Assembly: GCA_025054935.1 (NCBI GenBank)
Contig: JANWZD010000005.1
Coordinates: 1 to 64,000 of the forward strand
DNA length: 64,000 nt
Origin: Dehalococcoidia bacterium
Lineage (GTDB): Bacteria > Chloroflexota > Dehalococcoidia > SpSt-223
Direction of reading: 5' to 3'
Position 1 is the stretch's first letter; every line of letters starts with the position of its first letter. The translations under genes were made by a program, and so were the position numbers. The notes under the pieces were generated by a model. It made no database searches, was not told where the DNA came from, and saw nothing but the letters and a program-made list of their open reading frames with translations. Positions 1-64,000 of this stretch are shown here, piece after piece.

Positions 1-49
1 TGGTTGGCACGTTGAGCCGACAGCCGCCAAGGTCGCGGGGCCAGCCACG

Positions 50-95
50 ATCGGGATTGCCGCGCCCGTCGCTGCGCTCCGGGCTCGCAATGACG
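50..95. repeat. Dispersed palindromic-type repeat, copy 1
   Basis: This 46-base unit recurs at 360-405 with one visible difference. On the minus strand it begins with CGTCATTGCGAG and contains GGAGCGCAGCGACG, the style of an intergenic REP-like repeat family with a CATTGCGAG...CAATC signature known from many bacterial genomes. It lies just downstream of the phage-like operon. Confidence 0.7.
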
Positions 96-134
96 CCGTC
101 TGTCGACGAGATGACGATTGGCAGCGCTCTTGCA

Positions 135-168
135 GCGCCTGTCGCTGCGCTCCAGGCTCGCAATGTCG
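135..168. repeat. Dispersed repeat, partial diverged copy
   Basis: The core GTCGCTGCGCTCC-GGCTCGCAATG of the 50-95 repeat is present here with a few substitutions (for example CCAGG for CCGGG and TGTCG for TGACG). The left part of the unit is lost. A still shorter trace (CGCAATGACGGC) lies near 210-225. Confidence 0.55.
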
Positions 169-359
169 CCTCAATCCAGCGGCCACGACCATCGCTACCC
201 CCTTCGTCATACGCGCAATGACGGCGTGACGCGCAGCCCTCGGCGAGGCACACTCCTCACTGCCTACAACGGCGACCGTTCGCACTGCTCCGGCTGCACC
301 CTCTCCAGAACGGCTCCATCCCTCGATGCGCTCACACCGGCAGAAATGCGCCACGACTC

Positions 360-405
360 ATCGGGATCGCCGCGCCCGTCGCTGCGCTCCGGGCTCGCAA
401 TGACG
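360..405. repeat. Dispersed palindromic-type repeat, copy 2
   Basis: A second nearly perfect copy of the 46-base unit at 50-95, in the same orientation and 310 bases away. The only difference I see is ATCGC for ATTGC in the left part. High identity between copies suggests recent spread or conversion. Confidence 0.7.
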
Positions 406-505
406 GGAGTGAAGGAGCATCGCGCGCGCTGGCGGGATGAAGGACCACCACCCGCACTATTGCTCTTCGCCTACGCAAGACCGCCGCGCTGTCCAGCAAC
501 GGCCC

Positions 506-2299
506 TCACGTCAGGCCCAGCTCGTCCTTCAGCGCGATCACCGCTGCTCGCAGCTGCCAGGCCTGCGCGTTCCGGCCCTCGCCGAGCAGTGCCTCCGACA
601 CGCCCCAAATTGCATCCAGTTGGACCCGCACAGGGCTGGGCGGAAAGAGATTCGCCGCCCGATACTCCGCCGCCTTTGCGAGCACCGGCCGGACATAGCG
701 CTCCGCCACCCGGCCGCCGAAGAGCGCCTGCCAATCCCCTTTGACGCGGCGAAGCGCCGGACCGCCGGCGTTGTGCGCCGCAATCGCCGCTTCCACCGAG
801 CCGAATTCATCGCGGTAGGCGCGATGGGCGCGGATACCTACCTCCAGATTGCGCTCCGGGTTCTTCCGCTCCTCAACCGACATCCCGAAGCCAAGCCCCT
901 CATCGTGCAGTTGGAGCAGCCCCACCGAATGCCCGTCGTCGCCCACCGCGTCCGGACGAAAGCCGCTCTCGATCCAGCACATCGCCGCGATGATGTACGG
1001 GTCGACGCCGTAGCGCTCGCACAGCCGCGCGATCTGGGCGCGGATCTCCTCCGGGATCACCGTCTCCTCCTTCCACTCCCCGCGTACCGCCTCGCGCAGC
1101 GGCGCAAGCCCCTCCGCCGGCAGCACAAACGGCTCCCAGCGCGGGTCGGCCGTCCCGAGAATGAACAGGCAGCACGCCTCGACCCGTCCCGTGGCGGCAA
1201 GGCGGCGGAGCAGCCGCGCCGTCCGAGCGACCCGCTCCTCCGCGCTGATCCCGTCGCTGCTGTCGCCCGCCTCGGCGACAAAGAACGGCTTGCCGTAGTC
1301 AAACGCCAAGAAGCGCAGCGCCACGCTGAGGTCGCCTTGGCCATAGGCGTGGACCCCAATCGCGTCGAAGCGGCTGATCACCGGCCGACCGGCAGCGTGC
1401 CATCCCTCTTCCCCTTGGGCAGCCGCGAACGGGGGCGAAACGAGCCGCGCCCGTTCGCCAAAGAGCACTGCCAGCGCCGACCGCGCCAGCTCTAGCCGCT
1501 CGAAGTAGCAGGACGGGACCGGCCGCCCGTGGAGGTTCGGCTCGCTATCGGGGATGAGGACAACCGGCGGCGGCGCGCCCGCCGCGAGCAGCCGCTTCGC
1601 CGCCGCGCTCAGGCGCTGGACCGTCGCCGCCCAGTCGCGTTCGAAGTCGCCATCCGCGTCCGGCCGGATCGCTACCCGCACGCCGCGCCGGACCAGCCCG
1701 TCAAGCGTCCGTTCTCCATCGGCCGGGTCGAGAACGTGATACGGCCGGATTTTGGCGATCGTCGCCCCGAGGGCGTCGAAGCGTCGCCACTCCTCGGGAT
1801 GCACCGCCGGCCGGTTCGGCAGCTCCCAGCCGAGCAGCAGCACTCCCGCTGCCGGCGCTCCAGACGACGAGGGCGCATCAGCGCGCCGCCATGTGACCTC
1901 GAGCGTCTGGTAGCGATTGTCCGCCTCCGCCGGCGGGCCGTCTGCTAGGCCGAGCGCCAGCCCCAAGCCGTGCACAGCCTGTCCTCCGCCGACCGGCTCG
2001 ACCGACCACGGTCCCGGCCCGTGCGCCGGGTCATAGGCGCTTCCGCTGTTCACCGGCAGCTCCGCTTGCCCGCCGTCGACCGGCGATTCGATCGCCAGCC
2101 CGCCGACCGACCGCCAGAGGACACCGCTCGGCGCCTCGCCGACAAACCGCGCCCGCAGCAGCGGCCGGCCGTGGACCTCGCGCAGCGCCACGACGCGCCA
2201 TGGGCCGGGCCGGTCGTCGATCCGCACCCGATAGCGCGAGAGCAGCCATGCGGCGGGAACCCGCTCGCCGCGCCAGGTCCAGCCCTCGACCCCGCTCAT
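506..2299 (-). CDS. TIM-barrel plus lytic transglycosylase fusion (particle lysin)
   Basis: A 597-residue protein with two catalytic-looking parts. After a beta-rich N-terminus (about residues 1-180) comes a TIM-barrel-like segment (about 190-420) with strand motifs such as VLLLGWELP, VLIPDSEPN and FFVAEAGD, in the style of glycoside hydrolases. The C-terminal part (about 425-560) is a lytic transglycosylase/lysozyme-like domain: CWIESGF carries the probable catalytic Glu near residue 442, followed by GLLQLH and AAHNAGG. It would cut peptidoglycan during particle entry or release. The start is the ATG whose ATGA overlaps the stop of the upstream gene by 4 bases. It is the last gene of the capsid/tail operon. 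No signal peptide is visible. The substrate of the barrel is unknown. Confidence 0.75.
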   Translation of the reverse strand: MSGVEGWTWRGERVPAAWLLSRYRVRIDDRPGPWRVVALREVHGRPLLRARFVGEAPSGVLWRSVGGLAIESPVDGGQAELPVNSGSAYDPAHGPGPWSVEPVGGGQAVHGLGLALGLADGPPAEADNRYQTLEVTWRRADAPSSSGAPAAGVLLLGWELPNRPAVHPEEWRRFDALGATIAKIRPYHVLDPADGERTLDGLVRRGVRVAIRPDADGDFERDWAATVQRLSAAAKRLLAAGAPPPVVLIPDSEPNLHGRPVPSCYFERLELARSALAVLFGERARLVSPPFAAAQGEEGWHAAGRPVISRFDAIGVHAYGQGDLSVALRFLAFDYGKPFFVAEAGDSSDGISAEERVARTARLLRRLAATGRVEACCLFILGTADPRWEPFVLPAEGLAPLREAVRGEWKEETVIPEEIRAQIARLCERYGVDPYIIAAMCWIESGFRPDAVGDDGHSVGLLQLHDEGLGFGMSVEERKNPERNLEVGIRAHRAYRDEFGSVEAAIAAHNAGGPALRRVKGDWQALFGGRVAERYVRPVLAKAAEYRAANLFPPSPVRVQLDAIWGVSEALLGEGRNAQAWQLRAAVIALKDELGLT

Positions 2300-2946
2300 G
2301 CCTCGATCCAATGCGCCCACAGCTCCGGCGACCACGCCGAGAAGCTGAACACCGGCACGCTTCCTCCGCTGTCCTGCACCACCCGTCCCTCGAGATACTC
2401 TCCCGCCGAGAACAGATAGTCCCCGCTCACTACGGGGATCTGGGTCTGGGTTCCCCCCGGCCGCGGCGCCACGACCACCGTCGCGATCACGAGCGCCCCA
2501 TTCACCCACAGGCTCGCCCCGCGCACCGACCCTGCTCCGGTCGGCTCATCGAAGCTCGCCGCAAACCCCACGTGATACCGCCCCGCCGTCTGGATCGTCA
2601 GCCGCGTCGGCGCTTCCGCGCTCCACATTCCATCGGTGTCGTAGCGCGCAACATCAAATGCCAGCGCCGTCTGCGTCCCGCTTGGGATCGGCTGGCTCGT
2701 CGTCCGCCGCACCCGGCACATCGGCCGCCGCCGTGCCGCCAGCGATGCAATCACGCACCGCTCGCTCGCCACCAAGGCGTCCCACACCCCCACCACCACC
2801 TCATCCCCCGGCTTCAGCTGCCACGCCGCCAGATGCCGCGCCACCGCCACGCCGCTCTGCACCCCGCTCAAGCTCCGCTCAAGCCGCACCGTCGCCGTGT
2901 AGGTCGCCGCGTCAAAGCTGACCACCACCGCCCGCTCCAGCTCCAT
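2296..2946 (-). CDS. Small baseplate/fibre-like protein (OB-like plus C1q-like)
   Basis: A 216-residue protein with two visible parts. Residues 1-70 (starting MELERAVVVSFDAATYTATV) form a short beta-rich module with a PGDEVVVGVWD strand, like the OB-fold of phage baseplate or spike proteins. Residues 75-216 resemble the trimeric C1q/TNF-like jelly roll of phage fibres: a thermal-stable beta pattern with YDTDGMW, AGRYHVGFAASF and a C-terminal FSFSAWSPEL strand. The start lies 5 bases after the upstream stop, and its own stop overlaps the lysin start, so it is translated inside the tail operon. Probable role: receptor-facing or baseplate component. The family assignment is from pattern, not search. 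Confidence 0.6.
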   Translation of the reverse strand: MELERAVVVSFDAATYTATVRLERSLSGVQSGVAVARHLAAWQLKPGDEVVVGVWDALVASERCVIASLAARRRPMCRVRRTTSQPIPSGTQTALAFDVARYDTDGMWSAEAPTRLTIQTAGRYHVGFAASFDEPTGAGSVRGASLWVNGALVIATVVVAPRPGGTQTQIPVVSGDYLFSAGEYLEGRVVQDSGGSVPVFSFSAWSPELWAHWIEA

Positions 2947-2951
2947 CGCCC

Positions 2952-4934
2952 TCACACCGCCCCAAGCTCCAGTTCCTGCCAATACCGCTGCCGCCCTTTC
3001 CACCGCTCCAGCCCAAACGTCACCGCCCGCACCCGCCGCCGCGTCCCGCTCCGCCCCACCCGCCCATGCGTCACCGTCACCACATCCCCCACCTGCGTCC
3101 CGACGTTCGGTGCGCTCACCAGCACCTCGCGCCCTGCCCGCAGCACCGCCCCCCGCACGATCGCGGCCGCCCGGGCCCCCGCTTCGCTCGCGCTCGCTAC
3201 CGACCGGTCCGCTACCACCCAGCCGCCATCCCCCCACACCGCCACCGCCTCATCCTCCTGCGCCTGGCCGACGTGCGCCCCCGTCACCACCCGCACAAAC
3301 GCCGGCTCCACCGCCCCCGCTTCCCGCACATACTCCGCCACCGGCTGCTCGCCCGGTCCTACCGTCTCGTCCCCCGCTCGATAGCTCCACGTCGACCCAT
3401 CGCTCTCCTGCGGAAACCGAGAGGCCACGCCAAAGCCATCCGGCAGCAGCCAATCGCGCCCCAGCCCAATCAGCCGCCGCGCCGCCGTCAGCCCATCCGT
3501 TCCCGGCAGCACGGTGAATGCCGGCGTCAGCCCCGCAAACTCCGGGCTCAGCGACCACGCTCCATACGCGAGCCCCGCCAGCCGGCACAACTCGCCCACG
3601 ATCGCCGGCGCCGGCGACCCGCTCCACACCAGTTGCCGCCGCGGCCGCCACCGCCTCAGCAGGCCGAGGGCGTCCGTTCCCTCTATCTCCACCACGCTCC
3701 GCCCATCTCGCCGGTCCACCACCCGCACCGCCTCCGCCCAATAGACTGCCGGCGGCCCGCTCAGCGGAAACTCCGTCCCTGCCGTTGTCCGGTATCCGGC
3801 GTCCAGCGCAATCTCCCCGCCCACGGGCAGCGCCTCCACCAAGGCGCCGTCGCTGTTGTCCAGCGTCAGCCGGCACTCCCCCGGCAGCGACCACCGCGCT
3901 GCCACCACGCGGCTCGAATAGTCCGTCCCCGCTGCGTCCGGCACGACGGCCCGCCGCACCAGCCCCGGGTGGCAGAGATACGCCCACGTCCCGTCCCACG
4001 CCAGCGCCGCTCCTGCCAGCCGCCCCATTGTCACCGGAACGGGATCGCGCCAAGCGTTGTCTGACCACAGCGCATTCCGGACCAAATAACTCATCAGGGT
4101 CAGCGCATATGCCCCGCTTCCGCTCCACCGCTCGACCAGCGTCACCCGCACCCGATCCAGCAGCCCAATCGCCGGCGAGCGAAACGCCACATTCCCATCC
4201 CCCGCCGTCAACACCCGCGCTGCCTCCCAGCTCCCCAGCGCCAGCGCCCCGCCGTCGCCCCAGCGCAGTGTCCAGACCGCTGGCCTTCCCGCCGCTGTCG
4301 TCCCCGTTACTGCTACGCACCAGTCCGCCTCGTCGTGACACGCCCCCACCCCGCTGATGCTCCCGAACGCCGTCGGGCAGGCGCTCACCGCCCCCCAAAC
4401 CCCGCCCGTCTGCCGCGCCGCCTTCAGCGTCGCCCCGTCCGCAAAAAAGACTGCCCGGTCCCCATTGCTCCGCTGCGCTGCCCCAACCGCTCCCAGCGCC
4501 CCTGCAGCAGTCGCCGCTGTCGCCCACCCCGACCAGCTCGCCCCGCTGTCTGCCGTCGTCCGCGCCCGCACGCTGCCGCCTTCTCCGTCAACCGCGATCA
4601 TCCCAAAGACGCCGCTCGTCCCCACCGCACAGCCAATCCCGCTCACCGCGCCCGTCGCCACGCCGGTCCAGTTCGACCACGGCGCGCCCGCCGATGGCGC
4701 CGCGATCACCTGCAGGTTCACCGTCCCCGCCGATGCCCGATAGGCGCGCAGCAGCGCCCCGTTCCCAAAGCAGCCCGCCCCGTGCGCCGCATCCGGCTCG
4801 CCGCCGGCATAGAGCGTCTCGGTGAAGCGCAGCCGCCGCACCCCCCCAAAGGCATCTCGCCAGAGCAACGAGAGCGCCGGTTCGCCATCCAGCGCCCGGC
4901 ACGCCGCCGCCAATGTTGCGCTCATCGTCCGCAT
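2952..4934 (-). CDS. Large tail/baseplate-like structural protein
   Basis: A 660-residue protein. The first 370 residues or so are beta-rich, with repeated W-rich turns and an Asp-box-like motif (TADSGASW, about residue 130) seen in beta-propellers. The C-terminal 300 residues contain a hub-like region (TDGLTAARRLIGLGRDWLLPDG) and end with modules like GTQVGDVVTVTHGRVG that recall siphophage baseplate hub proteins. I chose the ATG at 4934 because GGGAGG lies 6 bases before it; the ATG at 4925 is too far. It is placed between the connector and the small fibre-like gene. No tape-measure or tail-tube gene is seen. A tail-tip or baseplate role is inferred from position and composition. Confidence 0.55.
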   Translation of the reverse strand: MRTMSATLAAACRALDGEPALSLLWRDAFGGVRRLRFTETLYAGGEPDAAHGAGCFGNGALLRAYRASAGTVNLQVIAAPSAGAPWSNWTGVATGAVSGIGCAVGTSGVFGMIAVDGEGGSVRARTTADSGASWSGWATAATAAGALGAVGAAQRSNGDRAVFFADGATLKAARQTGGVWGAVSACPTAFGSISGVGACHDEADWCVAVTGTTAAGRPAVWTLRWGDGGALALGSWEAARVLTAGDGNVAFRSPAIGLLDRVRVTLVERWSGSGAYALTLMSYLVRNALWSDNAWRDPVPVTMGRLAGAALAWDGTWAYLCHPGLVRRAVVPDAAGTDYSSRVVAARWSLPGECRLTLDNSDGALVEALPVGGEIALDAGYRTTAGTEFPLSGPPAVYWAEAVRVVDRRDGRSVVEIEGTDALGLLRRWRPRRQLVWSGSPAPAIVGELCRLAGLAYGAWSLSPEFAGLTPAFTVLPGTDGLTAARRLIGLGRDWLLPDGFGVASRFPQESDGSTWSYRAGDETVGPGEQPVAEYVREAGAVEPAFVRVVTGAHVGQAQEDEAVAVWGDGGWVVADRSVASASEAGARAAAIVRGAVLRAGREVLVSAPNVGTQVGDVVTVTHGRVGRSGTRRRVRAVTFGLERWKGRQRYWQELELGAV

Positions 4935-5001
4935 CCGCGCCCTCCCGCGCCCGCCCAGCAGCACTGTCCCCGGAGCAGCCCCCCGCCGCGCTGCGTCTCC
5001 C

Positions 5002-5622
5002 TCACGGTCCGGCATCCCGCGACTGGCTCGGCAGCAGTCCTGCCGGCAGATACAGCCGGCGCGACCGCAGCGCCCGCCGCCGCCGGTCAAGCCCCTGCCG
5101 AAACTCCTCGAGCGCCATCGCTCCCCAGCGGCGGTAGCGCTCCGCCGTCTCCTCGCCGCCCGCCGTCACCCGACCGATCGCGTAGTTCGCCCATTCCAGC
5201 GCCGCGTAGCCTGCCGCGCCTCGGCAGACCAGCTCTTCATCGCGTGTCGGCAGCGTCGAGCCATCCACCGCATGCACCGCCAGCCAGTAGATAGCGGCCG
5301 GCGAGCCATCCGCCGTCGCCGCGGTCAGCAGCGTGAGCGTCGTCTGCCAGAGCGAAAAGCGGACATAGCGCGGCGGCCACTGCCCGGCCGGCCATTCCAC
5401 CGCTTCCACCCGCACCAGGTCGGCAAGCGTCCCGACCGCGATCTCGCGGCTGCCCGCCGTTGTGGGAAGCATCGTCTTCATCTCGCGCGGCGCCGCGAGC
5501 GAGTACTCGCGGATCGCCCGCTCGAGGTGGCGCTGCAGGTGGGCATCCGACCAGCGGTACGGCGCCACCTCATCGTTCAGGTCCTGACGCATCCGTGCCA
5601 GCAGAACTGCGAGCGTTGCCAT
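5002..5622 (-). CDS. Head-tail connector/adaptor-like protein
   Basis: A 206-residue protein directly after the capsid gene. The N-terminus (LLARMRQDLNDEVAPYRWSDAHLQRHLERAIREYS) has the helical layout of phage head-tail adaptor (gp6/gp15-like) proteins, in which D, W and helix periodicity mark the first two helices. The middle has a beta hairpin (SLWQTTLTLLT) and the end is a helix-rich, Arg-rich tail (RRRRALRSRRLYLP). Such proteins ring the portal and join it to the tail. The identification depends mainly on length, helix layout and the gene order portal-capsid-connector. Start ATG at 5622; the next gene begins 67 bases downstream. Confidence 0.6.
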   Translation of the reverse strand: MATLAVLLARMRQDLNDEVAPYRWSDAHLQRHLERAIREYSLAAPREMKTMLPTTAGSREIAVGTLADLVRVEAVEWPAGQWPPRYVRFSLWQTTLTLLTAATADGSPAAIYWLAVHAVDGSTLPTRDEELVCRGAAGYAALEWANYAIGRVTAGGEETAERYRRWGAMALEEFRQGLDRRRRALRSRRLYLPAGLLPSQSRDAGP

Positions 5623-5657
5623 CTCAGCGGCTCCTCGACCTCCACTCAGAACGCGGC

Positions 5658-5711
5658 GGGGGCGGCGGCGCGAGGGATGAGCTCGCGGCTTGGGGATACG
5701 CCGCCGCCCCC
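5658..5711 (-). terminator. Hairpin between capsid and connector genes
   Basis: GGGGGCGGCGGC (5658-5669) and GCCGCCGCCCCC (5700-5711) are perfect 12-base inverted repeats with a 30-base loop, starting 11 bases after the capsid stop codon. No T-run follows. It may act as a partial terminator or RNA stabiliser that raises capsid expression over downstream tail genes. Confidence 0.5.
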
Positions 5712-5721
5712 AGACAGACGG

Positions 5722-6651
5722 CTAGGCGACCACCGCTGCGCCTGAGATGCCGTCGATCTTGGCGAGACAGAGCGTGCTGAACGCCGCCACCGCGCAGTAC
5801 CACTTCACCCGGAAGCGGCGGGCGTCCTTGCTCTCCAAATGCCCGATATCCTCGACAACAATCCCGTCGCTCCCCTCCAGCCCGGCAAGCGCGTCCTCGC
5901 CGAACTTCAGGGCAAAGACCGAACTCGACGCGCCGCCCGTCTTTGCGCTGTAGCTGCCGCCCGTAATCGCTTCGGTGTCGGTCAGAAAATCGGAGACGAA
6001 GATCGGCACGCCGTTGTACGAGGCGATGCTCTCGCCGAACGCCGAGTAGCTGACGACAAACGGCGAATTGGCTGCGCGGGCATACTGGCTGATCAGCCGC
6101 CGCGTCCGCCGGCTCATCAGGATGAGATCCGGCTTGCCCGGCCGGATCAGGTCGAGAAGCGCGTCCATGTTCGCCAGCGAGAGCGCCGCCGGCGTTGTTC
6201 CCGTGCCTTGATGGATCTGCTGCGCGGCCGGCGTCAGCTTGTGCAGCCCGTCGAACTGCTTGCTGTTCACCGTGCTGTCGCCGTAGAGGAAGGTGTCTTC
6301 AAACGCATGAGCGACCGCTTTCGCCTTCTGCTCGATCACCGTCACGAGCAGGTCCTGGAGGTTGCTCCGCGTCTTGGCGAGAAAGTTGTCGACATCGGCG
6401 TCGCCGCCGAGGATCTTCAGCGTCGCCGTCAGCTGGGTGAAGGTCGGCGTCCCCTCGCTCCACGTGTCGCCCACGTCATAGAAGTCCGCCGACGGCAGGG
6501 CGTTCTCGCGGTTGTAGGTCAGCCCGTTGCCGAGCACCGTGATGAACGGCAGCCGCGCCAGCACCGGGCTCTCTTTCACCACCGTCTCGATCACCCCGGC
6601 GCGCAGCGTATCGTTCGAAAGCTTTGCCGCTTCGGCAAGCGTCAGCGCCAT
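5722..6651 (-). CDS. Phage-like major capsid protein
   Basis: A 309-residue protein with the look of an HK97-fold major capsid protein of the family that starts directly with the mature fold: an N-terminal helix, a conserved E-loop region (GLTYNRENALPSADFYDVGD), a long spine helix (TVIEQKAKAVAHAFEDTFL), and a P-domain/A-domain segment with GLHKL and PDLILMSRRTRRLISQ. No N-terminal scaffolding or delta domain and no prohead protease gene are seen nearby. AGAAAGGAG stands just before the ATG. It sits between the scaffold-like gene and the connector, the usual head-module place. Together with the portal and terminase it makes particle assembly plausible. Confidence 0.85.
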   Translation of the reverse strand: MALTLAEAAKLSNDTLRAGVIETVVKESPVLARLPFITVLGNGLTYNRENALPSADFYDVGDTWSEGTPTFTQLTATLKILGGDADVDNFLAKTRSNLQDLLVTVIEQKAKAVAHAFEDTFLYGDSTVNSKQFDGLHKLTPAAQQIHQGTGTTPAALSLANMDALLDLIRPGKPDLILMSRRTRRLISQYARAANSPFVVSYSAFGESIASYNGVPIFVSDFLTDTEAITGGSYSAKTGGASSSVFALKFGEDALAGLEGSDGIVVEDIGHLESKDARRFRVKWYCAVAAFSTLCLAKIDGISGAAVVA

Positions 6652-6684
6652 CTTGCTCCTTTCTGAGAACCCGTGCCCCGCGCT

Positions 6685-7014
6685 CTATCGTCCGAGCCCG
6701 TAGGCGATCTTTTCGCGCGGGGAGAGCGCCGCCGGGTCGACCGGGGTCCGAGCGAGCGCCGCCGGCACAACCTCGCGCGCCGCCTCGCTCCGCACCCGCT
6801 CGCGCACCTGGGCGACGATCGCCCGCGCCCGCTCGACGCTGGCGTCGATCTCGGCCACCGTCTCGCCGACCACCAGCTCCGGCGGCAGCAGCGGGTCGGC
6901 CGCCAGCCGCGCCTGCCGATAGGCCGCGACCGCCGCCGCCAGTTCGCGCCGCAGCGCCTCCTCGGGCGCCGGCTCGACCGGCATGGCCATCCCGCTCACC
7001 TCATGCTCCTCCAT
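6685..7014 (-). CDS. Small helical protein, possible scaffold
   Basis: A 109-residue, Ala/Arg/Glu-rich, mostly helical protein between portal and capsid. The centre (about residues 20-90) reads as amphipathic helices (LRRELAAAVAAYRQARLAAD, VERARAIVAQVRERVRSEA). The place and helical nature fit a capsid scaffolding protein; there is no catalytic motif. The start at 7014 lies inside the end of the portal gene (14-base overlap) and has AAAGGAG before it. The family is not recognised, so the role is inferred from gene order only. Confidence 0.5.
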   Translation of the reverse strand: MEEHEVSGMAMPVEPAPEEALRRELAAAVAAYRQARLAADPLLPPELVVGETVAEIDASVERARAIVAQVRERVRSEAAREVVPAALARTPVDPAALSPREKIAYGLGR

Positions 7015-8299
7015 CCTCTGCTCCTTTCCGCGCCGGAACGGCGCCGCGTTCTCGTTCTTCTTCCAGCCAGCGCGCGAACTCCCGCTCCGGGTCCGCCGTC
7101 CCCAGCCGCGCCATCGCCCCGCGGCGCGAGCGCAGTCCGCTCGCTACCGCCGCCTGCTCGTCGGCCAGCTGCCGGCTGGCGTCGCGCGGGGTCACCGCGC
7201 CCCAGACCACCCGCGAGCGGTAGGGGGCGAAGCGCCCGCCGCCAAAGCGCTCGAGCAGCCGCAGCGCCATCGCGTTCCGCCGCCGGTAGACGGCGCTGCG
7301 CAGCAGCCGTTTGCGCGCCACCTTCTGCAGAAGCGGCTGGAGCTCGATTTCGAGGGCGACGCCCGCCAAGGCGCGGCTGTTGTCGCCGAATGCGGTGCGC
7401 GGCGTCTCGGCCAGGTCGTGCAGCGCCCGGTAAAGGGCGTTCAGATAGTCGATGTGGAGGCCGACGCCGCCGCTGCCCAGCAGGTCGAGGATGTAGGCGC
7501 GCGCCCGCTCCGGCAGCTCCCACACCGCCCCCGGCCCGATCGCGATGTCTTCCGCCCGGTCGACGTTCTCCAGCACCGCGATCGGATTGCCCGACAGCTC
7601 CAGCAGCCGCGACAGCTGCGTCAGCGCTCGGTTCAGCTCCCGCGCCGGCTCGAGGATCGGCGCAAGGTCCGAGACGCCCCAGCGCTGCTTCGGCGCCCGC
7701 AGGTTCGGAAAAACGACGTAGGGGATGAAGCCGTACGGGTTCGGCCCGCGCCGCGCCAGCCGGCCATCGACAACCAGCGCGAAGGTGTCGTCGGTCCAGA
7801 CCTCGACCGCGCTCTCGCCGCTCGGCAGCAGCGTGCGGTTCGCCAGCGTCGCCGGCCGCCAGGGATCGTCCGGCCGCGGCCAGATCCAGATCCCCTGCAC
7901 GTCCGGCGCGCTGATCCGCACCTCGCCCGCCTCGACATCCCACGTCACCTTATACGCGCCGTCGCCGAGCACAGCGGTGTCGATCTCGGTGTCGAAATCG
8001 AGCGCGTCGAGGTCGTTCGCCTCCGCGATCCGCGCCAGCGCCGCCTCCGCCTGCCGCGCCGCCGCCACCGACCCCGGCCGGTCGTCCTCCGGGTCGACCA
8101 CCATCAGACGGTCGGCCATCAGGTAGGAGGTGACCTTCTCAACCAGCACCTTGGCGTAGTTGAGCGTCAGCTGGCGCTCACCGCGCCGCGCCGGTTCGCG
8201 CCACTGCGCGCCCCGGTAGAACTCGAGCAGCTCGCGATAGCCGCGCAGCCGCTCGCGGTCCCGGGTCGCCAGCTGCGCTACCAGCGCCACCTCATCCAT
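7001..8299 (-). CDS. Phage-like portal protein
   Basis: A 432-residue portal protein of the SPP1/gp6-like type, the dodecameric ring through which DNA enters and leaves the capsid. Visible hallmarks are an N-terminal region with YRGAQW and a NYAKVLVEKVTSYLMADR helix, the beta-rich wing (DGAYKVTWDVEAGEVRI, IWIWPRPDDP), the YGFIPYVVFPN strand and the long clip/stem helices (ARELNRALTQLSRLLELSGNP). I chose the ATG at 8299 with GCGAGG before it; an in-frame ATG at 8323 lies too close to a TATAGA -10-like element for a leader. It is the first gene of the particle operon. No obvious damage is visible. Confidence 0.85.
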   Translation of the reverse strand: MDEVALVAQLATRDRERLRGYRELLEFYRGAQWREPARRGERQLTLNYAKVLVEKVTSYLMADRLMVVDPEDDRPGSVAAARQAEAALARIAEANDLDALDFDTEIDTAVLGDGAYKVTWDVEAGEVRISAPDVQGIWIWPRPDDPWRPATLANRTLLPSGESAVEVWTDDTFALVVDGRLARRGPNPYGFIPYVVFPNLRAPKQRWGVSDLAPILEPARELNRALTQLSRLLELSGNPIAVLENVDRAEDIAIGPGAVWELPERARAYILDLLGSGGVGLHIDYLNALYRALHDLAETPRTAFGDNSRALAGVALEIELQPLLQKVARKRLLRSAVYRRRNAMALRLLERFGGGRFAPYRSRVVWGAVTPRDASRQLADEQAAVASGLRSRRGAMARLGTADPEREFARWLEEERERGAVPARKGAEDGGA

Positions 8300-8441
8300 T
8301 GCCGCCTCGCTGGAAAAGAACATCCGTTCTATATCCGTTCGGCCGCTCGCGCAAAACGGTATGACGCCGCAATTTCCGGTATCGTTGTCAGGGCAGGGAT
8401 GCGCCGGCGGAATGCCGGAAGAAGAGAAGAAAGGACAGCCG

Positions 8442-9107
8442 ATGCAAAACGGACCGCGCGACCCCGAGCAAGACCGCCGCGCCGCTGAGGCGACCGCCGA
8501 CCTTGCCGCCGAAGCCGCCATCGAAGGGATCAGCGACGTCGAAAGCGCCCTCGATGAACTCGCTGTTGCCGAAGAACTCGCTACCCTCAGCGAACTGACC
8601 GCCCAAGCCGGCGCCGCCGATGTCGAGCAGGGCGCCGCGATGCTCGATGTTTCCGAGGAGATCGCCGACGCCAGCGCCATCCTCCGCCAGATGAGCGCCG
8701 AGGACCTCACCCGCGGCTTGGACCTTGCCGCCATGGCCGGCCAACTCCGCGTTATCAGCGACCTCGTCCACGCCGGCGGGATGCCCGCTCTCGCCGACGC
8801 CATCCACCAGATCGGTGCCCGGCTTCACCGTGTCGCAACCGGCGACCTCCTGCAATCGCGCAGCACCACCGACCTCGCCAATGCCCTCGACACCACCAGC
8901 CGCCACGCCGCTGATCTCGGCGCCAACGAAGCGAAAGAGGGGCTCGCCCGCCTCGCCCTCGCCCGCGAAATGGCGACTGTCAGCGACGCCATGGCCGCCG
9001 CCGGGGCGGACCGCCTCGCCGAAGGGCTAGCGAGTGTCCGCGCCGCCGACGAGCTCGCCGCCGAAGCGGACGCCCTCCGCCGCTCGCCGCCGCAATCAGC
9101 CCCGTAG
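8442..9107 (+). CDS. Internally repeated helical protein, function unknown
   Basis: A 221-residue acidic, Ala-rich, all-helical protein, divergent from the portal operon. Three copies of a helical unit are visible, with cores near residues 40-77, 95-132 and 171-208: LAVAEELATLSELTAQAGAA, LAAMAGQLRVISDLVHAGGM and LALAREMATVSDAMAAAGAD. Each is preceded by a D/E-L-x-x-x-L-D type linker. No signal peptide, Cys or catalytic motif is seen. AAAGGA before the ATG at 8442 decides this start over an ATG at 8412. The three-fold repeat suggests a helical bundle or a multimer. It shares the 8300-8441 intergenic region with the portal gene and could be co-controlled. I do not recognise the family. Confidence 0.6.
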   Translation: MQNGPRDPEQDRRAAEATADLAAEAAIEGISDVESALDELAVAEELATLSELTAQAGAADVEQGAAMLDVSEEIADASAILRQMSAEDLTRGLDLAAMAGQLRVISDLVHAGGMPALADAIHQIGARLHRVATGDLLQSRSTTDLANALDTTSRHAADLGANEAKEGLARLALAREMATVSDAMAAAGADRLAEGLASVRAADELAAEADALRRSPPQSAP

Positions 9108-9506
9108 CCACAAGGAGTGCCCGCTTCCCCGCGCCCGAGGCGCCGCCTCACGACCAAGCAGAACCGCCGCGCCGAGAGGCGGGGCAGACGGAGCGCCAGG
9201 ACCGCGCGCCCTTCGGCAGGCGGAATGGCCCCCTTGCCCCGGCGCGCTCGTTTCCGCGCGCCGCCGAGAACAGCGGCGCGAACGTGCCGGTCTCTGCCGC
9301 CGGCGCACCCTGCTTCTTGCCCTCGGCCAAGCGACACGACGAGGCCGCCGACACGGAGGCAGGGCATTCTGAAGCCAGAGAGGGCGACGGGGTCACCTCC
9401 CGGCCGCCCCGCCGCCAGCCCCACCGTTCGCCAAGCGCCGTCCTGTGCTCGATCTTGTCGGGGGTGTGCCGATTTGACAGCGCCCGCATCCTCGCGAAGA
9501 ATGGCC
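9108..9506. other. Non-coding gap
   Basis: No gene supported. The open frames in this interval have biased Arg/Pro/Ala translations without a start signal. Apart from the hairpin at 9507-9538, I see no regulatory element with confidence. Confidence 0.5.
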
Positions 9507-9538
9507 GGGCGCGAGGGACGGCTCGGTCCCTCGCGCCC
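9507..9538. promoter_or_regulatory. Strong 13-bp hairpin in ohr leader
   Basis: GGGCGCGAGGGAC (9507-9519) pairs perfectly with GTCCCTCGCGCCC (9526-9538) around a GGCTCG loop. It ends 29 bases before the ribosome binding site of the Ohr gene. It could terminate upstream transcription, attenuate or stabilise the ohr mRNA, or be a palindromic repeat unit; a similar GCGCGAGGGAC string occurs near 61655. Confidence 0.6.
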
Positions 9539-9580
9539 GCTGCCGACCGGCGAGCGCATTCCAGTCTAAGGAGAGCCAGG

Positions 9581-10036
9581 GTGACCCAAGAGAAGAAAAT
9601 CCTCTACACCGCCAGGGTCAAGGTAACCGGCGGCCGCGGCGGCGTCGGCCGGACCGAAGACGGCAAATTCGAAGTGCAGCTCAAGCCGCCAGTCGAGTTC
9701 GGCGGCCAAGGCGACGGCGCAAACCCCGAGCAACTGTTCGGCATCGGCTACGCCGCCTGTTTCGAGAGCACGCTCCGCGCGCTCGCCCGCCGCGCCCAGC
9801 TCGACCCGAAAGGCACCGCGATCGACACGCGGGTCCACATCGTCCCGCGCGAGGACGGACCGGGCAACACCCTCGCTGTCGAGATGGACGTCGCGATGCC
9901 GAACGTGGCCGACCCGGCCGCAGGGGCCGACCTGATCCGCCAGGCCCATCAGACCTGCCCCTATTCCAACGCCACCCGCGGCAACATCGATATTCGCTTC
10001 ACCATCAACGGCCACCCCGTCGACCTGACAGCCTGA
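9581..10036 (+). CDS. ohr: Ohr/OsmC-family organic hydroperoxide reductase
   Basis: A 151-residue protein of the Ohr branch of the OsmC family, which reduces organic hydroperoxides with a pair of reactive cysteines recycled by lipoylated proteins. The first Cys (about residue 60) lies in GYAACFES and the second (about 125) in CPYSNATRGN; the PEQLFGIGYAACF and NPEQ patterns and the N-terminal VTGGRGG segment are typical. Length is normal. The start is a GTG at 9581 with AAGGAGAG 6 bases before it. It stands alone, downstream of a strong hairpin. Cytosolic oxidative-stress defence is the expected role. Confidence 0.9.
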   Translation: MTQEKKILYTARVKVTGGRGGVGRTEDGKFEVQLKPPVEFGGQGDGANPEQLFGIGYAACFESTLRALARRAQLDPKGTAIDTRVHIVPREDGPGNTLAVEMDVAMPNVADPAAGADLIRQAHQTCPYSNATRGNIDIRFTINGHPVDLTA

Positions 10037-10197
10037 GCCCCCACTGACCGAGCCGCGCCGGCAGGCCGAGCGCGCTGGCGCGGCAAGCAGCAACGGTCGC
10101 TCTTGCCTCGTGAGCGCCGCCGCCCAGCGGCGTGCGTGTCTCTGGTACGCTACATATCCCGCCGCACTCTCCTATTCTCCTTTTCGCTCGGAGCAGT

Positions 10198-11142
10198 ATG
10201 GACAGCGTGTTTGACATCGCCATCTGCGGCTCAGGACCGATCGGCGCGGCGACGGCCTACGCCCTCCGCGAACGGACTGACCTCGCGATCGCCGTCGTCA
10301 CTCGCGACCCCGCCGACGACCCTAACCACGAGGCTGCCTATCGCTGGGCCGGCGGCGCCGTCCGTCTCGCTTGGGATGACCCGTGGAAGCAGTCCGCCGT
10401 TCAGGAAACCGCTGCCCTCGCCCGTCAATTCGCCGCTGAGGGTGTCGCGCTCGACTTTGTCGAGAACGGCTACCTCTTTCTCAATCGTGGCGAAGCTGTC
10501 CCTGGCGTCAATCTCGCCGGAGCAAAGCTGGTGCGGGAGATCCTGCGCCGCGCCGGCGAGGCCGGTATTCACCTCCACAGCGAACGCGACATCGCGGCGA
10601 TCGCGCCCGAGGGCGACAGCTATCGGATCGTCACCTCCGCCGGCGACCTCGTCGCCCGCCGCGTCCTCCTTGCCCTCGGCGCGGCCAACTCCCGCTTCCT
10701 GCCCGATTACCCGGTCGCCTTCGAGAAGCGCCAAGTCTTTCTTCTCGACCTCCCGGTCGAGGGAGGTCGCGCCAAAATGCCGCACCTCGTCGTTCCTCTC
10801 GCGGGCGGGGTCGTCTACTGCTTCGTCAAGAACGTCGCCGGCACCCTCCGCCTCGTCGTCGGGCAGGAGGATATCTTCGCCCATGAAGAGACACCCGGCC
10901 CGGAGAACTACTTCCCTGCCCTCCTCGCGCGCGGGCTCGCCGACCGCCTCCCCTTTCTCGCTGACGCCCATGTCCTCGACATCCTCTGGGGCTTCGACGC
11001 CAAAGCGAAATCCCTCTCGCTCGTGAGCCACGACAACCGGCTCTTTGCGGCGAACTGCGGCTCCGCTGTCCGCGCCGCAGCGCGCATCGGCGTCGAGGTC
11101 GCCGAGCGGCTGGTGGCGAGCCTCGTCCCCGAGAACGCGTGA
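10198..11142 (+). CDS. FAD-dependent oxidoreductase (DAO-like)
   Basis: A 314-residue flavoprotein of the glycine oxidase/D-amino acid oxidase type. The Rossmann FAD motif CGSGPIGAATAYALRE is at residues 9-24, and the body has the usual substrate-domain strands, with the second FAD contact LFAANCGSAVRAA near the C-terminus. The substrate cannot be told from sequence. Start ATG at 10198 directly precedes the FAD-binding strand; longer forms add a stretch with no family resemblance. The protein is somewhat shorter than most DAO enzymes (about 370-400), so part of the substrate domain may be reduced. No operon partner is evident. Confidence 0.7.
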   Translation: MDSVFDIAICGSGPIGAATAYALRERTDLAIAVVTRDPADDPNHEAAYRWAGGAVRLAWDDPWKQSAVQETAALARQFAAEGVALDFVENGYLFLNRGEAVPGVNLAGAKLVREILRRAGEAGIHLHSERDIAAIAPEGDSYRIVTSAGDLVARRVLLALGAANSRFLPDYPVAFEKRQVFLLDLPVEGGRAKMPHLVVPLAGGVVYCFVKNVAGTLRLVVGQEDIFAHEETPGPENYFPALLARGLADRLPFLADAHVLDILWGFDAKAKSLSLVSHDNRLFAANCGSAVRAAARIGVEVAERLVASLVPENA

Positions 11143-11163
11143 GGGAACGACGGCAGCGCGCAG

Positions 11164-11186
11164 GGCAGGCCCGCCGACTGCCTGCC
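11164..11186. terminator. Hairpin between convergent genes
   Basis: GGCAGGC (11164-11170) and GCCTGCC (11180-11186) form a 7-base stem with a 9-base loop between the plus-strand oxidoreductase and the minus-strand creatininase gene. No U-run is present; it may serve both genes. Confidence 0.35.
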
Positions 11187-11199
11187 GCTCCAACCGCGT

Positions 11200-12003
11200 T
11201 CAGGACGCTGAGCCGCCCGCGAAGAACACCTGCTCAATGATGTCCGCCGCCCAAGCAGCATTGCGCTCGTACGCCTTTTCGCCCGTTGCCGCCTCCCCAA
11301 GCCGCGGGTCGCCCACCACCCCGCCCGGAGCAAAATCCTCCCAGCGGCCGGCGAACACCCGGACGCCCGCTCCAAAAGTGAACGGTCGGGGGGTGCTCAG
11401 CGGCGCAACGAACGCCGCCCGCTCAAGATGGACGAGATGCGGATGCGTGACCAGCACCTTCGACGTCTCGCCTTCCGCGCCGTGATGGTCGAGCGCCGGA
11501 TTTTTCAGGATCTCCGCGCGGTAGGAGCGCTGATAGGGCAGCGGATCGAGGAAGATCACCGGGCAGCCCCGCTCGCGGTGGATCTCCTCGCCCGCAATCA
11601 GCATCGCGCTCCCATTGCCGCCGTTGGCCGAGAGCAGGACGAAGCGCCGGAACCCCTGATGGTACAGACAGCCGATGATCTCCTTCATCACGGCGATGAA
11701 CGTCGCGTTGCTCAGCGTCAGCGTGCCGGGGAAATTCAAAAAGCCGTCCGACCGGCCAAGCGGAAAGGCATAGCCGACCGCCTGATAACCGCGCTCCGCT
11801 AGCACCCGCAGGAGACGCCGCGTCGTCTCCTCCCCGATGTACCAGTCGGTTCCGAGCGGCAGATGGGCGCCGTGCTGCTCGATCGCGCCGGTCGTCAGAA
11901 TAGCGACATCGGTCCGCTGGAGCGCGTCAGCAACTTCCGCTGTCGTCATCTCTTCAAGGAGCTTCGGTCCGCGCGCAGTTGTGGGGATCGGGAGCGCACC
12001 CAT
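11200..12003 (-). CDS. Creatininase-family amidohydrolase-like protein
   Basis: A 267-residue member of the creatininase fold, metal enzymes that open cyclic amides or act in cofactor metabolism. The ligand motif AIEQHGAHLPLGTD (about residues 40-53), FPGTLTLS and the E in HHGAEGETSK fit the family. The usual NGHGGN metal-binding loop reads SANGGN here, so the family His is replaced by Asn; the G-S-x-x-H segment is GRSDGF. Activity may thus differ or be lost. The next gene downstream in the convergent direction is the FAD oxidoreductase. Upstream on the same strand lies a flavoprotein (42-base gap), so the two could form an operon. Confidence 0.75.
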   Translation of the reverse strand: MGALPIPTTARGPKLLEEMTTAEVADALQRTDVAILTTGAIEQHGAHLPLGTDWYIGEETTRRLLRVLAERGYQAVGYAFPLGRSDGFLNFPGTLTLSNATFIAVMKEIIGCLYHQGFRRFVLLSANGGNGSAMLIAGEEIHRERGCPVIFLDPLPYQRSYRAEILKNPALDHHGAEGETSKVLVTHPHLVHLERAAFVAPLSTPRPFTFGAGVRVFAGRWEDFAPGGVVGDPRLGEAATGEKAYERNAAWAADIIEQVFFAGGSAS

Positions 12004-12045
12004 ACCCCTTCTCCTCTCGTTTCCTCTCGTTTCAGTCGCTCCTCC

Positions 12046-13455
12046 CTACCCGGCGCCGAGGAAGCCGAGCGAAGCGGCTGCATGCCGGCCCGCGAGGTAG
12101 CCGTAGCCGAGTGCCGTCAGCAGCCCATTGCCCGAGAGATATCCGCCTGCACCATGCCCAGAGATGCCTGCCGCCACGCCGCCGCCAGCATACAGGTTCG
12201 GGATCGGCGTGCCGTCCGCTCGGAGCACCCGCGCCTCGCGGTCAACGACCAGCCCCCCTTGGGTATGCAGCAGCGCCCCCGTCACCCGGATGCCGAAGAA
12301 CGGGGGCTGCAGGTCGGCAAAGGTCCGCCGGCCAAACCGGTCCCGGCCCGCCTCTCGTCCCCGCCGATAGTCCTCAAGTGTCCGCGCTAGGGCCGCGCCG
12401 TCGAGGCGAAACGCCGCGCCGAGCGCCTCGATCGTCGGCGCCTGCTTCACCAAGCCCGCCTCGACGCATGCCCGATAGTCCGGAAACGCTCGGCCGAGCC
12501 GATGGAGACGCGCGTCGTACACCACGACCACCGTCCTGCCCGGCTGCGCCAGCACGTCGAGGGCGTGCTCGGAGTAGCCGCGCGTCTCGTCGGCAAAGCG
12601 CTCACCCCGAACATTGACATGGAAGCCGCCCTCCATCGTGATCGAGTAAGAGACGAGAACCTCTCCCGGCTGGGCGACGGTTGCGTGCAGCTGATAGGAG
12701 TCCATGAACGCCACCTGCGCCCCGAGCGCCATTCCCCACTGGATCCCCTCGCCGGTCGAGCCGGGCCCCCCGAAGTAAAGGGCGTCCGCCGCCTCCGGAC
12801 AGAACTCCCGCACCATCGCCGCGTTCGCGCCAAAACCGTTGCAGGCGAGGATCACCTTCCGCGCCCGCACCAGTTCGCGCCGGCCGCTGTCGGCCACCAC
12901 CCCGACGACCGCGCCCGATTCAGCCGCGACAAGGTTTTCGACCCGCACATCAGGCACATACTGAATAGTCGGCACTTCCCGCGCCGCCCGCTTCAGGTCC
13001 GCCAGCAACGCCGCCCCCGTGCGCTCGGGCGGGCAGTGCATCCGATACTGGGTGTGGCCGGGATAGAGAAAATCGGTCGCCAGTTCGAGCCGCACGTGGT
13101 GGCGTTCGGTCAGCCAGTCCACCACGCGCGCCGCTGTCCGTGCCAGATGGAGCGTCTGCTCCGGGTCCGACTGGCCATGGTTCTTGGCAAGGATGTCGGC
13201 GGCGAACTGCTCGGGCGTCTCTTCGATCCCTGCCGCTCGCTGCAGCCGCGTCCCCGCAGCTGGGATCATCCCGCCGCTGCGCGCCGTGTTCGCCACCGGC
13301 CGATGGTCGCGGTCAAGCAGCAGCACCGACGCCCCGCGCTCTCCCGCCGCCAGCGCCGCCGTCACCCCGCAGCCGCCCGCGCCGACCACCACCACATCGG
13401 CCTCGACATCCCAGCGCGACACCCCCTCAGCAGGAACGACCGCCATCACCTCCAT
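12046..13455 (-). CDS. FAD-dependent fumarate reductase/dehydrogenase-like protein
   Basis: A 469-residue flavoprotein of the FAD_binding_2 family (fumarate reductase flavoprotein, 3-ketosteroid dehydrogenase, urocanate reductase group). The N-terminal dinucleotide motif DVVVVGAGGCGVTAALAAGE is near residues 19-38, the FAD-contacting NTARSGGMIPAAGT segment near 55-70, and the C-terminal closing motif GGGVAAGISGHGAGGYLSGN near 430-450. No N-terminal signal or flavin-transfer (FMN) domain is present, so it should be cytosolic. The substrate is unknown. Followed 42 bases later by the creatininase-family gene on the same strand. Confidence 0.8.
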   Translation of the reverse strand: MEVMAVVPAEGVSRWDVEADVVVVGAGGCGVTAALAAGERGASVLLLDRDHRPVANTARSGGMIPAAGTRLQRAAGIEETPEQFAADILAKNHGQSDPEQTLHLARTAARVVDWLTERHHVRLELATDFLYPGHTQYRMHCPPERTGAALLADLKRAAREVPTIQYVPDVRVENLVAAESGAVVGVVADSGRRELVRARKVILACNGFGANAAMVREFCPEAADALYFGGPGSTGEGIQWGMALGAQVAFMDSYQLHATVAQPGEVLVSYSITMEGGFHVNVRGERFADETRGYSEHALDVLAQPGRTVVVVYDARLHRLGRAFPDYRACVEAGLVKQAPTIEALGAAFRLDGAALARTLEDYRRGREAGRDRFGRRTFADLQPPFFGIRVTGALLHTQGGLVVDREARVLRADGTPIPNLYAGGGVAAGISGHGAGGYLSGNGLLTALGYGYLAGRHAAASLGFLGAG

Positions 13456-13741
13456 ACGCTCCTCCCTCTCGCGGGGAGTCTATCCCCAACTGACCTGCCG
13501 CCGTGTCCCGCTCGACCACCGATGCGTCTGCCGCCTCCGGCGCGAGCGCGCGCCTCTGCTCGTGCGGCAGGGGATATCGTCTCCTGACGGTCACGCTCAA
13601 GGCGAGGACGCGCTCCCCGCGACACCGCCGGACGCCCCCGGCACGCCTCACCGCGCGAGTGCCGGCCGCGCTCGCCCGTCGGCCGCAGCGCAGCCCGTCA
13701 GCTGTGGACTCCCGCCGCCGCATCCGTCACACTCCCAAGCG

Positions 13742-15694
13742 ATGCACGCCTACCCCTTCACTGCCATCGTCGGACAAGAGCCGATGCGGCTGGCGCTGCT
13801 CCTCAACGCCGTTGACCCCGCCATCGGCGGCGTCCTCATCCGCGGCGAAAAAGGCACCGCCAAGTCGACGATGGCGCGCTCCCTCGCCGCGCTGCTTCCT
13901 GACCAAGCGGTCGTCGAAGGCTGTCCCTTCCGCTGCGCCCCCCCCGATCTCTGCGCCGAGCACGCTGCGCGCGCTGCTCGCGGCGAGGAGCTGCCGCTCG
14001 TCACCCGTCCCGTTCCGGTGGTCGAGCTGCCGAACAACACCACCGAGGACCGCCTCGCCGGCACGCTCGACATCGAAGCGGCGCTGAAGCGGGGCGAAAA
14101 ACGGTTCCAGCCCGGCCTGCTCGCCGCCGCCAATCGGGGCATCCTCTACGTCGACGAGGTCAATCTCCTGCCCGACCATCTCGTCGACCTGCTGCTCGAT
14201 GCCGCCGCCATGGGCGTCCACACCGTCGAGCGCGAGGGGATCTCCTTCCAGCATCCTGCCCGCTTCATTCTCTTCGGCACCATGAACCCTGAGGAAGGCG
14301 AGCTCCGTCCGCAGCTCCTCGACCGCTTCGGCCTCTGCGTCGAGGTCACCGGCCTGCGCGAGATCGACGCCCGCGTCGAGGTGATGACGCGGCGCGCCGC
14401 CTACGACGCCGACCCCGAGGCGTTCTGCGCCCAGTGGCGCGACGCCGAGCGCCGCGAGCGGGAACGGATCGTCGCCGCCCGCGCCCTCCTGCCGGAGGTC
14501 GTCGCCAGCCCCGACATCCTGCGGCGCATCGCCGCAATCGCGCTCGCGGTCGGCGTCGACGGCCATCGCGCCGACCTCGTCATGCTGCGGACCGCCCGCG
14601 CCCTCGCCGCCTACGAAGGCCGCCGCGAGGTTACCGCCGACGATGTCCGCCGCGCTGCCGAACTCGCGCTCCCGCATCGCCTCCGCCGCCTCCCCTTCGA
14701 CGAGCAGCGGAGCGAGCAGCGGCTGCGCGACGCTCTCTCCCAGGTCGACCAACCGCCTCCGCCCAGCGAGCCGTCACCCCCTGACCACCCCGATAGCGGC
14801 AGCCCGCCATCCGACGCGCCATCCGCTCCTCCAGCAGCCAGCGATGAGCCCGCCGCTGCCGAGCGCCGCGCCGAGCCTGGCGCGCCGATCCCGCTCCCGG
14901 CCCTCACGCTCGAGCGTGACCGGCTCGCTCGCTCTGCGTCCGGCCGCCGCCACCCCTCCCTCTCGGACGACCGGCGGGGGCGCGTCGTCCGCGCCGCTCT
15001 CCCCGACAGCCCAACAAGCGATATTGCGGTGATCCCCACCATTCGCGCCGCCGCCAGTCACCCCCCCGCGGCAGATTCGCCTCTCGCCGTCACGGTCACG
15101 CCGAGCGATCTGCGCCGCAATGTCCGCCGTACCACAGTCGGCGTCGCCATCCTCTTCGTCGTCGACGCCAGCGGCTCGATGGGGGCACGGCGGCGGATGG
15201 AAGCCGCCAAAGGTGCCGCCCTGACCCTGCTGACCGACGCCTACCAGCGCCGCGACCGCGTCGGCCTGATTGCCTTTCGCGCCAAAGGCGCCGAGGTGCT
15301 GCTTCCGTTCACCGACAGCGTCGAGACTGCCCACGCCCGCCTGCGCGAGCTGCCGACCGGCGGCCGCACCCCGCTCGCCGCCGGTCTTCACGCCGCGCTC
15401 GACCTGATCCGCCAGCAGCGCTTGCGCGACCCCGCTCTGCCGATCGTGGTCGTTCTCATTACCGACGGCAAGGCGAATGTCCCCTTGGAGACCGACTCGC
15501 CCCTCGACGAGGCGCTCGCCCTTGCCGCCCGCTTCGCTCAGCCCGGCCTCACCACTCTTGTCCTCGACACAGAGAACGACCCCATCTCCTTCGGCCTCGC
15601 GCGCCGCCTCGCTGACGCCGCCGGCGCGCAATACCTCCGTCTTGCCGACATCTCCGCCGACAGCGTCGTCCGCTCGCTCGACGCGGTCCGCTGA
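13742..15694 (+). CDS. Fused ChlI-ChlD-type chelatase subunit (AAA+ plus VWA)
   Basis: A 650-residue protein that joins the AAA+ motor and the integrin-I/VWA subunit of a class I metal chelatase. Walker A RGEKGTAKST (about 34-43), Walker B ILYVDEVN (134-141) and the MNPEEGELRPQLLDRFG sensor/arginine region form the ChlI-like part. A Pro-rich linker (about 335-400) leads to a VWA domain with a complete MIDAS start, DASGSMG near residue 474, plus TGGRTPLA and LITDGKANV. With CobN (28073-32338) it could insert cobalt in B12 synthesis. It stands alone 12 kb from cobN. No clear ribosome binding site precedes the ATG. Magnesium chelation is an alternative. Confidence 0.85.
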   Translation: MHAYPFTAIVGQEPMRLALLLNAVDPAIGGVLIRGEKGTAKSTMARSLAALLPDQAVVEGCPFRCAPPDLCAEHAARAARGEELPLVTRPVPVVELPNNTTEDRLAGTLDIEAALKRGEKRFQPGLLAAANRGILYVDEVNLLPDHLVDLLLDAAAMGVHTVEREGISFQHPARFILFGTMNPEEGELRPQLLDRFGLCVEVTGLREIDARVEVMTRRAAYDADPEAFCAQWRDAERRERERIVAARALLPEVVASPDILRRIAAIALAVGVDGHRADLVMLRTARALAAYEGRREVTADDVRRAAELALPHRLRRLPFDEQRSEQRLRDALSQVDQPPPPSEPSPPDHPDSGSPPSDAPSAPPAASDEPAAAERRAEPGAPIPLPALTLERDRLARSASGRRHPSLSDDRRGRVVRAALPDSPTSDIAVIPTIRAAASHPPAADSPLAVTVTPSDLRRNVRRTTVGVAILFVVDASGSMGARRRMEAAKGAALTLLTDAYQRRDRVGLIAFRAKGAEVLLPFTDSVETAHARLRELPTGGRTPLAAGLHAALDLIRQQRLRDPALPIVVVLITDGKANVPLETDSPLDEALALAARFAQPGLTTLVLDTENDPISFGLARRLADAAGAQYLRLADISADSVVRSLDAVR

Positions 15695-15726
15695 CAGCGC
15701 TCTGTGAGGTGGCGCAGACATGACAA

Positions 15727-15754
15727 CGCCCCCGCTTCGGGCGAAGCGAGGGCG
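15727..15754. terminator. Convergent terminator-like hairpin
   Basis: CGCCC-C-CGCTTCG and CGAAGCG-A-GGGCG pair over 12 positions with one mismatch in the short gap between the chelatase gene (plus) and the binding-protein gene (minus). The placement suits a bidirectional terminator. Confidence 0.55.
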
Positions 15755-15775
15755 AGCGGCACGCGAACAGCCGCG

Positions 15776-17359
15776 CTACTGAATCTTGTAGACCGTGTCG
15801 AAGCCGTAGAAGATCGGCACCGGAAATTCGACGCCGCGGATCTTGGGCGTGTGCGCGATCTGCACCGGCGTCGCCACCACGTAGATCGCCGGCACGTCCT
15901 CGCGCTGAATGCGGTTCGCCTCGTGGAGCAGCTGCTGCCGCCTCACGGGGTCGGGTGTTGCCAGCGCTTCATCCATCAGCCTGTCCCACGCGGGGTTGCA
16001 CCAGAAGAGGGCATAGGCCGGCTCCGCCACCGGCTTGCCGCAGCCGTAGATCGAGCGGATCGTCGAGCCGAAGCCGTTGGCATCGCTCGAGGCGTGCGCC
16101 CAGAGGTCGCCGCGCATCTTGCCGCCGGTTGCGCGCGTCCGGTCATCATACTCGCCCGACTCGAGGAAGTTGATGTCGAACTCGACGCCGATCTCCTTCA
16201 ACTGGCCCTGGATCGCCAGCAGCAGATCGCGATAGCCGTGCGCCATCGATGTATCAAGCCCCGCCGGCAGTTTGAAGCCGTTCGGATAGCCCGCCTCGGC
16301 GAGCAGCCGACGCGCCTGCGCCGGGTCATAGGGGATCGGCCGCACCGATTCGTCGAAGTAGGGGCTGCCGGGCAACGCAACCTGGCTGATCGGCACCGCT
16401 GTTCCCTTGTACAGGTTCTTGGCGATCGACTCGCGATCAATCGCGTAGTTCAGCGCTAGGCGCACCCGCTTATCCTTCAGCGGCGTGTTGCGCGCTTCGG
16501 CGACCCCCTGCGACATCGACAGCAGCACCACCGCTCCCGGCTGGCTGAGCACCGTGATGCCAGCGCGCATCAGCGACTCGGCAATATCGGGCGGGAAGCT
16601 CGTTCCCGCAGCGAGATCGAGCTCGCCCGTCCGCAGCCCGTTGGCGCGCTGCGCCGCCTCCGGGATAGTGCGGAAGACGATCTCGTCGTTCTGCGGCTTG
16701 CGGAAGGCGTGGGGCTCCGACCGCTTGCGGTAGCGAATGAAGTCCCCCGGCCGGTATTCGGCCACCTCATACGGCCCGGAACCGATCGCTCGGTCGCTAA
16801 AAGCGTCTGCCCCGATCTCCTCGTAATACGCCTTCGGGATGATCCAGAGATAGGCGCCGCCGTTTGGAATTGCCATGTCCGGCTGACGCGTCGTTACGGT
16901 CACTGTCCAGGGGTCAACTGCTGTCGCCTCCGTGACCGATGTAAAGAACCCGATCGCCGGCCAGCGGCTCCGAATCACCTGCATCAGCGAGAACGCGACA
17001 TCCTCGGCCGTGAGCGGCTGACCGTTCCAGAATTTCACATCGCGGCGGAGATTGAAGGTCCATGTCCGGCCGTCCGGCGAGACCGACCAGCGCTCGGCGA
17101 CCGACGGCTTCACTTCGTATTTCGGGCCAAACTGCGTCAGGTTGTCATACATCGGCCAGTAGAGGAACGGCGCCGGCGGCAGCGCTCCCCGCGGGCTGAG
17201 CGTCGACATCGAAAACGCTGTGCCAATCTGGATCACCTGCTGCGCTGCCCGCGTCTCCACCGCCGGCTGAGCAGGCGCACCGGTCTGCGCTGGCGCCGTG
17301 GCAGGTGCGCACGCCGAGGCGCTGATCGCCAGAACGAGCGCGGCGCGAGGCCACCTCAT
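15776..17359 (-). CDS. ABC peptide-type substrate-binding lipoprotein
   Basis: A 527-residue extracytoplasmic solute-binding protein of family 5 (dipeptide/oligopeptide/nickel type). The N-terminus has a signal and lipobox, with Cys about residue 17 in ISASACAP, so it is a membrane-anchored lipoprotein. Family hallmarks include AERWSVSPDGRTWTFNLRRD, GQPLTAEDVAFS, GSGPYEVAEYRPGD and DKRVRLALNYAIDRE. GGGAGG stands 7 bases before the ATG at 17359. It resembles the protein at 36189-37760 (shared CGKPV...WCNP...WDRLMDEA segment), so they are probably paralogues. No permease or ATPase gene is adjacent; the ligand cannot be predicted. Confidence 0.9.
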   Translation of the reverse strand: MRWPRAALVLAISASACAPATAPAQTGAPAQPAVETRAAQQVIQIGTAFSMSTLSPRGALPPAPFLYWPMYDNLTQFGPKYEVKPSVAERWSVSPDGRTWTFNLRRDVKFWNGQPLTAEDVAFSLMQVIRSRWPAIGFFTSVTEATAVDPWTVTVTTRQPDMAIPNGGAYLWIIPKAYYEEIGADAFSDRAIGSGPYEVAEYRPGDFIRYRKRSEPHAFRKPQNDEIVFRTIPEAAQRANGLRTGELDLAAGTSFPPDIAESLMRAGITVLSQPGAVVLLSMSQGVAEARNTPLKDKRVRLALNYAIDRESIAKNLYKGTAVPISQVALPGSPYFDESVRPIPYDPAQARRLLAEAGYPNGFKLPAGLDTSMAHGYRDLLLAIQGQLKEIGVEFDINFLESGEYDDRTRATGGKMRGDLWAHASSDANGFGSTIRSIYGCGKPVAEPAYALFWCNPAWDRLMDEALATPDPVRRQQLLHEANRIQREDVPAIYVVATPVQIAHTPKIRGVEFPVPIFYGFDTVYKIQ

Positions 17360-17440
17360 CGCTTCCCTCCCGGAATTCTTTTTTTCAGGCGGCGCCCCTC
17401 CTCCCCTAGGGTCAACCACCTGACAACAGTCCAGCAATGC

Positions 17441-17463
17441 ATCATACGAGCTTCGTGTACGAA
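17441..17463 (-). promoter_or_regulatory. Putative promoter with palindrome for binding-protein gene
   Basis: On the minus strand a TATGAT -10-like hexamer (17441-17446) is preceded, within the spacer, by the palindrome TTCGTGTACGAA (17452-17463); the -35 position reads only TCGAAT. The palindrome could be a repressor or activator site overlapping the promoter of the 15776-17359 gene. Confidence 0.4.
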
Positions 17464-17575
17464 ATTCGAGATTTCTCTCCGCAGTCGGCCGCCGGTTTGC
17501 GCTCTGCCGCTTTGCGCATCCGCACCGTTCTCGTCGCGCAGCACTTCTGACTGCGTTCGCGCCAAGGAGCTGTCT

Positions 17576-18982
17576 ATGTCGATGCCCTCCCTTCACCCCT
17601 ACCAGCGCGAGCCGCTGCGCGCCATCCTGCGCAGCGTTCTCCGCCGCGAAGGCCACACGTTCAGCATCATGATGAGCCGCCAAGCGGGTAAGAACGAGCT
17701 TTCGGCGCAGCTCGAAGTCGGCCTGCTGGTCCGCTTCGCGGCCCGCGGCGGCGACGGGGTCAAGGCGAGCCCCACCTTCCGGCCCCAGACGCTCACCTCG
17801 CTCGCCCGGCTGATCGCCCGTCTGCGCGACGCCGGCCTCGGGCAGCTCTGGGTTCCCGAATATGGCCAGACGGTCCGCCTTGGCCGCGCCCGGATGCGCT
17901 TCTTCTCGGCCGCTCCCTCCGCCAATGTCGTCGGTGCGACCGCGAGCCTGATCCTCGAAATCGACGAAGCGCAGGCGGTCGATGCCGAGAAATACCAGAA
18001 AGACTTTCGGCCGATGGCTGCCGCCGCCAACGCCACAACCGTCCTCTACGGCACCGCGTGGGACGGCGCGACCCTGCTCGAACGTGCCAAAGAAGAGCAT
18101 CTCGCCCTCGAACGGCGCGACGGCATCCGCCGCCACTTCGAGTACGACTGGGAGACCGTCGCGGCCGTCAACCCCGACTATCGCCGGTTTGTCGAAGCGG
18201 AGCGCGCCCGGCTCGGCGAAGACCATCCCCTCTTCCGCACCCAATACGCCCTCCGCCCGCTCGCCGGCGACGGGCGCGCCTTTCCCCCCGCCGCGCTCGA
18301 CGCGCTGCGCGGCGATCACCCGCTCCAGACCGCGCCAACGCCCGGCCGCCGTTACGTCGCCGGCATCGACCTCGCCGGCGAAGCCGAGACCGAGGAGGCA
18401 CGCCCCTCCCGCCGCGATTCGACCGTCGTCGTCATCGGCGAGGTTGTCGCCGCCGACACGCCGCCGGGGCTCGACGGGCTGCGCGCTGCCGCCTTTCCGC
18501 CCCGCCTGCGCGTCGTCCACCTCCGCATCTGGACCGGCGAGCGCCACGCTGCGCTCTTTGCCCAGCTTGTCCGCCTTTTGCGCGAATGGGAGGTCGCTCG
18601 CGTCGTCGTCGACGCCACCGGTGTCGGCGCGGGCGTCGCCTCGTTCTTGCGCGACACCCTCGGCGCGCGCGTCGAGCCGTTTCACTTCACAGCCGCGAGC
18701 AAGAGCGACCTCGCCTTCCGGCTGCTCGCTGCCGTTCCCGCTGGCCGGCTCGCCCTGCCCGCCGGCGACGCCCCGGAGCTGCGCCGGGCGTGGCGCGAGA
18801 TCGCGCTCGCCCGCACCGCTAGCCGCCCCAACGGTCTGCTTGCGCTCTTTGTCGATCCTGCCGAGGGCCACGACGATGTTCTGATGGCACTCGCCCTCGC
18901 TCTCTACGCCGCTGAGGAGGCGCGTCCCCGCGCCGCGCGCGGCCGCACCGGCATCTCCGCCCTGCCGTCAGCGCAGCCGTAA
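17576..18982 (+). CDS. Phage-like terminase large subunit
   Basis: A 468-residue DNA-packaging motor. The ATPase part has Walker A SRQAGKNE (34-41), Walker B ILEIDE (126-131) and a coupling motif GTAW (159-162). The C-terminal RNase H-like nuclease part keeps its acids: D265 in VAGIDLAG, D346 in VVVDATG, and D433/D434 in EGHDDVLMALA. All catalytic residues are thus present, and length is normal. AAGGAG lies 6 bases before the ATG at 17576. It lies 9.3 kb from the portal gene and on the opposite strand, with metabolic genes between and no small terminase gene recognised. It could package DNA into the particle encoded at 506-8299, which is inference. Confidence 0.85.
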   Translation: MSMPSLHPYQREPLRAILRSVLRREGHTFSIMMSRQAGKNELSAQLEVGLLVRFAARGGDGVKASPTFRPQTLTSLARLIARLRDAGLGQLWVPEYGQTVRLGRARMRFFSAAPSANVVGATASLILEIDEAQAVDAEKYQKDFRPMAAAANATTVLYGTAWDGATLLERAKEEHLALERRDGIRRHFEYDWETVAAVNPDYRRFVEAERARLGEDHPLFRTQYALRPLAGDGRAFPPAALDALRGDHPLQTAPTPGRRYVAGIDLAGEAETEEARPSRRDSTVVVIGEVVAADTPPGLDGLRAAAFPPRLRVVHLRIWTGERHAALFAQLVRLLREWEVARVVVDATGVGAGVASFLRDTLGARVEPFHFTAASKSDLAFRLLAAVPAGRLALPAGDAPELRRAWREIALARTASRPNGLLALFVDPAEGHDDVLMALALALYAAEEARPRAARGRTGISALPSAQP

Positions 18983-19127
18983 TGCGCCGCGGCCGCGTTG
19001 CCCGGAGCGGGGAGTGAGCCCCGCCAGGCGAAGTGGCTGAGTCACCCGATCAAGAGAGGACATTCGGCACGTGCCCCCGCCCTTCCGCCGCCGTATCGTG
19101 CAAGCGAACTCCCGAGGAGGTTGGGTC

Positions 19128-19925
19128 ATGCTCTCGCTTGCCGAGTTGTTCTCGCTGGCTGGCAAAAGTGCCATCGTGACCGGCGGCGCAAAGGGGATCG
19201 GCCAAGCAATCGCCGCGCGCCTCGCCGAAGCCGGTGCTGCCGTTCTGCTGACCGATATCGACGAGCCCGCCGCGCATCAAACCGCCGCCGAGATCCGGGC
19301 GAGCGGCCGAACCTGCGAAGCGATGGTCGCCGACGCGGCCAACCCGGACCACGCCTACGAGGCCGTCCGCCGGGCGACCGAGCGCTTCGGCCGGCTCGAC
19401 ATCCTCGTCAACAACGCCGCGATCTTCCCCTTCACCCCCGCCCTGCAGATCACGCCGGAGCAGTGGGATCGCGTTCTCAACACTAACTTGCGCGGGCCCT
19501 TCTTCTTCGCCCAAGCTGCCGCCAAAGCGATGATCGCAGGCGGCCATCCCGGCCGGATCATCAACATCGCCTCGATTGACGCGCTGCACCCGACCGGCGC
19601 TCTTGCGCACTACGATGCATCAAAAGGCGGGCTGGTGATGCTGACGAAGTCGCTCGCGCTCGAGTTGGCACCCTACGGCATCCTCGTCAACGCGATCGCG
19701 CCGGGCGGGATCGCGACGCCGGGCGCGGCGGCTGCCGCTCAGAGCGTCGCCCAACTGAGCGGCAGCGCGGAACAAGCCGCGAGCCGATTTCTCGAGCGGC
19801 TGCCGCTCAAGCGCATGGGGGAGCCCGATGAAATCGCGCGCATCGCCCTCTTTCTCGCCGGCCCCGCGGCCGACTACATCACCGGCGAATTGATCGTGGC
19901 GGACGGCGGCTATCTCTTGAGCTAG
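19128..19925 (+). CDS. Short-chain dehydrogenase/reductase
   Basis: A 265-residue classical SDR. The cofactor motif TGGAKGIG is near residues 18-25, the NNAA motif near 90-93, and the catalytic Ser-Tyr-Lys set is complete (NIASID, then YDASK near 160-165). An Asp at the end of the second strand (LLTDIDEP) favours NAD(H). The start at 19128 has GAGGAGG 7 bases upstream. The substrate is unknown; the protein ends with the common GELIVADGGY segment. It is a single gene downstream of the terminase with no sign of shared function. Confidence 0.9.
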   Translation: MLSLAELFSLAGKSAIVTGGAKGIGQAIAARLAEAGAAVLLTDIDEPAAHQTAAEIRASGRTCEAMVADAANPDHAYEAVRRATERFGRLDILVNNAAIFPFTPALQITPEQWDRVLNTNLRGPFFFAQAAAKAMIAGGHPGRIINIASIDALHPTGALAHYDASKGGLVMLTKSLALELAPYGILVNAIAPGGIATPGAAAAAQSVAQLSGSAEQAASRFLERLPLKRMGEPDEIARIALFLAGPAADYITGELIVADGGYLLS

Positions 19926-20228
19926 CCGCGCAGGTCGGTCTGGCGCAGCGAGAACGCCATCTCATCCGTGCCCCCGCACCCCTCAGAGCCGGCCGCCGCG
20001 CCCGAGCGTCCGCCGGCTCCAGAAGGCGGCATGCACACGATGAGCAGCGTGAGCAAGAGCGGTCACGCTGCTCGCGCAGCGCGAGGCCATCAACACGCGC
20101 GCCTCCGCTGAACAGCAAGGCAGTCTGTCACGTCGATGTCGCGCGAGGAGGCCCGTTGCCACTACCATTTGGATTGAACGGAGTCGGCACGGCGCAGGGA
20201 TCAGCGGCGTCGGCTGGAGAGGTGATCG
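19926..20228. other. Non-coding gap
   Basis: No gene is supported. A GGAGAGG ribosome binding site near 20215-20221 belongs to the next gene. I see no clear promoter or hairpin. Confidence 0.5.
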
Positions 20229-20927
20229 ATGGATTCTCCCCACGTTGAGCCAAGCGGTCCTCGTTTCTCGCCCCTTCGCGACCGGCAGAGCGCCGGTGCG
20301 CAGTTGGCGACCGCGCTCGCAAGCTATGCGAAAGATCACCCTGTCGTGCTGGCAATCCCGCCGGGAGGCGTCCCTGTCGCCGCCGAGATCGCCCACCGGC
20401 TCGGCGGGGAACTGAACATCATTGTGGCGCAGCCGATCACCGCGCCGGGCAACGAGGCGGTGATCCTCGGTGCGGTCACGGCGAGCGGCGAAAGCGCGCT
20501 GAACGACGAAGCGATCGCCGGACTTGGCGTGTCGGAGGCGTTCGTCCAGCGCGCAATCGCCCAAAGCCGCGCCGACGCCCAGCGGCGGGAAGAGCAGATC
20601 CGCGGTGCCCTGCGCCCCCCCGTCGTGCGCGACCGTACGGTTATCATTGTGGATGACGGCGTGGCGACCGCCGCCCCACTCTTGGCTGCCGTCCGCGCGG
20701 TGCGCCAGTTCCATCCCGCTCGCGTCGTCGTCGCCGTCCCCGTCGGCGAGCCGAAAGCGTGCCGCCATCTCGAAGGGGTCGCCGACGACGTCCTCACGCT
20801 GGTCCAGCCCGCGCCCTTCCACCGCGTGGCCGACCACTACCAGCGGTTCGACCGCCTGACCGATGCCGACGCCGCCGCCCTCGTGCGGGAGCATGCCCAC
20901 CCGCGAAGCGGCAACCCAACTGCATAG
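20229..20927 (+). CDS. Phosphoribosyltransferase-family protein
   Basis: A 232-residue type I phosphoribosyltransferase of the uncharacterised group often found as a stress-associated PRTase. The PRPP-binding loop VIIVDDGVATAAP is near residues 140-152, with two acidic residues as expected; the N-terminal AIPPGGVPVAAEIA segment (about 44-57) is the pyrophosphate-side loop. The linker region has a long helix (AFVQRAIAQSRADAQRREEQ) that typifies this group. The acceptor base or ligand is unknown. GGAGAGG lies before the ATG. No neighbour gives a pathway. Confidence 0.8.
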   Translation: MDSPHVEPSGPRFSPLRDRQSAGAQLATALASYAKDHPVVLAIPPGGVPVAAEIAHRLGGELNIIVAQPITAPGNEAVILGAVTASGESALNDEAIAGLGVSEAFVQRAIAQSRADAQRREEQIRGALRPPVVRDRTVIIVDDGVATAAPLLAAVRAVRQFHPARVVVAVPVGEPKACRHLEGVADDVLTLVQPAPFHRVADHYQRFDRLTDADAAALVREHAHPRSGNPTA

Positions 20928-21287
20928 GCCGCCAGCCCCCGCGGAGCAACGAGGCACTGGCAGGCGAACACGCTGCGGTCTGCCGGCCGCTCGTCGCGAT
21001 GCCTGCATGGCGATCGGCGGGCATGCTGCTCCGGGATAACGGGCGACCGCCGAAGCCAGAAGCGCGCCGGTAACGAGCGCGGGAGACTAGGCCGTCCCGG
21101 GGCAGCGGAGGCACGTCGTCGCGTTCCGCTGACGGCACGCTCACCTCGGCGCCATCCCCGGGGAGCGCTTCAGCCGGCGGCAGCGGCCGGACGAGGGCGA
21201 CCAGCGAGCGGAGGGGAGGAGTAAGGCAGCGCCGCTGCCCGAACGCCTGCGGACGCCGAGAGGGCAGCAGGCCGAACCCGCTGGTGC
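20928..21287. other. Non-coding gap
   Basis: About 360 bases without a credible gene, ahead of the archease-rtcB-nrdJ operon. The promoter of that operon should lie here, but I cannot pick a convincing -35/-10 pair. Confidence 0.5.
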
Positions 21288-21701
21288 ATGATGCCGAACT
21301 ACGCTTACTTTGACCACGACGCCGATGTCGGGATCATCGGACGGGGCGACCGCCTCGAAGACGCCTTCGTGGCTGCCGCCGAAGGCATGTTCGCCCTGAT
21401 GGTGAACCTCGACGACATCCGGCCGGCAACAACGGTCCGCTTCGCCTTCGACGAGCCGGACCCTGAACTGGCGCTCGCGGTCTGGCTCAACCGGCTGCTC
21501 GCGGAGGCCCGCGCCGCCGGTCTCATCTTCGGGCGCTTCCGCCTCACCCGCGAGAATGGCCGCTGGGTCGGCGAAGCCAGCGGCGAGCCGTGGCGAGCCG
21601 ACCTCGAACGCGGCGTGGAAGTGAAGGGCGCGACCCTGACCGCGCTCGCCGTCGAGCAGCGCAATGGACTGTGGGAAGCACGCTGCGTGCTCGATGTCTA
21701 G
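21288..21701 (+). CDS. Archease
   Basis: A 137-residue archease, the small acidic metal-binding partner that speeds guanylylation of RtcB and aids multiple turnover. The start NYAYFDHDADVGI with its Asp cluster, the LEDAFVAAAEGMFALM helix and the end RCVLDV match the family; the key calcium/metal acids are the early D residues and the C-terminal Asp. Two consecutive ATG codons (21288, 21291) can start it. The RtcB gene follows after 11 bases, so functional coupling is direct. Length is usual for archease. Confidence 0.9.
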   Translation: MMPNYAYFDHDADVGIIGRGDRLEDAFVAAAEGMFALMVNLDDIRPATTVRFAFDEPDPELALAVWLNRLLAEARAAGLIFGRFRLTRENGRWVGEASGEPWRADLERGVEVKGATLTALAVEQRNGLWEARCVLDV

Positions 21702-21712
21702 GAGGAGCAGCC

Positions 21713-23146
21713 ATGAACTTGGCCAACTTGGAACGTCTCACCCCGTATTGCTGGACGGTGCCGCTCGCGCCGGGAGAACGGCGCGCGCCGGTTCTCCTCT
21801 ATGGCAGCGAGCCGCTGCTCGTCAGCATGGACGACAAAGTCCTCGAACAGCTGCTGAACGTCGCCCGGCTGCCCGGCCTCGTCGGCGCCGCCATGACCAT
21901 GCCGGACGCCCACTGGGGCTACGGCTTCCCCATCGGCGGCGTCGCCGCCTTCGACCCTGCTGCCGGCGGGGTCGTCTCCGCCGGCGGGGTCGGTTTCGAT
22001 ATTTCGTGCGGCGTCCGCTGCCTGCGCACCACGCTCTCTGAGACCGACCTCAACCGCAAAATGACTGCCGTCGCCGACGCCCTCTTCGAGACGATCCCCG
22101 CCGGACTGGGAGTCGAAGGAGCCGTTCGGCTGACCATGAAAGAGATCGATGACGTACTGCTCGGCGGCGCCGCTTGGGCCGTGGAACGCGGCTACGGAAC
22201 CGCCGCCGACCTCGATTACATCGAGGAGAGGGGCACAATGGCAGGCGCGCTGCCGTCAGCGATCTCCGACCTCGCCAAGCGCCGCCAGCTCGGAGAGATG
22301 GGCACGCTCGGCTCCGGCAACCACTACCTCGAAGTCCAAGTCGTCGAGCAGGTCTTCGACCACGAGGCCGCCCGCGCCTTTGGGATCGAGGTCGGGCAGG
22401 TCGTGATCGCGATTCACTGCGGGTCGCGTGGCCTCGGTCACCAGATCGGGAGCGACTATCTCGTTTCGCTTGCACGGGCAGCGGGCCGGCTCGGCATCAC
22501 GCTGCCGGACCGCGAACTCGCCTGCGCGCCGATCGAGTCGCCCGAGGGGCAAGCGTATCTCGGCGCGATGCGCGCCGCGATCAACTGCGCTCTCGCCAAC
22601 CGCCAGATCCTGACCCACCTCACCCGCCAAGCGCTCACGCCGCTCTTCCCCAACGCAACGATCGAAACCCTCTTCGATGTCTCGCACAACACCTGCAAAG
22701 CGGAATATCACGAGGTCGATGGATCGCGCCGGCTGCTCTACGTCCATCGCAAGGGCGCCACTCGCGCCTTTGGCCCAGGCCATGAGTCGCTGCCAGCGCG
22801 CTACCGTGCCGTCGGCCAGCCGGTGGTGATCGGCGGCAGCATGGGAACAGGCTCCTACATCCTCGCGGGGATGGCGACGAGCGAAACGCGGGCGTTCGCC
22901 TCAGCATCGCATGGCGCCGGACGCGCGATGAGCCGGCGTCAAGCGCTCCAGCGCTGGCGCGGTCGGGAGCTCGTCGACGACCTCGCCGCCCAAGGCATCC
23001 TGATCCGAACGCGCTCGATGCGCGGTGTCGCGGAAGAGGCGCCGGGCGCCTACAAAGATGTCGACCTCGTCGCCGAGGCAACCGAAGCCGCTGGCCTCGC
23101 CCGACGGGTGGCGCGGCTCCGTCCTCGCATCTGCGTCAAAGGATAG
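21713..23146 (+). CDS. rtcB: RNA ligase RtcB
   Basis: A 477-residue GTP- and Mn-dependent RNA ligase that joins 2',3'-cyclic phosphate or 3'-phosphate ends to 5'-OH ends in tRNA splicing or RNA repair. Metal ligands are visible: D96 and C99 in GVGFDISCG, and His residues in GSGNHYLEV, HCGSRGLGH and HNTCKAEYH. The guanylylated His lies in SHGAGR, near residue 400. MPDAHWGYGFPIGGV (about 63-77) and GSMGTGSY are family hallmarks. GGAGGAG precedes the ATG. It is the middle gene of the archease-rtcB-nrdJ operon (6 bases to nrdJ). No kinase or RNA-repair regulator is adjacent. Confidence 0.95.
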   Translation: MNLANLERLTPYCWTVPLAPGERRAPVLLYGSEPLLVSMDDKVLEQLLNVARLPGLVGAAMTMPDAHWGYGFPIGGVAAFDPAAGGVVSAGGVGFDISCGVRCLRTTLSETDLNRKMTAVADALFETIPAGLGVEGAVRLTMKEIDDVLLGGAAWAVERGYGTAADLDYIEERGTMAGALPSAISDLAKRRQLGEMGTLGSGNHYLEVQVVEQVFDHEAARAFGIEVGQVVIAIHCGSRGLGHQIGSDYLVSLARAAGRLGITLPDRELACAPIESPEGQAYLGAMRAAINCALANRQILTHLTRQALTPLFPNATIETLFDVSHNTCKAEYHEVDGSRRLLYVHRKGATRAFGPGHESLPARYRAVGQPVVIGGSMGTGSYILAGMATSETRAFASASHGAGRAMSRRQALQRWRGRELVDDLAAQGILIRTRSMRGVAEEAPGAYKDVDLVAEATEAAGLARRVARLRPRICVKG

Positions 23147-23152
23147 GCCGCG

Positions 23153-24949
23153 ATGTCGGCGGACCGTCGAGAAGCGCAGCCTCCGCTCACGTTCAGCCCC
23201 AACGCTCGGCTGATCCTCGAAGCGCGCTATCTCCAAAAGGACACCGAGGGCCATGTCGTCGAGACCCCCGAAGCGATGTTTCGGCGCGTCGCGCGCACGA
23301 TCGCCGAGGCCGACCGCGCCTACGAGGGCGCCGCCGCGGCGCAGTTCGAAGAGCAGGTGTTTGAGGCGATGGCGAACGCGCTCTTTCTGCCGAATTCGCC
23401 CGCTCTGATGAACGCCGGCACTCCCCTCGGCCAGCTCGCGGCCTGCTTCGTGCTCCCCGTCGACGACAGCATCCCGTCCATTTTCGGCGCCCTGCGCGAG
23501 ATGGCGATCATCCAGCAAACGGGCGGAGGCACGGGGTTCTCCTTTTCGCGCCTCCGCCCGAAGGGCGACCCGGTGCGGGAGACCGGCGGCATCGCCTCAG
23601 GGCCGGTCTCGTTCCTGCGTGTCTTCGACGTCGCGACCGAGGTGATCAAGCTCGGCGGGCGCCGGCGCGGCGCCAACATGGCGGTTCTGCGCGCCGACCA
23701 CCCCGACATTCTTGACTTCGTCACCGCCAAGGAGCTCCCCGGCGCGCTGACGAACTTCAATCTCTCGGTCGCGCTGCCCGATTCGTTCGCGGACGCGCTG
23801 ACACGCGCTGAACAGTGGCCGCTCGTGAACCCGCGAACCGGCCAGCCGACCGGGAAGATCCCAGCGCGCGAACTGTGGGACGCGCTCTGCGCCGCAGCGT
23901 GGCGGACCGGCGACCCCGGTTTGCTCTTCATCGATGAGATCAACCGCCACAATCCGACGCCGGCGCTCGGCCCGCTCGAGGCGACCAATCCCTGCGGAGA
24001 AGCGCCGCTCCTGCCCTATGAAGCCTGCATCCTCGGGTCGATCAACCTCGCTCGGCTCGTCGTCAACGGCACCATCGACTGGGAGCGGCTTGACCAGTTG
24101 ACCCGGCTCGGCGTGCGCGCGCTCGATGACCTGATCGACGCCTCGCGCTTTCCGCTTCCCGAGATCGAGGCGCGCGCGCACGCCACGCGCAAGATCGGGC
24201 TCGGCGTGATGGGATTCGCCGACCTCCTCTGCGCCCTTGGAGTGCCCTACGCCTCACCCGAGGCAGTCGCCCTTGCTGGCACGCTGATGGCGCGGATCCA
24301 AGCGGTAGCGCGCGACGAGTCCATCGCCCTCGGACGCCGGCGAGGCCCCTTTCCTGCCTGCGCCGAGAGCATCTGGCCGGCGCGCGGCATTCCTGTTATC
24401 CGCAATGCCACCCTGACGACGATCGCGCCGACCGGTACCCTGAGCATCTTGGCGGGGACCTCCAGCGGCATCGAGCCGATCTTCGCGCTCGTCTACGCGC
24501 GAACTGCTCTCGACGGCGCAGAATTGGAGGAGGTGCATCCCCTCTTCGTCCAAGCGCTCGAAGCCGCCCGCCTGCCAGTGGCGTCCCTAATCGCCCGCGC
24601 CGCAGAGACCGGCTCGATCCAGCAGTTCGAGGAGATCCCCGAGCCGATTCGGCGCCGGTTCGCGACAGCGCTCGATATCCCGCCGGAATGGCATGTCCGC
24701 GTGCAGGCCGCCTTTCAGCGCTTCACCGACAACGGCGTTTCGAAGACCGTCAATCTGCCCGCCGAAGCGACCATCGACGACGTCGCAGCAGTCTTTCGCC
24801 TCGCTTGGCAGCTGCGCTGCAAGGGCGTCACCGTTTTCCGGAGCGGCTCGCGTCCCGCCCAAGTCCTCCATATCGTCGCGCCAGCGCTCGGCATTCCCCG
24901 CCGCGTCGAGGCCGAGTTCAGCGGGGAATGCCGTCACTGCCCGAACTAG
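23153..24949 (+). CDS. nrdJ: Adenosylcobalamin-dependent ribonucleotide reductase (class II)
   Basis: A 598-residue class II ribonucleotide reductase, which makes deoxyribonucleotides using adenosylcobalamin as the radical source. The first active-site Cys is C98 in AACFVLPVDD; the radical site is in NPCGEAPLLPYEAC (near residue 281), the Cys partner follows; QQTGGGTGFSFSRLRPKG and the LSILAGTSSGIEPIF loop are typical. The C-terminus ends in a CRHC pair (593-596) for reduction by thioredoxin. It has no N-terminal ATP-cone, and is shorter than the 700-900 residue forms. It lies in one operon with archease and rtcB. Its B12 need fits the cobalamin genes at 26-32 kb. Confidence 0.92.
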   Translation: MSADRREAQPPLTFSPNARLILEARYLQKDTEGHVVETPEAMFRRVARTIAEADRAYEGAAAAQFEEQVFEAMANALFLPNSPALMNAGTPLGQLAACFVLPVDDSIPSIFGALREMAIIQQTGGGTGFSFSRLRPKGDPVRETGGIASGPVSFLRVFDVATEVIKLGGRRRGANMAVLRADHPDILDFVTAKELPGALTNFNLSVALPDSFADALTRAEQWPLVNPRTGQPTGKIPARELWDALCAAAWRTGDPGLLFIDEINRHNPTPALGPLEATNPCGEAPLLPYEACILGSINLARLVVNGTIDWERLDQLTRLGVRALDDLIDASRFPLPEIEARAHATRKIGLGVMGFADLLCALGVPYASPEAVALAGTLMARIQAVARDESIALGRRRGPFPACAESIWPARGIPVIRNATLTTIAPTGTLSILAGTSSGIEPIFALVYARTALDGAELEEVHPLFVQALEAARLPVASLIARAAETGSIQQFEEIPEPIRRRFATALDIPPEWHVRVQAAFQRFTDNGVSKTVNLPAEATIDDVAAVFRLAWQLRCKGVTVFRSGSRPAQVLHIVAPALGIPRRVEAEFSGECRHCPN

Positions 24950-25359
24950 CCCTTCTCCTCCTCTTCGAGCTCTTCGGCCTCGTCGCGGCGGCCCGGCGGG
25001 TGCGGCCGCAGCGACCGCGGTTCGCGGCGGCTCGGCTGACCAAATGTCGGCTCGCCGCGCTGCTTCGCGAGGCGTCGCTCGAGTTGGCGCTCGACATCGC
25101 TCACCGCGAGACGGGTCGCCTTGTCGAGGGTCTCCGCCGACTGATGGCTGACCAGATGCCCGCCGAGCGGCCCGAGACTCACCCGGAGATTCAACTCGAC
25201 GCGGCGCTGCGCCGGATGCTCAGTCACGCTCGCCTCCACGATCGGCTCAGGAAAATGGCGCAGCCGGGCCTCAAGCCCATCAAAGTGGCGGATAAATCGC
25301 TCCTTCTCGGCCTCGCTCATCTTCAGGCCGTTCTGATGCAGAACATAGCGAAGTGTCAT
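24946..25359 (-). CDS. Ribosome hibernation factor (HPF/RaiA-like)
   Basis: A 137-residue S30AE-domain protein that blocks ribosomes in stationary phase or stress. The order of strands and helices (MTLRYVLHQNGLKMSEAEKE, VEASVTEHPAQRRVELNLRV, SAETLDKATRLAVSDVERQL) fits the family. A C-terminal tail of about 35 residues is basic, then ends in an acidic stretch (DEAEELEEEEKG); the long-form dimerisation domain is absent. GAGAGGAG precedes the ATG at 25359. It is convergent with nrdJ and their stop codons overlap by 4 bases, so transcription of one must read into the other unless it stops in the genes. Confidence 0.75.
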   Translation of the reverse strand: MTLRYVLHQNGLKMSEAEKERFIRHFDGLEARLRHFPEPIVEASVTEHPAQRRVELNLRVSLGPLGGHLVSHQSAETLDKATRLAVSDVERQLERRLAKQRGEPTFGQPSRREPRSLRPHPPGRRDEAEELEEEEKG

Positions 25360-26010
25360 GCTGCTGCTCCTCTCTTCGCTGCAGGTTGACAGCCCTCCTC
25401 TTCCGCGCTCGACAGCCGTGCGGCCGCCTCCGGCTCATCTGGCTGCTCAGCAGCCTCGGCGCACGTACCGGCCAGAGACCACCGCAGGTCCTAGCGGTCG
25501 GCTGCGCGCGGAGATGCCTCCTGACCGATGGCCGCCGCGCAGACAAACTCGCCCCGCCCGAAGGCGACAAACGCCTCGCCTGGGCGGGCCGCGCCGCCCG
25601 TACGACACCATTGCGCTCTTCGTCAGAAGCGCCGTTCGGGCTCGCCATACGAGAACGCGCTCAGCCTCCCGCGCCGTCGCCCAACCGTTCCGCGCTCGGA
25701 GACCGGCCGCCGCGAGCAGGGCGCGCGCTGCGGATGGATGCCGCCCGCAACAGTTATACGCCAGTTTCGCTGCGCTGCCCTCCGCGATGAAAGTGCCGTT
25801 CGGCCCGCGTGCGGCAGTTCCTTCCGCATCCCAAGGGTCGGAGCGCGGTTCTTGCCGACAGCGCGCTTTTGGAGGGCGACGCGCTCGGCCGGCAGCAAGG
25901 GCCGGGCAGGATCCCGCGGCCAAGCCGTTTGGCGCGAGCACTCTCGACCGCGCCGCAGGGACAGCGCGCGGTCCGCTTCCGCCTCGCGCCCTCTGCCGCC
26001 GCTCAGCGCG
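25360..26010. other. Long non-coding gap upstream of B12 riboswitch
   Basis: About 650 bases with no gene I can support. Several long frames overlap here but give low-complexity Ala/Arg/Pro translations with no start signal. It may hold the remnants of a lost gene; nothing is recognisable. The promoter of the cobalamin operon lies at its right end. Confidence 0.5.
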
Positions 26011-26039
26011 ATGGACGGCGTGCGCCGCCGCTGATATGA
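26011..26039 (+). promoter_or_regulatory. Promoter of cobalamin operon
   Basis: TGGACG (26011-26016), a 17-base spacer and TATGAT (26034-26039) form a sigma-70-type promoter. Transcription would start near 26046, about 15 bases before the riboswitch aptamer, the usual arrangement. Confidence 0.6.
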
Positions 26040-26059
26040 TTCGCGCGCAATTGAATAGG

Positions 26060-26240
26060 CTCACGGGTTGCCCGCGCGCGCGGGCCGAAGAGGGAAGCCG
26101 GTGCAAATCCGGCGCTGTCCCGCAACTGTAACCGGTGAGTCGGCTGGAGCTTCACCTCGGTGACGCCACTGTCCCCAGCGGGATGGGAAGGCGATCCAGC
26201 GCGGCGCTTGGAGCCGGAAGCCAGGAGACCTGCCCGGGAG
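26060..26240 (+). promoter_or_regulatory. Cobalamin riboswitch
   Basis: The conserved elements of the adenosylcobalamin riboswitch are present in order: GAAGAGGGAAGCCGGTGCAAATC (start near 26087), GGCGCTGTCCCGCAACTGTAACCGGTGA, the GCCACTG B12 box (26164-26170), GGGAAGGCG (26185-26193) and GGAGCCGGAAGCCAGGAGACCTGCC (26210-26233). The paired receptor stem GGGTTGCCCG...CCTGCCCGGG frames it. It lies between the promoter at 26011 and the ribosome binding site at 26263, and should shut off the btuF-cobN operon when cobalamin is plentiful. How it acts (terminator or ribosome site masking) is not clear from the sequence. Confidence 0.93.
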
Positions 26241-26274
26241 CGGAACTCGCCAGCCTTCGCGGAAAGGAGATGGC

Positions 26275-27264
26275 ATGCCCCGACCCCTTGCTTTTCTCGT
26301 TCTTCCCCTGCTCCTTCTCGCTTCCTGCGCCTCGCCCCCGCCGGCTGCTCAGCCCGGCGCGCCGGCCGTTCAGACCGCCGCGCCCGACGCAGGCTGGCCC
26401 CGCCAGATCGACACGCTCACCGGTCCTGCCGTCATTGAGCGGCGCCCTGAGCGCATTCATGCCCTCTCCCTCGGCTACGAGGAGATCCTGCTCGCTCTCG
26501 CCGGCCCTGAGCGCTTCGCCGCCGTCTCGACCTTCGCCGTCGACCCGTCGCTGTCCAACTCCGTCGCTGTCGCCTCGCGCGTTCCGCGCCGCGTCAGCCG
26601 CGACCCGGAGGCGATCATCGCCACCGAAGCCGACCTGATCATCGCCAGCACCACCACCCGCCAAGATCTGCTCGACCGCCTGCGCGCTGCCGGCGTCACC
26701 GTCCTCATCCCGCCCTTCCGGGAGACAGTCGACAACCTTCCTGAGCAGATCCGCTGGCTCGGCCGCGTTGTCGGCGAAGACGCCGCCGCCGAGCGCATGG
26801 TGACCACCCTCCAGGAGCGGCTGGCCCGGGTCGATGCGGTGGTCAGAACGAAGCCGGAGACGGCACGGCCGCGTGTCCTCTTCATCACCAGCGCCGCCTA
26901 CTTCGTCGCCGGTGACGGCGCGCTCCGCAGCGTCCTCCTCCAGCGCGCCGGCGGCCGCAATGCCGCCGCCGAGGCCGGCATCCAAGGCGACAAACAAGTC
27001 GGGCTGGAGTCGATCGTCGCCATCGCCCCGGACGTGATCATCACGGCTGATACCGCCACGGGCGACGTCGCGCGTCAGGTGCGCGAGCAGCCCGCTCTCG
27101 CCGAGGTGCCCGCCGTCAAGAACGGCCGCGTTTTTTCAGTCCTGACGAACCGGGTGTCGGTCCTCTCGCACTACCAAGTGCGCGGCATCGAAGATATCGC
27201 CCGCGCGCTCTACCCCGCTGATTTCGCCGCGGTCACCTTCGCCGATTTCCCTGAGCGCTTCTAA
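26275..27264 (+). CDS. BtuF-like metal/cobalamin-binding lipoprotein
   Basis: A 329-residue periplasmic-binding protein of the class III (BtuF/FhuD/FepB) fold. The N-terminal signal ends in a lipobox with Cys near residue 18 (LLLASCAS), so it is a lipoprotein. Typical pieces are PERIHALSLGYEEILLALAG, PRRVSRDPEAIIATEADLII, GVTVLIPPF and the C-terminal ...VPAVKNGRVFSV. The first gene after the riboswitch, it should bind cobalamin, a corrinoid, or perhaps cobalt/siderophore. AAAGGAGA precedes the ATG. No BtuC permease or BtuD ATPase is adjacent; these must be encoded elsewhere. Followed after 6 bases by a methyltransferase. Confidence 0.85.
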   Translation: MPRPLAFLVLPLLLLASCASPPPAAQPGAPAVQTAAPDAGWPRQIDTLTGPAVIERRPERIHALSLGYEEILLALAGPERFAAVSTFAVDPSLSNSVAVASRVPRRVSRDPEAIIATEADLIIASTTTRQDLLDRLRAAGVTVLIPPFRETVDNLPEQIRWLGRVVGEDAAAERMVTTLQERLARVDAVVRTKPETARPRVLFITSAAYFVAGDGALRSVLLQRAGGRNAAAEAGIQGDKQVGLESIVAIAPDVIITADTATGDVARQVREQPALAEVPAVKNGRVFSVLTNRVSVLSHYQVRGIEDIARALYPADFAAVTFADFPERF

Positions 27265-27270
27265 GACGCC

Positions 27271-28080
27271 GTGCTCGACCCTTTCGCGACGTGGCGGGCG
27301 CTCCAAGCGGCCTCCACCGACCGGACCAGCCGCCTCGATGCGGCAGTCGACCTCGCCTTCTGGGAGACGGTCGCCGAACGGTATGACTGCGAGTCGCTCG
27401 CCTGCCGCGTTCCTGCCGTCGTCGAGCGCGTCCTTGCCCGGATCGGCCGCGGCAAGCGCGTCCTCGACCTCGGCTGCGGCACGGGCAGCTTCGCTCTGCC
27501 GATTGCGGCCGCCGGCAACTGGGTGACTGCGCTCGATTACTCCCCCGCGATGCTTGCCGTCTTTCGGCGCAAGCTGCCGGCAACGGAGGATCGCATCCGC
27601 CTCATCGAGGGGCGGATCGAGGACGCCGACCTCCCCGTCCACGACATCGTCCTCGCTGCCAACTCGCTCTATCGCATCGCTGACATTGAACCGGTGATCG
27701 CCCGGCTGAACGCGCTCGCGGGCGAGCGCGTGATCGTCGTCTGGAGCGTCGGCCGCGCCCCCGCTTGGAAGCAGCATGCCCGCAACCGCATCCGCCCCGG
27801 CCGCTACCAGCCCGGCGTCGACTACATCCATCTCGCCGCCGCGCTCTGGGCCGCCGGCTACGACCCCGCTATCGAGATCGTGACGGTCCCCGTGCGCGAG
27901 TGCTACCCCGACCTTGACAGCGCCGCTCAGGCGCTCATCGACTGGGCGGCGCCCGACCGCGACGAGCTCGCCGCCGCCCGCGCCGTCGCGCGCGAGATCT
28001 TCCATCCCGCCGCTGACGGCCTGATGCGCCCGAGCATCGGATCGATCGCCATTCTCACTTGGACGCCCAGCCATGACTGA
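27271..28080 (+). CDS. SAM-dependent methyltransferase in B12 operon
   Basis: A 269-residue class I methyltransferase with motif I VLDLGCGTGSFALPIA (about 64-79), an acidic second-strand end (ALDYSP) and the C-terminal strand set. It starts with GTG at 27271, 6 bases after btuF, and its end overlaps cobN by 8 bases, so all three are surely co-translated. It is not a classical Cbi/Cob precorrin methyltransferase (those have a different fold). Its substrate is unknown; the riboswitch and neighbours suggest cobalamin or porphyrin-related chemistry. The protein is soluble. Confidence 0.75.
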   Translation: MLDPFATWRALQAASTDRTSRLDAAVDLAFWETVAERYDCESLACRVPAVVERVLARIGRGKRVLDLGCGTGSFALPIAAAGNWVTALDYSPAMLAVFRRKLPATEDRIRLIEGRIEDADLPVHDIVLAANSLYRIADIEPVIARLNALAGERVIVVWSVGRAPAWKQHARNRIRPGRYQPGVDYIHLAAALWAAGYDPAIEIVTVPVRECYPDLDSAAQALIDWAAPDRDELAAARAVAREIFHPAADGLMRPSIGSIAILTWTPSHD

Positions 28081-31000
28081 ACAGCCGCTGACGCCGATCG
28101 CCCGCAACCTCGTCATCCGCGCCGATGGCAAGCAGCTGAACATTGCGCCGAAGACCGGCCAGGTCTTCGTCTGCATGTGGGGCTGCTGCTGCGGCCGTGT
28201 CCAAGACGGCTACGCCGCCGTCCCGCTCGCCGTCTACCAGCGGGAATGGGAACGCCGGCGGATGCGCTTTCGCGTCCACCTCACCGAGTCCGGCTGCCTC
28301 GGTCCCTGTCCGCTCGCCAACGTGGTGCTCGTCATCTTCGACGGCCGCGCCACCTGGTTCCACTCGATCTCGAGCGAGAAGCAGGTCGTCGCCATCTTCG
28401 ACTACCTCGACGCGATGCTCGCCGCCAACGCCTGGCTGCCGCCGCCGCCCGCGCTCGTCGACTACGCCTTCCAAGCCTACGACTGGGAGCTGGCGCGCGC
28501 CCGCGCCCACGGCGACCTGCCGGAGGTGCGCCGCGTTCCGACCGTTCAGCCGGGCATCCTCGTCCTCACTCACGCCGACACCGATATCCTCCTGATCGAG
28601 AAGGCCCGCCCGCGCCTCCCCCGCGACTTCCCGCCGCTGCGCGCGGTCAATCTTCGCGTTCTCCGCACAGCGGCCGACGTCGACGCCTTCGCTGCCGCCG
28701 AGCTTCCGGGCGCCGGGGTCGTCGTCCTCCGTCTCCACGGCGGACGGCCGAGCTTCCTCCACGGCTTCGACCGCCTGCGCCGCCTCTGCGAGCGCCAAGG
28801 CATCCATTTCATCGCCGTCCCCGGCCCCGATGAGCCCGACGCCGAGCTGACGGCCGCCTCGACCGTCCCGCCGGACGTCGTCCACCACGTGTTCTCCTAT
28901 CTCCGGTACGGCGGTCCTCGCAACATCGAGCACCTGCTGCGCTTTCTCGCCGACCATCTCCTCTTCACCGGTTTCGGCTACCAGGCTCCCACCGAAGAGC
29001 CGCGCTCGGGCATCTACCATCGCTCCTCGCCCGAGCCCGGCCAGCCGACCATCGGCATCCTCTTCTACCGGGCGCATCTCCTCGCCGGCAATCTCGACCC
29101 GATCGATGCGCTGATTGCCGCCCTCGAGCGCCGAGGTGCCGGCGTGATCGCCGTCTACGCCTACTCGCTCAAGGAGCTCGACGAGCAGGGGCAGCCACTC
29201 GCCTTCGGCCACCTTGTTGCCGACGGCGCGCCGCTCGTCGACGCCCTCATCGTGACGATGAGCTTCGCGATGGGCAGCGTCAACCCGAGCGGGCCGACGC
29301 TCTCGACCTGGGCGGTCGAGCCCCTCGAGCGGCTCGATGTGCCGATCGTCCAAGCCATCACTGCCGGCATGACGCGCGACGCCTGGGAGGCCTCCACCCG
29401 CGGCCTGACGCCGCTCGACGTGGCGATGAATGTCGCCCTCCCCGAGTTCGACGGCCGCATCATCGGCGCGCCCATCTCGTTCAAGGAGGCGCTAGACGGG
29501 AGCGAGGTCTTCCGCTATGTCGCTGTCCCCGACCGCGTCGAGCGCGTCGCCGGCCTCGCGCTCCGTCTTGCCGCGCTCCGCCGGAAACCGAACGCCGAGA
29601 AGCGCATCGCCTTCGTCCTCACCAACTCGACTCAGAAGGCGGTCAAGGTCGGCAACGCCGTCGGCCTCGATGCCGGCGCCTCCCTCCTTGCAATCCTGCA
29701 GGCAATGCGCGCCGCCGGTTATTGCGTTGAGGGCGTTCCCGACGACCCGGACCAGCTGATGCACGAGCTGATCGACCGCTGCGCCTACGACAGCGAACTG
29801 TTCTCGCCCGATCAGCTCGCCCGCGTCGCCGAGCAGGTTCCCGCCGACCAGTATCGCGCCTGGCTCGCCGACCTGCCGGAGCGGAGCCGGCGCCAGATGA
29901 CCGAGCGCTGGGGACCGCCGCCGGGCGAGGCCTATCTCGCCGGCGACGGCATCGGCGTGCCCGGCCTCCAGTTCGGCAACGTCTTCATCGCCCTCCAGCC
30001 CTCGCGCGGCTACGGCATCGACCCCAGCGCGATCTACCACATCCCTGATCTGCCGCCGCCGCATTACTACCACGCTTTCTACCGCTGGCTGCGCGACAGC
30101 TTTGGCGCCGACGCCATCGTCCATGTCGGCAAGCACGGCACCCTCGAATGGCTTCCAGGCAAAGGCATCGGCCTGAGCGACGCCTGCTTCCCGGATGCCT
30201 TCCTCGACGACCTCCCGCTCGTCTATCCGTTCATCATCAACGACCCGGGCGAAGGAACCCAAGCGAAGCGTCGCGCCCACGCCGTCATTATCGACCACCT
30301 GCCGCCGCCGCTCACCGACGCCGGCGCCTACGGCGAGCTGGCTGAGCTCGCCCAGCTCGTCGACGAGTACTACCAAGTCGAAACCACCGACCCCGCCAAG
30401 CTGCCGCTCCTCCAACACCAGATCTGGCAGCTGATCCAGAAAGCGAAGCTCGATTCGGATGTGCAGACGATCCTGAACTACGACAGCGCCGGCCACGTTC
30501 ATGAATGGGAACCGACGGTCACTGAAGAGGGCACCCCTGTCAGCCTAACCGAGATGCGCGCCAAGGACTTCGCCCACCTGATCGAGAACATCGACGGCTA
30601 TCTCTGCGAGCTGACCGGCGCCCAGATCCGCGGCGGGCTGCACATTCTCGGCCGCGTTCCTGAGGGCGAGCAGCTGATCGACCTCGTCGCCCATCTCGTC
30701 CGCCTGCCGAACCTCGAGGTGCCGAGCCTGCGCGCCGCGGTCGCGAGTGCTCTCGGCTACCGCCTTGAGGAGCTCCTCGAAGCGCCCGGCAAACGGCTGG
30801 CGCGCGCCCGCGCCGGCGCGCCAGCGGCCGCCTCCGACGCCATCGCGGCGATCGACGCCCGCGTCCTCGACCTCCTGCGCGCCCTCGCCGCCGCCGACTG
30901 GCAGGCGGCGGCCATCCCCGCGGTCATCGCCGAGACCCTCGGCAACGGCGCCCCGCCCGAGGTGACGGCGGTGCTTCGCTTTGTCTGCGACGAGCTGATC

Positions 31001-32338
31001 CCCAAGCTGCGCCGCACCGAGGATGAGGTCGCTAACGTCCTGCGCGCGCTCGACGGCCGCTATATCCCCCCGGGGCCAAGCGGCGCCCCCTCGCGCGGAA
31101 TGGCCCACGTTCTGCCGACCGGCCGCAACTTCTACGCCGTCGACCCGCGCACGCTGCCGAGCGTCGCCGCTTGGCAGGTCGGCGAACGGCTCGCCAACGA
31201 ACTGATCGATCGCTACCGCGCCGAGACCGGCAGCTATCCGGAGCAGGTCGGCATCTCGGTCTGGGGCACGACCGCCATGCGCACCCACGGCGACGACATC
31301 GCCCAAGTCTTCGCGCTCCTCGGCGTCCGGCCGCGCTGGCAGGCCGAGAACCGCCGCCTGATCGGGGTCGACCCGATCCCGCTCGAAGAGCTCGGCCGGC
31401 CGCGCATCGATGTCGTGCTGCGCATCTCCGGCTTCTTCCGCGACGCTTTCCCCCACCTCATCAGCCTGATCGACGACGCGATCGCCCTCGTCGCCAGCCT
31501 CGATGAGCCCCTCGATCAGAATTATGTCCGCAAGCACATTCTCGCCGAGGAAGCGCGCCGCCAAGCTGCCGGCGAGCCGCTCGAGCCGGCGCGTTTCCGC
31601 ATCTTCGGCCCCAAGCCCGCGGCCTACGGCGCGGGGCTGCTCCCGCTTATCGAGTCGCGCAACTGGGCGACCGACGACGACCTCGCCGCGGTCTACATCG
31701 AATGGGGCGGCTACGCCTACACCGCCAACTCCTATGGGCTCGACGCGCGCGACGAGCTGCGGCGCGCCCTCGCCGGCGTCCAAGTTGCCGTCATCAATCA
31801 GGACAACCGCGAGACCGACATCTTCGACGCCGACGACTACTTCCAGTGGCACGGCGGGATGGTGGCGGCTATCCGGGCGCTGAGCGGCACCCAGCCGAAA
31901 GCGTATTTCGGCGACAGCCACGACCCGACGCGAGCGCGCGTCCGCGATCTCAAAGAAGAGGCAAAGCGGGTCTTCCGCAGCCGAGTGGTCAACCCGAAAT
32001 GGATCCGCGCCATGGAGCAGCACGGCTTCAAGGGCGCGCTCGAACTCGCCGCCACCGTCGACTATCTCTTCGGCTACGACGCCACCGCCAATGTCATTGA
32101 CGACTGGATGTACGAGCGGCTGACGGCCGCCTACCTGCTCGACCGCGAGACCCGCGCCTTCCTCGAGCGGGCCAACCCCTGGGCGCTCCACGGCATCGCC
32201 GAGCGGCTGCTCGAAGCGGTCCAGCGCGGCCTTTGGGAGCAGCCGAACCCCGACACCCTTGCCGCCCTGCGCGATATCTACCTCGCCGCCGACGCCGCCC
32301 TTGAAGGCCGGACGGAACGCGCCCCCAGCGAGCGATAA
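28073..32338 (+). CDS. cobN: CobN-type cobaltochelatase with N-terminal 2Fe-2S domain
   Basis: A 1421-residue large subunit of class I chelatases (CobN/ChlH/BchH), which binds the tetrapyrrole and inserts the metal. Hallmarks: GKHGTLEWLPGKGIGLSD and HVLPTGRNFYAVDPRTLPS (about residues 685-700 and 1005-1023). Uncommonly, the first 110 residues form a thioredoxin-like 2Fe-2S ferredoxin: C34, C38-C40 (CMWGCCCG) and C75, C79 (GCLGPC), with spacing that fits the C-x3-C...C-x3-C scheme. Context (B12 riboswitch, btuF) favours cobalt over magnesium. The motor subunits are probably the protein at 13742-15694. The ferredoxin-like domain may sense redox or deliver electrons for cobalt reduction, which is inference. 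Confidence 0.9.
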   Translation: MTEQPLTPIARNLVIRADGKQLNIAPKTGQVFVCMWGCCCGRVQDGYAAVPLAVYQREWERRRMRFRVHLTESGCLGPCPLANVVLVIFDGRATWFHSISSEKQVVAIFDYLDAMLAANAWLPPPPALVDYAFQAYDWELARARAHGDLPEVRRVPTVQPGILVLTHADTDILLIEKARPRLPRDFPPLRAVNLRVLRTAADVDAFAAAELPGAGVVVLRLHGGRPSFLHGFDRLRRLCERQGIHFIAVPGPDEPDAELTAASTVPPDVVHHVFSYLRYGGPRNIEHLLRFLADHLLFTGFGYQAPTEEPRSGIYHRSSPEPGQPTIGILFYRAHLLAGNLDPIDALIAALERRGAGVIAVYAYSLKELDEQGQPLAFGHLVADGAPLVDALIVTMSFAMGSVNPSGPTLSTWAVEPLERLDVPIVQAITAGMTRDAWEASTRGLTPLDVAMNVALPEFDGRIIGAPISFKEALDGSEVFRYVAVPDRVERVAGLALRLAALRRKPNAEKRIAFVLTNSTQKAVKVGNAVGLDAGASLLAILQAMRAAGYCVEGVPDDPDQLMHELIDRCAYDSELFSPDQLARVAEQVPADQYRAWLADLPERSRRQMTERWGPPPGEAYLAGDGIGVPGLQFGNVFIALQPSRGYGIDPSAIYHIPDLPPPHYYHAFYRWLRDSFGADAIVHVGKHGTLEWLPGKGIGLSDACFPDAFLDDLPLVYPFIINDPGEGTQAKRRAHAVIIDHLPPPLTDAGAYGELAELAQLVDEYYQVETTDPAKLPLLQHQIWQLIQKAKLDSDVQTILNYDSAGHVHEWEPTVTEEGTPVSLTEMRAKDFAHLIENIDGYLCELTGAQIRGGLHILGRVPEGEQLIDLVAHLVRLPNLEVPSLRAAVASALGYRLEELLEAPGKRLARARAGAPAAASDAIAAIDARVLDLLRALAAADWQAAAIPAVIAETLGNGAPPEVTAVLRFVCDELIPKLRRTEDEVANVLRALDGRYIPPGPSGAPSRGMAHVLPTGRNFYAVDPRTLPSVAAWQVGERLANELIDRYRAETGSYPEQVGISVWGTTAMRTHGDDIAQVFALLGVRPRWQAENRRLIGVDPIPLEELGRPRIDVVLRISGFFRDAFPHLISLIDDAIALVASLDEPLDQNYVRKHILAEEARRQAAGEPLEPARFRIFGPKPAAYGAGLLPLIESRNWATDDDLAAVYIEWGGYAYTANSYGLDARDELRRALAGVQVAVINQDNRETDIFDADDYFQWHGGMVAAIRALSGTQPKAYFGDSHDPTRARVRDLKEEAKRVFRSRVVNPKWIRAMEQHGFKGALELAATVDYLFGYDATANVIDDWMYERLTAAYLLDRETRAFLERANPWALHGIAERLLEAVQRGLWEQPNPDTLAALRDIYLAADAALEGRTERAPSER

Positions 32339-32433
32339 GCGGGCAACGCCGTCCTCTCGGCGGAGGAGGATGGCCGACCGATGCCTCGCTCCCCCAGCAC
32401 GGATGACGAAGCAGAGGGCAGGCGCAGGTCGAG

Positions 32434-32452
32434 GCGCGGCGTCTCGCCGCGC
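32434..32452. terminator. Hairpin between cobN and minus-strand operon
   Basis: GCGCGGCG (32434-32441), TCT loop, CGCCGCGC (32445-32452): a perfect 8-base stem in the gap between the end of cobN and the end of the minus-strand small gene at 32453. Possibly a bidirectional terminator; no T-run. Confidence 0.45.
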
Positions 32453-32672
32453 TCAGACGTTGCGCATATCCGCTTCAAGGTGCTGGTAGACGTAGTCATA
32501 CCATCCCTGGCGGGTCGGCGCTTCCTCGCCGAACAGTTCGACATGGCGGAGGTGAATTCCGTCGACGTACTCCTCAACGTTCTCGTACTTGAGGCGGCCA
32601 GTCGCGATATCCGATCTCGGCCGTTGGGTCGAAGGTGTCCTTGATGCGATCGAGCCACTCGCGGATGCCCAT
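32453..32672 (-). pseudogene. Frameshifted small acidic protein gene
   Basis: Reading from ATG at 32672 (GAGGAG 8 bases upstream) gives MGIREWLDRIKDTFDPTAEI, then the frame is lost; in the next frame the protein continues DIATGRLKYENVEEYVDGIHL through EEAPTRQGWYDYVYQHLEADMRNV and a stop at 32453. A single extra G in GATCGGATATC near 32612 explains it. The intact protein would be 72 residues, acidic and soluble. The good start signal and convincing sequence on both sides argue for a real gene with a recent mutation or a sequencing error. The family is not recognised. It lies just downstream of the methyltransferase gene, which suggests cotranscription. Confidence 0.65.
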
Positions 32673-32677
32673 CGTCG

Positions 32678-33577
32678 TCACTCCTCATGCAGGGCGGCGC
32701 GAGTGTACCTCGCTTGGGCATAGACGGCGATCTCGTCCGGCAGCCGCAGTAGGCGCGACAGCCACTCCACGGCGATCATCAGCGCCCGCCCGGCACGGGA
32801 AGAGGCCACGCTGCGCCCCGGCTCCAGCTTCGCCCGCAGCGCTAGCCGCCGCACGTCAACGATCGGCTGCGGCACGATTGCCAGCACCTCGAACCCGGCA
32901 GCGCGCAGCAGCCGCCGCAGGTCGCGCGGAGCGTAGTGAAACAGGTGCGGCGCCGGGTTGTTCACTTGGAAGAGGGTGAAGAGCGGACCGACGACCCGAC
33001 CGCCGGAGAGGTCGTAGGCAGCGTAGGCGAGCCGGTTGTAGAGGCCGTCGCGGTTGGGGACGGAGAGCGCGAGGAGGCCGCCCAGCCCAAGACGGCGATG
33101 GATCAGCCGCAGGACGCGCCGCGGCGCGGGGAGATGCTCAAAAACATTCCAGAGGGTGATCAGGTCGTAGCGCTCGGGGTCCGCCTCGAGCGCGTCGATC
33201 CCGCCGACGCGGATATCCAGCCCCTGCGCCCGGCCTCGCGCCGCGACCTCTGCTGCCGGCTCCAGCCCCCGCACGCGCCAGCCCGGAGGCGCAGCGCGGA
33301 GAAACCAGCCGAACGATGCCCCAATGTCGAGCGCCGTCCCCGTCGGCCGCCGCGCCGCGATCCAGCGCCAGTTCTCGCGAAAGACGCGCAGCCGAAACGG
33401 CTCGTAATAGGCGAGGTAGTCGTCGAGGTCGAGCGCAGCGTAGTAGTCGCCGCCTTCCGCTGCCGGCGGCAGCGCGTTGAGGTGGAGCCCGCAGCGGCGA
33501 CAGCGCACCACAGTCAAGCGCGGCGTCCGCACCCGCACCGCAAAGCGGTCGCCGCCGCAGACAGGACAGCGCGTCAC
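32678..33577 (-). CDS. SAM methyltransferase with N-terminal zinc-ribbon-like Cys pairs
   Basis: A 299-residue class I methyltransferase of the type used on sugars or lipids in surface glycan pathways. The N-terminus has two Cys pairs (CPVCGG and CRRCG), like the zinc-binding head of some sugar C- or O-methyltransferases. Motif I reads ALDIGASFGWFL and the post-motif segments YDLITLWNVFEHLPAP and PHLFHYAPRDLRRLLRAAGF are typical. The GTG start at 33577 overlaps the stop of the upstream membrane protein (GTGA), so the two are coupled. It may modify the product of that glycosyltransferase-like protein; this is inference. Confidence 0.75.
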   Translation of the reverse strand: MTRCPVCGGDRFAVRVRTPRLTVVRCRRCGLHLNALPPAAEGGDYYAALDLDDYLAYYEPFRLRVFRENWRWIAARRPTGTALDIGASFGWFLRAAPPGWRVRGLEPAAEVAARGRAQGLDIRVGGIDALEADPERYDLITLWNVFEHLPAPRRVLRLIHRRLGLGGLLALSVPNRDGLYNRLAYAAYDLSGGRVVGPLFTLFQVNNPAPHLFHYAPRDLRRLLRAAGFEVLAIVPQPIVDVRRLALRAKLEPGRSVASSRAGRALMIAVEWLSRLLRLPDEIAVYAQARYTRAALHEE

Positions 33578-34977
33578 GGAGCAGCGCCGGCGGCCGTCGG
33601 TTCCTGCCCAGCGGCGCCCTGGGAGAGGGATGGCGCATCCTCCTCGGCCGCGAAATAGCCGATCGCCAGCATCGCGAGCGCGAAGCCGAGGTAGTTCGGA
33701 TTCATCGTCCGCGAGAAGTAGAGGAAGACAATCGAGAAGACCCCGAAGTGGGCGAAGGCGGCGGCGAGCGTATTGCGCTTCCATTGGCGAATGAGCAGGG
33801 CGACCAACAAGGGGCCGGCGACGAGAAGCGCGAGCAGGCCGAAGGGAAACGGCGCAAACAGGTCGTCCACCCCGCCGAGCGCGACGACATAGGCCGCCGC
33901 ACCCCATCCTTTGATCGGCAGGCCATCCGGCAGCGGCGCGCCCGCGTTGTAGAGCACGGTGTCTTCGAACAGCGCTCGCGCGTCCCAGAGAGCGAAGGGG
34001 AGAACAAACAGGAGCGCGCTGAGCGCGATCGGCAGCAGCGGCCGCGCCAAGCGCAGACGGAGCGTCAGCCGCTGCCCGCGCCAGAGGTAGAGCGCGAGGA
34101 AGGGAAGCAGCGGCCAGATCGTCCCCTTCGTCGCCGTCGCCAGCCCGATCGCCACGCCGCCGAGGGTGACGCGGCCGGTTCGGTAGGCAGCGAGCGCCAG
34201 CGCAACGAGCGCCAGCAGGAGGATGTCGTTATAGCCGTAGATTAGGTCGTTAGCGAGGATCGGGTTGAGCGCAAAGATCGCCGCCAAAGCCAGCCGGCCG
34301 CTTCGCGTCGGCGCGATCCAGGGGGTCGCCGCGAGCATCGCCAGATAGGCGATCACGTAGAGCAGGCGGTGGTCATACCAGCCCCAGAGCGTCGTCGTCA
34401 GAAGATAGAGCGGGACGGCAGGCACAAAGGCGAAGGGCAGATAGGGGTAGTGGCTCAGCCCCGGACCGCTCGGATACGCCTCGACGACCCAGGTCGTGCG
34501 CCAGTCCTGCTGATAGACGTTCGTCCCCTCCAGCAGCCAGCGGACGGCAAGATCGCTCATCAGCACCCCGCCGTCGTGGGCAAACTGCGCCGGCGTCGAA
34601 AGCTGGCGCAGCGCCATCACCATGCCGGTATTGGCAACCACCGAGACCAAGCAGATCGCAACCAGCAGCGTGACCTTCGCCGGATAGGTCCAGCGGACGC
34701 GCGCGCCCGGCCACGTCTCAAGGACATCGACGACGAGATACAGCCCAAGGAGGCCAAACGTGGTCGCCAGCACAAGCTGCGAGAGCGGGTCGGCGAGCCA
34801 ATCGACGAGGAGCGCGAACGCCCGGTCCGGCAGCAGCGCCCCAACGACGGGGATCTGGCGCACCAGCTCTGCCGGGCGCGGAACGATCGCGTTGGCAAAC
34901 GTATCGACGCGCGCCCGCGTGAGCACGAGCGCCGTCAGGACGAGGGCATCGAGCGAGATCGGCAGCCGAGCATTCAC
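33574..34977 (-). CDS. Membrane glycosyltransferase-like protein (GT-C type)
   Basis: A 467-residue polytopic protein with roughly eleven hydrophobic segments. The large first loop (FAHDGGVLMSDLAVRWLLEG and TNVYQQDW) carries an Asp and suits a GT-C mannosyltransferase (GT87/DUF2029-like), enzymes that use polyprenyl-phosphate sugars outside the membrane. No other active motif is certain. The start is uncertain: the GTG at 34977 has no clear ribosome binding site, and the frame is open further upstream into the broken PIN toxin gene. The methyltransferase follows with a GTGA overlap. The substrate is unknown. Confidence 0.65.
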   Translation of the reverse strand: MNARLPISLDALVLTALVLTRARVDTFANAIVPRPAELVRQIPVVGALLPDRAFALLVDWLADPLSQLVLATTFGLLGLYLVVDVLETWPGARVRWTYPAKVTLLVAICLVSVVANTGMVMALRQLSTPAQFAHDGGVLMSDLAVRWLLEGTNVYQQDWRTTWVVEAYPSGPGLSHYPYLPFAFVPAVPLYLLTTTLWGWYDHRLLYVIAYLAMLAATPWIAPTRSGRLALAAIFALNPILANDLIYGYNDILLLALVALALAAYRTGRVTLGGVAIGLATATKGTIWPLLPFLALYLWRGQRLTLRLRLARPLLPIALSALLFVLPFALWDARALFEDTVLYNAGAPLPDGLPIKGWGAAAYVVALGGVDDLFAPFPFGLLALLVAGPLLVALLIRQWKRNTLAAAFAHFGVFSIVFLYFSRTMNPNYLGFALAMLAIGYFAAEEDAPSLSQGAAGQEPTAAGAAP

Positions 34978-35059
34978 CGCAGCATCGGAGTCTAGTCGAT
35001 GGGAGCGCCTGCTCCTGCTCGCTCGGCGAGGTGCGCCGGCGTGCTGGCGGCGCGCCAGC

Positions 35060-35482
35060 GCGTCCGTCACCTCGATCTGCGCCAGAAACTCCACGACGGT
35101 CACGATCGACAGGCCGCCAAGCCGCGGGTCGCCAGTCACGAGATAGTCCGCGTTGCCGTCCAGCGCAGCCGCGAGCATCATTTCGTCGTTCGGATCACGC
35201 ACCGGCAGTGGGAGACCCTGCGCAGGAACGACGGAGACCCCATCGACCCGAAGGCGGCGAAGGAAAGCCCTCTCTCCTCAGGACTCAGCCTGTACCGCGC
35301 AACGAGGCGCGGACGAGAGAGGACTTCGACATACTCAGCAATCAGATCGGGGTTGTGAGAAGGCGAAAGACCGGCGTTCGCCACGCTCTCAGCAGGCGAC
35401 CCGCGGCACTGCTTGGGTTAAGGAAGCCAGAGACGAGAAGGTTCGCATCAACAACGGCGCTGAGCAGCCTGCGCTCGCTCAT
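35060..35482 (-). pseudogene. Broken PIN-domain toxin (VapC-like)
   Basis: Three frames together rebuild one PIN-domain protein. From ATG at 35482: MSERRLLSAVVDANLLVSGF... to about RLLTTP; then, shifted near 35350, DLIAEYVEVLSRPRLVARYRL; then, shifted again near 35265, LRRLRVDGVSVVPAQ and DPNDEMMLAAALDGNADYLVTGD to EFLAQIEV. The catalytic acids (D in VVDAN, E in AEYVE, the DxxD in DPND) were all present. Two one-base shifts inactivate it. The antitoxin gene upstream (35448-35753) is intact and overlaps the toxin start by 35 bases. With no stop after the last frame, it runs into the membrane protein frame. Confidence 0.75.
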
Positions 35483-35753
35483 ACCATTCTCGACGAACTG
35501 CTTCGACGACCTCCGTTACGTCTCGATACACCTCGTCCGGGTCGATCGCGGCGTTGCGTTGCCAGCCTCCCTCAAAAACTGCCCAATCGCGGCCAGCTTC
35601 GCGCTGGAACTCCTCAACCAGCTCCGGGGCGATCACCTCTGCGTACGGCTTGCCGTGGCGCTCGACGATCACCGGCTCCTTGGTGTGAACGACCGTTCTC
35701 AACAGTTCGCCGAACCGGTTCTGCGCCTCCCGGGATGACACGCGCCGCGCCAT
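35448..35753 (-). CDS. Antitoxin of Phd/YefM type
   Basis: A 101-residue antitoxin. The N-terminal DNA-binding half has the usual Phd/YefM pattern: SSREAQNRFGELLRTVVHTKEPVIVERHGKPYAEVI (residues 6-41). The C-terminal half (about 45-95) is a less ordered toxin-binding region rich in Glu/Arg. GAGGAGG stands just upstream of the ATG. It should repress its own promoter and neutralise a PIN RNase; the partner (35060-35482) is broken, so the antitoxin is an orphan or the pair is decaying. Confidence 0.8.
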   Translation of the reverse strand: MARRVSSREAQNRFGELLRTVVHTKEPVIVERHGKPYAEVIAPELVEEFQREAGRDWAVFEGGWQRNAAIDPDEVYRDVTEVVEAVRREWYERAQAAQRRC

Positions 35754-36188
35754 TGCCCCTCCTCACCAGAGCGGCAGAAGGCGAGCGGGCCCGCTGTCAA
35801 GGCAGCGCGGGCACCGTCGTTGCGCGGCGCAGCTCGCTCTTCTCGCAATGCCGCCATCCCCGCACAGGAGGCACGCCGTCCAGCGATGGCAGAAGCGCGA
35901 GCCCGCCGGACGCGCGCCCCCTGTGCAGCCGGAGACAGGGACGGCGAGGAGCAGACACCTGCATGCGCCCAATCTCGCCTCACCGTCAGGGGTCGCCCAC
36001 GAGGCGCCTGCGACGGCGGCCGTCCGCACAGTTGAGCAGGGGATCGCCGCGATCCGCCGCTGGCTCTGCGCCTCCTGCCGCCTGCAGGCTGTGCTCCGCC
36101 GCGGGGCCGGCACCTTTCCTCGCCCCGCTCCGATGGCGGGCGGCCGGTGTGCTTACCCCGCGCCGCCGCGCCGAAGGGCTGAGCCGCC
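35754..36188. other. Non-coding gap
   Basis: No gene supported over 435 bases between the antitoxin gene and the end of the binding-protein gene. A short CTCGCAATGCCGCC trace near 35843 recalls the repeat at 50-95. The antitoxin promoter should lie at the left end; I cannot assign it. Confidence 0.45.
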
Positions 36189-37760
36189 TCAGTTGATCTT
36201 GTACGCTGCGTCGAAGTGGAAATAGAGGGGATGGTCCGGCTTGAAGCCGCGGGTCTTCGGGCCGGCGACGCCGAAGAGCGGCTCGACATAGAGCGCCTGA
36301 ATATATGCATCCTCCACTTGGATCCGCGCGGCCCGCTTCAGGATGTCGGCGCGCCTGCGCTCATCCGGTTCGGCGTAGGCTTGGTCCATCAGCCGATCCC
36401 ACTCCGGGTTGCACCAGTAAAGCGCCGACGGGTCGCCCACCGGCTTGCCGCAGCCGAAGAACGTGCGGTTCCCGCCGAAGCCGAGGGGGTCGCCTTGGCG
36501 GCCCATCCAGATATCTTCTTTCTGGAGGTTGTTCCGACCGTACGCCTTGTCGACCGCTACCGCCCGCTCATTCGGCGTGACCGTGAATTCGATCCCGACA
36601 TCGCGGAGGTTGGACTGAATGGCGACGACCACGTCCTGCGGATTGAACGCCGTGGTGTAGCCGAGGCCGACCGGCAGCCGGAAGCCGTTCGGATAGCCTG
36701 CTTCCGCAAGGAGCTGGCGCGCCCGCGCCGGGTCGTATGGCGGGAGCGGGATCGTTGGGTCGTGGTAGGCTGTCCCCGGCACCGCGACTGAGATCGCCGG
36801 CTGGGCATAGCCTTGGAACAAGGTCGTGGCGATCGCTTCGCGATTGATCGCGTACCAGAGCGCCTGACGCACCCGCTTGTCGGTAAACGGCGTCCTGCGC
36901 AGTTCGTTGACCCCCTGCGGCAGCGCGATGTATTGGAGCGTGCTCAGGCCGACATGAACATCCATGTTCGCCTGCTTGAGCGCGTTCGCCTGCTCCGCCG
37001 TGAAGTTGACATCGAGCGCGAGGTCGATCTCGCCGGTGCGCAAGCCGTTGATGATCTGCGCATTCTCCGCGATCACCGTAAACGTGATCTCTTCGGCCAC
37101 CGCTTTCCGGAACGCGTGAGGCTGCGGCCGCTTGCGGTAGTGCACGCCTTCCGTATTGCGGAAGCTGACGAGCTCATACGGTCCGCTTCCCATCGGCTTC
37201 TGGACGAAGCCGTCGAAGCCGACACTCTCGTAGTACTTCTTCGGAATGATCCAGAGGAAGTTCGCCGCCGCCGGAACGCTCATGTCCGGCTGACGGAGCA
37301 GAAAATCGACGGTGTACTCATCGACGACGTGGGCGCCGGTGACGTTTTCGAAATACGGCAGCTGCGGCCAGCGGCTCTTGATGACCGTCTCAAGCGTAAA
37401 AGCGACATCCTCTGCCGTCAGCTTCGAGCCGTCGGGCCAGCTCATATCTCGCCGGAGGGAGAAGCGCCACGCCGCCGCGTCGCCTTGGAGCGCCCAGCGC
37501 TCAGCGACCCACGGCGTCACCTGATAGCCTTCGCTCAGCTTTGTCAGCGTGTCGTAGAGCGGGTAATAGACAAAATGGAGCGTAGCCGACGCTTGCGGCG
37601 TGGGGTTGCCGAAGATGCCCTTGACGGCGACGCGCAGGTGCTGCCGTTCGGCGCGGGTTTCTTGGGGCGCCGGCGCACCCGGCTGCGGCGACGCGGCAGG
37701 AGCGCAGGCGGCCGCCGTCAGCGCGAGGACGAGAGCAAGACGACCAATGCGCATAACCAT
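36189..37760 (-). CDS. ABC peptide-type substrate-binding lipoprotein
   Basis: A 523-residue family 5 solute-binding protein. The signal ends in LTAAACAP (Cys about 18), so it is a lipoprotein. Hallmarks: AERWALQGDAAAWRFSLRRD, SKLTAEDVAFTLE, MGSGPYELVSFRN, DKRVRQALWYAINRE and AGYPNGF. The C-terminal CGKPVGDPSALYWCNPEWDRLMDQA closely matches the protein at 15776-17359, so they are paralogues. ATG at 37760 has AGGAG at about 7 bases; a GTG at 37763 and an ATG at 37754 are alternatives. No transporter membrane genes are adjacent. The ligand is unknown. Confidence 0.9.
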   Translation of the reverse strand: MVMRIGRLALVLALTAAACAPAASPQPGAPAPQETRAERQHLRVAVKGIFGNPTPQASATLHFVYYPLYDTLTKLSEGYQVTPWVAERWALQGDAAAWRFSLRRDMSWPDGSKLTAEDVAFTLETVIKSRWPQLPYFENVTGAHVVDEYTVDFLLRQPDMSVPAAANFLWIIPKKYYESVGFDGFVQKPMGSGPYELVSFRNTEGVHYRKRPQPHAFRKAVAEEITFTVIAENAQIINGLRTGEIDLALDVNFTAEQANALKQANMDVHVGLSTLQYIALPQGVNELRRTPFTDKRVRQALWYAINREAIATTLFQGYAQPAISVAVPGTAYHDPTIPLPPYDPARARQLLAEAGYPNGFRLPVGLGYTTAFNPQDVVVAIQSNLRDVGIEFTVTPNERAVAVDKAYGRNNLQKEDIWMGRQGDPLGFGGNRTFFGCGKPVGDPSALYWCNPEWDRLMDQAYAEPDERRRADILKRAARIQVEDAYIQALYVEPLFGVAGPKTRGFKPDHPLYFHFDAAYKIN

Positions 37761-37807
37761 CACCTCTCTCCTGATGGTTCCCTCCGCATTGCGGCGCGTG
37801 TAGGATC

Positions 37808-37859
37808 ACCACGTATCGTGGTTTGTATACTCTAGCGCCGGGCGCGCCGAACGTGTCAA
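37808..37859 (-). promoter_or_regulatory. Promoter-like elements and palindrome
   Basis: On the minus strand a perfect TTGACA (37854-37859) stands upstream of TAGAGT/TATACA -10-like hexamers (the TATACA at 37824-37829 is 24 bases away; TAGAGT gives a 19-base spacer). Downstream is the palindrome ACCACG-TAT-CGTGGT (37808-37822). It would drive and control the binding-protein gene at 36189-37760. The spacing is not ideal, so the exact -10 is uncertain. Confidence 0.4.
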
Positions 37860-37934
37860 GACTTTTCGCCGGGCACGCTTCTGCTGCCTGCTCCCCTTGC
37901 TACGATCTCGCGAGAGCATTTCGGAGGGTGCAGC

Positions 37935-39188
37935 ATGCCGCGGACGCTTCTGCTGCTCGCTGTCCTGCTGCTGACACTCGCCCCGCAGGCGCAGGCGGCC
38001 CCGCCCGCCCAAAGCGCCGCCCAGCTCAAGCGCGCCGCGCTCGCCCGCCTTCGCGAGAGCAGCAGCGCGCCCGCTCCTGTTCGAACGGATATCGTCCGCG
38101 TGCTCGGCAACTGGGCGCTGGTCCGGTTCCAGCCGAAACCCGGGCAGGCCGACCCGTCGCTCGTCATCCTGCAGCGCAAGAACGGCGTCTGGAACGTCGT
38201 TGCCGGCCCAGGCACAGCCTTCCCGCCCGACCTCAGCCTTCCCGAGCAGTGGCCGGAGGAGCTCTTCTCATTCAGCGGCCTCTACGGCAGCCCGGCTATC
38301 CCGCCCGAGGACATTTCTCCCGGCACAGTCCCCCACTGGATCGCCGAGGGGACGAATATCGCCTTCCGCTTCCCCATCGACGCGAGCGCGGCTCTTCGGG
38401 ACGGCAGCATCGTCATCACCGGTCCGCCGGCCGCCCCGTACGAGATCCTCCTCACTCCGCTGGCCGCAACCGTCGGCTCCGCGCTCGACGAGTGGGCTTT
38501 CGACCAGATGCAAACACGCCCGAACCCGGCGACGCTCGCTGCCGAATACTTCCCGTCGCCGACGGCCAACATTTTCCTCATTGAAGCCGTCAGCGGCCCG
38601 ACCGTCGCCCGCGACTACTTCGTCGCCGCAAAGGCGGGCGGCCAAGTGTGGATGGTTCATGTCACCCTGCCGCGCTCTGAGCGCAGCCGGACGGCGCTGA
38701 CGCCGGCAGAGCGCGCCGTCTCGCTCATTCTCCAGACCCTCCTGATCGGCCCGGGAGCGGTCATTCGGCCCCAGTCGACCTATCTCGACCCGATCACGGG
38801 CTACCGCTTCCAGTATCCGGAAGACTGGACGATCGTCTTCAGCGACGGCGCCGGCGCGACGGTGGCCGCCCCCGGCCGGGTCGGACCGACCAGCCGGAGC
38901 GTCGCGATCGCCCCGACCGGCGCGGTGACCATGGCCGAGGCTGAGCGCCGAACGATCGACAGCGTCGGGCAGGATGTGCGTCCCGTGGGAACGACCACGT
39001 TCGGGGGGCTCCAAGTGCGCCGCTACCAAGGGATGAGCGCACAGACAGGCAGCCCGACTTGGGGCTACCTCATTCAGATCTCGCCGGAGCAGGTGCTCTC
39101 CGCGCTCGTCCGCAACGACCGCGCCGGGCCCGACGGCAACCCGGAAGCCGGCTTTCCGATCGTCGCCAGCATCACGCCGCTGCGCTAA
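37935..39188 (+). CDS. Secreted protein of unknown function
   Basis: A 417-residue exported protein. It begins with a clear signal peptide (MPRTLLLLAVLLLTLAPQAQA, cleavage near 21-22). The middle has IAFRFPID and GSIVITGPPAAPYEI strand patterns of a Big_5/bacterial spore-germination-like immunoglobulin fold, not firm. The C-terminal part has GYRFQYPEDWTIVFS (about residue 290), a segment typical of PsbP-like or DUF1795 modules. GGAGGG stands 8 bases before the ATG. It is divergent from the binding-protein gene and may share its control region. No catalytic motif. Function unknown. Confidence 0.6.
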   Translation: MPRTLLLLAVLLLTLAPQAQAAPPAQSAAQLKRAALARLRESSSAPAPVRTDIVRVLGNWALVRFQPKPGQADPSLVILQRKNGVWNVVAGPGTAFPPDLSLPEQWPEELFSFSGLYGSPAIPPEDISPGTVPHWIAEGTNIAFRFPIDASAALRDGSIVITGPPAAPYEILLTPLAATVGSALDEWAFDQMQTRPNPATLAAEYFPSPTANIFLIEAVSGPTVARDYFVAAKAGGQVWMVHVTLPRSERSRTALTPAERAVSLILQTLLIGPGAVIRPQSTYLDPITGYRFQYPEDWTIVFSDGAGATVAAPGRVGPTSRSVAIAPTGAVTMAEAERRTIDSVGQDVRPVGTTTFGGLQVRRYQGMSAQTGSPTWGYLIQISPEQVLSALVRNDRAGPDGNPEAGFPIVASITPLR

Positions 39189-39593
39189 GGCGTTCGCGCG
39201 GCGCGATCGCCCCGCGGCAGAGAGACGCCCTGCCCCACGCCAGCAGAACGCGCCGCCCGCTGATCGCCTTGCTCCCCATCCGCAACGGCAACCGGTCAGG
39301 GACCCCATCGAGGCAATCGTGCCGACACGACCAAGCCCCGCGCGCCGCACGACCCGCCGTCGTTCCAGCCGAGGCCGCGCCCGTCGCCGTGCCCCGGTGC
39401 GCTCGGCAGGCAGCGTGCGCAGCCGCTCGCAACACGCCGTCCGCCCGTCCTCGCGTTCCTCGCTTCCCCAGCAATCCCCCGGCGCGCCGCAAAATTGCGC
39501 CAGAAATGAGACGCATGTGCAACAATATCGCTAACCCGCGCCCCTCACTCCAGTTCTGTTGCCTGCCGCCAGGATGGGCAGAAGGAGCAGCGC
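39189..39593. other. Non-coding gap
   Basis: About 400 bases without a credible gene, ahead of the binding-protein/VOC/kinase operon. An AT-richer patch (near 39517-39530, containing CAACAATATCGCTAA) may include the operon promoter; I see no good -35. Confidence 0.45.
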
Positions 39594-41159
39594 ATGTCTC
39601 GCCTGCCGCGGTTACTGATCCTCACGGCCCTCGTCGCCGCTGCCTGCGCCCCGACCCCGCCGGGCCAAACCGGCGCGACCGGCCCTGCCGCCGGCGCAAC
39701 CCCTGCGCCCTCGGAGATCGCCGACACGATCACTATCGGCTACCCGGTCTCTCTCCCCAGTCTCGACCCGCACCCGGTCGTCGCCCAGACCGGCGCCTTC
39801 GCCTTCGACCCCATCTACGACCAGCTCGTCCGCTACGACCGCAACGGCCAGATCCAGCCTTGGCTGGCCCGCGCCTGGCGTTCTGTCGACCGGCTCACTT
39901 GGGAGTTCACCCTCCGCGAGGGCGTCACGTTCTCAAACGGCGAACCGTTCGACGCCACTGTCGCCAAGTGGAATTTCGACCGCTTCATGAGCCCCGAAAC
40001 CCGCGCCATCGAGCGGCCCACCTTCGCCACTGTCGACCGCGTCGAAGCGCCGAACCCGACCACCTTCCGCGTCATCACCCGCCAAGAGGACCCGCTCCTC
40101 GTCCGCCGCTTCAACCTGCTGCGCATGATCCCGCCGAAGCATTTCGAGGCGGTCGGTGCCGCCGAGTTCCAAGGCTCGAAGGCTGTCGGCACCGGCCCCT
40201 ATAAGGTCGTGGAGTACGTCCAAGGCGACCGGGTCGTCTACGAAGGGTGGGACGGCTCCTGGCGCGGCAAGGGGAAGACAAAGCGCCTCGTCCTCCGCTT
40301 CACCCCCGACCGCACCACCCTCCAAGCGGGGATGCGCACCGGCGATCTCGACGCCGCCTTTGACCTGATGGCCGACCAGATCATCACCCTCAAAGGCATG
40401 GGCTTCACTGTCACCGAGGGCGTCTTCCCTGGCGCGTGGTATATGGAGTTCAACACCATCGGCGGCCATCCTGCGCTGCGCGACAAGCGCGTCCGCCTCG
40501 CCCTCAACTACGCCATCGACCGCGAGACGATCGCCAAGACCCTCTTCCGCGGCCTCGTCACCCCCGCTTGGCAGATGGCCAGCCCCGCCGCCAACGGCTA
40601 CCAGCGCGACCTCCCCAACTATCCCTACGACCTCCAGCGCGCGAAGCAGCTGATGGCAGAAGCCGGCTATGCCAACACTCCAATCAAGCTGAAGGCCATC
40701 CTGACCGCCGGCGGCCGCACCTTCTCTGAGGCCGTCGTCGGCATGTGGAAAGAGCTCGGCGTCGAACTCGAGCTCCAGCTCGTCGACTTCGCCGTCTTCG
40801 TCGAGCGCTCGAACATCGGGCCGATCGAAGACATCCACGTCAGCCGCTCCACCGACGGGGATGTCCGCGACGCCGATGCCGCCTACCAGTTCATCGAGAA
40901 CGTCGCCAACCGCGTCGAGGCGCGCGTCACTTGGCGCAACGAGCGCTTCGCCCAGCTCTACAACGCCCAGCGCACCGAGGTCGACCCCAACCGGCGCGCC
41001 CAGCTGCTCAAGGAGATGGTCACCCTCGTCTACGAGGAGGCGCCCGTCGCTCCTGTCTACTACCCCGCTCTCGCCTGGACGGTCAACCCCAAGGTGCGCG
41101 ACGTCTTCGCCGCGCCGGACACTTCGCTCGACCTTGCGGCGATCTACAAGCTGAAGTGA
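39594..41159 (+). CDS. ABC peptide-type substrate-binding lipoprotein
   Basis: A 521-residue family 5 solute-binding protein with signal and lipobox (LVAAACAP, Cys about 18). It has SRSVDRLTWEFTLREGVTF-like, FDATVAKWNFDRF, GTGPYKVVEYVQGD, DKRVRLALNYAIDRETI and EVDPNRRAQLLKEM segments that fit dipeptide/oligopeptide-binding proteins, and it is less similar to the other two in this window than those are to each other. GGAGCAG precedes the ATG. It is first in an operon with a VOC protein (GTGA overlap) and a sugar kinase, so the ligand may be a sugar acid or related compound; inference only. No permease genes follow. Confidence 0.88.
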   Translation: MSRLPRLLILTALVAAACAPTPPGQTGATGPAAGATPAPSEIADTITIGYPVSLPSLDPHPVVAQTGAFAFDPIYDQLVRYDRNGQIQPWLARAWRSVDRLTWEFTLREGVTFSNGEPFDATVAKWNFDRFMSPETRAIERPTFATVDRVEAPNPTTFRVITRQEDPLLVRRFNLLRMIPPKHFEAVGAAEFQGSKAVGTGPYKVVEYVQGDRVVYEGWDGSWRGKGKTKRLVLRFTPDRTTLQAGMRTGDLDAAFDLMADQIITLKGMGFTVTEGVFPGAWYMEFNTIGGHPALRDKRVRLALNYAIDRETIAKTLFRGLVTPAWQMASPAANGYQRDLPNYPYDLQRAKQLMAEAGYANTPIKLKAILTAGGRTFSEAVVGMWKELGVELELQLVDFAVFVERSNIGPIEDIHVSRSTDGDVRDADAAYQFIENVANRVEARVTWRNERFAQLYNAQRTEVDPNRRAQLLKEMVTLVYEEAPVAPVYYPALAWTVNPKVRDVFAAPDTSLDLAAIYKLK

Positions 41160-41914
41160 GCTCCCGCACCACCCTGCTCGGCGTCCACCTCGCAGCGCGC
41201 GATCCGGAGCGGTCGCGCGCTTTCTACACTGCCCTCGGCTACCAGCCCCTGCCCGGCGCGCCGAACACCCTCGCCCTCGCGTGGCGCCCTGAGTGCCGCC
41301 TCGTCATCACCCCGGCAACCAGCGGCGACCCCGCGCCGGATTTTCTCTCGCGCGGGGTGCTGGCGATCGACTTCTACACCCGCGATCTCGACGAAGCGAT
41401 CGCGACCCTCACCGCCCGCGGCGCCACGGTCTGGTCTGGACCGGTCGATTACCGCTTCGGGGCCAAACCGGTGCGCCACGCGATGCTCCTCGGTCCGGAC
41501 GGCGAGCGGATCGGGCTGATGCAGGTCGACCGCCCCGCCTTCGCCACTTGGCGGGGCGACACCCTCTTCTCCGAGCCCGGGCTCTGCCCGATCGGCGCCC
41601 CGCCCGAGGCGCTCACCTTCTACACCGACCTGCTCGGCTGGCAGGTCGCGAGCGACACCTCGCTCGACTCTGTCCCCATGCGCCAGCTGACCAAGCTGCC
41701 CGACAGCGTCTCGATCCGGCTCGTGCTGCTCGACACCGGCGGCCCCTCCCAGCCGCGTCTCGAGCTGCTCATCCCCGACCTCCCCCTCCCGCCGACTAAG
41801 CCAGGGCGCGGCTTCCTCGGGTTTGACGACGGCTCCGGCCATGCCGGGCTGTACGACCCCCACACCGGCATCACGTACAGCATCCCGCAGCCGCGAACTG
41901 CTCCAGCGCGGTGA
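41156..41914 (+). CDS. Two-domain VOC (glyoxalase-fold) protein
   Basis: A 252-residue protein with two vicinal-oxygen-chelate modules: residues 1-120 (LLGVHLAARDPERSRAFYTALG, GVLAIDFYTRDLDEAIATLTARG) and 130-250 (PEALTFYTDLLGWQVA, with LELLIPDL). Such proteins include glyoxalases, extradiol dioxygenases and resistance proteins; the metal ligands cannot be set with certainty. GTG start at 41156 overlaps the binding-protein stop; its own stop overlaps the kinase start (GTGA), so all three are tightly coupled. The specific substrate is unknown. Confidence 0.7.
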   Translation: MSSRTTLLGVHLAARDPERSRAFYTALGYQPLPGAPNTLALAWRPECRLVITPATSGDPAPDFLSRGVLAIDFYTRDLDEAIATLTARGATVWSGPVDYRFGAKPVRHAMLLGPDGERIGLMQVDRPAFATWRGDTLFSEPGLCPIGAPPEALTFYTDLLGWQVASDTSLDSVPMRQLTKLPDSVSIRLVLLDTGGPSQPRLELLIPDLPLPPTKPGRGFLGFDDGSGHAGLYDPHTGITYSIPQPRTAPAR

Positions 41915-43380
41915 CCGCCCCCGCCCTCCTCGGCATCGATATCGGCACCTCCTCCTGCCGCGCTGCGCTCTGGAGCCCGGACGGACAGCGCCTCGGCGGC
42001 ATCGCGCGCGTCCGCTACCATCCTGACCTCACCCCGGACGGCGGCGCGACCCTCGACCCCGACGCGCTGGTTGCCGCCGTCCTCCGCATGCTCGACCGCC
42101 TGCCGCTCACCCGGCCCGTGGCAGCGGTCGGCCTCGCCACCTTCTGGCACAGCCTCCTCGGCATCGGGCGCGACGGCCGCCCCGTCACCCCGCTCCTCCT
42201 CTGGCTCGACCGGCGCAGCGACCCCGATGCCGAACAGCTGCGCGCCCAGTTCGACAGCGCCGCCATCCACGCGCGCACCGGCTGCCCCATTCACTCGTCC
42301 TACTGGCCGGCGAAGCTCCACTGGCTCCGCCGCACCCACCCGGCAGCGTTCGCCGCGGCAGCGCGTTGGTGCTCCTTCGGCGACTACCTCGCCGAGCAGC
42401 TGACCGGGCAATGCGGGGGCACCAGCCGCGCTCTCGCCTCCGCTACCGGCTTGTTCGACCAGACCGCAGGGCGCTGGGACCCCGACCTGTGCGCAGCGGT
42501 CGGCGTCGCTCCCGACCAGCTGCCCCCGGTCGTCTCGCCCGCCGCGCTCGCCCCGCTCCTTCCTCCCTTCGCCGCCCGCTGGCCGGCAGTTGCGCGCATC
42601 CCCTGGCTGCCGGCCAGCGGCGACGGCGCGGCGAGCAATGTCGGCGCCGGCTGCTTGACCCCCGACCGGCTCACGATCATGGTCGGCACCTCAGCGGCCG
42701 CGCGCGTTGCTTGGCGGGGGAGCGCTGCCGTCGCCGCCGGGCTCTGGCGCTACCAGCTCGATGACGAGCGCGTCATTCTCGGCGGCGCGCTGAACGACGG
42801 CGGCAGTCTGCTCGACTGGCTGCGGCGGACGCTTCGGCTGCCGCGCCGTGCCGCGCTCGAGGAGGCAGTCGCGGCCTTCCCGCCGACTGCCCACCAGCTG
42901 ACCGTCCTTCCCGCATGGGGAGGCGAGCGCAGCCCGCGGTGGCGACTGGCCGTCCGCGGCGCGCTGCTCGGCGCGCGGCTGGAGACGACACCGATCGCGA
43001 TCTACCGCGCCGCGCTCGAGGCCATCGCCCTCCAGCTCGGCCGCATCGTCGCCCTGCTCGACGCTGCGCTCTCCGCCCCGGTCCGCACGGTCGTGGCAAC
43101 CGGCAGCGCCCTGCTCGGCTCGCCGGCGCTGCAGCAGATCCTCGCCGATGTGATCGGACGTCCGCTGCAGCGCTCCGCTGTGCCCGAAGCCTCGAGCCGG
43201 GGTGCGGCGCTTCTCGCTGCCGAGCGCGTCGGCCTGCTGAGAACGCCGCTCGACGCCCTGCCGCCGCCGGTCGACGGTGTCATCGAGCCGATCGCCGCCC
43301 GGGCCGCATCCTATCGCGAGGCACTTGCGCGCCTGATCGCCGCCGAGCGCGCGCTTGAAGAGGCAGCGCTTATCGGCTGA
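41911..43380 (+). CDS. FGGY-family carbohydrate kinase
   Basis: A 489-residue sugar kinase of the FGGY family (gluconokinase/xylulokinase-like). The phosphate-1 motif GIDIGTSSCRAALW is at residues 8-21, the N-domain KLHWLRRTHP and the substrate-side FGDYLAEQLTG near 150-160; the phosphate-2 region is SGDGAASNVGAG (near 236-247) and the C-terminal ATP/hinge motif ATGSALLGSPALQQILADV near 395-413. The catalytic Asp is probably that in SGDGAASN. GTG start overlaps the VOC stop. Exact sugar is uncertain; gluconate or a related acid is one guess. Confidence 0.8.
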   Translation: MTAPALLGIDIGTSSCRAALWSPDGQRLGGIARVRYHPDLTPDGGATLDPDALVAAVLRMLDRLPLTRPVAAVGLATFWHSLLGIGRDGRPVTPLLLWLDRRSDPDAEQLRAQFDSAAIHARTGCPIHSSYWPAKLHWLRRTHPAAFAAAARWCSFGDYLAEQLTGQCGGTSRALASATGLFDQTAGRWDPDLCAAVGVAPDQLPPVVSPAALAPLLPPFAARWPAVARIPWLPASGDGAASNVGAGCLTPDRLTIMVGTSAAARVAWRGSAAVAAGLWRYQLDDERVILGGALNDGGSLLDWLRRTLRLPRRAALEEAVAAFPPTAHQLTVLPAWGGERSPRWRLAVRGALLGARLETTPIAIYRAALEAIALQLGRIVALLDAALSAPVRTVVATGSALLGSPALQQILADVIGRPLQRSAVPEASSRGAALLAAERVGLLRTPLDALPPPVDGVIEPIAARAASYREALARLIAAERALEEAALIG

Positions 43381-43410
43381 CAGCGGTGCGGGGTCCTGCC
43401 GCGCGCTCGA

Positions 43411-44646
43411 TCAGTCGCCCAGCGCGAGCGCAGGGCCCGGCTGGGGCCGCACCGCCGGCAGCAGCGCCAGCGCGATGAGCGTCATCGCCGTCATGACGAG
43501 AAAGATCGCCCGCGGACCGAGCAGATCGGCGAGCGTCCCCGCGATCACGCTCGAGAGCGGCGCCGAGATCGAGGTGCAGGCCGCCAAGATCCCGCTCGCG
43601 GCCCCCATGTGATGACGCGGCACCAGATCGGCGAGCAGCGGGATAGTGAGCACCATGCTGGCGGCATTGCCGATGCCGGCGAAGATGAAGACCAGCGCTC
43701 CTTGCTCGCGGGTGGTGATGACGAGCGCAAAGAGCGCGGCAAGCGCAAGGATGCAATAGCCGGCCGCCAGAATGCGCCGCTTGCCGAAGCGCGTCCCCAG
43801 CAGCCCAACTGGAACTGCAAAGACGGTTGTGCTCAGCAAGAGCAGCGCCGGCAAGAGCTGCGCTTCGCCCGGGGTCGCGCCGAGAATATCCCGGGTGTAG
43901 ATCGACACCAGCGGCAGCACCGCGTTCACCCCTGCCCAATAGCAGAAGACCGCAGCGCAGAAAATCGCGGCGCTGCGGTAGTCGGCGGCGAGGCGCCGCA
44001 GCGGCAGCCGGGGCCCATGGACAAGCGCAGCGCGGTCCCACTGCTCCGGCGAGGGCTCGCGCACCCCAAGAACCGTTACCAGCACCCCGCCCGCAATCAG
44101 CCCGGCGGCTACGAGGAAAAACCCTTCCTCGATCCCCTCTCGGCTCAGCAGGAAGCCGAGCGCGAGGATGAACACCTGCCCCCCCATATCGGTGACGACC
44201 GAAAACGACGACAGCCGCTCGCGCGCCGGCCCTTCTGTCAGGTCGGCGAGCAGCGCTTTCTGGACGTCATCCTGCATGTTGAAGGCGATCGTGAACAGCC
44301 CGATAGCGACCACGATCGGCAGCAGCCGCGCCATCTCAGGGGGCAGTCCGCCGATCGCCACGTCGAGGCGGGCAATGGCAGGGGTTAGGCCGAGCAGCAG
44401 CGCGCCGAGGACGCCCCCAATAAGGATGAACGGCCGGCGGCGGCCGAGCCAGCCAAGATAGACCCGATCAGACCATGCCCCCGCAATCGGCGAGACCACC
44501 GCGCCAAGAAAGGTGCGCGAGTTCGCGATCAGGCTGATCAGCACGTAGGAGGTCGTGAACGCCGTGAGCCAGAGCGAGATGGTGTAAACGTTGAACGCGT
44601 TGAACACGCCAACAGCGAAGCTTCCCCCTAAGAACGCCAACTGCAC
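43411..44646 (-). CDS. MFS transporter
   Basis: A polytopic protein of about 411 residues and twelve hydrophobic segments, with MFS loop motifs: SDRVYLGWLGRRRPFILIGG after TM2 and GTRFGKRRILAAG after TM8. It resembles sugar/GPH-like or glycoside transporters by its FNMQDDVQKALLADLTEGPARERLSS intracellular loop. The start is uncertain: GTG at 44646 has AGGGGAG 7 bases before it, while an ATG at 44730 would overlap the palindrome upstream of the next gene. It is convergent with the FGGY kinase gene, and a sugar-related role is only suggested by that. Confidence 0.75.
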   Translation of the reverse strand: MQLAFLGGSFAVGVFNAFNVYTISLWLTAFTTSYVLISLIANSRTFLGAVVSPIAGAWSDRVYLGWLGRRRPFILIGGVLGALLLGLTPAIARLDVAIGGLPPEMARLLPIVVAIGLFTIAFNMQDDVQKALLADLTEGPARERLSSFSVVTDMGGQVFILALGFLLSREGIEEGFFLVAAGLIAGGVLVTVLGVREPSPEQWDRAALVHGPRLPLRRLAADYRSAAIFCAAVFCYWAGVNAVLPLVSIYTRDILGATPGEAQLLPALLLLSTTVFAVPVGLLGTRFGKRRILAAGYCILALAALFALVITTREQGALVFIFAGIGNAASMVLTIPLLADLVPRHHMGAASGILAACTSISAPLSSVIAGTLADLLGPRAIFLVMTAMTLIALALLPAVRPQPGPALALGD

Positions 44647-44724
44647 GCCGCGCTCCCCTTCTGACAAGCGTAGCGGATCCGGCGCGCGGACGCGGCGGCA
44701 CGACCGGCGCGGCGTGCCGCGGCA

Positions 44725-44747
44725 GTCCATAGACCCGCTCTATGGAC
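44725..44747. promoter_or_regulatory. 9-bp palindrome between divergent genes
   Basis: GTCCATAGA (44725-44733) and TCTATGGAC (44739-44747) are perfect inverted repeats around CCCGC, directly upstream of a -35 element at 44750 for the methyltransferase gene. It looks like a dimeric regulator site, or a hairpin; the MFS gene on the other strand begins near 44646, so it may control both. Confidence 0.6.
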
Positions 44748-44749
44748 GC

Positions 44750-44778
44750 TCGACACAACGCGAAACGGGTGGTATAGA
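44750..44778 (+). promoter_or_regulatory. Sigma-70-like promoter for methyltransferase gene
   Basis: TCGACA (44750-44755), a 17-base spacer and TATAGA (44773-44778): a close match to the consensus. Start would lie near 44785, giving a leader of about 30 bases to the ATG at 44816, which has AAGGAGG before it. The palindrome at 44725-44747 touches its upstream side. Confidence 0.65.
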
Positions 44779-44815
44779 CTTCGTCTTACTGGGGATTCCG
44801 CTCAAAGGAGGTCCA

Positions 44816-45751
44816 ATGAACGTGCAGCCCGCCCGCGCGCCGCAAGATCCGCGCGCCCGCGCCGCGATGGAGCAGGTCCCGCTCGACGTCGTCCCGCCGA
44901 AGCCGGTCATTACGCTCGACAACATCTTCGACCCGGAGACCGACTACGAGAAGTGGATGATGCGGCTTGTCTGGACCGACCGCGAGCGGGGCCAGAAAGT
45001 GCGCGACGAATGGGTCGCCACCCTGCCGTACTTCGACGGCCCAGCGGACAACTCTGATATCCTGCCGCCCGGCGCGCCACCGCCGAATGTTCCGCTGCAC
45101 TGGCTGAAAACCCCGATCCACTTCACGCCTCTGCCCGACCCGCGCTACACCCGCTCCGTCTACATCGCCAAGAACTACTTCACCTTCACCCGCATCGAGC
45201 CCGCCCAAGAGCTGTTCGCCCGCATCTACGCCGGCTGGAAGCCGAAGCGCATCCTCGATGTCGGCACCGGCCTCGGCACCTCGGCGATGGCGCTCGCGCG
45301 CCTCTTTCCCAACGCCGAGGTGATCGGGATCGACCTCGCGCCCCACTTCATCCGGTTCGCCCGCAAGTGGGCCGAGCGCGAGAAGATCCCGAACGTCACT
45401 TTCTACCTCCAGCATGCCGGCGAGACCTGCTTCCCGGACGGCAGCTTCGATATCGTCAACGAAAGCTACGTGCTCCACGAGATGCCGCAGCCCGAGAGCG
45501 CCAAAATCATCCACGAGATGAAGCGCGTACTCCGCAGCGGCGGCCGCGCCAGCTGGGTCGATGTCATCTACGACGACACCGAGGAGGAGCGCCAAGCGCG
45601 GGTTCAGCGCGCCAAAGCAGCCGAGCCGTTCCTCGGCGAGTATATGAAGCTGAACCTTGAGCAAGCGGTGCGCGCCGCCGGCTTCATCAACATCGCCAAG
45701 CTGCGCGACCCAAGCTGGGACTGCATGGCGATCACGGGAATCAAGCTGTAG
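44816..45751 (+). CDS. Class I SAM-dependent methyltransferase
   Basis: A 311-residue methyltransferase. Residues 1-130 form an N-terminal extension with an unusual ring of Trp/Tyr (YEKWMMRLVW, YTRSVYIAKNYFTF), and the Rossmann part starts at KRILDVGTGLGTSAMALARLFP (about 143-164), with a second-strand acid (GIDLAP), FDIVNESYVLHEMPQPE and RVLRSGGRASWVDVIYD. Substrate is unknown; the N-terminus may form a lid or dimer. AAGGAGG lies 5 bases before the ATG, and a well-formed promoter and palindrome stand upstream. A terminator hairpin follows. Confidence 0.8.
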   Translation: MNVQPARAPQDPRARAAMEQVPLDVVPPKPVITLDNIFDPETDYEKWMMRLVWTDRERGQKVRDEWVATLPYFDGPADNSDILPPGAPPPNVPLHWLKTPIHFTPLPDPRYTRSVYIAKNYFTFTRIEPAQELFARIYAGWKPKRILDVGTGLGTSAMALARLFPNAEVIGIDLAPHFIRFARKWAEREKIPNVTFYLQHAGETCFPDGSFDIVNESYVLHEMPQPESAKIIHEMKRVLRSGGRASWVDVIYDDTEEERQARVQRAKAAEPFLGEYMKLNLEQAVRAAGFINIAKLRDPSWDCMAITGIKL

Positions 45752-45772
45752 CGCGCCGCTGCCGTCCCGCTC

Positions 45773-45802
45773 GGCGGCACGCCCTCGTTCGGGCGTGCCG
45801 CC
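45773..45802 (+). terminator. Rho-independent-type hairpin
   Basis: GGCGGCACGCCC (45773-45784) and GGGCGTGCCGCC (45791-45802) form a perfect 12-base stem with a TCGTTC loop, followed by CCTGTTTCG. It closes the methyltransferase transcription unit. Confidence 0.75.
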
Positions 45803-45955
45803 CCTGTTTCGCCGCAAGAGCGGCACCCCCGCCGGAGGAGACCTTTTTCTCGAGAACCGTTACACTCCTACGTGCCTATCCGTGGTGGCGGCATTCCCCA
45901 GAGAGCCATTCTCCGCTGGCTCGTCTGACCCAGTAGGCACCTCGCAGGAGTACCC

Positions 45956-46711
45956 GTGACCACGATCATCGCGATCCACTCTTTTCGCGGCGGGACCGGC
46001 AAGTCCAACCTGACTTCGAACCTGGCGGCAACGATTGCGCTCGCTGGAAAGCGCGTTGGGGTCATCGACACCGATATCCAATCTCCGGGCATCCACGTCC
46101 TCTTCGGGATGGACGAGAGCCAGATAGTCCGCTCGCTGAACGATTATCTCTGGGGGCGCTGCCGGATCGAGGAAACCGCCTACGACGTCACCCACCGCGT
46201 CGGCCAAGCGACCCAAGGAGCGCTTTTTCTCATCCCCTCGAGCATTAAGGCCGGCGAGATCGCGCGCATTCTGCGCGAAGGCTACGACGTCTCGCTCCTC
46301 AACGACGGCTTCCGAGAGCTCGGCAAGCGGCTGCGTCTTGACTACCTTTTTATCGACACCCATCCCGGGCTGAATGAGGAGACACTCCTCTCGATCGCCA
46401 TCTCGGAGATCCTCATCCTGATCATGCGCCCCGATCGCCAAGACTTCCAGGGCACGGCCGTGACGGTGGATGTGGCGCGCAAGCTCGATGTGCCCAAGAT
46501 GCTGCTGGTGATCAACAAGGCGCTGCCCTCCTTCGACCTCGCACAGTTGAAACGCCAGGTCGAAGAGACCTATCGCGCGCCTGTCGCCGGCATCCTGCCC
46601 CTCTCGGAAGAAGTCGTCCGCCTCGCCTCGAGCGACCTGTTCAGCATCCGCTTCCCGGACGACCCGTGGAGCGTCGAGATTCGCAAGATCGCTCAGCAGA
46701 TCATGGACTAG
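45956..46711 (+). CDS. ParA/MinD-like ATPase
   Basis: A 251-residue P-loop ATPase of the ParA/MinD/Mrp superfamily. The N-terminal loop reads FRGGTGKSNLTSNLA: the deviant Walker A is kept (GGTGKS, K16) but the usual signature Lys before GG is Arg (R11). Switch/Walker B regions VIDTDIQSPG and DYLFIDTHPGLNEE are present, and KLDVPKMLLVINK gives the nucleotide-specificity strand. No ParB or MinC neighbour is found, so it is not a plain plasmid-partition cassette. It may position a cellular structure or a membrane complex. Start is GTG at 45956. It is soluble unless the C-terminal helix binds membranes. Confidence 0.75.
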   Translation: MTTIIAIHSFRGGTGKSNLTSNLAATIALAGKRVGVIDTDIQSPGIHVLFGMDESQIVRSLNDYLWGRCRIEETAYDVTHRVGQATQGALFLIPSSIKAGEIARILREGYDVSLLNDGFRELGKRLRLDYLFIDTHPGLNEETLLSIAISEILILIMRPDRQDFQGTAVTVDVARKLDVPKMLLVINKALPSFDLAQLKRQVEETYRAPVAGILPLSEEVVRLASSDLFSIRFPDDPWSVEIRKIAQQIMD

Positions 46712-46751
46712 CTACTTCACCGAGCGAACCGCGCTCCGCTACCCTGCCCGC

Positions 46752-48083
46752 ATGCGTGCCGCTGCCTCTCCTTCGCTCCGTCGCCGCGATCCCAGTTGGG
46801 ACTACGCCGGCAAGGCGAGCAAACGGCTGACCCACGGCCTTCATCCCTATCCGGCGATGATGATCCCCCACGTCGCCGCGCGTCTTATCGAACTGCTCTC
46901 TCAGCCGGGCGACCTCGTTCTCGACCCGTTCTGCGGGTCAGGCAGCGTTCTTGTCGAGGCGATCGCTGCCGGCCGCCGCGCGATCGGCGTCGACCTCAAC
47001 CCCCTCGCGGTCCTGATCGCCCGCGCCAAGACCACCCCCGTGCCCGCTGCCGCGCTCACAGCAGCGATCGCCTCCGTTGAGGCTGCGCTCCCCCGCTTCC
47101 TTGCCGACCCGCCGCCGCCGCCGCCGGTGCCGCGCCTCGACTTCTGGTTCAAGCCCGACGTCATCCGGGCACTCGCCGCGCTCCGCGCCGCCATCTTCGC
47201 CGCGCACGAGCCCGCCCGCGCCGTCCTGCAGGCGACCTTCTCCGAGGTCGTCCGCCTCGCTTCAAACGCCCGCTCCTCCGAGTTCAAGCTCCACCGCTAT
47301 CCGCCGGAGCGCCTTGTCCGTCACCAGCCCGATCCTGTCGCCCTCTTTCGCGCTCGGGCCGCGCGCAATGCTGCTCTTCTCGCCACCTTCGCCCCGACCG
47401 CGCCGGCGGAGGTCTGGCTCGCCGATTCCCGCCAGCCGCTCCCCGGTCTCGCCGACAGCACGGTCGACGCCGTCATCACTTCGCCGCCCTATGGCGACAG
47501 CCGGACAACGGTCGCGTACGGGCAGTTCTCACGCCTTTCCGCCCAGTGGCTCGGGATCGTCGGCGACCGCGACCTCGACCCCTCCCTGCTCGGCGGCGCC
47601 CGAACCCGCGCGCCGATCCCGTCTTCCCCCCACCTTGAGGCGACGCTCGCCGCCATCGCCTGCCGCGACCGGCGGCGCGCCAGCGATGTCGCCGCATTTT
47701 ATGTCGATATGGCAGCGTGTCTCGCTGAGATCGCCCGCGTCCTTCGGCCGGGCGGGCTCGCGGCGCTGGTCGTCGGCAATCGGCGCGTCAAGGGCGTCCA
47801 GATCCCGACGGACCTTATCCTCGCTGACCTCGCCGTCCCGCTCGGGCTCCTGCCTCGCGAGGTGATCATCCGCCGCATTCCGACGAAGCGCCTGCCGAGC
47901 CGCAACAGCCCGAGCAACATCCCGGGCACGGTCGGCGAGACGATGAGCCACGAGCATATCCTCATTCTCGAACGCGGCGCGCCAGCCGCCCCCCGACACG
48001 CCGCGACTGAGCGGGATCACCACGAGAACCGCGCCCCCTCGCAACGCCCTGCTCACGCCGCTGCAGCGACCCGGCAGGCCTAG
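46752..48083 (+). CDS. DNA methyltransferase (N4-cytosine/N6-adenine type)
   Basis: A 443-residue class I DNA modification methyltransferase. Motif I DPFCGSGSVLVEA is at residues 58-70 and motif IV SPPYGDSRTT about 244-253, so I precedes IV. The segment DPFCGSG + SPPY marks amino-group (N4 or N6) methylation. A Pro-rich insert (PPPPPP, near 119-125) and a low-complexity C-terminus (about 415-443) are odd. No restriction endonuclease is visible nearby, so it is probably a solitary regulator or protective enzyme. Gene follows the ParA-like ATPase after about 40 bases. Target sequence unknown. Confidence 0.8.
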   Translation: MRAAASPSLRRRDPSWDYAGKASKRLTHGLHPYPAMMIPHVAARLIELLSQPGDLVLDPFCGSGSVLVEAIAAGRRAIGVDLNPLAVLIARAKTTPVPAAALTAAIASVEAALPRFLADPPPPPPVPRLDFWFKPDVIRALAALRAAIFAAHEPARAVLQATFSEVVRLASNARSSEFKLHRYPPERLVRHQPDPVALFRARAARNAALLATFAPTAPAEVWLADSRQPLPGLADSTVDAVITSPPYGDSRTTVAYGQFSRLSAQWLGIVGDRDLDPSLLGGARTRAPIPSSPHLEATLAAIACRDRRRASDVAAFYVDMAACLAEIARVLRPGGLAALVVGNRRVKGVQIPTDLILADLAVPLGLLPREVIIRRIPTKRLPSRNSPSNIPGTVGETMSHEHILILERGAPAAPRHAATERDHHENRAPSQRPAHAAAATRQA

Positions 48084-48532
48084 GAAACCGACAAGCCCCT
48101 CGAGCGTGCTCACGGCGAGAGGAGCCCGCGCCGATCGTCCTGCCGGTGCGAATGGCGGCCGCAGCACTGCGTCACGACCCAGCGTCGAGGCGTCGCTTCG
48201 GGAACGCCGGTCGCTTGCCGAGCGCCCTGCGCTGGCGGAGCGGCGGGCGTCAGCGCCGGCGATGCTGTCCGCGAGCAGCAGCGCGACCGAGGATCGCCGG
48301 CGACGCCTGCGTCGGCTCTTGCTGCGCGCTGCGCCCGGTCCTCCCGCCGTCGCCGCCCGGGCCGCGCGTGAGCCCCGGCGCCGCTCGCGCAGACTGCCGA
48401 TGCGGCAGGCGCGCGTCCCCGCGCTTGCCGCGGTGTCCTCTCCTTCCCGTTGCACGGCAGACGAGCGGCCCTGCGCCCCTCCTCGCCGAGGCGATCCCGT
48501 GGCGTACGATCGATCGCGGGGAGAGACGAAGG
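48084..48532. other. Non-coding gap
   Basis: No gene supported between the DNA methyltransferase and UvsE genes. Frames here give low-complexity Arg/Ala translations. The ribosome binding site GGGGAG of uvsE lies near its right end. Confidence 0.5.
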
Positions 48533-49432
48533 ATGGTGCTGCGACGCCTCGGCTATATCACCACCGCGCTCGGCAGCGGCGCGATAACGGACAAGAGCTG
48601 CCACCTCCGCAGCGCTACCCCAGAACGGCTGCGCGCCCTCATTCGAGCGAACCTCGCAGGGCTGGCCGCGACGCTCGACTACAACCGGGCCATCGGCGTC
48701 CGCTTCTATCGCCTCTCGAGCCAGCTTATTCCCTTCGCCTCCCACCCCGTGAACACGCTCGAATGGTGGCGTGAAGAAGAAGAGACCCTCGCTGCAATCG
48801 GCAGGACCATCCAGCGCGACGGCGTGCGCTGCGGCATGCATCCCGGCCAGTACACCCTGCTCACCTCGCCGGACGAGCGGGTGACCGCCAACGCCCTCGC
48901 AGACCTAGCGTGGCATGTCCGGCTGCTGCGTGCGCTGGGCCTCGGCCGCGAGGCGAAGATCGTCATCCACGGCGGCGGCGCCTACGGCGATAAGGCCGCC
49001 GCAATGCGCCGCTTCGTCGCGCGCTACCGCGCCTTGCCCGAGGAATGGCGCGAGCATCTCGTTCTCGAGAACGACGAGCGAGTCTATTCCGTCGCCGACG
49101 TGCTCGCGATCCACGAGGCGACCGGCATCCCGATCGTCTTCGACGCCTTTCATCACGCTATCCTCCCCACTCCCGGCGACCTCCTGCCGCGCGTCTTCGC
49201 TACGTGGCAGCCGGAAGATGGACCGCCGGAGGTGCACTTCAGCAGCCAAGCGCCGGGCAAGCCGCCGGGCACGCACGCCGACGACGTCGACCCCGTCGAC
49301 TGCGCTGCGTTCCTTGCCGCTGCGCCGGCGCCGCCGTTCGACTGCATGCTGGAATGCAAGCGCAAGGACCTCGCGCTCCTTGCGCTGCGGCCGGCCCTCG
49401 CCGCGCTCGGCATCGTCGAGCGCGAGGCATGA
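48533..49432 (+). CDS. uvsE: UV damage endonuclease UvsE/UvdE
   Basis: A 299-residue TIM-barrel endonuclease that nicks 5' of UV photoproducts and some other lesions, opening an alternative excision-repair path. Family motifs: LGYITTALG at the N-terminus, YRLSSQLIPF, GMHPGQYTLL, IVIHGGGAYGDKAAAM, LVLENDE, IPIVFDAFHH and VHFSSQ, which supply the His/Glu/Asp metal ligands. Length is typical of bacterial UvsE. The start is ATG at 48533 (GGGGAG upstream). It stands alone downstream of a DNA methyltransferase. UV tolerance fits a surface-living, thermal or mat-dwelling organism. Confidence 0.9.
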   Translation: MVLRRLGYITTALGSGAITDKSCHLRSATPERLRALIRANLAGLAATLDYNRAIGVRFYRLSSQLIPFASHPVNTLEWWREEEETLAAIGRTIQRDGVRCGMHPGQYTLLTSPDERVTANALADLAWHVRLLRALGLGREAKIVIHGGGAYGDKAAAMRRFVARYRALPEEWREHLVLENDERVYSVADVLAIHEATGIPIVFDAFHHAILPTPGDLLPRVFATWQPEDGPPEVHFSSQAPGKPPGTHADDVDPVDCAAFLAAAPAPPFDCMLECKRKDLALLALRPALAALGIVEREA

Positions 49433-49472
49433 TCGCCCGCGCTAACCGCGCCGGAAGATCGCTAACAAGGAG

Positions 49473-49944
49473 GTGACAGGAGGCGACGCGATATCGTCTT
49501 TCGTCACGAGAGGGTCATACTCTTGGTCAGCAGGAGAGAAGGCAGCGGCGCGCTGCAATCCCCAGCGCGACCAACGGGAGGCCGCATTCCCGACCGGCGA
49601 GAAAGAGGTCTGGAAAGGATCGCAGTGGCTTGCTGGCACAGTATCGTACCCGTGGTGGCGAGATGTGCCGAACAGTTGGCTTGTCCGTCTTTGGTGGGTC
49701 TTCGTTCTCTTGGACGGTGGGGTAGCACTCTGTTCAGAGCACTCTGTTCAGTCGAGCCTCCCTGAGAGCAGATACAACCGCAGAGTTGATACTGGCGACT
49801 CTAAGCAGCATCCTCTGGACACTGTTCTCTCTTCTAGCGGGGATGTTCGCGATCCTGCTTATCCGCCGCATCACCGCGCTGCAGACGCGCGCCATCGAGC
49901 GCCTGCAGCGCCCGCCCGATCATCCCCTCGTCCTCTCCTCCTAA
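49473..49944 (+). pseudogene. DUF4328-like membrane protein remnant
   Basis: The C-terminal part is clear: ILATLSSILWTLFSLLAGMF then AILLIRRITALQTRAIERL (stop at 49942-49944), matching the last transmembrane helix and the V/I-RRIT-x-Q end of DUF4328 proteins. Upstream, SWLVRLWWVFVLLDG lies in a different frame, and a 14-base tandem duplication (49724-49751) lies between; it changes the frame. Removing one copy joins the frame with GLRSLGRWGSTLFS to the C-terminal part. The N-terminal half is not recognisable. I call it a decayed gene. Confidence 0.6.
49724..49751 (+). repeat. 14-bp tandem duplication
   Basis: AGCACTCTGTTCAG occurs twice in direct succession (49724-49737 and 49738-49751). Fourteen bases is not a multiple of three, so it breaks the reading frame of the surrounding DUF4328-like gene. 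Perfect identity suggests a recent slippage or repair event. Confidence 0.9.
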
Positions 49945-49945
49945 G

Positions 49946-51115
49946 TCAGCCGCGGTACGCTTCCAGTCCCGTGATGTCCGCGCCCAGAATGAGCGTGTGG
50001 ATCTCGTGGGTGCCCTCGTAGGTGAACACGGTCTCGAGGTTGACAAGATGCCGGAAGACAGGATAGTCGAGCAGGATGCCGTTGGCAGCAAGGATGCTGC
50101 GCATCGAGCGCGCCACCTCGAGCGCCATTCGGCAGTTGGCCCGCTTGGCGAGCGACACCTGCTGCGGCGTCAGCCGCCCAGCCTCCTTCAGCCGCGCCAG
50201 TTGAAAGGCAAGCAGCTGACCTTGGGTGATCCCTTCGAGCGCATCGACCAGCTTCGCCTGCGTCAGTTGAAATCCGGCGATTGGCCGCCCCCATTGGACG
50301 CGCGTCCTCGCGTAGCTGAGCGCCGCTTCGTAGCACGCCATCGCCGCTCCGACAACGCCGAAAGCGACGCCGAAGCGCGCCTCAGTCAAGCAGGAGAGCG
50401 GCCCGCGCATCCCGCGGACACCGGGCAGGACCGCCTCGGCCGGCAGGCGGCAGTCCTCAAGGACGACCTCGCCCGTCGCCGAGGCCCGCAGGCTCAGCTT
50501 GCGGCGCACCTCGGTGACGCGGACGCCGGGCGTCCCTGCCTCGACGAGAAAGCCGCGCACGACGTCGCGCCCCTCCTCGGCAACCTTCGCCCAGATGAGC
50601 AGCACGTCGGCAAAGGGCGCGTTCGTAACCCACATCTTGACACCGTTCAGCACCCACTCGTCGCCAACGCGCTCGGCGCGCGTCTCCATCCCCGCCGGAT
50701 CGCTGCCGTGCTCGTGTTCGGTCAGGCCGAAGCCGCCGACAAGTGTCCCGCGCGCTAAGCCGGGCAGGTAGCGTGCGCGCTGCTCGTCGGAGCCGTAGCG
50801 CCAGAGCGGGAACATCACGAGGCTCCCCTGAACCGAGGCAAAGGAACGGAGCGCCGAGTCGCCGCGCTCCAGCTCCAGACAGATCAGCCCGGCCGTCGTT
50901 GCGTCCGCCGCCGGCCCCGCGACTGGGATGGTCGGCCCCAGCAGGCCGAGCGCGCCCAGCCGCGGGATCAGTTCCCTTGGAAAGCGCCCAGCCTCGAAAC
51001 AGGCGGGGATCAGCGGCAGCGCCTCGTCCTCAACGAACTGGCGCACCATCCGCTGGACGCGTCCCTGCTCCGGGGTCAGCTCCCAATCGAGATAATTCAG
51101 CAGCGGGCTCGGCAT
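49946..51115 (-). CDS. Acyl-CoA dehydrogenase (glutaryl-CoA dehydrogenase-like)
   Basis: A 389-residue flavoenzyme of the acyl-CoA dehydrogenase family. FAD/substrate motifs GGFGLTEHEHGSDPAG (about 128-143) and WVTNAP, and the catalytic Glu near 368 in VFTYEGTHEIH, are present; the LSYARTRVQWGRPIAGFQLTQAKL segment is classical. The TYEGT...IL motif and length favour the glutaryl-CoA dehydrogenase or short-chain branch. The stop is 1-2 bases from that of the DUF4328 relic on the other strand. Start is ATG at 51115 with AGGATC-type upstream sequence only. Substrate is not certain. Confidence 0.9.
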   Translation of the reverse strand: MPSPLLNYLDWELTPEQGRVQRMVRQFVEDEALPLIPACFEAGRFPRELIPRLGALGLLGPTIPVAGPAADATTAGLICLELERGDSALRSFASVQGSLVMFPLWRYGSDEQRARYLPGLARGTLVGGFGLTEHEHGSDPAGMETRAERVGDEWVLNGVKMWVTNAPFADVLLIWAKVAEEGRDVVRGFLVEAGTPGVRVTEVRRKLSLRASATGEVVLEDCRLPAEAVLPGVRGMRGPLSCLTEARFGVAFGVVGAAMACYEAALSYARTRVQWGRPIAGFQLTQAKLVDALEGITQGQLLAFQLARLKEAGRLTPQQVSLAKRANCRMALEVARSMRSILAANGILLDYPVFRHLVNLETVFTYEGTHEIHTLILGADITGLEAYRG

Positions 51116-51351
51116 GATCCTCCCTCGGCCTCACGTGTAGCACATTGGCGACGCGCCAGCGCGTACGGGCGATCGCCTCCCCGGGCCCCCACTGGCCGCA
51201 GCGGCGCCCAAGCTGCAGGCGCGGGGTCCACACGGTCAGCCCCCTCCCTCGAGCAGCCGCGGCGTCCTCCTGTGCCGAGCAGGACGCCTCACCGCCCCGC
51301 CCGAGGTTCTGCGGATGCGCCGGCTGAGTCGTTCGCGAACTGCCGGCCGGC

Positions 51352-51868
51352 GCGCGTCATCGCGGCGAACAAGCGAGCCTGACGATCGATTTAGGGGCCT
51401 TCGTCCGGCAGCGCCGTGTCGGCCGCGTCCTGACCGAGCTCAGCTTCTACACCAGCCGCAACCCCGACACCGTCCGCGTGCCGGATATCGCCTTCCTCTC
51501 CTACGACCGCTGGCCCGGCCCCTTGCCCGCCGGCATTCTCGACGTCGCTCCCGAACTCGCCGCCGAGAGCGTCTCGCCGTCCAACACCTGGAGCAAGATG
51601 CAGCGCACGATCGAACAGGACGTCGCCGCCGGCGTCGAACGTGTCTAGATCATCGCTCCTCAGACCCGCGTCGTCTATGTCTACCGCACGCCGACCGCAG
51701 CCGGTCGGGTTTGCGCGGCGGTGTCGTGAGCTGGGACCCCGCGTCGTCTATGTCTACCGCGCGCCGACCGCAGCGACACGGCTCAGGGACGGCGACCGCT
51801 TGCGCTGGGAAGATAAGCTCGACGGCTTTACCCTGCCGGTGCGCGGCCTGTTCGAGCGGGACGCCTAG
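51352..51868 (+). pseudogene. Uma2-type endonuclease relic
   Basis: Reading through interruptions recovers a PD-(D/E)XK protein of the Uma2/DUF820 family, common in cyanobacteria and Chloroflexota: LGAFVRQRRVGRVLTELSF, then NPDTVRVPDIAFLSYDRWPG, VAPELAAESVSPSNTWSKM, IEQDVAAGVERV, a TAG stop (where Trp is usual), IIAPQTRVVYVYR, and after a duplication VVYVYRAPTAATRLRDGDRL and DKLDGFTLPVRGLFERDA (stop at 51866-51868). The N-terminal part is missing. The active-site D and E/K are partly kept. At least one nonsense change and one frame-breaking duplication inactivate it. Confidence 0.75.
51665..51774 (+). repeat. 73-bp-period duplication in Uma2 relic
   Basis: A 37-base segment (51665-51701), encoding RVVYVYRTPTAA, is repeated at 51738-51774 with one base difference (RVVYVYRAPTAA). 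The period is 73 bases, which shifts the frame by one. It lies inside the Uma2-type relic. Confidence 0.85.
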
Positions 51869-52777
51869 CCCGCAAGGCCGGCCTCCGGCAGGCGCGCTCG
51901 CGAGACGGCGGCAGCCCTACCCGTTCGCCCGGCGAGGACGTCAGCTCCCAGCCGCTCGGCAGTCGGCCAGCCAGATGCCCCACCTACCCGCTCGCGAGCA
52001 GCCGCGTGAGCACGCCACCGCCGGCAGGGGCGGCGCTACCGGCACCGCGCCCGCCCATGCAGCGCCGGATTGCCGAGGCAGCCAGACACGCATTCTTGCA
52101 TTCTTGGCACAGCGCGCGTGCTGGCCAATCCGCAGGCGAGGCACCGCCACGCAGGGGGAACCGCGACGCGCCTCGCGCGGCCCGCCCTGGCAACTGCTGA
52201 CCCAGCGCTGTTCGGCCCGCGCCTCCTCCACCCTTCGCGATCCGCCCTTCCCGCCTGATGCGGCGCCGGCGTGTCAGAGAGCACACCCCGACACAGCGCC
52301 TCCATCTGCTTTGCCTTGCGCGCTCCGCTCCCGCAGCCAGCGGCGCGACCACGACAACCGCGAGTGCGCTCTCGCTGCCACTGAGCGGGGTGAACTCGAC
52401 CGCCCCGACCGCCCCCGCCACGCCGCGTGAAGCGGCCCGCTGATGCGGCGTCCCAAGCGCCCGCAGGTCACGCATCCTCCTTGCGGCTCGACCGCGGCCG
52501 TCCTCTCCCCCTTGCCCTTCGCTCACGACAGGCTGCTGACGCCTGAGCCGCCCTTTTCGCGCCGGCGCGAGCCTCTGCTGACACGACTGCTGGGCGCTTG
52601 GCGAAACGAGCAGCATGCCCCTTCGCCCCAACGCGCCGCAAAGACAGCGCTCGCGATGACGCCGAGAGCGCGCCATGAGCGAACACGAGGCGCGGTTATC
52701 CCCGCGTTCCAAGAGGCGCTCCGTCCCCGCTGTTTCTCGGTTCGGCCGGTCCCGCTGCTTTCTCAGCGGCAAGGGAA
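51869..52777. other. Non-coding or eroded stretch
   Basis: About 900 bases with no recognisable gene. Overlapping frames on both strands give low-complexity Ala/Arg/Gly-rich translations. It is bracketed by the Uma2 relic and the replication-protein promoter region and may be eroded gene material. Confidence 0.5.
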
Positions 52778-52799
52778 TTGTCGCCACAATTGGCGACAA
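52778..52799. promoter_or_regulatory. 22-bp palindrome upstream of Rep-like gene
   Basis: TTGTCGCCA (52778-52786), CAAT, TGGCGACAA (52791-52799): a perfect 9-base inverted repeat, 155 bases before the promoter at 52954. It resembles an operator or an iteron-like binding site for the replication protein. Confidence 0.55.
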
Positions 52800-52953
52800 G
52801 GAGATTACGGCGCCAAGCTGTCCGCACGTCTGCCAAGCAGCGCTCGGCGGCCAGTCCAGTCCCGACACTGATGCCCGATCGGACTGGACACAATCTATAT
52901 GCTGGACTTGGATAAAAAGGCACAACATATTGCGGTTTCGTCAACTTGACTGC

Positions 52954-52983
52954 TTGACACGCCGCTTGATCCGCCGCTATGCT
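52954..52983 (+). promoter_or_regulatory. Promoter of Rep-like gene
   Basis: TTGACA (52954-52959), 18 bases, TATGCT (52978-52983), with transcription expected near 52990 and translation at 53033. An AT-rich, TTGAC-repeating patch (52880-52957, containing AACTTGACTGCTTGACA) lies just upstream. Confidence 0.65.
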
Positions 52984-53032
52984 GGCCGCCAAGCAGCGCG
53001 CCGGATCAACGGGCGCGCCCTCCTGAGACGCC

Positions 53033-53782
53033 ATGACCGAGACGTTCGTTTTTGAGGGATTTTCCGCGCCGGGCTACACCCAAGTACCCGATGAGTTCTT
53101 CGACGTCTGCCTGCCTCACCTCTCCGGCAGCGAAACGAAGGTGATGTGCTACCTGTTTCGCCGCACCTTCGGCTGGAAAAAGGAGAGCGATGCCGTCTCG
53201 CTCTCACAGCTGACTGACGGGATCGTGCGGCGCGACGGAACACGCCTCGATGGCGGCGCCGGGGTGACGCGCGAAACCGCCGCCAATGCCCTCCGCTCCC
53301 TCGAGCGCAAAGGCTTGATCGTCCGCGAGCCGCAGGTGCGCGCGGACGGCGGCACCGGAACAACCGTGTACCGCATCCGCTTCCGCACCCAGTCGGCCAA
53401 TCCGACCCCCCCGGGCAGAAATTCCGACCCGCCCCCTTCGGCGGCGCCGACTCCCCGGGTCGAGACCGCCGACTCTGTCCCGGTCGGCACAGTCGACCGA
53501 CAAGACTCACGATCCACAACAAAGAGATCGCACCAACCAGCAAACACCCAAGTCGATTGGCCCGCTCTTCGCAGTGCGCTCCGCGGGCGCTTCAGCCGCG
53601 CCAATTGGGAAACCTACATCGCGCCGCTTGCGCTCGAGCGCCTCGAGGGAGGACGCGCCATCCTGCGCGCGCCGACCCCTTTCGTCGCCGACTGGGTGCG
53701 GAGCCGGTTCGCCTCGGCCATTGCCACCGCGCTCGCCGAGGCCGCCGGACAGCCGATCTCAGTCGAGATCGTGGCCGCCTAA
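53033..53782 (+). CDS. Replication initiator-like protein with DnaA N-terminal-type domain
   Basis: A 249-residue protein with two domains. Residues 10-110 form a winged-helix domain like phage replication protein O / plasmid RepA heads: YTQVPDEFFDVCLPHLSGSETKV, CYLFRRTFGWKKESDAVSLS and VTRETAANALRSLERKGLIVRE. A Pro/Ser-rich linker (about 120-175) follows. Residues 180-249 match the N-terminal helicase-loading domain of DnaA: WPALRSALRGRFSRANWETYIAPL, ...RAILRAPTPFVADWVRSRFAS. DNA binding plus helicase recruitment is thus suggested. A good promoter, a palindrome and an AT-rich patch lie upstream, so it may mark the replication region of an integrated element. No ParB, primase or helicase gene follows. 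Confidence 0.7.
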   Translation: MTETFVFEGFSAPGYTQVPDEFFDVCLPHLSGSETKVMCYLFRRTFGWKKESDAVSLSQLTDGIVRRDGTRLDGGAGVTRETAANALRSLERKGLIVREPQVRADGGTGTTVYRIRFRTQSANPTPPGRNSDPPPSAAPTPRVETADSVPVGTVDRQDSRSTTKRSHQPANTQVDWPALRSALRGRFSRANWETYIAPLALERLEGGRAILRAPTPFVADWVRSRFASAIATALAEAAGQPISVEIVAA

Positions 53783-54119
53783 CCCCGCTTCGCGAGACGG
53801 GCCGGTCCGCGTTCGGGCAGTGGGCCGTGGCAGGCTCCGAGCGGTCTGCCGGCGCGGTGCGCGCTCGGAGAGGGGGCCGCTGCGGCGAGAGGCGCTTCTC
53901 CCTTTGGGCGAGCGCGCCGGCCGCGGTGCCGGCACATCGAAGCGAGGAGAACTGCGGCCGGCGCGTTGCCGAGAGCGGCTTCGCGATCGGCGGCGTCACC
54001 TGCACCTCGGGGGCAGTAACCAGTGCCGAAACGTCGTGGCAGACCAGCGCGCCGCGCCAGCCGGTCGCGCCCGGTGCCGGCCAAGTCGAACGGGCATCCG
54101 CAACCGGTTCGGTCAGGCG
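53783..54119. other. Non-coding gap
   Basis: No gene recognised between the Rep-like gene and the binding-protein relic. Part may be the eroded N-terminal half of that relic; I see no convincing frame. Confidence 0.45.
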
Positions 54120-54536
54120 GCAACGCCACCCGGCTGACGGTCCGCGTCATCCCGCCGAACAGCGTCAGCTACGACGCCGGCGTAACGACGGTCGCCGATC
54201 AAGGGGCGACCGTGCTCTACCCGACCGGTTTCCGCGACTTCGCTCGCCATCCCCCGCGACAACCTCTTTCGCCGCGTCTCGGACGACTCCCAGCAGGCGG
54301 CTGCCCTGACCGCCTCCGTCGTCGACAGCGGCGTGACGGCCATCATCCCGTTCATCCGGGACGATATCTTCGGCAATGACGTCGTCGAGCCGTTCGGGCG
54401 CGCCTTCGGGGCGGCTGGCGGCACCGTCGCGCCGGCGCTGCGCTCGGTCCGCTGGTTCGGTGCCGACGGCACGGCCGAGGCGCTGGCGCTCGTCGACAAC
54501 CCGCGCGCGGCCCAATTTGCGGCGACCGATTGAAGG
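54120..54536 (+). pseudogene. Periplasmic-binding-protein (Peripla_BP_6) relic
   Basis: Pieces of a branched-chain amino acid-type binding protein are recovered in different frames: RVIPPNSVSYDAGV (about 54141-54182), LAIPRDNLFRRVSDDSQQAAAL then TASVVDSGVTAIIPFIRDDIFG (from 54243) and GAAGGTVAPALRSVRWFGADG with ALALVDNPRAAQFAATD to the stop near 54533. The N-terminal half and the C-terminus are missing, and at least one frame change is needed. It is a decayed gene lying ahead of the MFS efflux gene. Confidence 0.65.
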
Positions 54537-54560
54537 CAGCGGGGGCATCGCCTACACTGA

Positions 54561-56189
<1,629 letters not shown>

Positions 56190-56226
56190 GCGCGCCGCCG
56201 TGCCGGGGTGCTCTGCGGCGGCGCGC
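56190..56226 (+). terminator. Hairpin after MFS gene
   Basis: GCGCGCCGCCG (56190-56200) pairs perfectly with CGGCGGCGCGC (56216-56226) over 11 bases with a 15-base loop, immediately after the stop codon. No T-run follows; terminator or mRNA stabiliser. Confidence 0.6.
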
Positions 56227-56567
56227 GGGCCGGCGTTGCCGGCGCTGACCTGCCGCCGACCGACGATCACGGCGGCACTCCCCTGCCGGCGTGAAGGCAG
56301 CGCGGCGCTCAGGTCCGCTGCGCGCGCTCTTCATCGGCCGAGGCGCAGCGGGGCAAAAGCCGCCAAGCGCGTTCCGACAGCTGCGCGCAGGCGGCTTGCC
56401 GGTCCGGCGGCACGCTCGCCGATTGCGCCGCGCTGGCGCAGCATCGCTCGCTCCGCTCATTCTGCGCGCTGCTTGTCAGCGTCGCGCTCGCTGGGGATTT
56501 CCCGATCGCCTCGCTCCGGTTGCCCGGGGGGCTCCTCTCTGCTCGGAGCGCGGCGAGGATGGCTGCA
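56227..56567. other. Non-coding gap
   Basis: No gene recognised in about 340 bases between the efflux gene and the end of the propeller gene. Frames are Ala/Arg-rich and unsupported. Confidence 0.5.
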
Positions 56568-57635
56568 TCACTGCTCTCGAGGCGCAGCGCGCTCCGCGTG
56601 GGATGCGCGCTCGACCTTCTCCCAGCGCGTCAGGTCGCGCCCGTCGCAGAGCGCCAGCCCAATGCCGGGGACGATGCTGCTGGCGAAGCCGACGTAGTAC
56701 AGCTTCAGGCTGCCGTCCGGCTCGGCGACGAGGTAGGGCGTGCCGATCGCGACCTCGTCCCAGCTGCCGGGCGCGCCGAGGTCGAGGATCGCGCCGCCGG
56801 CGCGCGGCCCCGGCAGCCGCTCCCAGCGCACCCCGTCCGGCGAGGCGGCGAGCCCAATCCGGTAGGAGTAGCCCGACCCCGCGGCCGCGAGCCCCTCGTA
56901 GGCCATCAGCCAGCCGCCCTGCCAGGGAATGACCTTTCCGCCGCCCGCGCCGAGCGAGTCGAACGCCGTGGGGTCCGGGTTCGCGCCGAACACCTGGCCG
57001 CGCCGTTCCCAGTGAATGCCGTCCGCCGACTCGGCCAGCTGAGTTCCCCCGGTTCCGTCCTCGCGGCTGACGCCGAAGTACATCCGAAACGTGCCGTCGG
57101 GAAGGCGAATGATGCGCGGAAAGTGCACCGCCCACTCCTCCGGTGCCCGCGGCGCGACGACGGCCCCTGCGCCGGCCGTCCCGTCGACCTTCCGGAAGTG
57201 CAATCCATCGCTTGAGACAGCGAGCCCGATCGCCCCGGGGCTGCCTTTGCGGATGCGCCCGCGCAGCTGGCGGATCCCGTCTTTCGTCCCCATGAAGTAG
57301 AGCCAATACTCGTCGCCCACCCGGATTACATCCGTCACGCCGACCTGAAACTGGTCGAAGCGCGCCGGATCCCCGCTTGGGTCGAGCACCGCGCCGCGGA
57401 CCCCGGGGCCGGCCACTTTCTCCCAGACGACGCCGTCCGCCGAGCGCGCCGCGCCGCTGCGCCCCATCGGGATGCTGCTCATCTCCTCGGCGAGCATCCC
57501 CGGAAAGCCCCGTTCAAAGCCGTAGTACCACATGCGATAGCCGTCCGCCTCGCGGTGGACGACAGGGCACGAGCATTTCGCGTCGTCCCACCATCCGGCA
57601 GGGCCAGGACCGAACAAGAAACCAGGACCGGTCAT
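56568..57635 (-). CDS. Five-bladed beta-propeller glycosidase-like protein
   Basis: A 355-residue protein with the repeated blade pattern of GH43/GH130/DUF377-type enzymes. Repeated turns such as W-D-D-A-K-C-S-C-P near residue 15, the WYYGFERGFPG, YWLYFMGTKDG, FRMYFGVSREDGTGG and LMAYEGLAAAG blade strands, and SSDGLHF, ESADGIHWERRGQ and SPDGVRWERLPG repeats are visible, in five copies. The acids in the central cavity are likely catalytic but I cannot assign them. Start ATG at 57635 has GGAGGAG 5 bases before it. No signal peptide, so cytosolic. Role: glycan hydrolysis or phosphorolysis, unknown sugar. Confidence 0.65.
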   Translation of the reverse strand: MTGPGFLFGPGPAGWWDDAKCSCPVVHREADGYRMWYYGFERGFPGMLAEEMSSIPMGRSGAARSADGVVWEKVAGPGVRGAVLDPSGDPARFDQFQVGVTDVIRVGDEYWLYFMGTKDGIRQLRGRIRKGSPGAIGLAVSSDGLHFRKVDGTAGAGAVVAPRAPEEWAVHFPRIIRLPDGTFRMYFGVSREDGTGGTQLAESADGIHWERRGQVFGANPDPTAFDSLGAGGGKVIPWQGGWLMAYEGLAAAGSGYSYRIGLAASPDGVRWERLPGPRAGGAILDLGAPGSWDEVAIGTPYLVAEPDGSLKLYYVGFASSIVPGIGLALCDGRDLTRWEKVERASHAERAAPREQ

Positions 57636-58123
57636 CGCGCTCCTCCGCGGCCATTCTACTCCCTGCCCCGCTCTGGCGAGCGCGCCGCGCTTCCTGAGCC
57701 GTCTCCTCGTGCGCTTCTGGGCCGAGAGAAAGGCGCTCGGCGTGCCTCCTGCATCGAGACGGGCGCCGGCGAGGGGCGGCGAGGGAACGCGTGCGCTCGC
57801 CCGCAGTCGGCGAGCGCCGTCCCCCAAGGCGCGGCTGCCCCGCCGCGCTTTCGGCCGCTGAGCGGCCCGGTCGAAGCCGGTCTCACGCGCAAGTGCCGGT
57901 CGAGGGGCTGCAGCGCGAACCGCGCCTTGCGGCGGCCGTTCCCTTTCGCGGCTGCTTCGAGCAGGAGGCGAGGGGTGCGCGGCGGGGTCGAACTGGTCGA
58001 GATGGGCGCCGGACCCCCTCGAGCCAGATGCTGGCGCGGACGCGCCGCGGCATGCTCACTGCGCGATGGGGTGGTATGCTGGGAGCAGGGCTCCGGTCTC
58101 GTTTGGCCGTGGGAGGTGCAGCG
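57636..58123. other. Non-coding gap
   Basis: Nearly 490 bases between divergent genes without a credible coding frame. A TATGCT -10-like hexamer near 58074 may serve the cupin gene; the -35 is not obvious. Confidence 0.45.
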
Positions 58124-58936
58124 ATGAGTTGGGCTAGGGTCGAACCGATCAACGCCGCCGACCTGCCCGAGCAGGTCAGCCCGAGCGGCAGCCGGCGGGT
58201 CGTGCTGAATGAAGGAGGCAACGGGTATCGCCTCTCGCTGCTGACGCTGCCGCCGGGCTGGGTCTCGCCGTACGCCGGCAACGGGCTCGAGTTCCACTCG
58301 TGCCACGAAGAGGTGATCAACCTCGAGGGCGTTCTCCACTTCGGCCGCTGGCGCGACTTCGCCGCGCCCGGCTATCTGAACCACCCGCCCTACTGGGTTC
58401 ATCCGTCTGATGAGTCGACGGAGACAGGGCTGCGGCTGCTGGTGAAGTATGCTGGCCCCTTCGACATCGACTTTCTTCCGATCCCGGAAGGCTGGGACGG
58501 CGTTGAGTTCATCGCCCCGGCAGGGGCAGACCGGGCCGATCCGAGGCTGCGCGGCGTGACCGGCGTCGATCTCGACGCGCTGCCGTGGGAGCCGGTCTTC
58601 GGCCATGACATGCGGTCGCTCCCCAACTGCGAAGCGAAGACGCTCTATCGCAACGAGGCGACCGGCTGGACGACTTGGCTGATGCGGCTTCCGGGGGGCT
58701 GGCGCGGCGTCGGCCCGCGGCGCAGTTGGCCGGCGGGCGACGAACTGTTCGTGATTGCGGGCGACCTGACGATCGATCATGGCGCGGGTCCCGTCCGCCT
58801 GACCGCCGGCAGCTACTACTGCCGCCCGGACCGCTACGTCGAGGGCGGCGCGAACGACTTCTCCGATGCTGGCTGCCTCGCTGTCCGCTGGACGCGCAAC
58901 GCCCACCACCTCGTCCTCCCGCCGATCCGCTTCTAG
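58124..58936 (+). CDS. Cupin-domain protein
   Basis: A 270-residue double-stranded beta-helix protein. Two cupin-like halves are visible: residues 30-130 (GNGYRLSLLTLPPGWVSPYAG, FHSCHEEVINLEGVLHFG, PYWVHPSDES) and 165-265 (WTTWLMRLPGGWRG, GDELFVIAGDLTIDHG, RLTAGSYYCRPDRYVEGG). His/Glu metal ligands of the first half (HSCHEE, HP) are present; those of the second half look reduced (no His at the first site). It resembles DUF4437/ChrR-like cupins. GGGAGG lies 7 bases before the ATG. Substrate unknown; a terminator-like hairpin follows. Confidence 0.7.
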   Translation: MSWARVEPINAADLPEQVSPSGSRRVVLNEGGNGYRLSLLTLPPGWVSPYAGNGLEFHSCHEEVINLEGVLHFGRWRDFAAPGYLNHPPYWVHPSDESTETGLRLLVKYAGPFDIDFLPIPEGWDGVEFIAPAGADRADPRLRGVTGVDLDALPWEPVFGHDMRSLPNCEAKTLYRNEATGWTTWLMRLPGGWRGVGPRRSWPAGDELFVIAGDLTIDHGAGPVRLTAGSYYCRPDRYVEGGANDFSDAGCLAVRWTRNAHHLVLPPIRF

Positions 58937-58962
58937 GAGCGGTTTGCGGCTGAGGACCGCTC
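58937..58962 (+). terminator. Hairpin after cupin gene
   Basis: GAGCGGT (58937-58943) and ACCGCTC (58956-58962) form a 7-base stem immediately after the stop codon. A moderate terminator candidate. Confidence 0.45.
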
Positions 58963-59099
58963 GCGCCGCCTAAACCCTGTGCTAGGTATTCGAAGGCACT
59001 GACTGCTGAGGGCGGTAGCAAGTGAGAATAGGCTGCGCCCTCCTCTGCCTTGGAGCCGCTTCCCCGTCTCGCTGGGGCGTGGAGGGTGCTGCCGCACCG

Positions 59100-60540
59100 T
59101 AGGACGTGGTGCATCTCCGGCCGGTAGTCTTGGCGGCGTACGGCGCGAGGTCGGCGCGGCGCAGCCGAGCGTCCGGCCGCGCCCCGGCGAAGCCGAGCGC
59201 GTAGCCGATGCTGCATCCTACCTGCACCCCGTTTCCCTCGATCTCGATCAAGAAGAGGTCGCCAAACGCGAGGAGAATGCGCTCAGCAACACGCTTGCGC
59301 CTCCTCCCGCTCGACCGGGCGGAACAGGATCGCGAACCCGTCGCTGCCAAAGCGCGCCCCCACATCCTCAGCGCGCATGCAGCGGGTCAGCCGCTGCGCG
59401 ACCGCCTGCAGCAGCGCATCACCAGCGTGGTGGCCGAGGCGGTCGTTCATCGCCTTGAACCCGTCGAGGTCGACGAGCAGCACTGTCAGCCGCGCAGCCT
59501 CCGCGCTCGCCGCCCTCGGCTCTAGACGCGCTAAGAACATCGGTTGACGAGGCCAGTCAGCGCATCATGGAACGCTAGGTCGCGAAGCTGCCGCTCCAAC
59601 CTCGTGCGGTCGGTGACATCGCGCAGCATAAGCAGCCAGCCCACATGGCGCTCGACGGGGGTGCGCAGCTCCGGCGCAATGGCGTCGAGCACGGCCGTTC
59701 TGAGCGTACGCGACACGGCAACGCCAAGAGCGCATTGCGCAGCTGCCAGCTGAGGATCCGTTTCGCCGCCGGGTTGAGGTCGACAATTCGCCGCGCTCGG
59801 TCGAGCACAACGATACCGTCGCTCATGCGTGCGAAGATCGCTGCCCGCGCGATCGGGGTCAGGTCGAGCAGAGAATTGTGGAGCGGCGCTCAGAGGAAGG
59901 CTACGCTCGCAACCGTGATCCCCGGCGTTGTTGGGGCGAGCGTCGGCGAGCGCAGGAGGCCGCTCACCTGCAGAGCGTGGAGAAACCACGGGAACACAAT
60001 CCCGATTAGGAGCGGCGCGGTCTGCCATCGATACGGCGCGGGGGCGCGCGTCACCGCTTTCGGCACCAGTCCGCCCGACAGCGAGTACAGGATGCCGGCG
60101 AGCTCTGCCGGCCCCCGCTCATAGACGAGCTCGCTCACGCCCTCAAGCGCCCTCACCTCGATGCGGCCGAGCACCACTTCCTCCGGATTGAACACCAGCA
60201 GCAGCGCCAGCGCGACAAGGAGGGTCATCGAGCGCCGAGAGATCCCATTTCCCATGACCGGCGCTCCGCGACGAACGCGAAACAGGCGACTGTCAGCCCG
60301 CCGCCAGCCGCGGCTTTCACCCCGAGCGCGCTCAGCTCGACGGGGATCGTTGTGCCGCCGACATGAACGACCTGGCTGATCTCCCGCACCAAGCCGCTCA
60401 GGACAAAGCCGAGAAACCCTCGTCAGCCCGGCCGATTCCGCAAGCGCCAGCCGTAGCCGATCAGCGCGACGTTGACAAGCGCAAACAGTGCGGCCGGAAG
60501 AACCCGATAGCTCAGTTGCTTCAGCCCGGACCTCGGCGAG
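59100..60540 (-). pseudogene. Broken 7TM-PAS-diguanylate cyclase gene
   Basis: A signalling gene rebuilt from several frames. Upstream: YRVLPAALFALVNVALIGYGW, then LLVALALLLVFNPEEVVLGR and LLIGIVFPWFLHALQVSGLL (N-terminal 7TM sensor type). A TGA at 59890-59892, probably a former Trp TGG, interrupts it before NSLLDLTPIARAAIFARMSDG. A PAS domain follows (IVVLDRARRIVDLNPAAKRI), shifted to RDVTDRTRLERQLRDL; then after a shift near 59535 the GGDEF domain LVDLDGFKAMNDRLG with ARFGSDGFAIL, in which GGDEF is GSDGF; after another shift VQVGCSIGYALG and RADLAPYAAKTTGRR. The signature is degenerate, so it was probably inactive even before the frame changes. Confidence 0.75.
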
Positions 60541-60685
60541 GACGGTCATCCGCTGGAGGCAACGCGGCCGCTCCTATTCGTTTCGTTCGGCTCTTCTCTG
60601 GCGTCTGCGTAGGGCAGCGACGGGCGCACCGCCGCCGCGTGCGCCGCGGTCGACAGCGGGCCCGCTTCACGAGTACATTCTTCCC

Positions 60686-61597
60686 ATGAACCTGTCGCGA
60701 CGCGAGGCGCTGGTTGCCGCCGGGCTGGCGGGGGCGGGGCTGACCCTCTCCGGCTGCCGGCTGCTGACCGCGCCGCCTCCTGCCTCTCCCGCGCCGACGG
60801 CTTCCTCCAGCACGCTCTCGCCGCTCGCCAAGGCGTTTGAAGAGCGCTACAACGTCCGTCTGATCACGCGCGCCCTCAACCACGACCGCCGCCTGATCAA
60901 CCCCGGTCCCGATGGCCGCGATCTCGTCATCGACTGGGACGACGAACGCATCCAAGTGCTCGACGAGACGTTTCGCCTTCTGCCCGAGACGTTCTACCGC
61001 GGGCGCATCGACCGCCGCAGCGGCGAGCCGCTTTATGTCCACCTTGGACTGGTGCGCCAGGTCGACCAAGCGCGCGGCTTCCCGATTGCCGCCGAGATGC
61101 GCCCCTATTTCAGCACCGACCCGGTGGTTCTGTTCTTGATCGGCTCCTTCCCGGTGAATGCTCGCGGCCGGGCCTACTCGCGGTCGGTAATCGTCCACGA
61201 GCTGACCCATAAAGTGAGCAACCTCGAGCGGCGCGACTCCTACGAAGCGCTGTTCCGTCCCACCGGGATGCGGACCCAAGCCGACCTTGAGCGGGTATAT
61301 GCTTCCATCATCACGCGGGATCGCTCCGGGCGGCTGACGTTCGAGAGCGCGAGCGCCTATGGCGCCTACAACATGGAAGAGCACGGCGCCGTCGCCAGCG
61401 AGCATTACTTCCTCGGGCGGGAGGTCTTCTTTTACGGCCTAGCGCCGAACGCCGTGCCCGAACTCGGGATGCTGGGCAACCTCGGCTATTACGGGTATGC
61501 TCGCTTCCTTGGCGAAGAGCAAACCGCGCTTTTCTACGAGGCGCTGAAGACGAACTTGTACGAGGGACGCGAGTATCGCTACCAGCGTCTCCTCTGA
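60686..61597 (+). CDS. Exported HExxH metallopeptidase-like lipoprotein
   Basis: A 303-residue protein. The N-terminus has a twin-arginine-like motif (LSRREAL, residues 3-9), a hydrophobic stretch and a lipobox (TLSGC, Cys near 24), so export and lipid anchoring are likely. In the middle, VIVHELTHKV (about residues 170-179) is a zincin HExxH; a later Glu in ASEHYFLGRE may be the third ligand. The protein otherwise has no close known family that I can name. Start ATG at 60686, without a good ribosome site. Role: possibly a surface zinc protease; needs proof of activity. Confidence 0.6.
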   Translation: MNLSRREALVAAGLAGAGLTLSGCRLLTAPPPASPAPTASSSTLSPLAKAFEERYNVRLITRALNHDRRLINPGPDGRDLVIDWDDERIQVLDETFRLLPETFYRGRIDRRSGEPLYVHLGLVRQVDQARGFPIAAEMRPYFSTDPVVLFLIGSFPVNARGRAYSRSVIVHELTHKVSNLERRDSYEALFRPTGMRTQADLERVYASIITRDRSGRLTFESASAYGAYNMEEHGAVASEHYFLGREVFFYGLAPNAVPELGMLGNLGYYGYARFLGEEQTALFYEALKTNLYEGREYRYQRLL

Positions 61598-61747
61598 TCG
61601 CAGTCGGCGCCCGTCCTCCCGCGGTCATCCCCGCGCCGCCGCGCAGAAAGGCTGCGCGAGGGACCGTGCTCTTCCCCCCTGAGCGGGCCCGTCTCGCCGC
61701 CCCTATCATTCGATACCCGCGGAACAGCCGCGAGAGGAGCACCAGTC

Positions 61748-63418
61748 ATGCCAACCCCATTCGCCGAGCTCGGCCTCAGCCCCCCCATCCTGCGCGCCAT
61801 CGCCGAACTCGGCTTCGAAGCGCCGACACCGATCCAAGCGCAGACGATCCCGCTGCTCCTTGCCGGCCGCGATGTCCTCGGCCAGGCGCAGACCGGCACA
61901 GGCAAAACCGCCGCCTTCGCCATCCCGATCCTCGAGCGGATCGACCCCGCCGTCCGCGCTGTCCAAGCGCTTATCCTCGTCCCGACGCGCGAGCTTGCCG
62001 TTCAGGTCGCCGAGCACATCCATCGGCTCGGACGCTATCGCGGCATCGACGTGCTGCCTATCTACGGCGGACGAAGCTATGCGCGCCAAATCAGCGGCCT
62101 TCGCCACGGCGCTCACGTCGTCGTCGGCACCCCTGGGCGTGTCCTCGACCACTTGCGTCGGGAGACGCTCGATCTCTCCGCCGCTACCGTTGTCGTGCTC
62201 GACGAAGCCGACGAGATGCTCAGCCTAGGGTTCATCGAGGACGTCGAATCCATCCTCGACCAGGTTCCCCCGCCGCGCCAGATCGCGCTCTTCTCGGCCA
62301 CCTTGCCCCCGCGCATCGTCGCGCTGGCCGAGCGCTCCTTGCGTGAGCCGGCGCACATCCGCATCGCGCCGGAGAAACTGACCCTGCCGCAAACGGACCA
62401 GTGGTATGTCGAGGTCGCTGCCGCGGCGAAGCTGGATGCGCTCACCCGCATTTTGGACGTTCAGACCCCAAGTTCCGCGATGATCTTCTGCCGCACCAAG
62501 CGCGAGGTCGACGATCTCGGCGAAAGCCTCGCCGGCCGCGGCTATGCGGCCGATGTGCTCCACGGCGACCTGAGCCAGCAGATGCGCGAACGGGTGCTTC
62601 GCCGCTTTCGCGAAGGCATGACAGAGCTCCTCGTCGCAACCGATGTTGCCGCGCGCGGGCTCGATATCGCCGGCGTCAGCCACGTCATCAACTACGATAT
62701 CCCCGAAGACCCGGAAGCCTATGTCCACCGCATCGGCCGCACCGGCCGCGCAGGGCATTATGGGGTTGCCATCACCTTCGTCACCCCGCGCGAGATCCGC
62801 CTGCTGCGGTTCATCGAGCGGGCGATCGGTCGGAAGATCGCGCCGATGCGTCTGCCGACGGCCGCGGACGTCATCGCCCGGCGGGTCGACGCCTTCGAAG
62901 AGACGCTGCGCCGCACCCTCAAAGAGGCGAATTACGAGCCCTATCTGCTCCTTGTCGAGCGCTTGAGCGAGGAGTTTTCGATCGCCGAGATCGCAGCTGC
63001 GGCGGCGAAACTGGCCGTTGAAGCAGAGCGTCCGCTGCCCGTGGACCTGCCGCCGCTCGAGGCAGCGGTCGAGAGCGAGCCGGGGATGGTCCGGCTGTTC
63101 CTCGACGTCGGCCGGCGCGCCGGCGTCCGGCCGGGGGATATCGTCGGCGCGATCGCCAACGAGGCGGATATCCCCGGCCGCGAGATCGGGGCAATCGATA
63201 TCTCCGACACCGTCACGGTCGTCGAGGTGCCGGAAGACCGCGTCGAGCGCATTCTGGAGGCGCTCCGTGCGACGACGATCAAGGGCCGTCCCCTCCGGCC
63301 GACAGTTGCGCGGCCGGAGCGCGTTCGCGAGCGCAGGGCTGCCTCTCCGCCGCCTGTCCGGTCTTCGGGGCATCGCGCGCCGCGTCATCGTCCGCCTCGT
63401 CCAAAAGCGAGGCGCTAG
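61748..63418 (+). CDS. DEAD-box RNA helicase with DbpA-type C-terminus
   Basis: A 556-residue helicase. Motifs: Q motif GFEAPTPIQAQTIP (about 23-36), I AQTGTGKT (46-53), Ia PTRELAVQV, II VLDEADEM (near 152-159), III SATLP, V TDVAARGLDIAG and VI HRIGRTGRAG. A DbpA/CsdA-like RNA-binding domain (MVRLFLDVGRRAGVRPGDIVGAI near 455-477) and an Arg/Pro-rich basic tail follow. It should unwind structured RNA in ribosome assembly, mRNA decay or cold response. GAGGAG lies 9 bases before the ATG. It sits alone; the next gene starts 115 bases downstream. Confidence 0.92.
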   Translation: MPTPFAELGLSPPILRAIAELGFEAPTPIQAQTIPLLLAGRDVLGQAQTGTGKTAAFAIPILERIDPAVRAVQALILVPTRELAVQVAEHIHRLGRYRGIDVLPIYGGRSYARQISGLRHGAHVVVGTPGRVLDHLRRETLDLSAATVVVLDEADEMLSLGFIEDVESILDQVPPPRQIALFSATLPPRIVALAERSLREPAHIRIAPEKLTLPQTDQWYVEVAAAAKLDALTRILDVQTPSSAMIFCRTKREVDDLGESLAGRGYAADVLHGDLSQQMRERVLRRFREGMTELLVATDVAARGLDIAGVSHVINYDIPEDPEAYVHRIGRTGRAGHYGVAITFVTPREIRLLRFIERAIGRKIAPMRLPTAADVIARRVDAFEETLRRTLKEANYEPYLLLVERLSEEFSIAEIAAAAAKLAVEAERPLPVDLPPLEAAVESEPGMVRLFLDVGRRAGVRPGDIVGAIANEADIPGREIGAIDISDTVTVVEVPEDRVERILEALRATTIKGRPLRPTVARPERVRERRAASPPPVRSSGHRAPRHRPPRPKARR

Positions 63419-63532
63419 GCCGCTCGTCTGCGGGGGCGCTTCTTCTCCCCTCTGCCGCTTCCCCTCTCTACAATACAGATAAAGACGAGAAAACGGGAGC
63501 GCGCTCTGCCGCCTTCGCCTACTGTCCGCGTG

Positions 63533-64000
63533 ATGACCTACAACGTTGGGAACGGATTGGCGCTCCCCCGTCGGCTCGCTGAAGTCGTACGCGCCAGTGA
63601 GGCCGACATCGTCGGCCTGCAGGAGCTGACTGCCGACCAGGAGGCGGGGCTGCGCGACGAGTTAGCGGAGGACTACCCCTATCAGCTCCTGCACGGCGCA
63701 GGGATCCCCGGCAAAGGGCTGCTCAGCCGCTACCCCATTCTTGAAGGAGGGCAGATCCACAGTCATCCCGGGCGGCCGGATCTGCGCGCCACCCTCGATG
63801 TTCGGGGCTACCCGCTGCACGTTGCGGTCGTTCATCCCGCGCCGCCGCGGCTGGTGGCGCGCGGGCTCCAGCCGAGCGCGCACACGCGTGTTCAGCTCGA
63901 GCGGCTGATCAGCCTGCTCGCTCACGACCTCCCGCTCGTGCTTCTCGGCGACTTCAACATGACCCGCTTCCAGGCCCAATATCGGCGCGTCGCCGCTGCC
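63533..64000 (+). CDS. Endonuclease/exonuclease/phosphatase-family protein (partial)
   Basis: The start of an EEP-fold phosphodiesterase (the DNase I/ sphingomyelinase/ ExoIII fold) that runs off the right edge. Visible motifs are MTYNVGNGLALPRRLAEVV, the catalytic Glu in VGLQELTADQ, GKGLLSRYPI and LLGDFNMTRFQ. ATG at 63533 or the adjacent GTG at 63530 could start it; the frame is also open a little upstream without a start codon. Only about 156 residues are seen. No signal peptide is visible. Specificity (DNA, lipid or inositol phosphate) cannot be set from this part. Confidence 0.75.
   Translation, partial: MTYNVGNGLALPRRLAEVVRASEADIVGLQELTADQEAGLRDELAEDYPYQLLHGAGIPGKGLLSRYPILEGGQIHSHPGRPDLRATLDVRGYPLHVAVVHPAPPRLVARGLQPSAHTRVQLERLISLLAHDLPLVLLGDFNMTRFQAQYRRVAAA

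Follow-up and report, generated by a model that had tools for sequence, protein, structure and literature searches.

A chromosomal gene of a Dehalococcoidia bacterium encodes a 249-residue protein that joins a phage-type RepO winged helix to domain I of the bacterial initiator DnaA. The DNA coding for its linker carries four repeats followed by an A-rich tract, an order shared with its relatives, and the gene occupies one chromosomal place in two species. The window, the 64,000-nucleotide stretch of DNA analyzed as a whole, is part of a 194 kb contig in a 3.57 Mb Chloroflexota genome. The favored explanation, with a probability of roughly two in three, is that the gene is a vertically kept orphan initiator of the phage lambda O type, with its origin inside the gene and DnaA domain I for helicase recruitment. 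We infer that the fusion would bind iterons, open the strands and recruit a helicase in the following way. The N-terminal winged helix, probably as a dimer, would bind the four iterons encoded in its own linker, straining and opening the A-rich tract just downstream, and transcription from the conserved upstream promoter would help this opening. The C-terminal domain I would then attract the replicative helicase or a DnaI-like loader, replacing both the C-terminus of lambda O and the P protein. The features of the locus are listed in Table 1.

Table 1. Features of the fusion gene and its upstream region (positions in the window).
Feature	Position	Strand	Basis
Palindrome with 9-bp arms, TTGTCGCCA-CAAT-TGGCGACAA	52778..52799	.	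Sequence; upstream alignment
Promoter/regulatory block common to two species, TTGAY repeats, moderately AT-rich	52880..52985	+	blastn match beginning at 52880; alignment
Sigma-70-type promoter, TTGACA-18-TATGCT	52954..52983	+	Shuffle test; hexamers identical in ortholog
Putative initiator gene, RepO winged helix + linker + DnaA domain I, 249 aa	53033..53782	+	Pfam, PHROG and PDB matches
Phage_rep_O winged-helix domain, aa 14-99, predicted iteron-binding	53072..53329	+	Profile match; dN/dS
Iteron 1, CCGACCCCCCCGGGCAG	53402..53418	+	Repeat and matrix scans
Iteron 2, CCGACCCGCCCCCTTCG	53424..53440	+	Repeat and matrix scans
Iteron 3, CCGACTCCCCGGGTCGA, partial dyad CCGAC-N7-GTCGG	53447..53463	+	Repeat and matrix scans
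Iteron 4, CCGACTCTGTCCCGGTCGG, dyad with N9	53469..53487	+	Repeat and matrix scans
Candidate unwinding element, the gene's most A-rich (46% A) and most AT-rich (52%) 50 bp	53502..53551	+	Base composition
DnaA_N (DnaA domain I), C-terminus, aa 176-235	53558..53737	+	Profile matches

Domain architecture and candidate helicase partners

Both domains score above the curated Pfam cut-offs: Phage_rep_O (PF04492) with 34.7 bits against 28.7, and DnaA_N (PF11638) with 43.5 bits against 24.6. These matches support the favored explanation and uphold the first-pass annotation, which had read the protein as a RepO-like winged helix plus a DnaA N-terminal-type domain and had called for a profile search of both; the C-terminal part does match DnaA domain I. 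In addition, PHROG 678 ("replication initiation O-like") matches aa 13-165 with 54.9 bits, and a phmmer search of PDB matched the C-terminus to domain I of Bacillus subtilis DnaA (4tps, E 2.8e-6). The fusion does not reach the stricter O-type model of NCBIfam, TIGR01610 (22.1 vs 45.5), or the NCBIfam DnaA model (28.9 vs 343.9). Pfam searches of its 249 residues found neither the AAA+ domain III nor the DNA-binding domain IV of DnaA, and neither a DciA domain nor an AAA+ domain of the DnaC/DnaI type. The AlphaFold model is of low confidence (pLDDT 60) and its Foldseek matches are weak, the best being the DnaD N-terminal domain, at the winged helix.

Since the sole other DnaA_N in the genome belongs to one ordinary dnaA on contig C6 (C6:78790), the fusion is an extra protein. 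Its domain I is only 26-29% identical to domain I of the genus's own DnaAs. In Escherichia coli, domain I contacts DnaB through Glu21 and Phe46, dimerizes through Trp6 and is bound by the phage protein YfdR, while domain I of B. subtilis DnaA is not known to bind the helicase (PMC5448010). The partner of the fusion's domain I could therefore be DnaB, a DnaI-like loader or another protein. From an ungapped alignment with the E. coli sequence, we take W176, F217 and W221 to be the counterparts of Trp6, Phe46 and Trp50; Asn191 presumably stands at the Glu21 position, so that one of the two DnaB-contact residues would be lost, which weakens the favored explanation. The kept counterparts of Trp6 and Phe46, together with the YfdR precedent, would also suit a regulator of chromosomal initiation, whose domain I would pair or compete with domain I of DnaA or with the partners of the latter, and whose winged helix would be an ordinary repressor or tether. 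Such a role is improbable, as it leaves unexplained the in-gene iterons and A-rich tract common to mobile relatives, and the low identity to the resident DnaAs also speaks against it.

DciA was undetected in the window's genome and in all three genomes of its order, and was found in only 2 of the 148 genomes of the class, a distribution that might suggest the fusion as the cell's main helicase loader in place of DciA. This idea is disfavored and highly improbable, because all three of these genomes encode a DnaI-like protein with IstB-type AAA+ matches, which agrees with a report of domesticated dna[CI] in Chloroflexi (PMC5109545). Moreover, nearly the whole class is without DciA, yet RepO proteins are rare. 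The presence of both DnaA and a DnaI-like loader in the genome also weakens the case for an additional initiator. As a separate observation, the loader of the window's genome (L064:1071-2525, G000 contig C8; homologs in G400 and G401) combines a cysteine-bearing N-terminus with two tandem IstB-type AAA+ domains, a duplication that looks unusual.

Repeats and A-rich tract inside the gene

The linker-coding DNA contains four units that each start with CCGAC and follow one another at a spacing of 22/23/22. Some of them form CCGAC-N7/9-GTCGG dyads, making the repeats partly dyad-symmetric, and the right half-sites of iterons 1 and 2 are weak. The A-rich 50 bp stands directly 3' of the array, and the ortholog shows the same iteron layout followed by an A-rich tract. 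When each gene was subjected to synonymous-codon shuffling (n=100 per gene, protein unchanged), the score of the observed repeats, which lie at offsets 0/22/45/67 in the window gene and the ortholog, was reached by 4/100 shuffles for the window gene and 1/100 for the ortholog, and by 0/100 in L068, L069, L070 and L014 and 0/100 in the viral L198, L200, L201, L203 and L204. Taken alone, the statistic of the window gene is thus modest, which counts against the favored explanation, while that of the relatives is strong. The viral contig L200 has offsets of exactly 0/22/45/67 (score 69/72), with four copies of CCCCTGTCCACA (one with a single mismatch) spaced exactly 22/23/22, and another viral contig, L204, carries GTTCACTGAGCG four times. 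With a matrix built from these sites, the in-gene array is the sole cluster of at least three such sites both in the window's 194 kb contig and in the ortholog's 1.02 Mb contig.

The first-pass annotation had made its origin proposal depend on repeats in relatives, and a repeat search did find direct repeats in several of them, located in the linker-coding DNA. Self-similarity lags are best at 22-24 or 44-46 bp in 9 of the 13 genes, always just after the winged helix, and more distant relatives, among them IMG/VR viral contigs and the ParAB-bearing replicons of a different Chloroflexota family, carry repeats of different sequence in the same place. In every relative with a linker and repeats, the 50 bp highest in A lie at or directly after the array. 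Within this tract, ACAAGAAACAGTT is exact in L004, L005, L006 and L069 and nearly so in others; in exact or near-exact form it follows the iterons of the O-type genes L004, L005, L006, L069, L198, L200 and L202, against a background of 4e-6 per base for matches with up to two mismatches. Because it is read in two different frames among relatives, ACAAGAAACAGTT points to a DNA element common to O-type genes rather than a protein motif, in support of the favored explanation. In the window gene and its ortholog the A-rich tract is kept and ACAAGAAACAGTT is not intact, a point on the other side.

The lambda origin lies within the O gene and consists of four repeats that bind O dimers, followed by a 40-bp A+T-rich region (PMC5043065). 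The window gene shows this feature of lambda-O-type initiators, in-gene iterons and then an AT-rich tract. The array and the tract after it, together with the lambda parallel, support the favored explanation, and the origin is probably inside the gene, as in the phage, not upstream.

An upstream origin had been proposed initially, from a palindrome, an AT-rich patch with TTGAC repeats and a strong promoter. The palindrome is really present, but alignment of the upstream regions revealed no counterpart in the ortholog. It was rejected as an origin on this ground, and it is probably not part of the initiator system. Only about 105 bp upstream (52880-52985) can be aligned between the two species, and DNA further out cannot. 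The promoter within this block occurs once, against 0.0 expected in shuffles, and both of its hexamers are identical in the ortholog. The patch holds up in part: it contains three TTGAY repeats and is moderately AT-rich, but the first repeat is degraded to TTGGT in the ortholog. No Rfam RNA matched the locus. The upstream origin itself has to be given up, since the palindrome is not conserved and the iteron-like repeats and A-rich tract, which the first-pass annotation did not mention, lie inside the gene instead.

Chromosomal setting, selection and present role

The ortholog, 79% identical over 249 aa without gaps, comes from the metagenome-assembled genome Dehalococcoidia bacterium KatS3mg060 (G401) of the same genus. 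Collinearity of the two contigs starts at window position 0.5 kb and continues to about 75 kb, the gene lying in the middle part of this stretch. Its neighbors are UvdE, an acyl-CoA dehydrogenase and an MFS transporter in the window, and a glyoxalase, an esterase and a desaturase-like gene at the ortholog's locus; between window positions 53979 and 54540 lie fragments of two genes (a surface protein and an ABC-type substrate-binding protein) whose KatS3mg060 counterparts are intact. The neighbors tested included no phage or plasmid genes, and no P-like helicase-loader gene adjoins the fusion. Given about 75 kb of collinear chromosome common to KatS3mg060 and no phage or plasmid genes beside it, the gene is not a recent insertion, and this collinearity supports vertical descent. 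Mobile neighbors combined with absence from the same site in relatives, as for an integrated element, were thus not observed, the locus being collinear in KatS3mg060. No copy is seen in the third species of the genus, a point against the favored explanation, although its contig stops about 1.4 kb past the matching acyl-CoA dehydrogenase, before the expected place, and so does not establish absence. The idea of a second replicon was rejected: with 17 tRNA genes on the ortholog's 1.02 Mb contig and 4 on the window's, both are chromosome.

The gene is under purifying selection. Between the window gene and its KatS3mg060 ortholog, dN/dS (NG86) is 0.19 over the whole gene, with 0.03 for aa 1-115 (winged helix), 0.24 for the DnaA_N part and a higher 0.69 for the linker; the low values of the two domains support the favored explanation. 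The lower NG86 dS in the linker (0.50 vs 0.9) was set aside, because third-position differences are at least as high there as in the winged helix. Between the two species, the left halves of the iterons agree at 19/20 positions, compared with 64/101 for the rest of the linker. Decay of an integrated plasmid or phage, with the gene as a remnant that no longer functions, would be consistent with the eroded neighbors, with the rarity of RepO proteins in the phylum and with the weak right half-sites of iterons 1 and 2. However, the intact frame in both species, the dN/dS of the winged helix and DnaA_N parts, the conserved promoter block and the conserved left iteron halves all argue against it, making decay an unlikely account.

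No turning point of GC skew occurs at the gene, the cumulative minimum being 34 kb away on the window's contig and 132 kb away on the ortholog's. The gene is therefore unlikely to be the dominant chromosomal origin, and the lack of a turning point weakens the favored explanation. The initial suggestion of a chromosomal accessory initiator would be compatible with the locus, but nothing in the GC skew indicates that an origin is active there. As the present role, a conditional second origin and exclusion of related replicons both fit. It is only tentatively suggested that the gene forms a second lambda-style chromosomal origin, domesticated from a plasmid or phage, that recruits helicase through its borrowed DnaA domain I and is used conditionally, for example when DnaA-dependent initiation is blocked. 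Another possible, if doubtful, role is that of a decoy or incompatibility device, with no role as a chromosomal origin; by binding or titrating the machinery of related phages or plasmids, the chromosomal iterons and initiator would keep these elements from replicating. The occurrence of relatives on viral contigs and plasmid-type replicons, the lack of a skew signal and the arrest of lambda by extra copies of its origin (PMC4488673) are in keeping with such exclusion. However, iteron sequences differ among relatives, which would limit blocking to close relatives, and a close relative of the fusion was not found in phages, plasmids or viral contigs. That selection has kept a copy in the chromosome prompts the question of whether second origins are used conditionally, or whether mobile DNA is excluded by means of an origin.

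Relatives and comparison with known systems

Within the phylum, RepO domains occur in only 9 of 400 genomes, a rarity that would be expected if the gene is accessory. The same two-domain order occurs in G025 (L066) and G073 (L012/L067), which pass or nearly pass both Pfam cut-offs (RepO match of G073, 27.3 bits vs 28.7). In G053 (L068), G158 (L069) and G302 (L070, L189, L190), the resemblance of the C-terminus to DnaA_N emerges only from profile-profile comparison, with a probability of 94% for L068, 97% for the G158/G302 group together and 17% for L070 alone. ParA and ParB lie beside the rep gene on the three G302 contigs, which supports the favored explanation. The G158 replicon C2 (1.07 Mb) has no tRNA genes, a ParA-like gene about 5 kb from its rep gene, and a GC skew only loosely consistent with an origin near that gene. 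The early proposal of an integrated plasmid or phage suits these ParAB-bearing replicons and the viral contigs. It does not suit the locus in the window, where other mobile genes are lacking and the gene order is collinear between two species. A full-length relative with both domains did not turn up in searches of phages, plasmids and viral contigs.

Several other arrangements were observed alongside. In G053, a free-standing DnaA domain IV protein (Bac_DnaA_C, 37.5 bits; L068:6301-6834) lies about 3 kb from the RepO/DnaA_N-like fusion (L068:2158-3069), placing DnaA-type pieces on separate proteins. An XRE-type regulator gene, absent beside the fusion in the window, is the immediate upstream neighbor of the RepO fusion in two further Chloroflexota families (L067:5762-6217, L068:3074-3466). 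On the 816 kb plasmid of Miltoncostaea oceani (L186:6010-10761), a RepO-like gene is followed by genes for an AAA ATPase and a DnaB-like helicase, so that here a megaplasmid carries a replication module in the style of a phage.

Among known replicons, the Chloroflexota family f78 (G302 C427, C106 and C289, and G158 C2) shares with the window RepO domain(s), in-gene repeats, an A-rich tract and the DnaA_N-like C-terminus noted above for the group. However, its proteins are longer and have an extra middle region, RepO is duplicated in G302, and partition genes lie beside or near the rep gene. The IMG/VR viral contigs L198, L200 and L204 likewise combine a winged helix with linker repeats at 22-24 bp spacing, and the spacing in L200 is that of the window, although their iteron sequences differ. 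The O-like initiators of these contigs and of PLSDB plasmids have other C-termini, with no DnaA_N by Pfam. These comparisons suggest that O-type initiators are modular, with a winged helix, an in-gene origin and a helicase-recruiting tail that can be exchanged, DnaA domain I being one such tail. In the literature searched, no paper was found that names Phage_rep_O and DnaA_N together; the parts are known, and no description was found of their combination as a chromosomally fixed O-type in-gene origin whose initiator ends in DnaA domain I.

With DnaA itself, the fusion has only domain I in common, being without the AAA+ ATPase domain and domain IV. It thereby offers a natural means of testing whether DnaA domain I suffices on its own to recruit a helicase when the ATPase is missing. 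The closest parallel is phage lambda O with its origin, ori-lambda, where an N-terminal winged helix, four partly palindromic mid-gene iterons, an A-rich tract right after them and an upstream promoter reading through the origin are found as in the window gene. In contrast to lambda, the C-terminus is DnaA domain I instead of the P-contacting region, there is no P-like neighbor, and the gene lies in a chromosome rather than a phage. The domestication of such genes has a precedent in the pair DopC/DopE, which derives from lambda O and P.
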